32,497 nucleotides of DNA, taken from assembly GCA_029062985.1 (NCBI GenBank), contig JAIDPA010000263.1, positions 1-32,497 on the forward strand. Reading direction: 5' to 3'. Made by a program: the position numbers and the translations under genes. The DNA is from Muribaculaceae bacterium (GTDB lineage Bacteria > Bacteroidota > Bacteroidia > Bacteroidales > Muribaculaceae). Under the pieces are notes generated by a model. It did not search any database. It worked only from the letters and a program-made list of their open reading frames with translations, and was not told the DNA's origin. Shown one piece after another: positions 1 to 32,497 of this stretch (position 1 is the first letter of the stretch; every line of letters begins with the position of its first letter).

Positions 1-42
1 TGTCATTAGAGTATTATGTTTAATAAATTTTAAATTACGATT

Positions 43-123
43 ATGTCAGAACAAGAAAAAAACAGAGAAGAATGCGAACTCCAGAGTCTAATCGCGTGTG
101 CATGTTGGACTGAGAATCCTTAA
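43..123 (+). CDS. Candidate Cys-rich precursor peptide (26 aa)
   Basis: Small ATG-to-TAA ORF of 26 codons just upstream of three radical SAM genes. The first two thirds is hydrophilic and Glu-rich (begins MSEQEKNREE) with one Cys at residue 11. The end has a short Leu/Ile/Ala stretch followed by CACWTENP, giving Cys at 19 and 21 next to Trp22. A charged leader followed by a short Cys/Trp core is what precursors of radical-SAM-modified peptides (for example sactipeptides or ranthipeptides) look like. The nearest promoter-like box is TAAATTTT at 24-31, one base off TAnnTTTG. I do not recognise the sequence from any family; the call rests on composition and position. It could be a chance ORF. 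Confidence 0.45.
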   Translation: MSEQEKNREECELQSLIACACWTENP

Positions 124-209
124 AGTCCAATATCCTCACAATTAATTCGTGTCAGAATCATTTTATGACACCTATCCAGTGACGAGATTCTCAATTGAGC
201 ACTCAAACA

Positions 210-251
210 ATTATTTCTCGGGATTCTATATATAGAATCCCGAGAAATAAT
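210..251. repeat. 42-bp perfect palindrome in the leader of the radical SAM operon
   Basis: Every base from 210 to 230 pairs with 251 back to 231. The GC-containing part reads CTCGGGATTC on the left and GAATCCCGAG on the right, around a TATATATA centre. It lies 21 bp before the ATG at 273 and has no T-run after it on either strand, so it is not a standard intrinsic terminator. It could be an RNA hairpin separating expression of the upstream small peptide from the enzymes, or a dimeric operator. Its presence argues against the upstream TTG start at 195, which would translate through it. Confidence 0.85.
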
Positions 252-272
252 ACGATATTATTGCAAATAACT

Positions 273-1253
273 ATGCAAATATACCTTCTTCTAACAGAGC
301 GATGCAACTTGAAATGTAAGATGTGCATAAGGGGTAATAAATCTAATAAGGAATTATCTTTAGTAGATCTCCAAAATCTTCATTCTATATCTGAGTTTGC
401 GGATCACGATATTGTAATAACCGGTGGTGAACCTACATTATGCAAGGATTTTGTTTCTATTGTTAACTTCCTTAAAGGTAAATGTAAGTCTATATCAATA
501 TGTACAAATGGCACAACTGATTTCTATATAAATAAAGAATTTTTTGATTTCCAAGTTAATATACAGATTTCTATTGATGGGACAGAAGATGTACACAATA
601 CCATTAGGGGAAAGCAATCTTATTCTCGAATAATGCACACTATCTCAAAACTAGAAGAAATAGACATTCCTTATGCTGTTTCAAGCGTTGTTAACAAGAA
701 TAATAGGACATGCATGAAAGAATTAGCTGATATTCTTGGAAATTTAGAATCTTTGAGATGCTGGAATATCTCATACGAAATGCCTTTTGGTCATGCTGTC
801 ATTAATGAAATCATGACAGCTGAGGAATGGAATAACTTTGTAGATGACATGCTCGACTATGTAAACTTTAGAATGAAAATTCAAAAGATGTTTCCTTTTG
901 AATTGTATGACAAGAACAAAGCTAAGTTGGAGGAAATTTTTAAAGGGCGTAGATGTTCAAATTGTGGCAGTGGACAAAACAAAATCTATGTTTATCCTGA
1001 TTTATTTGTATATCCTTGCACTTGTTTGACTGATTTTCGCCTAGGAAACTTGAAAGACTCTTCATTGTCACAAATAATGCAGACAAAATTGGCTTTAAGT
1101 TTTGCTAATTATTCATTGTTACCAGAATCAAAATGTCAAAAATGTGAATATTTAAAGTACTGCAATGGAGGATGTATCGGCATGTCGTATCATTTCTTTA
1201 AGAAAATTGGGCTTGGTGATATTCGTTGTCCCAAATTGCGCGATAAGATATGA
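273..1253 (+). CDS. Radical SAM/SPASM domain protein
   Basis: Radical SAM enzyme that should use a [4Fe-4S] cluster and S-adenosylmethionine to make a 5'-deoxyadenosyl radical. From the ATG at 273 the protein has 326 residues and starts MQIYLLLTERCNLKCKMC, with the cluster-binding CxxxCxxC at residues 11-18. The SAM-binding motif TGGEPTL and a CTNGT strand motif follow. The last hundred residues carry a SPASM layout: CSNCGSG..., a PC pair, CQKCEYLKYCNGGC, then a final Cys near the end, so auxiliary Fe-S clusters are likely. SPASM enzymes commonly modify peptides (AlbA, PqqE) or mature sulfatases. A TTG start at 195 is possible in frame but would run through the palindrome and lengthen the N-terminus beyond what the fold needs. 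It overlaps the next gene by 4 bp (ATGA), so the two are probably translationally coupled. The substrate is unknown. Confidence 0.88.
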   Translation: MQIYLLLTERCNLKCKMCIRGNKSNKELSLVDLQNLHSISEFADHDIVITGGEPTLCKDFVSIVNFLKGKCKSISICTNGTTDFYINKEFFDFQVNIQISIDGTEDVHNTIRGKQSYSRIMHTISKLEEIDIPYAVSSVVNKNNRTCMKELADILGNLESLRCWNISYEMPFGHAVINEIMTAEEWNNFVDDMLDYVNFRMKIQKMFPFELYDKNKAKLEEIFKGRRCSNCGSGQNKIYVYPDLFVYPCTCLTDFRLGNLKDSSLSQIMQTKLALSFANYSLLPESKCQKCEYLKYCNGGCIGMSYHFFKKIGLGDIRCPKLRDKI

Positions 1254-2128
1254 ATATATTCTACTTCAATATTATATACACCTGTAATTCCAATTGTGTG
1301 TTTTGTTACTCTCATAATACGATACACACAGGGCGTATTTTCAATAAAATTTCACCTAAGGAGTTTGTTGAGTATCTCAAATTAAAAAATATTCAGAGCA
1401 AAGATAGAGTAATAATCAACGGAGGTGAACCATTTCTTCATCCTAATATTATTACAATCCTTAAATCTCTTCTAAGGATAGCATGTGAAGTGCTCATATA
1501 CACAAATGGTAGATGTCTTAACACACACGACTTCAGTTTCATGACCAACAACTATCGATTTGTAATTCCTATTCATGGACATAGAACGTTGCATGATAGT
1601 ATAACAAGGTGTAAAGGCAGTTTTGATGAAATGATCTTAGGCTTAGAACATTTATATTCTTACAAATGTAAAGTTGATATTAAAGTGATTCTAAATCCAA
1701 AGATGATAAGTTCTCAACTTGAGTTTAATAATACCTTGCACGCTATTGATGTATTGAAATTTAACAATGCCATTCATATAACTAAAATGGCCAACACAAT
1801 TGTTTCCAGAAAGAATAATATCCCATCTATAAATAATGAATTTGCTTCAAAGTATACGAGATTATTATTTGATCATTTAAAAAATAGAGGTCTCATAATT
1901 AAATTATTTGATACTTGTGTAAAAGAAATAGATATACCGTATTTTAAAAATAACAATAAACCATTTAAGGTGTACTTTAAGGATGTAAAAAATGACTGGG
2001 AGTTTAAATTTTATACTCCAGAAGACAGTTGTAGAGACGAATGTCCGCAAAGAGATTATTGTCAATCCGCAGTAGGAAATTATACTGTACTTGAATATAA
2101 TGGTCAGTTTTATAAAGGACTTGAATAA
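1250..2128 (+). CDS. Radical SAM protein, second of three
   Basis: A 292-residue radical SAM protein. The cluster motif CNSNCVFC is at residues 12-19, NGGEPFLHP matches the GGEP SAM-binding loop, and YTNGR follows at the usual distance. Instead of a complete SPASM domain the C-terminal region has a short cysteine group (CRDECPQRDYC) and ends YKGLE shortly after, so any auxiliary-cluster domain is truncated or divergent. The ATG overlaps the upstream stop (ATGA) and its own TAA overlaps the next ATG (TAATG), which strongly implies one transcript and coupled translation. The substrate cannot be deduced; three different radical SAM enzymes together suggest successive modifications or a complex. 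Confidence 0.85.
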   Translation: MNIFYFNIIYTCNSNCVFCYSHNTIHTGRIFNKISPKEFVEYLKLKNIQSKDRVIINGGEPFLHPNIITILKSLLRIACEVLIYTNGRCLNTHDFSFMTNNYRFVIPIHGHRTLHDSITRCKGSFDEMILGLEHLYSYKCKVDIKVILNPKMISSQLEFNNTLHAIDVLKFNNAIHITKMANTIVSRKNNIPSINNEFASKYTRLLFDHLKNRGLIIKLFDTCVKEIDIPYFKNNNKPFKVYFKDVKNDWEFKFYTPEDSCRDECPQRDYCQSAVGNYTVLEYNGQFYKGLE

Positions 2129-3246
2129 TGAAAGACAAAATCGATCTTACAATTAAGCCTACGATGGGCTGTAATATGAAGTGTAAACATTGTTTTAATG
2201 GTAATGCTTTTGTGACTACTGATATGCTTAAAGTGACTACTGCAATTGAATTAGTCAAGAAAGCATGCAGAGAATATAAAAACATTAAAATTATATTTCA
2301 CGGCGGGGAACCTTCTTTAGCCGGTTTACATTTTTACAAAACATTCTTTGAAAGAATTAAATCCTTTGAACAACAATATGGCACAAGATTCAATATATTA
2401 TTTACCACTAATGGTCTTCTACTCACAGATGAATTTATTGATTTATTGAATGCAAATAGTGTTTTTATAAATATTTCTTTTGATGGACCATATAATGATC
2501 TTCTTAGACAAAAGACAAAGATAGTTCAGGATATAATATTTAAAGTACGAGATAAAGGCGGAAAATTTAGATGCTTTTGTACCTTGTCTAAACAATCAGT
2601 GCCTCGCTTAAAAGAAATTTACGACTGGTTCAAATATAATAAATTAAATTTTAAAACCTTGCCCGTAGAGAGGCGAGGGTATGCAAAGACTAATGATAAG
2701 ATAATTATGGAGCCAACAGATCTTGTCTCGCAGTTTGAGACCGTTTATCGTTATTGGTTAACGGACAAAGAGTGCCAAATTAGTTATTCTACTTTTGAGG
2801 AATTTGCAAATTTAAGAAGAAATGTTCAGTATCGTAAGTTTTGGTTTGGACGTAAGATTGCACTCAATCCTGATGGAAAGCTGTATGTGTTCGGCCGTCC
2901 TAATGATGTGAATTATGAAATTGGCACCCCTTATGATATTGAAAAGATAAGCGAATGTTTTGAATCTAAAGGATATATTCAATATCTAAATACTTTAGAA
3001 AAGATACGTAATAGCCGCTGTAGCAAATGCGAGAGTAGTGTTGTATGCGGAGGAGTAAATATAAATATTGCCCATCTGTATGTTGATGAAATGCAACTTA
3101 TTGATCAGAGTTGTATACAAAGCAATATGATATTTCAACGCATATTAAATGTTAATGATCTAGTAATAACAGATTTTCGCAATGGAAAATCTGATAAATA
3201 TAATTCCTTTATTCAAAATATTTATTCAGATTATATAAATTGCTGA
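2128..3246 (+). CDS. Radical SAM/SPASM-like protein, anSME-like
   Basis: A 372-residue radical SAM protein with cluster motif CNMKCKHC at residues 15-22, FHGGEPSLAG, FTTNGLL and ISFDGP, an arrangement resembling anaerobic sulfatase-maturating enzymes and peptide-modifying SPASM proteins. The C-terminus has CSKCESSVVCGG and a later DQSC, matching the second half of a SPASM domain. The first SPASM Cys pair is not obvious: the NPDGKLYVF region has no Cys, so fewer auxiliary ligands may be present. No sulfatase gene lies in view, so sulfatase maturation is not supported. It overlaps its upstream neighbour by 1 bp and lies 5 bp before the next gene's ATG. Confidence 0.85.
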   Translation: MKDKIDLTIKPTMGCNMKCKHCFNGNAFVTTDMLKVTTAIELVKKACREYKNIKIIFHGGEPSLAGLHFYKTFFERIKSFEQQYGTRFNILFTTNGLLLTDEFIDLLNANSVFINISFDGPYNDLLRQKTKIVQDIIFKVRDKGGKFRCFCTLSKQSVPRLKEIYDWFKYNKLNFKTLPVERRGYAKTNDKIIMEPTDLVSQFETVYRYWLTDKECQISYSTFEEFANLRRNVQYRKFWFGRKIALNPDGKLYVFGRPNDVNYEIGTPYDIEKISECFESKGYIQYLNTLEKIRNSRCSKCESSVVCGGVNINIAHLYVDEMQLIDQSCIQSNMIFQRILNVNDLVITDFRNGKSDKYNSFIQNIYSDYINC

Positions 3247-3251
3247 GACTT

Positions 3252-5234
3252 ATGGACAAATTAAGTATTAAGTATTCAGAAATATCACAAACTATTTTGG
3301 TTGAATATTTTCGTATTTTCGACAATCGAGAAGATTACATTACAGTTTTTAATGATAATAACTTTATTAAAGGTTTTTTAACATTAAAGGATGCATCTGA
3401 ATATTTCTCAAAAGGAACACTGCATTTATCAAAAGTACGTCCAATAAAACATCAAAGCAACTTTTATTCTTATCAAATTGCCTTAAGTGTTTTGCCTGTA
3501 TATGTTAATAAGTTCAGGGATTACTTACTGAATCTTGGAGAGCAGACTATTGGAATCGATGCCAATATTTCAGATTATAACTACATAAGGTCATATATTC
3601 CAGAAATTAATTTTTACAGATGTGAAGATTATCCAGGTATAGAGTTTGACTTAGTAATAATCCTTAGATGTCCGCTATTATTACAACATTATCTGTTTAG
3701 AGAGGCAAAGAGAATAAATATTTCTGACTTATTTGAATCGTTTTTGTTAATCGATTTCTTGCAGTTTGCTAATGATAATAATCTCCAAACCCTCTTCATT
3801 GAAGGACCTGTATTAGATAAACTTCAAAAGACAGAAAAATTTAAATACATTCAATCAAACATCAGTTTAGAACAGATTCTTAAGGATAAAGAGTATTTAT
3901 CTCAATTTTGTTTGGGTGATCGTAATCAAATTGATTATATAATTCATTCAACTTATGGGGTTCTTACAGGAAATAGAGTAATCACAAATGGAATAAGTCT
4001 TCGTTCTGGTTACTTTAGTTCCCCAAAATTGAATGTAAATCATTTTGGGGAACGACGGTCATTGCCCAGCACCAAAGCAGCTTCTAATCCTGATATTTAT
4101 ATTTATGGATCTTGTCTTACATTTGGGTTATTTGCAGAAGATAATAAAACATTTCCATCGTATTTACAGAAATTAATAAATGAATCAACTAAAGTATCTG
4201 GAGTCGTTCATAATCTGGGAGTTAAAGGAAAGGCATTACTAATTAATGATTTACTATTGGCAATGCAATCAGAGGTTAAGAGTCAAGATATATTGGTATT
4301 TGTTTCTCCTATATCAGCATATTCCCTAAAAATTCTTAAGGAAAAGAATATTGAGTATTTTGATTTTTCTGCGTACTTAAATAAAACGAATAATCCAGAT
4401 TGTATTTACCTAAATAATACCTATCATTCAAATGTAACTGTGTATAAAGAGTTGGCAAGGTTTTGTTTTGAACTAATTTCTAATTTTCCAACTTTTTCAA
4501 AACAAATTGAATCTCCATTAAGAATATCTGGTTTTTCATACAATAGGAGAATAGAATTATTTGATCAACACTATATGTGGAAATATATTTTCCTAAAAAA
4601 ATACCTCTCATTTTTAGATTCTCTGTCCCGCCCTTCAACAGAAGTTATTGCTGGAAGTTTGTTAATTACGGCAAATCCGTTCACCTTAGGACATGCTGCA
4701 TTGATTCAAATGGCCCTGAAATATTGTGACTACTTATATATCTTTGTAGTCGAAAATGATTCTTTTCAATATTCTTATATCGAAAGGATGGAGATGGTAA
4801 AGAGATATTGTGAAAATAATCCCAAATGTTGTGTGGTTCCTTCCGGAGATATATGGGGGTCAGAAGATCTATTTCCTGAATATTTCAATAGGAATTATCT
4901 GCACAAAGACATTATAATTTCTCCAGAGGATGCTATTATTTTTGGCAAGTACATTGCTCCGAAACTCAAAATCACCCGACGATTTATTGGAGATGAAAGA
5001 CATGATAGCACTACATCGCAGTACAATCAATACTTGAAGAAATATCTACCGAATTTTGGTATAGAGGTCATTCAATTTGAACGAAAAAAAAATATATTTG
5101 GAGATGAGATTAAAGGAGGGGATGTTAGAAAAATAATTTCAGATAAAGGTATTGATGATGAAATGTTAGTTAACTATCTTCCCTATACCACTATTGAAGT
5201 AATTAAAAGTTTTAAATCATTAATGTCACATTAA
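3252..5234 (+). CDS. Fusion: N-terminal unknown region, SGNH-like domain (Cys variant), citrate lyase ligase-like nucleotidyltransferase
   Basis: A 660-residue protein from the ATG at 3252; an in-frame TTG at 3240 would overlap the previous gene. Residues about 15-60 faintly resemble a CBS motif (FIKGFLTLKDASEYF), and 60-275 is unrecognised. Residues 282-292 read IYIYGSCLTFG, followed by EDNKTFPSYLQKLIN and NLG, the block I layout of SGNH hydrolases (GDSxTxG) but with Cys288 at the nucleophile position and Ser at the Asp position. A His at residue 392 (NNTYHSN) fits the last catalytic block. Residues about 464-660 closely match the C-terminal domain of citrate lyase ligase (CitC): ANPFTLGHAALIQ, FVVENDSFQYSYIERMEMV, IAPKLKITRRFIGDE and GGDVRKI. 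CitC adenylates acetate and acetylates a thiol; by analogy this domain may activate a carboxylate or transfer a nucleotide. It is last in the radical SAM operon. Confidence 0.8.
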   Translation: MDKLSIKYSEISQTILVEYFRIFDNREDYITVFNDNNFIKGFLTLKDASEYFSKGTLHLSKVRPIKHQSNFYSYQIALSVLPVYVNKFRDYLLNLGEQTIGIDANISDYNYIRSYIPEINFYRCEDYPGIEFDLVIILRCPLLLQHYLFREAKRINISDLFESFLLIDFLQFANDNNLQTLFIEGPVLDKLQKTEKFKYIQSNISLEQILKDKEYLSQFCLGDRNQIDYIIHSTYGVLTGNRVITNGISLRSGYFSSPKLNVNHFGERRSLPSTKAASNPDIYIYGSCLTFGLFAEDNKTFPSYLQKLINESTKVSGVVHNLGVKGKALLINDLLLAMQSEVKSQDILVFVSPISAYSLKILKEKNIEYFDFSAYLNKTNNPDCIYLNNTYHSNVTVYKELARFCFELISNFPTFSKQIESPLRISGFSYNRRIELFDQHYMWKYIFLKKYLSFLDSLSRPSTEVIAGSLLITANPFTLGHAALIQMALKYCDYLYIFVVENDSFQYSYIERMEMVKRYCENNPKCCVVPSGDIWGSEDLFPEYFNRNYLHKDIIISPEDAIIFGKYIAPKLKITRRFIGDERHDSTTSQYNQYLKKYLPNFGIEVIQFERKKNIFGDEIKGGDVRKIISDKGIDDEMLVNYLPYTTIEVIKSFKSLMSH

Positions 5235-5269
5235 AATCTTAAATAGTCCTTTTATGGAACTAGTGTAAT

Positions 5270-5812
5270 ATGGGATTTTTTGATTTATTCATGAACGATT
5301 CAAATTCAATACCTGTCATATCCGATTCTGACATTCCGTCAGGATCGGGTGGTATTAATAGTGAGAGATACACTTATGGACAATTGCGGCGTCAGCCGAT
5401 TATATCCGAAATTCTGAACCGCATCACCGATCCTGTTGTGAAGCGTTGGGCAGCAGAGTGCAACAGGCGCAATCGTTCGGGGTTCGTTATGCGTAAAGTT
5501 TGCGGTGAATATTGCTTTGATGCATTGCATGTCGGTCCGAAAGTGAAATTGCCTTCAAAGACTGATTTAGTGAAAAAATTCGGTAGGATGCCATCTGCGT
5601 CTGAAATCCGTGAGGTATCTTACTCTTTGTTGCGCGAAGAAATTGCTCGCCAAACAGGTATGAGTGTAGCTAAGGCTGCTTCTGCTATCGGAAATATGCT
5701 CGATTGCGTCCCTCACGAGGATATTTCAGGCTTCGTCTATATGGTACCCAACTGGGCGCACAAATGGTTCCGGCATAAGGGATACGTCTCCCTTATACTC
5801 GGTAACGAATAA
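5270..5812 (+). CDS. Hypothetical protein with possible HNH/EndoVII-like nuclease C-terminus
   Basis: A 180-residue protein without a signal peptide or membrane segment. I do not recognise the whole. The last 35 residues (DCVPHEDISG, VYMVPNWAHKWFRHKGYVS; His149, His164, His169) follow the pattern H...VP...H....H.G seen in HNH/EndoVII-type toxin nucleases, where the histidines bind metal and act in catalysis. This is pattern matching only. It starts 36 bp after the AT-rich operon. Its first codons share the AT-rich composition while the rest is more GC-balanced, so the junction of the AT-rich island may lie near here. No immunity gene is evident next to it; the following gene is on the other strand. 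Confidence 0.6.
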   Translation: MGFFDLFMNDSNSIPVISDSDIPSGSGGINSERYTYGQLRRQPIISEILNRITDPVVKRWAAECNRRNRSGFVMRKVCGEYCFDALHVGPKVKLPSKTDLVKKFGRMPSASEIREVSYSLLREEIARQTGMSVAKAASAIGNMLDCVPHEDISGFVYMVPNWAHKWFRHKGYVSLILGNE

Positions 5813-5854
5813 TTCCGTTCAGGTCAATATCGGTGGTAAATTACCCTCCAGACG

Positions 5855-5889
5855 AATGTCTAATGTCTAATGCCTTCTGCCTAAAGCCT
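5855..5889. repeat. Heptanucleotide tandem array, 5 units
   Basis: Five consecutive 7-bp units: AATGTCT, AATGTCT, AATGCCT, TCTGCCT, AAAGCCT. They end 4 bp before the stop codon of the following minus-strand gene. The same family in reverse complement (AGGCATT, AGGCTAA) forms the array at 32405-32481. Confidence 0.75.
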
Positions 5890-5893
5890 GATT

Positions 5894-7459
5894 TTATATT
5901 TCCTTAATCTTCCACTCCTCTATGCATCGCGTTTTAGAGGAGAACTCCACTCCTATCTCAAATATCTTCCGGGAGTCGCTTTGATATTTTCTTGAATACC
6001 TCTTATCCTCTATCTGACGCAGTGCCTCCCCAGCCGTATGGTCATACTTCAGTTCTATGATGTAGATGTAATCTTCCGTCTTTATCTCTATGTCGATGCT
6101 TCCGTCCGAAGTGTGTGATTCCGCTTGGGTCTCAAGTCCTATCAGATCTATCAGCAGGAAGAAGGCATTATGGAAATTATTCTCATTCTCCATTTTCAGC
6201 GCATAGTCTATACCTGCGAAATAAGTCTGAAGCGATTTCATCGCCTTTTCGGGATCTCCCAGTATGAATGCCATAACCAAGGTAGTGATAAGATTCTTTA
6301 CCGGCTGACGCTGTGTGGTTACGTAATAGGGCAACAAGGCTTTGAACAATCCCTCTTTTACCTCATTGTTCGGTATACCAAGCTGAAATACCTTTACTTT
6401 GGAATTATAATGCTTGATGGTGAGATATCCTGTCTGGAAAAGAAGTGCCGTAGGATTCGGATTCAGCAAATCAAGACCCTTGAGGTCGGATTCCGTGGTA
6501 TAGCTGTCGAAGAAATCCTTTAGATTAGCATTTATCCTTTTAAGAGACTCGGCTATCAGAGTCGGAAACCCCGTCTCATTCCAATAGTTATTGATTTCGC
6601 TTTTATCCAGACAATTCAACAATGACCAGGGATTATATATCTCACTCTCTTTTTTTGTAAACCTATATCCATCATAATTCTCTTTCAATAATGCCAATCC
6701 TTCTTTGAAATCAATCTCCATATCCTCTGCCAGACGTCTTATCCCCTGTGTGCAGTTGGTAAGAAGTTCTTCGCCTGTAATGCCGCAGACGTCGGCAAAG
6801 GCATTGTCAAAGGTTATGTCATTGATATTATTCAAATCAGAGAATACGGAGAGTTTGCTGAAGCGGCTTACTCCTGTCAGGAAGACAAGCCGAAGATGCT
6901 CCGCGCTGCTCTTGAAGTTGGAATAGAGGGCTGCCAGTTTCTGACGGTAATGCTCAAAATTGTCATCCTTGTTCAGATTCCCTACAAGGGGCTTGTCATA
7001 TTCATCCACCAAGACCACTACCTGCTTTCCCGTCTTCCGATGCGCCCCCTCTATGATGTTGGAAAACCGGGAGGAGTAATCGCCGGCTATATATTCAATC
7101 CCATATTTTTCCTCCCATTTCCTGAATAAATTATCCAGAACATGATCAAGCAGTCCCGGCTCGGCATAGCGTTCCCTGTTAAGGTCAAGGTGCAACACAG
7201 GATATGACTCCCACGTCCAATCTGTGGTGTCTATATATAGTCCCCTGAAAAGCTCCCGCCTACCCTCGAAAAAATACTGCAACGTCGAAAGAAAGAGAGA
7301 CTTACCGAATCTACGCGGGCGGGCAAGAAAATAATATTTCCCTCCTCCTGAAAGAATGGTCTCTATGAAGCGCGTCTTGTCGACATACAGATAACCTCCT
7401 TCCCGGACATTCCTGAAATCCTGCTCCCCTATCGGATATTTTACTCTCTCTTCCTTCAT
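5894..7459 (-). CDS. AAA-ATPase-like/PD-(D/E)XK nuclease family protein
   Basis: A 521-residue protein of the AAA-ATPase_like plus PDDEXK_9 architecture, abundant in Bacteroidales genomes. The N-terminus has the family opening (YPIGEQDFRNVREGGYLYVDKT), a Walker A variant ARPRRFGKS (residues 47-54) and a Walker B VVVLVDEYDKP (Asp152-Glu153). Near the C-terminus DIEIKTEDYIYIIELKYD gives the nuclease-fold core Asp456 and Glu469-x-Lys471. Length is normal and the ORF is intact. The start is supported by an unusually good Shine-Dalgarno for this phylum (CGGAGG, 5 bp before the ATG) and by a -7 box at 7485-7492. The role is not established; members are often repeated in one genome and may be mobile or defence-related. 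Confidence 0.88.
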   Translation of the reverse strand: MKEERVKYPIGEQDFRNVREGGYLYVDKTRFIETILSGGGKYYFLARPRRFGKSLFLSTLQYFFEGRRELFRGLYIDTTDWTWESYPVLHLDLNRERYAEPGLLDHVLDNLFRKWEEKYGIEYIAGDYSSRFSNIIEGAHRKTGKQVVVLVDEYDKPLVGNLNKDDNFEHYRQKLAALYSNFKSSAEHLRLVFLTGVSRFSKLSVFSDLNNINDITFDNAFADVCGITGEELLTNCTQGIRRLAEDMEIDFKEGLALLKENYDGYRFTKKESEIYNPWSLLNCLDKSEINNYWNETGFPTLIAESLKRINANLKDFFDSYTTESDLKGLDLLNPNPTALLFQTGYLTIKHYNSKVKVFQLGIPNNEVKEGLFKALLPYYVTTQRQPVKNLITTLVMAFILGDPEKAMKSLQTYFAGIDYALKMENENNFHNAFFLLIDLIGLETQAESHTSDGSIDIEIKTEDYIYIIELKYDHTAGEALRQIEDKRYSRKYQSDSRKIFEIGVEFSSKTRCIEEWKIKEI

Positions 7460-7484
7460 ATCGCCTCCGTTTGATTTTCTTTCG

Positions 7485-7492
7485 CAAAGATA
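7485..7492 (-). promoter_or_regulatory. Bacteroidales -7 box for the AAA-ATPase gene
   Basis: Reading on the minus strand the box is TATCTTTG, a perfect TAnnTTTG. No good -33 TTTG is seen at the expected spacing. It lies 26 bp upstream of the ATG at 7459, so the leader would be short. Confidence 0.5.
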
Positions 7493-7513
7493 ACAATTTT
7501 ATTCAGAAAACTT

Positions 7514-7544
7514 ATTGTCATGAATATAAGAAAGCATATCTTTG
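7514..7544 (+). promoter_or_regulatory. Bacteroidales-type promoter for the 7572-8468 operon
   Basis: ATTG at 7514-7517, 19 bp, then TATCTTTG at 7537-7544, matching the TTTG-N19-21-TAnnTTTG consensus in the -7 box. Transcription should start near 7550. It is divergent from the box at 7485-7492, with the two -7 boxes about 45 bp apart. Confidence 0.6.
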
Positions 7545-7571
7545 TATATTTAATTTATGGTAAAACTTTTT

Positions 7572-8045
7572 ATGACTTTCAAACGGATATTACTTATTCA
7601 TGCCGACCATGATGTGCCTTTAAGCTTGATTCGGCAGGCTCTGACAAAGATTGAGTCTGAGAAAGAATCCGGTCAGCATATTGTTGACTTTAATCGCATC
7701 ATAGGATTCAATGAACTGGTTGAAGTGACTGACGATGAAGAGTTCTACGAGCAGGTGAGGAATAACAGAGCATATCCTTCAAGATACGTAAAAAATCGCC
7801 TTCCTATACCGACCTCTAAACTTGTCGTTATATGGCAACGTATAAACACAGATATAATCCGTGTTATCTCAGCATACTATACCGGCAGAAATGATGCCCA
7901 TTGTCCGGATGAGCCGGGTAATATCCTGCGAAAAATTGCAAAAGGAGCGACCTACACAGAAGAACAGATAACGGAGGCGTATGAATTTTGGTCTACTCAT
8001 GCTTTTGTAGAGCCAATTCCCAGATATTACGCTCTTAATAAATAA
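7572..8045 (+). CDS. Hypothetical protein, possible toxin-like RNase fold
   Basis: A 157-residue protein from the ATG at 7572 (MTFKRILLIHADHD). An in-frame ATG at 7557 gives 162 residues but would leave a leader of only about 7 nt after the predicted promoter, so 7572 is preferred. The first half is helical and Glu-rich. The second half (GFNELVEVTD..., PIPTSKLVVIWQRINTDIIRVISAYYTG) resembles the late strands of RelE/barnase-like toxin nucleases, in which a trailing beta sheet carries the active site. I cannot name a family, and the resemblance is only in pattern. A second gene follows after 9 bp, as in toxin/antitoxin or effector/immunity pairs. Confidence 0.6.
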   Translation: MTFKRILLIHADHDVPLSLIRQALTKIESEKESGQHIVDFNRIIGFNELVEVTDDEEFYEQVRNNRAYPSRYVKNRLPIPTSKLVVIWQRINTDIIRVISAYYTGRNDAHCPDEPGNILRKIAKGATYTEEQITEAYEFWSTHAFVEPIPRYYALNK

Positions 8046-8054
8046 ATTCATATT

Positions 8055-8468
8055 ATGATTCTATCAATCTCCTTCGCTGAACTTCACAAGTATATCAGCG
8101 ACCACTACAAGAAAGATTTTTCTTTTTCCTACGTTTCTGAGAAGGAATTTACCGTCACCTTCACTCAACGTGTCCTCATAAAGGACGTGCATCTATCAGT
8201 CAACATCCATATCGATGAAGTGAAGCCTTCGGAAGTGGTGATCACTTATAAAGGGGGAATGGCTCTTGATATGATTATCTCCGGAGCGCTTTCTTTACTC
8301 AAGGATAAACTCGCAGAACTTGCACAGGGAATAACGACTGAAGAGAACCATCACATACGCATAAATCTCGCTAAAATGGAAAAGGCGAAAGCCATAGTTA
8401 AAAATCTCTCCCTTGAGGATATCCTCTTAGAGCCGGAATCCCTGAAGGTCAAGGCTGCCCTTAAATAA
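8055..8468 (+). CDS. Hypothetical protein, partner of the upstream gene
   Basis: A 137-residue soluble protein starting MILSISFAELHKYISDHYKK, 9 bp after the previous stop, so almost certainly co-transcribed. The N-terminal half alternates in a beta-strand pattern (KEFTVTFTQRVLIKDVHLSVNIHI). The C-terminal half is helical and Lys/Glu/Leu-rich (INLAKMEKAKAIVKNLSLEDIL). No signal peptide, membrane segment or known motif is seen. If the upstream gene is a toxin this would be the natural antitoxin or immunity candidate, but nothing in its sequence proves that. Confidence 0.6.
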   Translation: MILSISFAELHKYISDHYKKDFSFSYVSEKEFTVTFTQRVLIKDVHLSVNIHIDEVKPSEVVITYKGGMALDMIISGALSLLKDKLAELAQGITTEENHHIRINLAKMEKAKAIVKNLSLEDILLEPESLKVKAALK

Positions 8469-8499
8469 TAATTATTCCTCAGTGGAAATAAAAATTTTA

Positions 8500-9276
8500 T
8501 CAGTCAAGGGTCTGGACTCCTCCCCCATTCACCATCAGCACCTGTCCGCTGACCCATGCAGAAATAGGAGACGCGAAATAAAGTACGGCTCCCGCTATGT
8601 CAGACACCTCGCCAAGACGTTTTAATGGTGTGTGGGCAAGCATACGCTCCTCTATTTCGGGAGTAAGCACAGTGGAGAGGGCATGAGTGCGGGTAGCTCC
8701 AGGTCCGACATTATTGATACGTATCCCCATCTTGCCATAATCGAAAGCAAGATTGGCTGCCAGATGATTTAAGGCTGCCTTCGATGATGCATAGATAGCT
8801 ATCGCAGGACTCTTGTTGACACTGCTCATCGACGTGATATTGATAATGCTGCCATAGCCCGATTCCTTCATGTAGGGAGCTGCCAGCTTACAGAGTTGCC
8901 AGGGAGCGAATACATTTATGGCATATATATTCTCTACGTATTCAAGATCTATATTATAGGGATCCTCACGCCCTGCCCCACCTCGTCCGGCATTGTTGAC
9001 AAGGATATTAATCGTGCCATAACTTTCGACTGCAAAAGAGATAAGACGCTCCAGATCATCTTTCCGACTCACATTGCAGTCTATAGCCACTGCCTTTCCG
9101 CCGGCTTCATTTATTGAGTGGGCTACGTCGGAAGCTTTCTCCAAAGAGAGATCACTGACCACTACCGAAGCGCCGGCAGCCGCCAGAATCTCACAACATC
9201 CCTTCCCGATGCCATCACCCCCACCGGTCACGACCGCTACCTTTCCGGTCAGATCAAATAATGAATCCATTTCCAT
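8500..9276 (-). CDS. hdhA: SDR-family 7-alpha-hydroxysteroid dehydrogenase-like protein
   Basis: A 258-residue short-chain dehydrogenase with the NAD(P) glycine motif TGGGDGIG (17-24), NNAG (94-97), Asn121, and catalytic Ser149, Tyr162 and Lys166 (YASSK). Compared from memory with E. coli HdhA, residue spacing is shifted uniformly by 3 and long stretches agree: GASVVVSDL, INITSM, TPEIEERMLAHTPLKRLG, and the ending WVSGQVLMVNGGGVQ against WVSGQILTVSGGGVQ. HdhA oxidises the 7-alpha-hydroxyl of bile acids such as cholate using NAD+. The substrate here is inferred; many SDRs are misnamed, so bile acid activity should be treated as likely rather than shown. It is convergent with the gene pair upstream. 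No strong promoter box is seen in 9277-9480. Confidence 0.8.
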   Translation of the reverse strand: MEMDSLFDLTGKVAVVTGGGDGIGKGCCEILAAAGASVVVSDLSLEKASDVAHSINEAGGKAVAIDCNVSRKDDLERLISFAVESYGTINILVNNAGRGGAGREDPYNIDLEYVENIYAINVFAPWQLCKLAAPYMKESGYGSIINITSMSSVNKSPAIAIYASSKAALNHLAANLAFDYGKMGIRINNVGPGATRTHALSTVLTPEIEERMLAHTPLKRLGEVSDIAGAVLYFASPISAWVSGQVLMVNGGGVQTLD

Positions 9277-9501
9277 AGTTTATTTCTATAAATTTCAAAT
9301 TAATCATTTAAGTTTCTCAAGCTTTCTTAAGAGAATAGCAGTCTTTATCCTGTTCTCATCTTGAGCTGTCGAAGATTGAATTATAACATTATTAACAATC
9401 AGAATACATCTTTTCCTTTTTAATCACAACATATTAAGTTATAAAATCTTAACAACTTTCCTATCTGAGGTATTAATCTTTACTAAAAATCTTGATGTAA
9501 A

Positions 9502-9540
9502 AAATAAGGGTTACAGTCATTGATGCCTGTAACCCTATTT
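9502..9540 (-). terminator. Intrinsic terminator of the TPR lipoprotein gene
   Basis: AGGGTTACAG (9507-9516) pairs perfectly with CTGTAACCCT (9527-9536) across a 10-bp loop. Read on the minus strand it is followed by TTATTTTTT, a good U-tract. It begins about 22 bp past the stop of the minus-strand gene ending at 9562. The rest of the 9277-9501 gap is AT-rich, with one TTTCTCAAGCTT repeat at 9313-9324. Confidence 0.85.
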
Positions 9541-9561
9541 ATGTAGATTGGTTTGATCTGA

Positions 9562-11244
9562 TTAGAGACCGGAAAGATTAAACTTGGAGAACACGAGATC
9601 CTTCTGTGCCTTTGCAAGCATATTGCTGTCAAGGCTGATAGCCTTCTTGAGGTTGCTGAGCACACCGCTTTCGTTGTTAGTGTTAGCTGCAACAATTGCT
9701 GCAAGATAGTAAGTGTCGGCATCAGGAGTGGGGATAGAAGAAAGGATTGAGCTTGCTGCTGAGTAATCCTTTGCAAGAATCTTGGCAAGAGCTGAGTTAT
9801 TGGTCTTGGCATTGCCGAATGCAGTGTTAGCCTTAGCCACTTCGCCTTGTGTCAGATAGTAAACGCCGAGAGCGTCAGCTGCCTCAGGCACACCTGCTGC
9901 TGCGCCGATAAGCTCATTAGCCTTATTATAGTTGCCGTCAAGGAGATTAACAAGACCAAGGTTCATGTCAACTTCCTTAGAAGAAGGATCAAGCTGTTTA
10001 GCTTTCTGGAATGCGCTCTGAGCAGCTGCATAGTCGCCTGCCTCATACTGAGTGAGACCGAGGTTATTGTATGCACGGTAGCTCTTAGGATAGATTTCAG
10101 TTGCCTTCTTGTAAACTTCCATCTTACGTGTATTGTCGTTTGTAAGAGTAGCTACGTAGAGAATTTCATCCTCTGTGAGAGCCTGCGGGTCAGTGTTAAA
10201 GAGGTTGATGAGTTCTTCGTCGCTCTTGCCGATAACGTTGATAGAAGCCTGAATGCGAGAGTAGCGGAGCTGAGGAAGAATCTGGTCAGCGAGTTCGTCG
10301 AATACGCTTGAGAGATTACGGATTTCCTGTTCGCGCTGCTCGGGATCCTTGTACATCTGAAGAACCTGGAGGATAAGGTCCTTATCCTGAATGTTGCTCT
10401 TTGACACGAGTTCCTGGAAACCTTCCCAGTCCTCAGGAGTAAAAGAAGAAGTAAGCTCACCAAACTCAGTGATCTTATCTTTCTTCAACTGATTCTCCAT
10501 GAAACGGGTAGTGTTGGTTTCACGCTGCTCAGCAAGTTCAGTGTTGAAAGCGAGTGTACCGTCAGGAGAAGCGTAAGAAGCGATGTTTACGCCTGCAATT
10601 TCCTGATTAGCTGCCGCATTAGCTTCGAGAAGACGCTTGTTGAGGTCAACATAGTCAGGAGCGTCAATCTGATTCTGGCGGATATTTGCCTGATTGATAA
10701 GGAAGCGGATGTCAGCATTATACTTCTCGTTGATCACTCTCTGGAATTTATCCTTAGCGATAGCGGGAGTTACTGAAGCAGCAGAAGCAAGGGTAGAAGT
10801 AGCGATGATACCTTCGCCTACCTTCACACGGGGAAGACCGTAAAGCTTGCCGTTCTGGTCAACCTGGAAATCAAGATAGAGATCAGACTGAGCCATTTCG
10901 GGCTTATATTCGGTATTGAATGGGATAGTGAAAGTGCCGCCGTTGTTGTAGCTGATGACCTGACCGTTAGCACGCACGTTTTCACCCTGAATGATTGCGG
11001 GAGTGCCTTGGAATTCGCCACCCTCATAAACGAGAACCGGAGTAGCTGTTACCTTCGCATTCTTTACCATGAATTTTGCAGGAACATTACCGGTAATGGT
11101 AGCCGGTACGTTCATACCCACAGTCTCCAGAGGAGTAGGTGTGGTGTTGAAATAATTGCTCTGGAACTCTCCAACTTTCTTTGAGCAGCTGGCAGTACCG
11201 AGCAGGGCAACGCCCAGAGCAAGATAAAGAACCTTGTTGTTCAT
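9562..11244 (-). CDS. TPR-containing lipoprotein with OmpA-like region
   Basis: A 560-residue envelope protein. The N-terminus is a lipoprotein signal peptide (MNNKVLYLALGVALLGTASC, lipidated Cys20), so it is probably anchored in the outer membrane. The first 130 residues are beta-rich. A segment around 205-250 (IASYASPDGTLAFNTELAEQRETNTTRFM) matches the OmpA-like peptidoglycan-binding motif with its conserved N..LAEQR. Residues about 385-450 contain TPR units (YRAYNNLGLTQYEAGDYAAAQSAFQKAKQLDP). Codon use is strongly biased, consistent with high expression. It stands alone, with its own terminator at 9502-9540. A weak minus-strand -7 box (TATCTTTA, 11351-11358) gives a leader of roughly 100 nt. 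Likely role: envelope structure or protein assembly scaffold; exact function unknown. Confidence 0.88.
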   Translation of the reverse strand: MNNKVLYLALGVALLGTASCSKKVGEFQSNYFNTTPTPLETVGMNVPATITGNVPAKFMVKNAKVTATPVLVYEGGEFQGTPAIIQGENVRANGQVISYNNGGTFTIPFNTEYKPEMAQSDLYLDFQVDQNGKLYGLPRVKVGEGIIATSTLASAASVTPAIAKDKFQRVINEKYNADIRFLINQANIRQNQIDAPDYVDLNKRLLEANAAANQEIAGVNIASYASPDGTLAFNTELAEQRETNTTRFMENQLKKDKITEFGELTSSFTPEDWEGFQELVSKSNIQDKDLILQVLQMYKDPEQREQEIRNLSSVFDELADQILPQLRYSRIQASINVIGKSDEELINLFNTDPQALTEDEILYVATLTNDNTRKMEVYKKATEIYPKSYRAYNNLGLTQYEAGDYAAAQSAFQKAKQLDPSSKEVDMNLGLVNLLDGNYNKANELIGAAAGVPEAADALGVYYLTQGEVAKANTAFGNAKTNNSALAKILAKDYSAASSILSSIPTPDADTYYLAAIVAANTNNESGVLSNLKKAISLDSNMLAKAQKDLVFSKFNLSGL

Positions 11245-11480
11245 AACTTGATTGATATTAAGGGTTAAATCTCTAAGTTTTTTTGGCGGGAATAAACCAT
11301 AAGGAAGCCTTTAGGATATCCCGTGTCAGATATAGTTTGGAAATATCGTGTAAAGATAGATAAAAATTAGGAGAGCCGCATAAAAAACAATGAAAAATCG
11401 AATGAAAAATGTTAAAATCTTATTCAATAACTGACAAATTTCAATTTTCATCAAAAAAATAAAAAATTTATCCCTAAAAA

Positions 11481-11512
11481 TTTGCGCAATCAAAAAAAAG
11501 GATATAACTTTG
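11481..11512 (+). promoter_or_regulatory. Promoter of the tRNA-Lys gene
   Basis: TTTG at 11481-11484, exactly 20 bp, then TAACTTTG at 11505-11512: a full match to the Bacteroidales sigma-ABfr consensus. The start would be near 11518, about 40 nt before the mature tRNA. The surrounding 11245-11480 stretch is very AT-rich and holds no gene that I can support. Confidence 0.8.
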
Positions 11513-11558
11513 CACTCGCAAAAGGGAAACGACACCAACTTCCCGTTGCATACATAAT

Positions 11559-11631
11559 GACTCCGTGGCTCAGTTGGTAGAGCAAATGACTCTTAATCAT
11601 TGGGTCGTGGGTTCGAGCCCCACCGGGGTCA
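11559..11631 (+). tRNA. tRNA-Lys (anticodon CTT)
   Basis: A 73-nt cloverleaf. Acceptor GACTCCG pairs with CGGGGTC (one G-U), discriminator A at 11631; the D arm contains GCTCAGTTGGTAGAGC; anticodon stem AATGA/TCATT encloses loop CTCTTAA with anticodon CTT; the T arm is GTGGG-TTCGAGC-CCCAC. CCA is not encoded. It is bounded by a consensus promoter and a strong terminator, so it is a single-gene transcription unit. Confidence 0.96.
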
Positions 11632-11634
11632 CGC

Positions 11635-11666
11635 AAAAGCTGAAATCGAAAGGTTTCAGCTTTTTT
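11635..11666 (+). terminator. Intrinsic terminator after tRNA-Lys
   Basis: AAAAGCTGAAA (11635-11645) pairs with TTTCAGCTTTT (11654-11664) over an 8-bp loop, continuing into a T-run to 11666. It begins 4 bp after the tRNA. Confidence 0.9.
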
Positions 11667-11668
11667 CG

Positions 11669-11687
11669 TTGGTAAAGCAAATGACTC
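11669..11687 (+). repeat. 19-bp near-copy of part of the tRNA-Lys gene
   Basis: TTGGTAAAGCAAATGACTC matches tRNA positions 11574-11592 (TTGGTAGAGCAAATGACTC) with a single G-to-A difference. It covers the D-loop to anticodon stem of the tRNA and lies 95 bp downstream. It could be a scar of integration or a recombination-duplicated tRNA piece. Confidence 0.7.
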
Positions 11688-11803
11688 ACCGTGTCTATTT
11701 ATTGGCATTGGCTCGCTACATGATAAAGTATAATGTAGGAGTAGTAACTAGTCATTCGTTTGAAATCAAGAGAATTGATTTTGGTTTCTTCAATCCCGAT
11801 TAA
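11681..11803 (+). pseudogene. Possible short gene remnant (40 codons)
   Basis: An open ATG-to-TAA stretch starting inside the tRNA-derived repeat. The translation (MTHRVYLLALARYMIKYNVG... ending IDFGFFNPD) has a protein-like composition but no recognised family. It ends 10 bp before the AlbA_2-type gene. It may be the tail of a truncated gene whose front was replaced by the tRNA-derived sequence, or a chance ORF. Confidence 0.25.
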
Positions 11804-11813
11804 ATAAAATGAT

Positions 11814-12413
11814 ATGACTTCATTAGAAAATTATCTCAATATTTTCAATAGCCTCATAATTAGATCTGAGAGTGAGGTGGTGGAGTTTAAGAGGGCGGAG
11901 AATAGCTTCGACTTCGATGACTTGGGCAAGTATTTTTCGGCGTTGAGCAATGAGGCGAATTTGCGCGGGCTGGAGTTTGCGTGGCTGATTTTCGGCTATG
12001 AAGAAAACTCCAACCTCACCCTGCACGATTGCATCTCTCTCGATGCTATCCAAAAGGGTCATCGCATTGATGAGGAAATCGCACAAGACCTGCTGAAACG
12101 CGGACTGATCGAAGGCGAAGCTCCCAACTACACCATCTCCCTCAGCGTAGCAAAAGCATCAAAACAACTCACAGGCTATACGAAAGTCAAAGGACTTGAA
12201 CGTGACAAAATCAAGCAGATGATTCTGCAATACATCCAGAATACCGGAACCGACGGAGCCAAACGCGATGCCATCATGGAATACCTCGAAGGCACCCTCC
12301 CCAGTCGTAACACCAAGGAGCAGAATACCCAATTAGTAAGCAACATTCTTAAAGATATGAATAGTAGTAATCTCATATCTTCAGATGGAAAACTATGGCG
12401 AGCACCAAAATAA
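11814..12413 (+). CDS. AlbA_2 (Schlafen-type) DNA-binding protein with an internal deletion
   Basis: A 199-residue ORF. Residues 1-62 match the beginning of the AlbA_2 domain (ESEVVEFKRAENSFDFDDLGKYFSALSNEANL is split here only by position; it ends FAWLIFGYEE). Residues 63-120 (DAIQKGHRIDEEIAQ, LIEGEAPNYTIS) match the region after the ATPase-like domain in full-length relatives. The rest (KIKQMILQYIQ...) looks like a winged helix. Full-length proteins are near 450-500 residues, so the remainder of AlbA_2 and the HATPase-like middle are missing, apparently by one in-frame deletion. The product could still be expressed, but an intact function is doubtful. Confidence 0.65.
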   Translation: MTSLENYLNIFNSLIIRSESEVVEFKRAENSFDFDDLGKYFSALSNEANLRGLEFAWLIFGYEENSNLTLHDCISLDAIQKGHRIDEEIAQDLLKRGLIEGEAPNYTISLSVAKASKQLTGYTKVKGLERDKIKQMILQYIQNTGTDGAKRDAIMEYLEGTLPSRNTKEQNTQLVSNILKDMNSSNLISSDGKLWRAPK

Positions 12414-12448
12414 GTAGTAAAATAAGTACTACTTAAAAAATGAGTAGT

Positions 12449-12481
12449 AAAATGAGTAGTAAGATTACTTCTACTCATTTT
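12449..12481. terminator. Intrinsic terminator-like hairpin after the AlbA_2 gene
   Basis: AAAATGAGTAG (12449-12459) pairs perfectly with CTACTCATTTT (12471-12481) over an 11-bp loop. The T-run is within the stem end and continues as GTTT. A smaller hairpin (AAGTAGTA 12412-12419 with TACTACTT 12427-12434) overlaps the stop codon just before it. The AGTAGTAA motif is repeated several times in 12412-12465. Confidence 0.65.
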
Positions 12482-12621
12482 GTTTATAATACAACTATGA
12501 TGTGCTTTAGCAATACTATGAATATCAAATAACTCAAGGTATGATACTACTACCATATTAGCTCAGATACCATTATCATGTAGTTTACACGTACTACTAT
12601 TAAAATTTCATGTAGTAGCGT

Positions 12622-12735
12622 AAAATGTACAGTACGTTTTTTTGTACATTTTCCGTACATTTTAACCAATTGGCTTTGAGATAGCGGCTTACGACTAAAA
12701 AACTAGTCATAATTACGACTATAAAATGTACAGTA
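12622..12735. repeat. Clustered TAAAATGTAC repeats in a 600-bp gene-free gap
   Basis: AAAATGTAC occurs at 12622-12630 and about 12723-12731 on the plus strand. GTACATTTT occurs at 12644-12652 and 12655-12663, so two copies form an inverted pair with a T-run loop. Further on, GGTCGG motifs repeat around 12779-12797. No coding frame is supportable in 12482-13017. The cluster could be protein-binding sites or remains of a small mobile repeat. Confidence 0.55.
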
Positions 12736-12930
12736 GTCGAAAAATACGACCGAAAAAGTGGTTGAATTGACTGAAAACGGTCGGATTTCGGTCGGATAGG
12801 AGAAAAAGGTTCTTTTTGTTGATAAAATGGTAACATTCTACCGTTTACTTTTATCAAATTTTCGGTATTGAAAAATAGGAACGGATAAAAAGTCATTTTA
12901 AAGTCCTGTTCAGATAATGAAAAAATAATT

Positions 12931-12960
12931 TTTGCAGGCTGCCTGTTTTTTATAAATTTG
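12931..12960 (+). promoter_or_regulatory. Promoter of the DUF6717 gene with a palindrome between the boxes
   Basis: TTTG at 12931-12934, 18 bp, then TAAATTTG at 12953-12960. Between the boxes lies the palindrome CAGGCTGCCTG (12935-12945), and CAGGCAGC recurs just after the expected start (12975-12982), complementary to GCTGCCTG. This looks like a regulated promoter or a leader hairpin. The leader to the ATG at 13018 is about 50 nt. Confidence 0.6.
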
Positions 12961-13017
12961 CCAATCATCGGCTTCAGGCAGCTTATGTTGATATAAAATA
13001 ACTTAGAATTAAAAAAT

Positions 13018-13353
13018 ATGGAATTAAGTTTTGAACGTTTTGAAAATGGACGGTGGTATGTCGTATTCCCGGAATGGGAAGGCGACCAGGATGATCTGGA
13101 AATGGTTGAGGGTGCTGACAAAATGTTAGATGCCCTGACTGAAGACGGTCTCTACTCCTCCTTAGATGTAGATCTTGAAGAACCTGCCGACGGAGAATAT
13201 TTCATATTGGAAATGGAGGCACATGATCCTGACGGAGCATTTTATAATATAGTTAATTGTCCTAAATTCGAAGGCATTATCTGGCTCTGCAACGTAACTC
13301 ATGAATTCTTTGGAGATCATCCCGATAGAATCTATTGCCGTGTAATCTCATAA
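13018..13353 (+). CDS. DUF6717 family protein
   Basis: A 111-residue acidic soluble protein. It starts MELSFERFENGRWYVVFPEW, with the GRWY...P.W motif and LEMVEGADKMLDAL typical of this small family, and ends with IIWLCNVTHEFFG followed by HPDRIYCRV. Function is unknown in the family. It has its own promoter. The window contains a longer paralogue at 24934-25359 and a remnant of a near-identical copy at 19817-19888, so the family has expanded locally. It is convergent with the DUF6377 gene 24 bp downstream, with no clear terminator between them. Confidence 0.8.
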   Translation: MELSFERFENGRWYVVFPEWEGDQDDLEMVEGADKMLDALTEDGLYSSLDVDLEEPADGEYFILEMEAHDPDGAFYNIVNCPKFEGIIWLCNVTHEFFGDHPDRIYCRVIS

Positions 13354-13377
13354 GGGGACACGCGAAACTCCTGTTAG

Positions 13378-14973
13378 TTATATTTCACATAGGTGTGCCA
13401 CTTCTCTTTCAAAATTCTCCCGGTCTATGGCACGATTTCTCACCTGAGTCCGGTGATTAAAAATAGTTTGAGGAGAAAGAAAGAGAAGAGTGGCTATCTT
13501 ATTGCTGTCGGTTATGCCCATTCTTACCAGAGCATAAATACGTAAATCAGTATTTAATAATTCTCCCTTTTTTGGATAGATCTGTTTCTCAGATTGGAGA
13601 AGGGCATTAAACTGTTTTATATAATCGGGATAGAGTCGAAGAAAAGCAGAATCAAAATTTTGAAACATCTCTCGCGTCTCTACATCTGTCGGGCGCACGT
13701 AACGATCTGCCACTGAATTTAGATCGCCCATATTCTTGACTTTCAGTTTTAATACAACGGGGAACCGATTGAGTTTCTCAATGTAAGCGGCACAAAGATC
13801 CATAAATAGGCTTACATACTCTTCGCGCGACTTATTAGTTTGGCTGAGTTGGAAATTAAGTTCTCTCAGCTTTTCATTAAGTTCTTCCATTGCATCTTTC
13901 GAACGGGAGACAATCTTATGTTGGCGATAGATATAGACAGCCACCACCGCTAATGAGATAGTAAGAAGTCCTATTAACAGAAGATATAATTTTAAACGTC
14001 TGTTCTGAGCGTTGACAGTATCCTGATAGACATTGGAAATATCCGGAATTTTTTCTGCTACCTCCAGCATCCTCAACCGATTATTATAGAATATTGCATC
14101 CTCAAGGGCGAGTTTCAGATAAGAATTTGCCCTTTCAATGTCTCCTTCCTCATCTTTGAGATAGAGAGCGAGCTGCTGAAGAGCTAAATTTTCCTTAAGA
14201 GGCACTTTCTGATCAGAAATAGCCGCATTGACTACCCATTCCTTATATTTTTCCTTATCCTGCATATCTCTATAGGTCAAGGCAAGTGCATAGGCAGCTT
14301 GTGCATAAAGCCTGCTTTCTACAGGGATGCGGGCAATAGTGGATAAATACTCCTTTTCAGCTTCCTTATAATTATGGGAGCGAAGATGTTTCTCTGCCAA
14401 TCTGTAAGTGTATTCGGGTTTAGAGACATCTGTTACAGCTATAAGCGAATCCAAATAAAGAAGACTCCTCTGTGTAAATTCCGGAGCTATTGTACGCTTA
14501 TCGGAATATTCTGCCCATACCCCGTAGGTCCATTCACATGCTGAGAAATATTCCTCCTGTAAACGTACAGGCAGCTTTCTTGAATCTATTTTTTCAAGAA
14601 TATTTATAGCGTGGCTGAAATGTCCGGAAGTCGCAAGAGAGAGGGCTCTGTGAATCTCGACTTGTGCTCGTAACTCATAACCGTCAGTAGGATCTATTAT
14701 GTCTGAAGCATAGTTCACATACATCATGGCAGAATCAAAATTGAACGTGAGATATTCCCGGAAAAGCTCATTATATAAGTTGAGTCGTCTATCCTTATTA
14801 ATGTCCGGCTTTAAAAGATGACGCAGACTGTCAACACGGCTTTCCTTAACTTTGAGGAAATGCCCACGCTGTTCTATAGCCTCATCGAGACGAGAAAGAG
14901 AAGCATCTCCCGCAACTGCCTTCAGACTGCCAAAACTCAATAGAAAAATAAATATTGTTATTGTTATCTTCAT
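13378..14973 (-). CDS. DUF6377 membrane-bound TPR transcriptional regulator
   Basis: A 531-residue protein. It has a signal peptide (to about residue 21), then helical TPR-like repeats to about 315 that should sit in the periplasm. One transmembrane helix follows (328-349, LYLLLIGLLTISLAVVAVYI) and a coiled coil (355-385). The cytoplasmic C-terminal domain ends in a LuxR-like helix-turn-helix (DLRIYALVRMGITDSNKIATLLFLSPQTI is its span, about 475-505). This layout matches Bacteroidales DUF6377 regulators, which are encoded beside polysaccharide or nutrient uptake genes. It is divergent from the TonB-dependent receptor at 15181, making control of that receptor and the alpha-galactosidase likely (inferred). 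Length and frame are intact. Promoter at 14996-15027. Confidence 0.85.
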   Translation of the reverse strand: MKITITIFIFLLSFGSLKAVAGDASLSRLDEAIEQRGHFLKVKESRVDSLRHLLKPDINKDRRLNLYNELFREYLTFNFDSAMMYVNYASDIIDPTDGYELRAQVEIHRALSLATSGHFSHAINILEKIDSRKLPVRLQEEYFSACEWTYGVWAEYSDKRTIAPEFTQRSLLYLDSLIAVTDVSKPEYTYRLAEKHLRSHNYKEAEKEYLSTIARIPVESRLYAQAAYALALTYRDMQDKEKYKEWVVNAAISDQKVPLKENLALQQLALYLKDEEGDIERANSYLKLALEDAIFYNNRLRMLEVAEKIPDISNVYQDTVNAQNRRLKLYLLLIGLLTISLAVVAVYIYRQHKIVSRSKDAMEELNEKLRELNFQLSQTNKSREEYVSLFMDLCAAYIEKLNRFPVVLKLKVKNMGDLNSVADRYVRPTDVETREMFQNFDSAFLRLYPDYIKQFNALLQSEKQIYPKKGELLNTDLRIYALVRMGITDSNKIATLLFLSPQTIFNHRTQVRNRAIDRENFEREVAHLCEI

Positions 14974-14995
14974 AGCTTAAATAATTCTGAAAATG

Positions 14996-15027
14996 CAAAT
15001 ATAGCACTTAATTATCACTCCTGCAAC
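14996..15027 (-). promoter_or_regulatory. Promoter of the DUF6377 regulator
   Basis: On the minus strand TATATTTG (complement of 14996-15003) is a perfect -7 box. A GTTG near-match to the -33 TTTG lies at 15024-15027 with 20-bp spacing. The leader would be very short, with the start about 15 bp before the ATG at 14973. Confidence 0.6.
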
Positions 15028-15126
15028 ACTACCTTGCAATTATCTCAATCAATATATAAGATATTAATATATAGTGTCTTACATTCTATTCATCCTACTT
15101 CACCACTACCTGAACCTTACTTTCTA

Positions 15127-15157
15127 TTGACATCAGCTTCATGAAGGTGTAATTTTG
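15127..15157 (+). promoter_or_regulatory. Promoter of the TonB-dependent receptor
   Basis: TTGA at 15127-15130, 19 bp, then TAATTTTG at 15150-15157. The expected start is about 15163, leaving a leader near 18 nt before the ATG at 15181. The region between this and the divergent promoter (15028-15126) is AT-rich, with ATATAT-type repeats that could hold regulator sites. Confidence 0.6.
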
Positions 15158-15180
15158 CGCTATCACCGACAAAAATACCC

Positions 15181-17451
15181 ATGAAACAGAACCTGACAAC
15201 ACTTACGGCAATTGCCGCATTTACACTTTTACCAGCCGTTGCGATGGCAAAAGAAAATACCGACAGTCTGTCTGCCGGAGGTAAGGGAGAAGAAAGAAAC
15301 GTGATGCTTAATGCCTCCGATGCTACCAAACCTCGCGAGATACAGATAGGTCTTCCAAGCGAAGACGTCAACGTCTACGAAAACGGTCTACCTACTGTTT
15401 ATTCCTCCACCGTACACCAGCTTGCCAGACATTGGCGCAGTGATGCAAGTCTGGGCACGGTCGGACTCATGAACCCTATGGAATCTGCCATCAAGACCGG
15501 AAATATTGCCTATTCCGTTGATAGCTATTCCAACTTCGGACAAAAAGAGTTTAAAACTATTTTTAATTATCGCACTAACACCTTCGGCTGGCAAAATTTC
15601 GATTTCAATGTCTCAGGTGGTATAGGAGAAAAATGGCTGTACACTGCGAGTATTTATCAGAACTTCGACCCGGGATATTTCAAGGTGAAGTTTACTGACT
15701 TTTCTGATCGTACTCAAATCTATCATGCCGGACTGACCAGATTATTCAACAGAGGAAAACTGAGCATAATATATAAATTTTCAAAAAGCAACGCTTTAGG
15801 ATCAATGATAAACAATGCTCCTTTCATCTATGTAGGAGATGGAAGTGTGATGGAAATTCCGGGATTCCCTCTCGGCACTACTTCTTATGCTCCTATCGGA
15901 GGAGAGTTTGAATATATGGATGTGCTCGACGGCAAAATGAAAAAAGGACGCTGGGGTGACTTCACTGACAACTATGCTCATGACTTAACTGCTCATTTTG
16001 ATTATAGGTTCAGCAATGATTATAAACTTGATATAAATGCTAAGTTTATGATAGCTCCACATGCAGATTATTGTGATTTCGGTGGAAGTTCAATTTTCGA
16101 GACCACAGCTGCCGATCAGCTTTATAAACCGGGAGAAGACACTCCCTATATAGGTCTTGCAGAAGGAAGACGCACATGGCTTCATGCAGGGAAAGTGACG
16201 AATGCTCTTCTTACGGCTGAACTAAATAAATCGTTCGCAAATCACGATCTTCGTTTTGGTTTAAACGAATGGTATTACCACCTTGATTACAGTTCATCGT
16301 CATTTCAATGGACAGGAACCGTTTCACCTTATCCCGATATCCTTGTAAAACATAATTCCGACGGCACATTCAGTCAATTTCACGGTTTCAATGAGCTTTC
16401 TTCGGAGTATACTAAAGGATATGAGAACAAGAGTGCGATATATATCACAGACAACTGGCAAATCACTCCGAAATTCAATCTTTATTTCGGGGGACGACTG
16501 GAGTATTACCGAATGAGTGCCGATCAAATACCTTATGCAAGGTATGATGGCTTCCATATCGGCGATACCCATACCTACACCGACAACGAGGGGAATATGA
16601 CTACCGTAAAAATTGAGCCTCACAAAGTATTGAAGAATAAGCTTAATTATGCAGCCACCATTCAGGGGATATATAACTTCAATCGCCATTTTGGTTTGAC
16701 AGCAGATGCTACTGTAGCCACACGCTATCCTCGCATCAATGAATATGCAGGCACCGGGCCTACAGAGGAACAATACAAGCGTGTCACCATCCCACTTATC
16801 CGAGGGGGAATAACATACCGCAACAACTGGGTAGATCTCACCTCAATGGTGACCTATATTGCCAAATCGAACAATATTGACCAGCAAAATGTCACCAAGC
16901 CGGGCACAACTCAATCAAAAACCACTCTGCTCATCTACAGCATCAAGACACTTGGATGAACCACGTCGGCAGAGATACATCCTTTCAAAGGCTTTAACCT
17001 CCATGCCCTTCTAACTCTTCAGAAGCCTATTTACGATAACTATTTCATCAAGTCGCCTTTTGATGGCGTAGCTGACTTGAATGCGAACGGCAATATCGTG
17101 AAGGAGATTCCCCAGATCCTTATCGAACTGGATCCCAGTTATCAGCTTAACGACAAACTTCGTTTCTGGCTTTCATTCCGTTATTTCGGGAAGACATACG
17201 CAAACCTGACAAACGCCCTTTTCTTTAATGGCAGATGGGAGACTTTCGGAGGTATCAACTGGAGCGTAAACAAGCATCTTGATCTCGGGTGTACAGTGAT
17301 CAACTTCTTGAATCAGAAAGGAGCCAGCGGCACAATAAACGGCGCCGAACTACTGAGCAAAGAGGAAAGCGGCAAATACAAGAACTACTACATGAGCGGA
17401 AGTTATCTGAGGCCTTTCACAGTCGAATTCAGTGCCACACTAAAATTCTAA
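15181..17451 (+). pseudogene. TonB-dependent receptor interrupted by one in-frame TGA
   Basis: A signal peptide (MKQNLTTLTAIAAFTLLPAVAMA) is followed by a short plug-like region (EDVNVYENGLPTVYSS, NPMESAIKTGNIAYS) and a long beta-barrel with alternating aromatic strands, ending FTVEFSATLKF with a C-terminal Phe as in outer-membrane barrels. The reading frame is open over 757 codons except for TGA at 16957-16959. The frame on both sides is the same (LIYSIKTLG, stop, TTSAEIHPFKGF), and in relatives I recall the position is LGWTTSAEI, so TGG became TGA. The truncated 592-residue product would lack about 164 residues of barrel and probably cannot insert. There is no SusD partner and no N-terminal carboxypeptidase-like domain. 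The alpha-galactosidase follows after 95 bp. Confidence 0.8.
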
Positions 17452-17546
17452 TCTTCCTTCACAAGCAGTTTCTGCAAATAAAAGCTTAAGGTAAAAAAGA
17501 TTGTTATAATAAATTCAAAAATAAAAAACACCCTAAAAACAATAAC

Positions 17547-19742
17547 ATGAAACTAATACTCTCAGCAGCCCTCTCAGCCCTTATGGTATTTTCGGCAGGG
17601 GCACAGACCAGAGAAAGAAAAATTATCCGTATAGCGACTGACAATACAGACCTCGTGCTTGAAGTTGGTCCTAACAATCGTCTTTATCAGACCTATCTCG
17701 GTCCGAAACTTCGTCATAATGAAGATTTGATAAACCTCACCTGGAATCAACATGCAGGGTCTGATGGTTCAGTGTCTACAAGAGGATGGGAAGCCTACTC
17801 AACTTCCGGAAATGAAGATTTCTTCGAACCGGCACTCGGAATAACACATTCCGACGGCAACATGACCACATATCTTTATTATGAGAACTCTACTCAAGAG
17901 GAAGTGCCCGGAGGAACGCATACAAAAATAAAACTCCGGGATGACAAATATCCGGTAAACGTAACCCTCAACTATGTTGCCTATCCAAAAGAGAATGTCA
18001 TAAAGACATGGACAGAGATATCTCATAGTGAAAAGAAACCAATATCCCTTTCCCAATATGCCTCTGCCATGCTCTATTTCAATGAGCCGGAATATTGGCT
18101 CACCGAATTCAGCAGCGACTGGGCTAAAGAAGCTCAGATGAGCACTCAGCAGCTTCAGTTCGGCAAAAAGGTGATTGATACAAAATTGGGAAGCCGGGCG
18201 GCTATGCATACACACCCTTTCTTTGAAATAGGGCTTAACGGACCGGCAAAAGAGAATAGCAGCGAAGTGCTTATGGGCACTCTCGGCTGGACGGGCAACT
18301 TCCGATTTACATTTGAGGTCGACAATGTAGGAAATCTACGTGTCATCCCCGGTATAAATCCCTATGCCTCCACCTATGAATTAAAAGCCAACGAAGTATT
18401 CACCACTCCCGAATTTATATTCACCCTCAGCTATGACGGCACAAGTCAGGGAAGTCGCAATCTTCACGATTGGGCACGTAAATATCAACTTAAAGATGGA
18501 GAAGGTCAGCGTCTGACTCTGCTCAACAACTGGGAAAACACAGCCTTTGATTTTGATCAAGACATTCTTGCAAAGCTTATGAAAGAGGCTAAGCATCTTG
18601 GTGTAGACATGTTCCTTCTTGATGACGGGTGGTTCGGCAATAAATATCCTCGTAAAGATGACCATGCAGGTCTTGGCGACTGGGAAGTTACCCACGATAA
18701 ACTCCCCGGAGGTATTCCGGCACTTGTGGACGCAGCAAAAGAGGCTGATGTAAAATTCGGTATATGGATTGAGCCTGAGATGGTAAATCCTAAGAGCGAA
18801 CTTTATGAGAAACATCCCGACTGGGTGATAGAACAGCCTAATCGCGACACCTATTATTACCGTAATCAACTTGTCTTGGATATGAGCAATCCTAAAGTGC
18901 AAGACCATGTGTTCAAGGTTGTTGACAATATTCTCACTGAGAATCCTGATGTTGCATATTTCAAATGGGATTGTAACAGCCCCATCACTAATATCTATTC
19001 TCCTTACGCCAAGGATAAACAAAGTCAACTTTACGTAGACCATATACGGGGTATCTATAATGTTCTCAAACGAATCAAAGATAAATATCCTAATGTCCCG
19101 ATGATGCTTTGTTCGGGCGGTGGTGCCCGCTGTGATTATGAAGCGCTGAAATATTTCACTGAATTCTGGTGCTCCGATAATACAGATCCTATTGAACGCA
19201 TCTATATCCAATGGGGCTTCTCTCAGTTCTTCCCTGCTAAAGCAATGGCAGCCCACGTGACCAGCTGGAATAAAAATACGTCAGTAAAATTCCGTACGGA
19301 TGTAGCAGCAATGTGTAAACTTGGATTTGACATAGGACTTCAGGATTTGACAGCGGAGGAACTTGAATATTGCCAACAGGCTGTTGAAAATTGGAAACGC
19401 CTCCAACCGGCAGTGATGGATGGCGACCAATATCGTCTCGTTTCCCCTTACGAAACAAATCATGCAGCTGTGGAATATGTCGACAAATCAAAGAAAATGG
19501 CTGTCCTTTTCGCTTATGACCTTTCTCCAAGATTTCAGGAGAAGCTTTCACCTGTGAAACTACGTGGACTCGATCCCGATAGGAAATACTTGGTGAAAGA
19601 GATAAATCTTATGCCCGGGACAGAGTCAACATTCACTCAGAATAATAAGGTCTTCACAGGAGACTATCTGATGAAAGTGGGTCTTAATGTATTCTCTTGG
19701 CATCATAATACATCTACTGTACTGGAACTTACGGCACAATAA
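17547..19742 (+). CDS. Secreted alpha-galactosidase, GH36
   Basis: A 731-residue glycoside hydrolase that should remove terminal alpha-1,6-galactose from raffinose-type sugars or galactomannan. The signal peptide (MKLILSAALSALMVFSAGAQ) directs it to the periplasm or surface. An N-terminal beta-sandwich runs to about 330, then the TIM barrel, with FLLDDGWFG, GIWIEPEMVNP, the nucleophile in FKWDCN (Asp475), CSGGGARCD, and the acid/base in FWCSDNTDPIER (Asp544). A C-terminal beta domain completes it. All key residues are present and the length is normal. It probably shares the transcript and regulation of the TonB-dependent receptor upstream; no separate promoter was seen in the 95-bp gap. Confidence 0.95.
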   Translation: MKLILSAALSALMVFSAGAQTRERKIIRIATDNTDLVLEVGPNNRLYQTYLGPKLRHNEDLINLTWNQHAGSDGSVSTRGWEAYSTSGNEDFFEPALGITHSDGNMTTYLYYENSTQEEVPGGTHTKIKLRDDKYPVNVTLNYVAYPKENVIKTWTEISHSEKKPISLSQYASAMLYFNEPEYWLTEFSSDWAKEAQMSTQQLQFGKKVIDTKLGSRAAMHTHPFFEIGLNGPAKENSSEVLMGTLGWTGNFRFTFEVDNVGNLRVIPGINPYASTYELKANEVFTTPEFIFTLSYDGTSQGSRNLHDWARKYQLKDGEGQRLTLLNNWENTAFDFDQDILAKLMKEAKHLGVDMFLLDDGWFGNKYPRKDDHAGLGDWEVTHDKLPGGIPALVDAAKEADVKFGIWIEPEMVNPKSELYEKHPDWVIEQPNRDTYYYRNQLVLDMSNPKVQDHVFKVVDNILTENPDVAYFKWDCNSPITNIYSPYAKDKQSQLYVDHIRGIYNVLKRIKDKYPNVPMMLCSGGGARCDYEALKYFTEFWCSDNTDPIERIYIQWGFSQFFPAKAMAAHVTSWNKNTSVKFRTDVAAMCKLGFDIGLQDLTAEELEYCQQAVENWKRLQPAVMDGDQYRLVSPYETNHAAVEYVDKSKKMAVLFAYDLSPRFQEKLSPVKLRGLDPDRKYLVKEINLMPGTESTFTQNNKVFTGDYLMKVGLNVFSWHHNTSTVLELTAQ

Positions 19743-19816
19743 AATCATATATATCCAAAAATGAATTTGTAATAAAAATAAAAGACACTTCAATCACTCA
19801 TTTTTTGTTGATAAAG

Positions 19817-19888
19817 TGGCTCTGCAACGTGACCCATGAATTCTTTGGATACCATCCCGAGAGAATCTATTGCCGTGTAATCGTATAA
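19817..19888 (+). pseudogene. 3' remnant of a DUF6717 gene
   Basis: The last 24 codons including the stop encode WLCNVTHEFFGYHPERIYCR followed by VIV, nearly the same as the end of the gene at 13018-13353 (from 13282), and the DNA is also nearly identical. The 14 bp before it (TTTTTGTTGATAAA, 19802-19815) match 12813-12826 upstream of the intact gene. So this may be a copy that lost its middle between two TGG triplets. No start codon remains. Confidence 0.8.
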
Positions 19889-19892
19889 TCGG

Positions 19893-19944
19893 AAACTTAA
19901 CAAATTCAACTTTCTCAAGCTTAAGTTGGATTTGTTAAGTTTTT
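19893..19944 (+). terminator. Long intrinsic terminator
   Basis: AAACTTAACAAAT (19893-19905) pairs with ATTTGTTAAGTTT (19930-19942), then CAACTT with AAGTTG inside, and a T-run follows to 19944. The inner part holds TTTCTCAAGCTT, shared with other sites in the window. It probably served the lost DUF6717 copy and may end alpha-galactosidase transcripts. The rest of the gap to 20095 shows nothing I can identify. Confidence 0.85.
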
Positions 19945-20095
19945 ATTATACTTTTGAGTAATATAGGGAGAGTGTCCACAAGGGAGAAAACAGAAACAAT
20001 TCGATAAGTAGAAATGTTTTAAATTATATACCTGTACGCCAAGTGATATTCTTTCATGTTCCGAGACTGGTATTTAATCAAAAAAATAACTTAAT

Positions 20096-21082
20096 ATGAA
20101 AAAATTTTTATTACTCGGCGGAATTTTATCAATAGTCTTAGCGACAGGATGTTCCACAAAAGGTGAAAGAATAACGCAGACAGAGACAAAAACTCAACAA
20201 CCCTCGATGGGCGGTCCCAAATTGGGCGGTCCCGGAATGGGAGGTGGACAAAGGCCTACTCCATCCCCGGAGTTACAGGCTCTTATTGATGAGACTGTTC
20301 CTTCATTTAAACAATATGTATTTGTAAATGAAAAAGGAGACTCCCTTCAGTATAATCTGTTTACGCCGAAAAATCTGGAGGCGGGAAAGAAATATCCCCT
20401 TGTTTTATTCATGGCTGACGCGAGTACACCTGGTCCGGATCCTCTTACTCCGTTGACACAGGGATATGGTGGTCTCGTTTGGGCAGCTCCGGAATTTCAA
20501 GCCAAACATCCTGCCTTTGTCCTTGTACCTCAGTATTCTTATGTAACGGTGGATAATGAGTGGCAGACAATGCCGGAAGTTGATGAAACTATTGAGTTGT
20601 TAAACAGTCTGACCGGTAATTACCCTGTTGATACCGACAGGCTCTACACAACCGGTCAGTCCATGGGAGGAATGATGTCACTCTACTTCAATATCAAGTA
20701 TCCCGATTTATTTGCTGCCTCAATGTTTGTAAGTTGTCAATGGGATGTAGCAAAGATGAGTGGTTTCAAAGACAAGAAATTTGTCTATATCACTGCCGGA
20801 GGGGATAAGGAGGCAACCGGAGGTGCCACTCAGCTTAAAGCACTCTTGAAAAAGGAGAACGCTCCATTTGCAGAAGCCACCTGGAGCGCGCGGCTTCCGG
20901 AAGCTGAACAGGACTCACTCGCAACTGCATTACTCAACGAGGGCAAACCACGAAATTTCATAACATTTGAAGGCAACACAGTGCTGCCGAAAGATGGTAA
21001 AGGGATGGTCCACATGGCATCATTCAACTTTGCTTATCGCCTCTCTCCCGTTTGCGAATGGATATTTCAGCAATCAAAATAA
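20096..21082 (+). CDS. Lipoprotein alpha/beta hydrolase (esterase-like)
   Basis: A 328-residue protein with a lipoprotein signal peptide (LSIVLATGC, Cys19) and a Gly/Pro/Met-rich linker at 36-52 (PSMGGPKLGGPGMGGGQ). An alpha/beta-hydrolase domain follows. The nucleophile elbow is GQSMGG with Ser189, preceded by VDTDRLYTTG, as in polyhydroxybutyrate-depolymerase or feruloyl-esterase-like enzymes. An acidic residue near AGGDKEAT and the His in GMVHMASFNFAY complete a plausible triad. It is predicted to be lipid-anchored in the envelope and to hydrolyse an ester or peptide; the substrate is unknown. ATG at 20096 follows an AT-rich leader; no consensus promoter was recognised. Confidence 0.85.
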   Translation: MKKFLLLGGILSIVLATGCSTKGERITQTETKTQQPSMGGPKLGGPGMGGGQRPTPSPELQALIDETVPSFKQYVFVNEKGDSLQYNLFTPKNLEAGKKYPLVLFMADASTPGPDPLTPLTQGYGGLVWAAPEFQAKHPAFVLVPQYSYVTVDNEWQTMPEVDETIELLNSLTGNYPVDTDRLYTTGQSMGGMMSLYFNIKYPDLFAASMFVSCQWDVAKMSGFKDKKFVYITAGGDKEATGGATQLKALLKKENAPFAEATWSARLPEAEQDSLATALLNEGKPRNFITFEGNTVLPKDGKGMVHMASFNFAYRLSPVCEWIFQQSK

Positions 21083-21091
21083 ATATATTAT

Positions 21092-21376
21092 ATGAATATG
21101 AAATCTGACTTGATTTCTTGCCGCCTTCTCATTGGCACAGTAGCTTTGGCTGCCATATAATTCGGCGTCATTATCACTCAACCGATTTATACAGGTGGGG
21201 CAGTAACGAGTGCAATTGAACTTGCCGAACTGAAATCGACAGCCACAAGATATGCCACGGATTTCCAACGTGACAATATCCGCTTCCAGCTTACCGGTTT
21301 TTACCTCGACATATACAAGTATAATAATCTGAGACGTGTTGTGGAGGGAAATATATCAGCAGCTCAAAAAGTACTT
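21092..21376 (+). pseudogene. Fragment of a TolC-like outer membrane efflux protein
   Basis: ATG at 21092 opens a signal-peptide-like stretch that stops at TAA 21158-21160. Open sequence then continues in the same frame with ITQPIYTGGAVTSAIELAEL, ...NIRFQLTGFYLDIYKYNN and EGNISAAQKVL, a recognisable piece of the TolC family (QPIYTGG motif and the Y.L.K first repeat). About a hundred residues between the signal peptide and QPIYTGG are missing, as is the C-terminal two thirds. The open sequence runs on only to 21415 in a frame unrelated to TolC. Confidence 0.7.
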
Positions 21377-22008
21377 TTACATTCGCTTTGCGTAAGTGGA
21401 GATATAAGACAATGACTGCCATCAGTTTTGCATTGGCCATAGTCTATCTTGGTTATTTCTATTTCTTCATTGATTACGGTGTGGAGAAAGAAATGCTTTT
21501 TATCCCTCTCTTTTTCAGAGGAGCGGCAGCGGTGATAATCTCAATCGTGTTTCTGACCTCGATAGTGCAGAGTGGATTACCTTTTCAGGTTTTTCCGCAG
21601 GCTCTGACCATCAATGGTTTTACCGGTGCGGTAATGGGTGCGACTCTCGGACCGGCGATAATCGGTGAGTTCTTGCGTCATACTATGGCTAAAAATGCCA
21701 CTTTGCTTGGAGCGAACATACTGAATACCAATCCCGACATATCCTTTGCCACACTCGGACAGGTATATGGAATGGTACAGACCCAGGCTTTGGTCGTTTC
21801 CATGAAAGAGATATACGGATGCTTGCTCATCGTCGCACTCGCCTCTCTTATTATAATTCTTTTGAGCTATAGTACCGTAAGACCTTTAGCAATCTTCCCG
21901 AAATGGAGCACAATACGCCGAGTGATCAAACACCTGGCAAGAACTAATGGCTCCCCTATTCTCGCCATGATATTTCATCATATCAGCCATGTCGCGGAAC
22001 CCAAGTGA
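21376..22008 (+). pseudogene. C-terminal fragment of an MFS drug transporter
   Basis: Begins FTFALRKWRYKTMTAISFAL in a different frame from the TolC fragment and carries about five hydrophobic segments (YLGYFYFFIDY, AAAVIISIVFLTSIV, TLGPAIIGEFL, CLLIVALASLIIILLS). It ends with the MFS-like tail FPKWSTIRRVIKHLAR, then runs into unrelated sequence to the stop at 22006-22008. The N-terminal half of the transporter and any HlyD adaptor are absent. With the TolC piece this looks like a collapsed tolC-hlyD-MFS efflux operon. There is no proper start codon. Confidence 0.7.
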
Positions 22009-22240
22009 AGAAGAATGCACCGCTTTTCAGAACCGCAAGCATGGCTGCAATCTGTTCTGCACCGTGGTGCATCACGATTCCCACAGCCTTAGGCTGACGG
22101 TCGTAAAACTTGGCAGCGATAGCGTCAATCATATTATCAAGCTGAGAGAATGTAAGCGTGCGGTCTTCTTCTATAATAGCAGGATTTTCAGGAAATTTAT
22201 CTGCTGTCTCCTTAAAAAAGGAATAAATTGTTCTTTTCAT
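21983..22240 (-). pseudogene. N-terminal fragment of an AMP-binding (acyl-CoA synthetase/NRPS-type) enzyme
   Basis: Begins MKRTIYSFFKETADKFPENP, then IEEDRTLTFSQLDNMIDAIA and MLAVLKSGA, the standard opening of adenylate-forming enzymes or NRPS adenylation domains. About 76 residues in, homology stops (FFFTWVPRHG, then stop). Everything carrying the AMP-binding core is gone. The 3' end overlaps the tail of the MFS relic on the opposite strand, so both genes were cut at the same junction near 21950-22010. A -7 box (22313-22320) still stands upstream. Confidence 0.7.
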
Positions 22241-22312
22241 AATCTTAATATTTGTCTTAACAATATAATGATTTCAATCTCAAGGTTGTTCACTCCATCT
22301 TTAGCCGGTCCG

Positions 22313-22320
22313 CAAAAGTA
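22313..22320 (-). promoter_or_regulatory. -7 box upstream of the AMP-binding fragment
   Basis: The minus strand reads TACTTTTG, a TAnnTTTG match, about 70 bp upstream of the ATG at 22240. No convincing -33 element. Confidence 0.4.
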
Positions 22321-22372
22321 ACGTGGATTTAATTATCAGCGATTTTGGTATGTATAACCGTAATATCGGTTC

Positions 22373-22401
22373 GTTTTTATAGCTACTTATTACTATCTTT
22401 G
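22373..22401 (+). promoter_or_regulatory. Promoter of the hydrolase/acetyltransferase operon
   Basis: TATCTTTG at 22394-22401 is a perfect -7 box. GTTT at 22373-22376 is a weak -33 with 17-bp spacing. The leader to the ATG at 22441 would be about 34 nt. Confidence 0.6.
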
Positions 22402-22440
22402 CAGGGATAAAAACAGGCTATACCTGTCAATTACCGGAAT

Positions 22441-23514
22441 ATGAATAAATTTATAATAAGTTCGCTGATGCTGGTTGCAGCCTCACTCACAACAAAATCC
22501 CAGATTATGAATAATCCGAATACCAATACGTCAGTTGCGCCGATGGAGCAACTGACTCTTACCCAAGAATGGGATAAAGTTTTTCCAAAAAGTGATAAAG
22601 TTGACCATAAAAAGGTAACGTTCGTCAACCGCTACGGCATAACTCTCGCTGCCGATATGTATATTCCGAAAGGAGCAACAGAAAAACTTCCGGCAATAGC
22701 CGTCAGCGGACCTTTCGGCGCAGTAAAAGAACAGTCAAGCGGGCTGTATGCTCAGGAGCTTGCTGAAAGAGGCTTCCTGACCATTGCTTTTGACCCCTCA
22801 TTTACAGGCGAAAGCGGAGGCGAACCCCGACGGGTTGCGTCGCCTGATATAAACACCGAGGATTTCTCTGCGGCAGTAGATTTTCTTTCCGTCCAACCAA
22901 ACGTGGATGCCGAGCAAATAGGGATTCTGGGAGTATGCGGTTGGGGAGGTATTGCTATACAGGCAGCCATAAATGATCCACGCATAAAGGCTACGGTAGC
23001 TTCTACAATGTACGACATGACACGTGTCAGTGCAAACGGATACTTTGACTCAGAGAATACTAAAGAGCAAAGAAACGGAAAACGTGCAGCTATGGCAAAA
23101 CAACGTACCGAAGATTACCGAAACGGCAGCTACACCCGTGCCGGAGGTGTGGTGGATCCCCTCCCTGCAGATGCCCCTCAGTTTGTAAAAGATTACCATG
23201 CTTATTACAAAACCCCACGTGGCTTCCATCCTCGTTCCGGTAATTCTACCGACGGCTGGAATGCGACTTCTGCATTGCCGTTTGTCAACTTCAAGTTTTT
23301 TGAATATGCCGATGAACTTGACAACGCCGTGCTGATAGTGCATGGTGATCAAGCCCATTCCTACTACTTCGGTAAAGATACGTTTGCAAAACTGAAAGGC
23401 TCCAACAAACAGATGCTTACCGTAAAAGGTGCAACCCACTGCGACCTTTATGATCAAGTCAATATTATTCCCTTTGATGAAATAGCAGCATTTTATACAG
23501 AATATCTGAAATGA
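22441..23514 (+). CDS. Alpha/beta hydrolase with Cys nucleophile (dienelactone-hydrolase/YcjY-like)
   Basis: A 357-residue hydrolase. A hydrophobic N-terminus ([20 protein letters not shown]) suggests export, although the cleavage site is unclear. The core resembles YcjY-type proteins: [26 protein letters not shown], and a nucleophile elbow GVCGWGG with Cys166 where most hydrolases have Ser. Cys is also the nucleophile in dienelactone hydrolase. Asp in [11 protein letters not shown] and His333 in GATHCDLYD complete the triad. It is the first gene of a two-gene operon, overlapping the acetyltransferase by ATGA. Substrate unknown. Confidence 0.88.
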
Positions 23515-24074
23515 CTACTGAGGAATTTATAAAGATAATGGACTCCGGAGAAGTGATTCCCGGCGGAAGTCCCATTCATAAAAAAATGCACGAATTGAGC
23601 CAGGAGGCGATACGCATAACTATGGAAATCAATAATGCCTATCACACTCATGAGGAGATAGTGGCATTAATGTCGGAACTGACTGCAACTGAAATTCATG
23701 AAAGCTTCGGGCTTTTCCCACCTTTCTATACTGACTGTGGCAAAAATATCCGGATAGGCAAACGAGTCTTTATCAATTCCGGCTGTAAATTTCAGGATCA
23801 AGGAGGAATAACTATCGGTGATGATGTTCTTGTAGGGCACAACTGTGTGATAGCGACCCTTAACCATGTTATGGACCCTGACAAACGTGCTGATATGATT
23901 CCGGCACCTGTAAAAATCGGAGATAAGGTCTGGATAGGTGCGAATGTAACAATCCTTCAAGGTGTGACAATAGGAGAAGGAGCTATCGTGGCAGCCGGTG
24001 CTGTAGTCAATAAGAATGTGCCTCCACGTACCATTGCAGGGGGTATTCCGGCAAAAGTCATAAAAACTATATGA
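23511..24074 (+). CDS. Sugar O-acetyltransferase (LacA/Maa-like)
   Basis: A 187-residue left-handed beta-helix acetyltransferase. The N-terminal helical part is family-typical (about residues 1-55). Hexapeptide repeats follow ([60 protein letters not shown]) and the closing [11 protein letters not shown]. The catalytic His is in TLNHVMDP. These enzymes transfer acetyl from acetyl-CoA to a hydroxyl of galactosides, maltose or other sugars in the cytoplasm. It is translationally coupled to the upstream hydrolase, which suggests they act on one metabolite. Confidence 0.92.
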
Positions 24075-24112
24075 GGCTTCCGGCTTGAGATAGTCCGCAA
24101 TAGGAATAACTA

Positions 24113-24173
24113 AGTCAGCGGTTTTTCGGCAGGTGTTAGAGCACGCTCTTAACCTACTGAAAAACCGCTGACT
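24113..24173. terminator. 61-bp hairpin after the acetyltransferase
   Basis: AGTCAGCGGTTTTTC (24113-24127) pairs perfectly with GAAAAACCGCTGACT (24159-24173). The stem continues with minor mismatches (GGCAGGT with ACCTACT, then GTTAGAGC with GCTCTTAAC), leaving almost no loop. There is no T-run on either side, so termination is inferred from position; it could also be a REP-like element. The following 24174-24420 is very AT-rich and shows no gene. Confidence 0.6.
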
Positions 24174-24420
24174 ATAATATTACCAGACTCCACGCCTAAG
24201 AATTCAGACACAACCCAAACTATTGATTTATAATATTTTATACCCTATCCTACGTACATATCCTTTTATATTTCCTCACCAATAACAGTCAAAATAAACT
24301 TTTTTGAAAAATAAATTATTTATAATTGTCAGAAATTCAATATTTTTTGATAATTCTGCAGCATATTCTAACGTTATCTTTTAATAAACGATTTTTTAAT
24401 ATTATAAAATCTTCAGTCAT

Positions 24421-24822
24421 AACACTAAAAATATCTTCTTCCCAATAGGACGCTCAGGCTACGGGCATAGGAAGAATGCACGCGAAGAGAACAACAATAA
24501 TGGAAAAGGGATTCTGAGATATTCTGCTTTACGTTATAAACCGGCTATTCAATACGGTGGTGTCTACCAGAATTTTCAGAATGTATCCCCCCTCATTGAA
24601 TTTCTTTACCGACGTATGGGAGCAATCTACTGGGCACGCACCCATACCTTGCCCGGTCAATATTTTGGCTGGAACGGACAGCCTGAGACAGCATCGGCAG
24701 TGGCAGCAGGTATGGATTTAAACTACTTCTCCTTCGATATCAATTCAATTGCTTTTGAGGTATTGGATAACGGCGGGGATGCATGTTTCGTACGCACCGT
24801 AAAGAGCAGTGCAGGGGAATAA
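24421..24822 (+). pseudogene. C-terminal relic of a fimbrillin-like protein
   Basis: An open frame without a start. It encodes NTKNIFFPIGRSGYGHRKNA, then ILRYSALRY, LIEFLYRRMGAIYWART and a final ACFVRTVKSSAGE. The FFP..GRSG, aromatic and CFVR elements are the usual ending of Bacteroidales fimbrillin/major-paralogous-domain surface proteins. The upstream body and signal peptide are absent and the preceding sequence is AT-rich with stops. It was probably truncated by deletion. Confidence 0.55.
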
Positions 24823-24843
24823 AGGTAACCATCATGAGGCAGT

Positions 24844-24880
24844 AAAAATAGTTTCCGGAAAATACCGGAAACTATTTTTT
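24844..24880. terminator. Strong bidirectional terminator
   Basis: AAAAATAGTTTCCGG (24844-24858) pairs perfectly with CCGGAAACTATTTTT (24865-24879) over a 6-bp loop, with a T-run on the plus strand and A-run on the left, so it can end transcription from both the fimbrillin relic and the minus-strand gene at 24934. Confidence 0.9.
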
Positions 24881-24886
24881 ACTGAA

Positions 24887-24912
24887 GATATAGTTATGGT
24901 TCACGAGTGAAC
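24887..24912. repeat. 26-bp direct repeat, copy 1
   Basis: Identical over 26 bp to 26561-26586. It contains the near-palindrome GGTTCACGAGTGAAC and starts GATATAGTTATGG. It sits between the terminator and the stop codon of the minus-strand DUF6717 gene. Confidence 0.8.
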
Positions 24913-24933
24913 TTACACCTTGGATTCGTAAAC

Positions 24934-25359
24934 TTAGTTTTCCACTTTCTTAATGTAGAGATATTTTGGATAACGTCCCAGTACGCAGAGTGTCACGGGG
25001 CAAACCCAGATACGGCGCATCCGGAATCCTTCTATATCAGTGGCGTCGTAGTGTGAACCACCGGTAAGCGACTTGTCGAGCTGGCGCAGTTCGGTATGTC
25101 CTTCTACATTCTTGCGGTTCTCCGAGGGTATGACATGCAGGGTCACTCGGTGTTGCCCTTCGGTATCTAAGAATGATAGGAGGTCATCAGAGCCAGCTAC
25201 CATTTCGAGATTGGCTCTATTTCCGTCCCACGGCATGTCGATATACCAGCGTCCATCGGGATCCTGAACGAAAGAGAGAGTGTATTCATTACGACCGTTG
25301 CTGAGGATACCCTTTACGAAATGGTGGATGGCACGGAAGTTCTTGATAAAGTCTGTCAT
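24934..25359 (-). CDS. DUF6717 family protein (longer paralogue)
   Basis: A 141-residue soluble protein. Residues about 25-65 (YTLSFVQDPDGRWYIDMPW, then ANLEMVAGSDDLLSFL) align with the start of the gene at 13018, and the end (IWVCPVTLCVLGRYPKYLYI) aligns with its IIWLCNVTHEFFG...RIYCRV end. Extra sequence is at the N-terminus (MTDFIKNFRAIHHFVKGIL) and in the middle. Function unknown. A -7 box (25400-25407) lies about 40 bp upstream of the ATG. It is intact and separated from its minus-strand neighbour by 118 bp. Confidence 0.8.
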   Translation of the reverse strand: MTDFIKNFRAIHHFVKGILSNGRNEYTLSFVQDPDGRWYIDMPWDGNRANLEMVAGSDDLLSFLDTEGQHRVTLHVIPSENRKNVEGHTELRQLDKSLTGGSHYDATDIEGFRMRRIWVCPVTLCVLGRYPKYLYIKKVEN

Positions 25360-25399
25360 ATCTTTTCTGTTTTTTAAGGTTTATAAGATTTTGATAGTG

Positions 25400-25407
25400 C
25401 AAAATTA
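25400..25407 (-). promoter_or_regulatory. -7 box of the DUF6717 paralogue
   Basis: The minus strand reads TAATTTTG, a perfect TAnnTTTG; the -33 region (TCTG, 21 bp away) is weak. Confidence 0.5.
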
Positions 25408-25477
25408 ATATCTTATAAATCCGAAAAACAGAGTAAAAAAATATTGTCAGATTTACGCAAAATAAAGCAATTGATAA

Positions 25478-26365
25478 TCAAAGAAATAATTCCATAGCAA
25501 AAGGTATCGGCTGACCTTTGAAGTCACGCATCAGTTTATCGAAGGTCGCATTGTTTTCTTGACTGCATTCACCTTCTCGATCGATGTCAGGCAGTCTGCC
25601 ACAGAAACTAAGAACTGAAAGACCGAAATTCCGTTCTGCCTGACTGAACCGTCCTCCGCGACGAAGAGACTTGTCTGTGGGGAGATAATCAAGCAAGGTC
25701 TTGACTATATAATAATCCAGGGCACGAATCTTATCGCGCGAGGAACCCTGATCAAACTCATTTATGAATTCTGCAGCTGAAAGCTTACTTCGGTCGACAA
25801 CCTGAAAAATTCTTTTTATAAAGTTGGAATTATTTATCTTGATATGCTTTCCTCCGATGCAGACATCCATGCTCACCTCCTCGTCAGAAGCCATATTCAG
25901 TTTTTCAACCAAAGCATCAAACTGTTCAATACATGAAAATTTTAAGTCAGAGCGTAAGCCATAATAATATTTAAGAAACAAGATGAATTCAAATACGGGC
26001 TCCGGCATCAGTCCAAGTTGTCCGATAGCACGCTGCAACGGTTCGTGATTCAAAAATCTGTCATAATCCAATCCGGTCTTTTCAATGAATCGATCCCTCT
26101 GGTAGTAATACCTGAGTTGCCATGCCTCAAGGGGAATAGCATACTCTTCCCAGTCGATATTCTGGAGAATATATGGGATAAGGTAATGGACACGTCTTAC
26201 GGTAATATCCTGTTCCTCCGTAAATGCCATGCCGACCTGACGGTTAAATTCCGCAACGGTGGTTTCACTTAGATCAGCTATAGTGATTGGTTCCACATTG
26301 CGTTTAACAATATTATTAAAATAGACTGAAGTCGATTCTGTATTGATTAAAGCAGTATCTTTCAT
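25478..26365 (-). CDS. Hypothetical protein, 295 aa
   Basis: An intact soluble-looking protein without a signal peptide or membrane helix. The composition is rich in aromatic and acidic residues (YILQNIDWEEYAIPLEAWQLRY lies at about 66-87; FEFILFLKYYYGLRSDLKF at about 124-142). Near the end RRGGRFSQAERNFGLSVLSFC carries a basic patch. I do not recognise any family or catalytic motif. It has a full-consensus promoter (26417-26448) and stands alone between two repeat-bearing gaps. A regulatory or mobile-element role cannot be judged from sequence. Confidence 0.75.
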   Translation of the reverse strand: MKDTALINTESTSVYFNNIVKRNVEPITIADLSETTVAEFNRQVGMAFTEEQDITVRRVHYLIPYILQNIDWEEYAIPLEAWQLRYYYQRDRFIEKTGLDYDRFLNHEPLQRAIGQLGLMPEPVFEFILFLKYYYGLRSDLKFSCIEQFDALVEKLNMASDEEVSMDVCIGGKHIKINNSNFIKRIFQVVDRSKLSAAEFINEFDQGSSRDKIRALDYYIVKTLLDYLPTDKSLRRGGRFSQAERNFGLSVLSFCGRLPDIDREGECSQENNATFDKLMRDFKGQPIPFAMELFL

Positions 26366-26416
26366 GTATATAAACCATAAATATTAAAAAACTGAGTTTC
26401 TCATGCTCAACTTAAG

Positions 26417-26448
26417 CAAAGTTATATAATATTTCTAAAAATAGCAAA
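26417..26448 (-). promoter_or_regulatory. Full-consensus Bacteroidales promoter
   Basis: On the minus strand TTTG (complement of 26445-26448), 20 bp, then TAACTTTG (complement of 26417-26424). The leader to the ATG at 26365 is about 45 nt. Confidence 0.75.
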
Positions 26449-26470
26449 GGAAGCACACATTAATGCGAGA

Positions 26471-26490
26471 CAGTAAGCCATGGCTTACTG
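26471..26490. repeat. 20-bp perfect palindrome
   Basis: CAGTAAGCCATGGCTTACTG is its own reverse complement. It lies about 25 bp upstream of the -33 box of the gene at 25478-26365 and abuts the 14-bp tandem repeats. It could be an operator or a recombination site. Confidence 0.8.
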
Positions 26491-26546
26491 GACACTGACA
26501 CAGGCACACTGACACAGGAGCACTAACACAGGGGCATTGATACAGG
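26491..26546. repeat. 14-bp tandem repeat, 4 units
   Basis: Units GACACTGACACAGG, CACACTGACACAGG, AGCACTAACACAGG and GGCATTGATACAGG follow without gaps. They diverge progressively from left to right. Confidence 0.8.
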
Positions 26547-26560
26547 TTTTCGTTACTAGG

Positions 26561-26586
26561 GATATAGTTATGGTTCACGAGTGAAC
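26561..26586. repeat. 26-bp direct repeat, copy 2
   Basis: Identical to 24887-24912. Here the palindrome is extended to GGTTCACGAGTGAACC (26572-26587). A related GGTTCAGTAGTGAACC stands near 26688-26703 and single GGTTCA half-sites occur near 26645 and 26662. Confidence 0.8.
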
Positions 26587-26863
26587 CAGGATTTGCTATA
26601 CCTTACGACAAGCTATGCACTATATTATAGGGATTTACGGAGTCGGTTCAGAGTTTGGTCCGGTTCACTTTGCAAGAGAGACAGCTTGGTTCAGTAGTGA
26701 ACCGGAGACATCAAGGAAGAATAGCCGGGACTAAAATAATAAAAGGATATAGGGAGATATGTTTATTCTGCCACGTGTAGTGTATTTAAAGTTAAGATGA
26801 GCTTGAGAAAATTGAGTTAGATATTAGAGATAAAAACCTAAAAGGGTAGGTAACCTATTTCAT

Positions 26864-26978
26864 ATATCCTAAAACCGTACATTTTCTATAAAATATACCC
26901 TAAAACCGTACATACTCCATCAAACATATCCTAAAACCGTTACAAATCACGCTTCTTTTATATACTAAAACCGTACAT
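26864..26978. repeat. Four evenly spaced CTAAAACCGT repeats (iteron-like)
   Basis: The core CTAAAACCGT occurs at 26869-26878, 26900-26909, 26931-26940 and 26965-26974, at intervals of 31, 31 and 34 bp. Most copies extend to ATATCCTAAAACCGTACAT with small changes. Intervening sequences of about 12-15 bp are unrelated. Spacing close to three helical turns would place bound proteins on one DNA face. No replication or partition gene is nearby. The remainder of the 26366-27408 gap has no supportable gene. Confidence 0.85.
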
Positions 26979-27150
26979 GAACGTTAAAGGTGAAATCATC
27001 CTCTGTCAGGAGTCATAAGTCTCTTGATGAGTTTTCAAGACGTTTCAGTGGTACAGTTGGGAAAAAATATGTGCTGACCACAAAGCCCTTTCATAAAGAC
27101 GGGGATATTATATTTCTCCCCATATATATGGCTCCATTTATTAAATAATT

Positions 27151-27172
27151 CAACTTTCGCAAGCTTAAGTTG
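27151..27172. repeat. Hairpin of the TTTCTCAAGCTT family
   Basis: CAACTT (27151-27156) and AAGTTG (27167-27172) flank CGCAAGCTT. The 22-bp unit matches 19907-19928, inside the terminator there, with one difference. Related sequences occur at 9313-9324 and, inverted, at 26801-26811. Confidence 0.6.
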
Positions 27173-27370
27173 AGGGTTAAAGGGATAATAGGTTAACGGG
27201 TTAAGTTTACAGGATATGAGATAAGGGTAAAAATTTTTTAAAAGACCGAATGGCTTTACAATCGCCCTAAAATCTGTCAACACTTTTCAGGGATAGTCAG
27301 GGATAATCATTTTCAAAATAAAATACTCCCGATATTTGTAATGAATAAAAATTATGACTAACTTCACACT

Positions 27371-27402
27371 CCGAATAATCGTCACAAATGACAATTATTC
27401 GG
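27371..27402. promoter_or_regulatory. Inverted repeat just upstream of the DUF4143 gene
   Basis: CCGAATAATCGTC (27371-27383) and GACAATTATTCGG (27390-27402) pair at 12 of 13 positions over a 6-bp loop, ending 6 bp before the ATG at 27409. It could be an autoregulatory operator or an RNA structure that hides the start. A near-consensus -7 box GATATTTG lies at 27331-27338. Confidence 0.65.
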
Positions 27403-27408
27403 AATAGC

Positions 27409-28662
27409 ATGATAATAGAAAGAAAAATTTATCTTGACAAAGTTGTAGAAAGCCGACATAACGGAATGATAAAGATTATCACCGGTGTACGCCGAAGCGG
27501 TAAATCTTTTCTTCTGTTCGATCTATTTGCCGATTGGTTGGAAGCAGAGGGTGTTTCTTCTGACCATATCATAAAAATAGATCTGGAAAATCGTAGAAAT
27601 AAGTCGCTCCGCAACCCGGACAATCTATTGGAGTTCATTGATGCTAAAATGATTGATAGAGGGATGTATTATATCCTCATTGATGAGATCCAGTTAGTTG
27701 ATGAGTTTGAAGATGTACTCAACAGTTATCTGAAAATTAAGAATGCCGATGTTTACGTTACGGGCAGTAACGCACGATTTCTGTCTAAGGATGTTATAAC
27801 CACCTTCCGAGGGCGAGGTGAAGAAATAAAAGTATTCCCATTAAATTTCAGGGAATTCATGTCTGCAACCGATAAGAGTACAGAACTGGCTTTTGAGGAG
27901 TTTATGACTTATGGAGGATTGCCTCAGGTATTGGGCTATAAGTCTGAAGAACGAAAGACAGACTATCTGAAAGCATTATTTGCAGAAACCTATATCAGAG
28001 ATATAAAGGAACGTTATAATGTAAAGCATGATGAGGAATTGGAAATTCTACTTGATATTATTTCGTCAAATATCGGCTGTCTGACTAACCCGAGTAAACT
28101 CGCAAACACATTCCTAAGTGAAAAGAAAGTAAAGCTCTCTGACAAGACCATAAAGAATTATCTGGACTATATGTGTGATTCATTTCTCGTTGAGAAATCA
28201 CAACGATATGACATCAAGGGGAAAAAGTATATTGACACACCCTATAAATATTATTTTGTGGATCTTGGCCTGCGCAATGCACGACTGAATTTTCGCCAGC
28301 TCGAAAAGACGCACATGATGGAGAATATTATCTATAATGAACTTCGTGTGAGAGGATTTAATGTTGACGTAGGAATAGTACCTTTGGTAATCCGAGATGA
28401 GAAAGGTAACCAAAAGCGTGTCAGCTATGAAGTTGACTTTGTAGCGAACAAGGGCAATCAGAGATATTATATACAGTCAGCTTACCGACTTGACTCTGAA
28501 GAAAAGTTAGCCCAGGAGCAAAACTCACTTCGCAACGTTGATGATTCGTTTAAGAAGATAGTGATTGTGGGAAATCCTATTTTAGTAGAGAGAGACAATA
28601 ATGGTATCACAACAATGAGCGTGTATGACTTCTTGTTAAAGGAGAACTCACTTGAACTGTAA
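27409..28662 (+). CDS. AAA ATPase with DUF4143 domain
   Basis: A 417-residue protein from the ATG at 27409 (MIIERKIYLDKV, the usual family start). An in-frame ATG at 27388 lies in the loop of an inverted repeat and is less likely. The AAA_14 domain has Walker A GVRRSGKS (26-33) and Walker B YILIDEIQ (Asp92-Glu93), with a sensor-like VTGSNARFLS. A winged-helix-like middle (SNIGCLTNPSKLANTF) follows, then the DUF4143 nuclease-like C-terminus (MMENIIYNELRVRGFNVDVG, then YEVDFVANKG as the E-V-D-F motif). Such proteins are common in gut Bacteroidales and of uncertain role, possibly DNA-related. Intact; a hairpin terminator follows. Confidence 0.9.
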   Translation: MIIERKIYLDKVVESRHNGMIKIITGVRRSGKSFLLFDLFADWLEAEGVSSDHIIKIDLENRRNKSLRNPDNLLEFIDAKMIDRGMYYILIDEIQLVDEFEDVLNSYLKIKNADVYVTGSNARFLSKDVITTFRGRGEEIKVFPLNFREFMSATDKSTELAFEEFMTYGGLPQVLGYKSEERKTDYLKALFAETYIRDIKERYNVKHDEELEILLDIISSNIGCLTNPSKLANTFLSEKKVKLSDKTIKNYLDYMCDSFLVEKSQRYDIKGKKYIDTPYKYYFVDLGLRNARLNFRQLEKTHMMENIIYNELRVRGFNVDVGIVPLVIRDEKGNQKRVSYEVDFVANKGNQRYYIQSAYRLDSEEKLAQEQNSLRNVDDSFKKIVIVGNPILVERDNNGITTMSVYDFLLKENSLEL

Positions 28663-28719
28663 TTTTATTTAAGCAGTAAATTGCACAATCATATTTATTG
28701 CAAGATATGAATAGGCAAA

Positions 28720-28744
28720 AAATAATCCTTTTGGCGGATTATTT
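28720..28744 (+). terminator. Terminator-like hairpin after the DUF4143 gene
   Basis: AAATAATCC (28720-28728) pairs with GGATTATTT (28736-28744) over a 7-bp loop, 57 bp after the stop. The following T-run is short. Confidence 0.55.
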
Positions 28745-29008
28745 ACTGAGGACGTTGCAAGTAATGTTGCAAGCAAACAACATAAACGCAAATCTTACAA
28801 AGAGTTATGTACTGTAATCGCCGAGTTTTGTAAAACTTGGAAAACTCGACAAGAAATAGCTATTGCTTTAGGGTATAAACAAGATTATCTACGTAATAAT
28901 GTATTACCTCGCATGGTGGCAGATGGATATCTGGAAAAGTTAGATAAGAAATCAGCAACAAGTCCTAATCAAAAATACAAAGTAACTTCAAAAAAGATCT
29001 ATGTTTAA
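28745..29008 (+). pseudogene. Winged-helix C-terminal relic (AlbA_2/ATP-binding protein type)
   Basis: An open frame without a start codon, ending at TAA 29006-29008. It encodes KELCTVIAEFCKTWKTRQEI, ALGYKQDYLRNNVLPRMVAD and SPNQKYKVTSKK, a winged-helix tail found at the end of AlbA_2 or helicase-related proteins (TRxEIAxxLGYxxxYLxxNVLPxMxxxG). The body of the gene is missing. It is the second damaged gene of this general type in the window, after 11814-12413. Confidence 0.6.
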
Positions 29009-29026
29009 ATTGGGGGCATTGGGAGG

Positions 29027-29057
29027 TTGGTAATGTCGGGAGATTTGGTTAATTTTG
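29027..29057 (+). promoter_or_regulatory. Promoter of the LTA synthase-like operon
   Basis: TTGG at 29027-29030, 19 bp, then TAATTTTG at 29050-29057, a perfect -7 box. The leader is about 20 nt to the ATG at 29083. Confidence 0.65.
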
Positions 29058-29082
29058 TGGTGACGTTTCATTCCTTACAGTC

Positions 29083-31212
29083 ATGTATAACGAAAAATCC
29101 TTTTTCCCGTATAAGTCCGTACTCTCTCCTATCATGGCAACCGCTGCCAATATCGTGCTTGTGTATATCCTCTACTCAATAGCCCGTCTTGAGTTTCTTT
29201 TTGAGAACTGGAGTTATTTCTCACAGGCAGTGCATGACGGACGCATCACAAGCCTTCTGCTTGCGGGACTTCGTTTTGACACTCCCGGCATTTTCTATAC
29301 CAATGCCCTCTATATCCTCCTCATGCTCATTCCCCTGCACCTTAAGGAGCGTCCCGGATGGTACAGAATGTGCAAATGGATATTCATTATCATCAATACA
29401 CTGGCTCTTGCCGTAAACTTCGCAGACTCCGTATATTTCAGCTATACTCTGAAACGCACTTCATGGAGTGTGTTCAATGAATTCGGCGACGAAAGTTTCG
29501 GGAAAATCATCGGCGTGGAATTTTTGCGCCACTGGTATCTTGTCGTTCTCCTCATTCTGCTCGTCTGGGCAGCCTGGAAGCTATACGTGAGTCCGGCAAT
29601 GGATATCCGGCGCCAGTCGCTGCCTCGTTATTATCTGCTCTCCATCCTCAGCCTTGCCCTTGCCGCTACAATCGCCGTCACCGGTATCCGTGGCGGACTT
29701 TTCAATCATTGGCAAAACTATATCATTGCCCTCCCCCTCTTCTATTTAGCCTATCGTCTTATAAAACAACGTAAGAAATTCCCTCTGGCGAAATGGGTCG
29801 GAACAGCCTGCGGGGTGTCGGGGCTGATACTTATAATCCTTGCCCCGATAGGAGGCTGGAGACACAGAGACATCCGCCCTATAGCCATCTCCAATGCAAA
29901 CGCATTCACAGAGCAGCCTGTTGAGACAGCCCTTGTGCTCAACACACCTTTCACGATGATACGCTCCATAGGGAACGTGCCTTTCCATCATCCGGGCTAT
30001 TTCCCAACTACGGCTGACGCTGAAAAAATATTCACCCCTCTACACCACCCATCCGATTCAGCATCCGTCAGACGCAAAAACATAGTTATATTCATAATCG
30101 AAAGTTTCGGAAAAGAATATATAGGAGCCCTTAATAAAGACATTCTCGGGAACGACTACAAAGGCTTCACTCCATTCACCGACTCCCTGCTACGCCATTC
30201 AGCCTACTGGCGCCATTCCTACGACAACGGACAGAAAAGCATTGACGGAATGCCGAGCATACTTGCCGGAATCCCGATGTTTGTCCGCCCCTTCATCGTC
30301 ACTCCGCAGGCAGTCAACAATATCAAGGGTCTGCCGGGTGTCCTCTCAGAAAAAGGATATGAGACAGCTTTCTTCCACGGCGCACGCACGGGAAGCATGG
30401 GGTTTGACGGATTTGCTAAATCCATAGGATTCAAGCACTATTACGGAAGAGAAGATTTTAATCTTGACAAAAGATTCAATGCCGACAAGGATTTCGACGG
30501 CTATTGGGCAATATGGGACGAACCCTTCATGCAATATTTCGCCTTGAAGATGACAGAGATGAAACAGCCCTTCATGACTGCCATATTCACTGCCTCCAAT
30601 CATCATCCCTTCAATATTCCCGAACAATATAAAGGGAAATTTCCTGAAGGCACGATGAAGATTCATCCCACCGTGGGCTACACCGACAATGCCCTGCGTC
30701 AATTCTTCGCGACTGCCAAGACACAGCCGTGGTATGACAACACGATATTTGTCATCACCAACGACCATACCAACATGCGCGACCATGATCAGTACCGCAG
30801 TTCGATAGGAGCCTTCTACGGACCGATACTCATCTTCGATCCGAGCGGAGAAATCACACCCGGAGAAAGGGATGCAATAGCCCAGCAGATTGACATCATG
30901 CCGACCCTTCTAAGTTATCTCGGCTACGACCGCCCCTACCTCGCATTCGGATGCGACCTCCTTTCCACACCTGCCGACGACACATGGGCAGTGAACTACA
31001 CCAACAACATATATCAATACGTCAAAAACGGCTATATCCTTCAGTTTGACGGCGAAAAGACAATTGGAGTCTATGACATAGAAGACCATCTGCTTGAACG
31101 GAATCTCATCGGCAAAACTGAGGAACAGCCGAAAATGGAAACCGAACTGAAAGCCATAATCCAGTCGTATATGGACAGAATGCTGGAAGACCGACTGGTG
31201 GTTAAAGATTAA
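29083..31212 (+). CDS. LTA synthase family membrane phosphotransferase/sulfatase-fold protein
   Basis: A 709-residue membrane enzyme. Hydrophobic helices fill residues 15-260. The periplasmic catalytic domain of the alkaline-phosphatase superfamily starts near 332: IVIFIIESFGKEYIG (metal ligand Glu340), DNGQKSIDGMPSILAGIP (nucleophile Ser386), NHHPF, and FVITNDHTN (Asp561, His562). LtaS-like proteins of Gram-negative bacteria transfer phosphoglycerol or phosphoethanolamine groups to glycans or lipids; the substrate here is unknown. Compared with relatives as I recall them, two RGG/IGG-type turns (202-205 and 256-259) bracket an apparent extra pair of helices (IIALPLFYLAYRLI and CGVSGLILIILAPI). 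An MFS gene follows after 9 bp, so both share one promoter. Confidence 0.9.
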   Translation: MYNEKSFFPYKSVLSPIMATAANIVLVYILYSIARLEFLFENWSYFSQAVHDGRITSLLLAGLRFDTPGIFYTNALYILLMLIPLHLKERPGWYRMCKWIFIIINTLALAVNFADSVYFSYTLKRTSWSVFNEFGDESFGKIIGVEFLRHWYLVVLLILLVWAAWKLYVSPAMDIRRQSLPRYYLLSILSLALAATIAVTGIRGGLFNHWQNYIIALPLFYLAYRLIKQRKKFPLAKWVGTACGVSGLILIILAPIGGWRHRDIRPIAISNANAFTEQPVETALVLNTPFTMIRSIGNVPFHHPGYFPTTADAEKIFTPLHHPSDSASVRRKNIVIFIIESFGKEYIGALNKDILGNDYKGFTPFTDSLLRHSAYWRHSYDNGQKSIDGMPSILAGIPMFVRPFIVTPQAVNNIKGLPGVLSEKGYETAFFHGARTGSMGFDGFAKSIGFKHYYGREDFNLDKRFNADKDFDGYWAIWDEPFMQYFALKMTEMKQPFMTAIFTASNHHPFNIPEQYKGKFPEGTMKIHPTVGYTDNALRQFFATAKTQPWYDNTIFVITNDHTNMRDHDQYRSSIGAFYGPILIFDPSGEITPGERDAIAQQIDIMPTLLSYLGYDRPYLAFGCDLLSTPADDTWAVNYTNNIYQYVKNGYILQFDGEKTIGVYDIEDHLLERNLIGKTEEQPKMETELKAIIQSYMDRMLEDRLVVKD

Positions 31213-31221
31213 GAATTTGTT

Positions 31222-32406
31222 ATGGAAAAGGAAAAGCTGTGGAATAGTAATTATAAGAAAGCGATGGTGGGCAATTTCATGCTCTTCTTCTCTTTTTATA
31301 TCCTGACCCCTCTCCTCCCCATCTATCTTGATGCTCAATTCAAGGCAGACAAAGACGTCATGGGACTTGTTCTCTCAGGTTATGTCGTGGCAGCTCTTTT
31401 AGTGCGTCCGTTCAGCGGATTCATAGTTGATACCTTCGACCGCAAACGTGTCCTCGCAATCTGTTTTTTTGTATTCTTTATCCTTTTTACGGGATATATC
31501 GGAGCCGGCACATTGCTTCTGTTTGCCATCGTGCGCACCCTTCACGGTCTTCCTTTCGGAGCGGTGACGGTTGCAAATTCCACAGTCGCCATAGACTCGC
31601 TGCCCTCATCCCGCAGGAATGAAGGAATCGGATTCTACGGGCTCAGCAATAACTTAGCTATGGCATTTGCCCCTTCCGTGGGAATCTGGATTTATAATGC
31701 GACGGATAATTTCACCCTTCTTTTCTGGATAGCGCTTGCCACTGCCCTTACCGGCTTTCTGACCGTCACTTCCATACGTCTTCCGAAACGTGAGAAAGTG
31801 AAAGAGAAAAAGCCTGTCAGTTTTGACCGTTTTTTCCTGACCCGAGGATGGCTTCTTGCCCTCAACATCATCTGTTTCAGCATCTGCTGGGGCATAATGT
31901 CAAACTATGTGGCAATCTACGGAAAAGAAGTGGTCGGCATCACTGACGGCACGGGGCTCTTTTTCATGATTCTCTCGTTCGGTCTGTTCGCTTCCCGCAT
32001 CCAAGGCTCAAAAGCCCTTGCGAAAGGGAAAATCGTGGAAAATGCAGCCGGAGGAGTTCTTCTCTCTTTGGGAGGCTACACACTTTTCTCAATCGTGGAA
32101 CACAGCTGGGCTTATTACCTTTCCGCACTGCTTATCGGACTTGGCAACGGACACATGTATCCTGCCTTCCTCAATATGTTCATAAAGCTTGCCCGCAATG
32201 ATCAGCGCGGCACAGCCAATTCTTCAATCCTTACAGCATGGGATGTCGGCATGGGTCTGGGCATCATCGCAGGAGGATTCCTGCTGGAGTATATCTCATA
32301 TTCAGCAGCTTTCTGGGGAGCAGCAGTCATGCAAGGAGCAGGCACACTTCTTTTCTTCTTTGCAACGCGCCGTTTCTTCGAAGAGCGGAGACTGGATAGA
32401 AATTAG
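31222..32406 (+). CDS. MFS transporter
   Basis: A 394-residue major facilitator with about 12 membrane helices. The family signature after helix 2 is present (RPFSGFIVDTFDRKRVL, the G-x-x-x-D-x-x-x-R-K type loop), as are PFGAVTVANSTVAID and, in the second half, GLGNGHMYPAFLNMF. It is likely an inner-membrane exporter of a drug or small metabolite; which one cannot be told. It begins 9 bp after the LTA synthase-like gene and is co-transcribed with it, which hints at a link to envelope chemistry. The stop codon TAG is already part of a heptanucleotide repeat array. Confidence 0.92.
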   Translation: MEKEKLWNSNYKKAMVGNFMLFFSFYILTPLLPIYLDAQFKADKDVMGLVLSGYVVAALLVRPFSGFIVDTFDRKRVLAICFFVFFILFTGYIGAGTLLLFAIVRTLHGLPFGAVTVANSTVAIDSLPSSRRNEGIGFYGLSNNLAMAFAPSVGIWIYNATDNFTLLFWIALATALTGFLTVTSIRLPKREKVKEKKPVSFDRFFLTRGWLLALNIICFSICWGIMSNYVAIYGKEVVGITDGTGLFFMILSFGLFASRIQGSKALAKGKIVENAAGGVLLSLGGYTLFSIVEHSWAYYLSALLIGLGNGHMYPAFLNMFIKLARNDQRGTANSSILTAWDVGMGLGIIAGGFLLEYISYSAAFWGAAVMQGAGTLLFFFATRRFFEERRLDRN

Positions 32407-32481
32407 GCTCAAGGCATTAGGCTAAAGGCTCGAGGCATTAGGCTAAAGGCTCAAGGCTCGGGGCTCGGGGCTCGGGGCTCA
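32405..32481. repeat. Heptanucleotide tandem array, 11 units
   Basis: Eleven in-phase 7-bp units: AGGCTCA, AGGCATT, AGGCTAA, AGGCTCG, AGGCATT, AGGCTAA, AGGCTCA, AGGCTCG, GGGCTCG, GGGCTCG, GGGCTCA. They start within the TAG of the MFS gene. The reverse complement (AATGCCT, TTAGCCT) matches the smaller array at 5855-5889. The window ends 16 bp later. Confidence 0.9.
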
Positions 32482-32497
32482 AGGTGAGTGAAAAGCC

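Follow-up and report, generated by a model that had tools for sequence, protein, structure and literature searches.

The window, a 32,497-nucleotide stretch at the start of a contig from a Muribaculaceae bacterium, opens with a compact run of genes on the forward strand. A 26-codon ORF (43..123) is followed by three radical SAM genes (273..1253, 1250..2128 and 2128..3246) and a gene fusing SGNH-like and CitC-like parts (3252..5234). The first two radical SAM ORFs overlap by 4 bp, the second and third share position 2128 for an overlap of 1 bp, and the third stops at 3246, leaving 5 bp before the ATG of the fusion at 3252. The segment 273-5234 has a GC content of 30.8%, compared with 42.4% for 5813-32497. 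These data bear out the gene order, the spacing and the AT-richness given in the preliminary description. All four large genes have uninterrupted frames. The first base of the contig lies 42 bases before the small ORF, and a contig adjoining that base was looked for and not found. The only Rfam match was the tRNA. Homologs of the gene just downstream of the block (5270-5812) occur in 7 of the 110 other genomes in the genus, and in the short stretches around these homologs DNA similarity starts no earlier than 5302. Therefore, none of the block is common to those stretches.

The small ORF, MSEQEKNREECELQSLIACACWTENP, is a candidate precursor or leader peptide or a chance ORF. It had been described as a Cys-rich peptide gene; the ORF is present, but its length is at chance, as 374 of 1000 sequences made by dinucleotide-shuffling bases 1-272 contain an ATG ORF of 26 amino acids or longer, and four family libraries gave no match. 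Three or more Cys residues in such an ORF were found in 13 of 1000 shuffles, a criterion picked post hoc. Folding of the leader region (1-290) gave a z of -6.42, and none of 200 shuffles was equally stable. If the ORF is a ribosomal peptide precursor, the radical SAM trio would modify its CACW end and the fusion would acylate it or remove a leader in the manner of CgnD. The order of small ORF, structured spacer and maturase-like genes and the Cys content favour this reading, and the chance length and missing family match count against it. We regard it as possible but somewhat doubtful.

Within the leader region lies a perfect palindrome of 42 bases (210..251, assigned to neither strand), made of two 21-nucleotide arms without a spacer. 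A role as a terminator was rejected: no T-run follows the palindrome, which is also absent from the output of the terminator scan. The longest frame of radical SAM protein 1 begins at TTG 195 and crosses the palindrome, so we infer that ATG 273 is the better start.

CxxxCxxC and GGEP are present in each of the three radical SAM proteins, and Pfam reports PF04055 (Radical_SAM) above the gathering score in all of them. The earlier assignment of three SPASM radical SAM enzymes is therefore correct as to radical SAM, but the SPASM Cys pattern is complete in protein 1 only, where Pfam also reports PF13186 (SPASM). Protein 3 has a partial SPASM-like set, CX2CX5C, with no Pfam SPASM match, and protein 2 has none. 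Counted from the likely starts, CxxxCxxC begins at residues 11, 12 and 15 (residue 37 of protein 1 in TTG numbering), so a recognition domain would not fit at the N-terminus, which argues against a ribosomal peptide substrate. The visible block also lacks an exporter or protease gene.

The highest NCBIfam scores were to DynA for proteins 1 and 3 (96.8 and 111.9 bits, cut-off 450) and to HxsC for protein 2 (65.2 bits, cut-off 267.9). That the nearest families are mostly peptide maturases supports a peptide substrate and argues against a glycan. However, no family was above its cut-off among the best 25 of 78, 49 and 64 matches. When compared with the SPASM peptide maturases of NCBIfam (DynA, HxsB/HxsC and others), the window proteins are alike in the radical SAM core motifs of all three and the complete SPASM of protein 1, but they fall below every listed curated cut-off and are accompanied by no precursor family match.

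All three proteins also give matches to PADLOC pVip models, the best at 57.9 bits, and protein 2 matches solved viperins with an E of 0.0016, as would be expected of an anti-phage, viperin-like system making modified nucleotides. These matches are confined to the common radical SAM core, and for proteins 1 and 3 the SPASM families give higher scores. We therefore rejected viperin-like defence as highly improbable.

The fusion (longest frame from TTG 3240) consists of an N-terminal part, an SGNH domain at approximately 4086..4484 and a CitC-like nucleotidyltransferase domain at approximately 4641..5207. Pfam reports Citrate_ly_lig (PF08218) at its C-terminus with an E of 4.9e-39. TIGR00124 reaches 122.8 bits, below the cut-off of 262.1, and covers only profile positions 124-327 of 335. 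What the fusion has in common with CitC (TIGR00124, PF08218) is the C-terminal HIGH nucleotidyltransferase domain, window residues 452-656, with HxGH kept as NPFTLGH. The second motif reads IKGGDVR in place of [IV]SASxVR, where 46 of 58 aligned rows have the form [IV]xA[ST]xxR. In a tree of CitC domains, the window domain groups weakly (77/88) with those of two fusion relatives, L119 and L138, on a very long branch (3.26) that makes its place in the tree unsure and counts against an acylation function. Judged from the altered second motif and the long branch, adenylation may be lost or changed.

Citrate lyase ligase has an N-terminal acetyltransferase part. In the window protein, the SGNH-like part precedes the CitC-like domain instead, and Pfam reports no acetyltransferase family. 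Homologs in the same bacterial family match only about residues 450-660 of the fusion and lie mostly in citrate lyase-like operons. An ORF starting with RLRRTMMFVPGNNP, presumably the citrate lyase beta chain, is found near the fusion homolog in 16 of 20 stretches around same-family homologs, and L044 shows the first letters of this ORF. The remaining three are contig ends (L041 and L045) and L043, which has only another citrate-lyase-like ORF. By contrast, no citrate lyase-like genes adjoin the window fusion, whose three upstream neighbours are the radical SAM genes. We rejected a role in citrate metabolism on the basis of this difference and of the limited stretch of the fusion that the family-wide matches cover.

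The SGNH fold is defined by blocks I (GDS), II (G), III (N) and V (DxxH). In the window protein, block I reads GSC, with Cys replacing Ser at the nucleophile position. The His of block V is kept, the Asp found four residues before it in L118 and L119 is Asn, and the block III Asn is not kept. The SGNH part of the window protein is missed by Pfam. The earlier description of an SGNH/CitC-like fusion is backed by Pfam for the citrate lyase ligase half and, more tentatively, by a profile for the other. This profile, built from the window protein and nine relatives, gave nine PDB matches up to E 1, two of them unrelated proteins; the two best are SGNH-type esterases (E 0.0029 and 0.0031), with alignments that take in blocks I and V. 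The structure models were weak (pLDDT 53.8 and 61.9, the latter for SGNH). With the SGNH model, the first 15 Foldseek matches listed were mostly SGNH-type esterases, none at E 0.001.

The top Foldseek match was CgnD (E 3.4e-3, TM 0.30), a weak match from a model of low confidence that nevertheless favours the peptide reading. CgnD removes the leader in crocagin synthesis (PMC10070186), is placed in the SGNH/GDSL superfamily in PMC10885120, and thus exemplifies an SGNH fold working in a peptide pathway; it is described as a Ser enzyme, whereas the window protein has Cys.

By eye, a CBS domain looked likely at the N-terminus of the fusion. Pfam gave no CBS match in the window protein and one below cut-off in L119 (E 0.0051). 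When L119 and L138 were compared with the window protein by hhalign, only the SGNH block was aligned.

A pattern search of genome contigs recovered ten loci encoding relatives of the SGNH/CitC fusion. Its patterns came solely from the fusion and from two relatives trimmed to what follows HxGH, avoiding ordinary CitC, and it covers only part of the family, having missed L138-L141. These were found by a search within the order to which the Oscillospiraceae genome belongs. The fusions of L118, L138, L139 and L140 and of Vibrionaceae loci L121-L127 have the same domain order as the window, SGNH and then CitC. Identity to the window is 22-29% over full alignments and, for L138-L140, 30-32% by local BLAST. 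The nucleophile position is Cys in the window and in all six clostridial fusions, three of which (L139-L141) are near relatives, and Ser in all seven Vibrionaceae loci. We found no name or paper for this fusion family.

We read five of the six clostridial loci as surface-polysaccharide loci, the exception being L119. Neighbours in L118 include GT2, a polysaccharide pyruvyl transferase, an FrhB protein and an epimerase, and an FkbH protein in the L140 locus contains a segment resembling SGNH (E 0.002). L138 has an IspD-type cytidylyltransferase, a ribulose-phosphate epimerase, GT2 and three proteins that Pfam assigns to Radical_SAM; the adjoining stretch encodes a further two with CxxxCxxC. L138 is thus a relative that also has radical SAM genes, but these look like another subfamily, with Rossmann-type N-termini by eye and one NeuD match. 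The neighbourhoods of the relatives are not syntenic with the window and the Vibrionaceae contexts are mixed, both of which argue against a glycan link, and in the visible 5 kb Pfam finds neither glycosyltransferase nor sugar-nucleotide genes.

Small ORFs upstream of the relatives may bear on the peptide reading in both directions. In 9 of 13 fusion genes the upstream gap has no ATG ORF of at least 20 amino acids, and five glycan-type loci have no small ORF there at all. The gaps in L119, L123, L124 and L127 together hold eight such ORFs; three encode two Cys (L119, L123 and L124), and of these the L123 one has Trp as its last residue.

About 1,430 genomes, each queried with only one or some of the proteins, yielded no second copy of the four-gene set. 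Viral contigs scanned with protein 2, protein 3 and the fusion one at a time, plasmids and phages searched by tblastn with the N-part of the fusion, and two alignment-based scans gave nothing useful. Protein 1 had 28 matches in viral contigs at 21-31% identity. Radical SAM matches in plasmids were about 20-28% identical among the matches listed, and beside the four inspected no fusion gene was annotated.

The closest match to protein 3 among the 110 other genus genomes is only 30% identical. This result, the position at the contig edge, the altered second CitC motif, the Asp-to-Asn change in SGNH and the long branch would all fit a remnant that is decaying or has been repurposed, left from the tail of what was once a larger locus, whose fusion has lost adenylation and whose original product is no longer made here. 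However, four intact frames, tight overlaps and complete radical SAM core motifs make such decay quite improbable.

The reading we tentatively prefer, with somewhat less than even confidence, is an acquired module in which the fusion acylates and the radical SAM enzymes tailor one scaffold. A glycan, or a metabolite linked to the envelope, is a somewhat likelier scaffold than the 26-amino-acid peptide. The AT-rich block would be a biosynthetic module gained by horizontal transfer. Its HIGH-type CitC domain would activate a small carboxylic acid as an acyl-adenylate, and the SGNH Cys would receive the acyl group as a thioester. The SGNH domain, standing where citrate lyase ligase has its acetyltransferase part, would then transfer the acyl group to a scaffold hydroxyl (or thiol). 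On the same scaffold, whose biosynthetic genes would lie beyond the contig end, the radical SAM trio might carry out oxidation, epimerisation, dehydration or cross-linking. All of these catalytic steps, and the substrate, are proposed from gene order, domains, the Cys at the nucleophile position and the neighbours of relatives.

Because most clostridial relatives of the fusion sit in what read as surface-polysaccharide loci, we lean slightly towards a glycan or envelope scaffold rather than a peptide. With the contig beginning just upstream of the small ORF, this preference is tentative. The general idea of the preliminary description, radical SAM tailoring and CitC-type carboxylate activation on one substrate, survives along with its enzyme classes. 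Its peptide substrate has position alone in its favour, and against it stand its chance length, the missing family relative, recognition domain, protease and exporter, and the predominance of glycan-type clostridial loci. A more specific peptide pathway, in which a very short Cys/Trp peptide is acted on by the radical SAM trio and by a Cys-SGNH/adenylate-forming fusion that charges itself with a free carboxylic acid and acylates the peptide, using neither coenzyme A nor a carrier protein, seems unlikely to us.

In the open-licence literature, with subscription papers mostly outside the scope of the search, we found no paper on the combination of radical SAM proteins with an SGNH/CitC fusion. 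The fusion looks like a compact, one-polypeptide route in which a free acid is activated and then handed on. If true, this would represent coenzyme-A-free acylation of glycans or peptides. That radical SAM genes accompany the fusion, in the window as well as in one clostridial locus of glycan type, points to radical chemistry acting on surface polymers.

The four-gene block looks acquired, judged by its sequence, because it contrasts with the rest of the contig in GC and GC3 and because similarity to DNA carrying homologs of the neighboring gene begins only at base 5302 or later. The window is a complete contig (C183) of a 2.97 Mb assembly (323 contigs, 85.81% complete) and starts only 42 bases upstream of the 26-codon ORF (43-123, + strand). 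On the same strand follow radical SAM genes 1 (273-1253), 2 (1250-2128) and 3 (2128-3246) and the SGNH/CitC-like fusion gene (3252-5234). As the preliminary description stated, gene 1 overlaps gene 2 by 4 bp, gene 2 overlaps gene 3 by 1 bp, the fusion gene starts after a 5 bp gap, and the block is AT-rich. Its GC content is 30.8% (273-5234) versus 42.4% (5813-32497). GC3 is 0.23-0.29 in the four block genes, 0.44 in the next gene and 0.37-0.57 in 12 genes sampled beyond 5894. Of 110 other genomes of the genus, 7 carry homologs of that next gene (5270-5812; E up to 1e-10). DNA similarity to the short stretches around these homologs begins at 5302 (L147), at 5318 (L146 and L148) and later in the rest; one more distant homolog, in genome G223, matches from residue 1 of the protein. 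Misassembly may be an alternative account of the block's foreign look; searching the same genome with window bases 1-260 found no adjoining contig.

The 5270-5812 product (180 aa) has no family match. In genome G243, of the same genus, three copies lie near one another, one almost complete and two partial (L146, L153, L154), which suggests a repeatedly copied accessory gene. Near the apparently acquired block, 5894-7459 encodes an AAA-ATPase-like/PDDEXK_9 protein, and a further AAA_14/DUF4143 protein lies at 27388-28662.

The preliminary description had the enzymes acting in sequence on the Cys-rich 26-codon peptide, a reading we consider only slightly less likely than the glycan or envelope one. 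When bases 1-272 were dinucleotide-shuffled, 374 of 1000 shuffles contained an ATG ORF of equal or greater length, and 13 of 1000 held one with at least three Cys, a criterion chosen after the ORF was known. The leader (1-290) folds much better than its shuffles (z -6.42, 0/200). Between the small ORF and radical SAM gene 1 lies a perfect 42-base palindrome without spacer (210-251); it has no T-run and is therefore ruled out as a plain terminator. Such structure separating a small gene from enzyme genes fits a peptide operon but falls short of showing one.

The SPASM assignment of the radical SAM proteins held only in part, since the Pfam match to Radical_SAM is common to all three and that to SPASM is confined to protein 1. 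The best NCBIfam families are DynA for proteins 1 and 3 (96.8 and 111.9 bits, each against a cut-off of 450) and HxsC for protein 2 (65.2 bits against 267.9), and none of the three reaches a curated NCBIfam peptide-maturase cut-off. These scores indicate general kinship without membership. Counted from the likely starts, the first Cys of CxxxCxxC is residue 11, 12 and 15 in proteins 1, 2 and 3, leaving no space for an N-terminal recognition domain. Among the open-licence titles listed we found none relevant to a combination of radical SAM with SGNH/CitC; PMC9062424 mentions HxsB/HxsC in passing.

The middle part of the fusion receives no Pfam call and is likely an SGNH domain, based on profile and Foldseek matches that stop short of proof. 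Compared with the PDB, a profile built from this part and nine relatives gives SGNH-type esterases as its two best matches (E 0.0029 and 0.0031); of its nine matches up to E 1, two are to unrelated proteins. Foldseek with a weak model of this part ranks CgnD and other such esterases first (E from 3.4e-3, none at 0.001). By eye, the block V His is retained and the block III Asn is not; four residues before that His stands Asn in the window and Asp in the clostridial loci L118 and L119. At the nucleophile place the window has GSC, and Cys also occupies it in all six clostridial fusions (L118 GAC, L119 GPC, L138 GPC, L139 GTC, L140 ETC, L141 GTC), of which the last three are near relatives of each other. 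All seven Vibrionaceae loci have Ser (GSS, GAS or GTS).

CitC converts acetate and ATP to acetyl-AMP and then acetylates a thiol; it also has an N-terminal acetyltransferase part. Residues 472-653 of the fusion match PF08218 (E 4.9e-39), the match to TIGR00124 falls under the cut-off, and a model of this part resembles phosphopantetheine adenylyltransferases. We rejected the fusion as a citrate lyase ligase. Its CitC half retains NPFTLGH, and its second motif reads IKGGDVR, the main argument against working adenylation. The usual [IV]xA[ST]xxR occurs in 46 of 58 rows compared; the other 12 are the window, its truncated copy, eight with the pattern at the wrong place and two pattern failures. 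That the block is a remnant seems unlikely. A tree of 26 CitC domains leaves the window's place unsure: support for its grouping with L119 and L138 is weak (77/88), and its branch is 3.26 changes per site long.

No second copy of the set was found in searches that each used one protein or part and together covered about 1,430 genomes. The fusion's N-terminal part (residues 1-458; 393 genomes of the order) and the whole fusion at E 1e-10 (395 genomes of the phylum) matched only in their own genome. Within the bacterial family, the fusion matches in 52 of 297 genomes, its own included; these are for the most part ordinary CitC homologs, as citrate lyase-like neighbors occur in 16, probably 17, of 20 stretches fetched. 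Protein 3 matches in 21 of 111 genus genomes and protein 2 in 89 of 393 order genomes, again including their own, with best other matches at 30% identity and at E 1.9e-11 (24%), respectively. Protein 1 was searched against plasmids and viral contigs.

A pattern scan of genome contigs, which detects only genes carrying its patterns, gave 10 confirmed fusion-relative loci out of 123 matches: uncultured Clostridia (L118), Oscillospiraceae (L119), Smac51 (L120, a TPR-CitC with a different N-terminus) and seven Vibrionaceae. Of 197 genomes in the order to which the L119 genome belongs, 8 match at 1e-12, counting that genome itself; matches of the fusion type are in G1178, G1144 (L119) and G1281 (two), and G1326 holds the two halves in overlapping frames. 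Only the L118 genome matches among 95 of its order (1e-20), and only G1178 among the four of its family. The Vibrionaceae SGNH-CitC proteins (L121-L127) are about 600 aa long and stand in varied, mixed contexts; in L121, the one examined, weak Pfam matches point to a TPR-like N-terminus.

Neighbor genes give a surface-glycan reading for five of the six clostridial fusion loci (from four genomes). Pfam identifies GT2, polysaccharide pyruvyl transferase, FrhB and an epimerase near L118, and alcohol dehydrogenase, IspD-type cytidylyltransferase, ribulose-phosphate epimerase, GT2 and three Radical_SAM proteins, one with a NeuD-like N-terminus, near L138 (G1178). The adjoining stretch L144 adds two proteins by CxxxCxxC motif only. 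The five CxxxCxxC proteins (L138:5389-10125 and L144:900-4419) have Rossmann-like N-termini by eye and are interspersed with glycosyltransferases, possibly an undescribed radical SAM/glycan system. L139 and L140, from one genome, neighbor FrhB and an FkbH protein, and further sugar genes near these and L141 were recognized by eye only. Close to its C-terminus, the L140 FkbH protein (11437-14664, 1075 aa) has an SGNH-like segment with GGS at block I, so that in this locus acyl-loading domains of two types are each linked to an SGNH domain. L119 has an FkbM methyltransferase on the opposite strand and nothing else informative.

Upstream of the fusion, 9 of 13 loci, including all five glycan-type ones, have no ATG ORF of at least 20 aa in the gap. 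The other four hold eight (L119 two, L123 one, L124 four, L127 one); three of these (L119, L123, L124; 23-38 aa) contain two Cys, and that of L123 ends in Trp. We judge them incidental and perhaps due to chance.

CgnD, an SGNH enzyme, removes the crocagin leader (PMC10070186 and PMC10885120). By this precedent in a peptide pathway, leader removal would be an alternative role for the fusion's SGNH domain. A glycan or envelope role for the module is our tentative preference, at somewhat below even confidence; the module is not yet fileable as a polysaccharide locus because no glycosyltransferase is visible. The fusion's SGNH domain, whose nucleophile place is taken by Cys, precedes the CitC domain, so in the simplest scheme that Cys would carry the acyl group as a thioester before passing it to a hydroxyl. 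In its working, the block would most resemble a module for acyl decoration combined with radical SAM tailoring.
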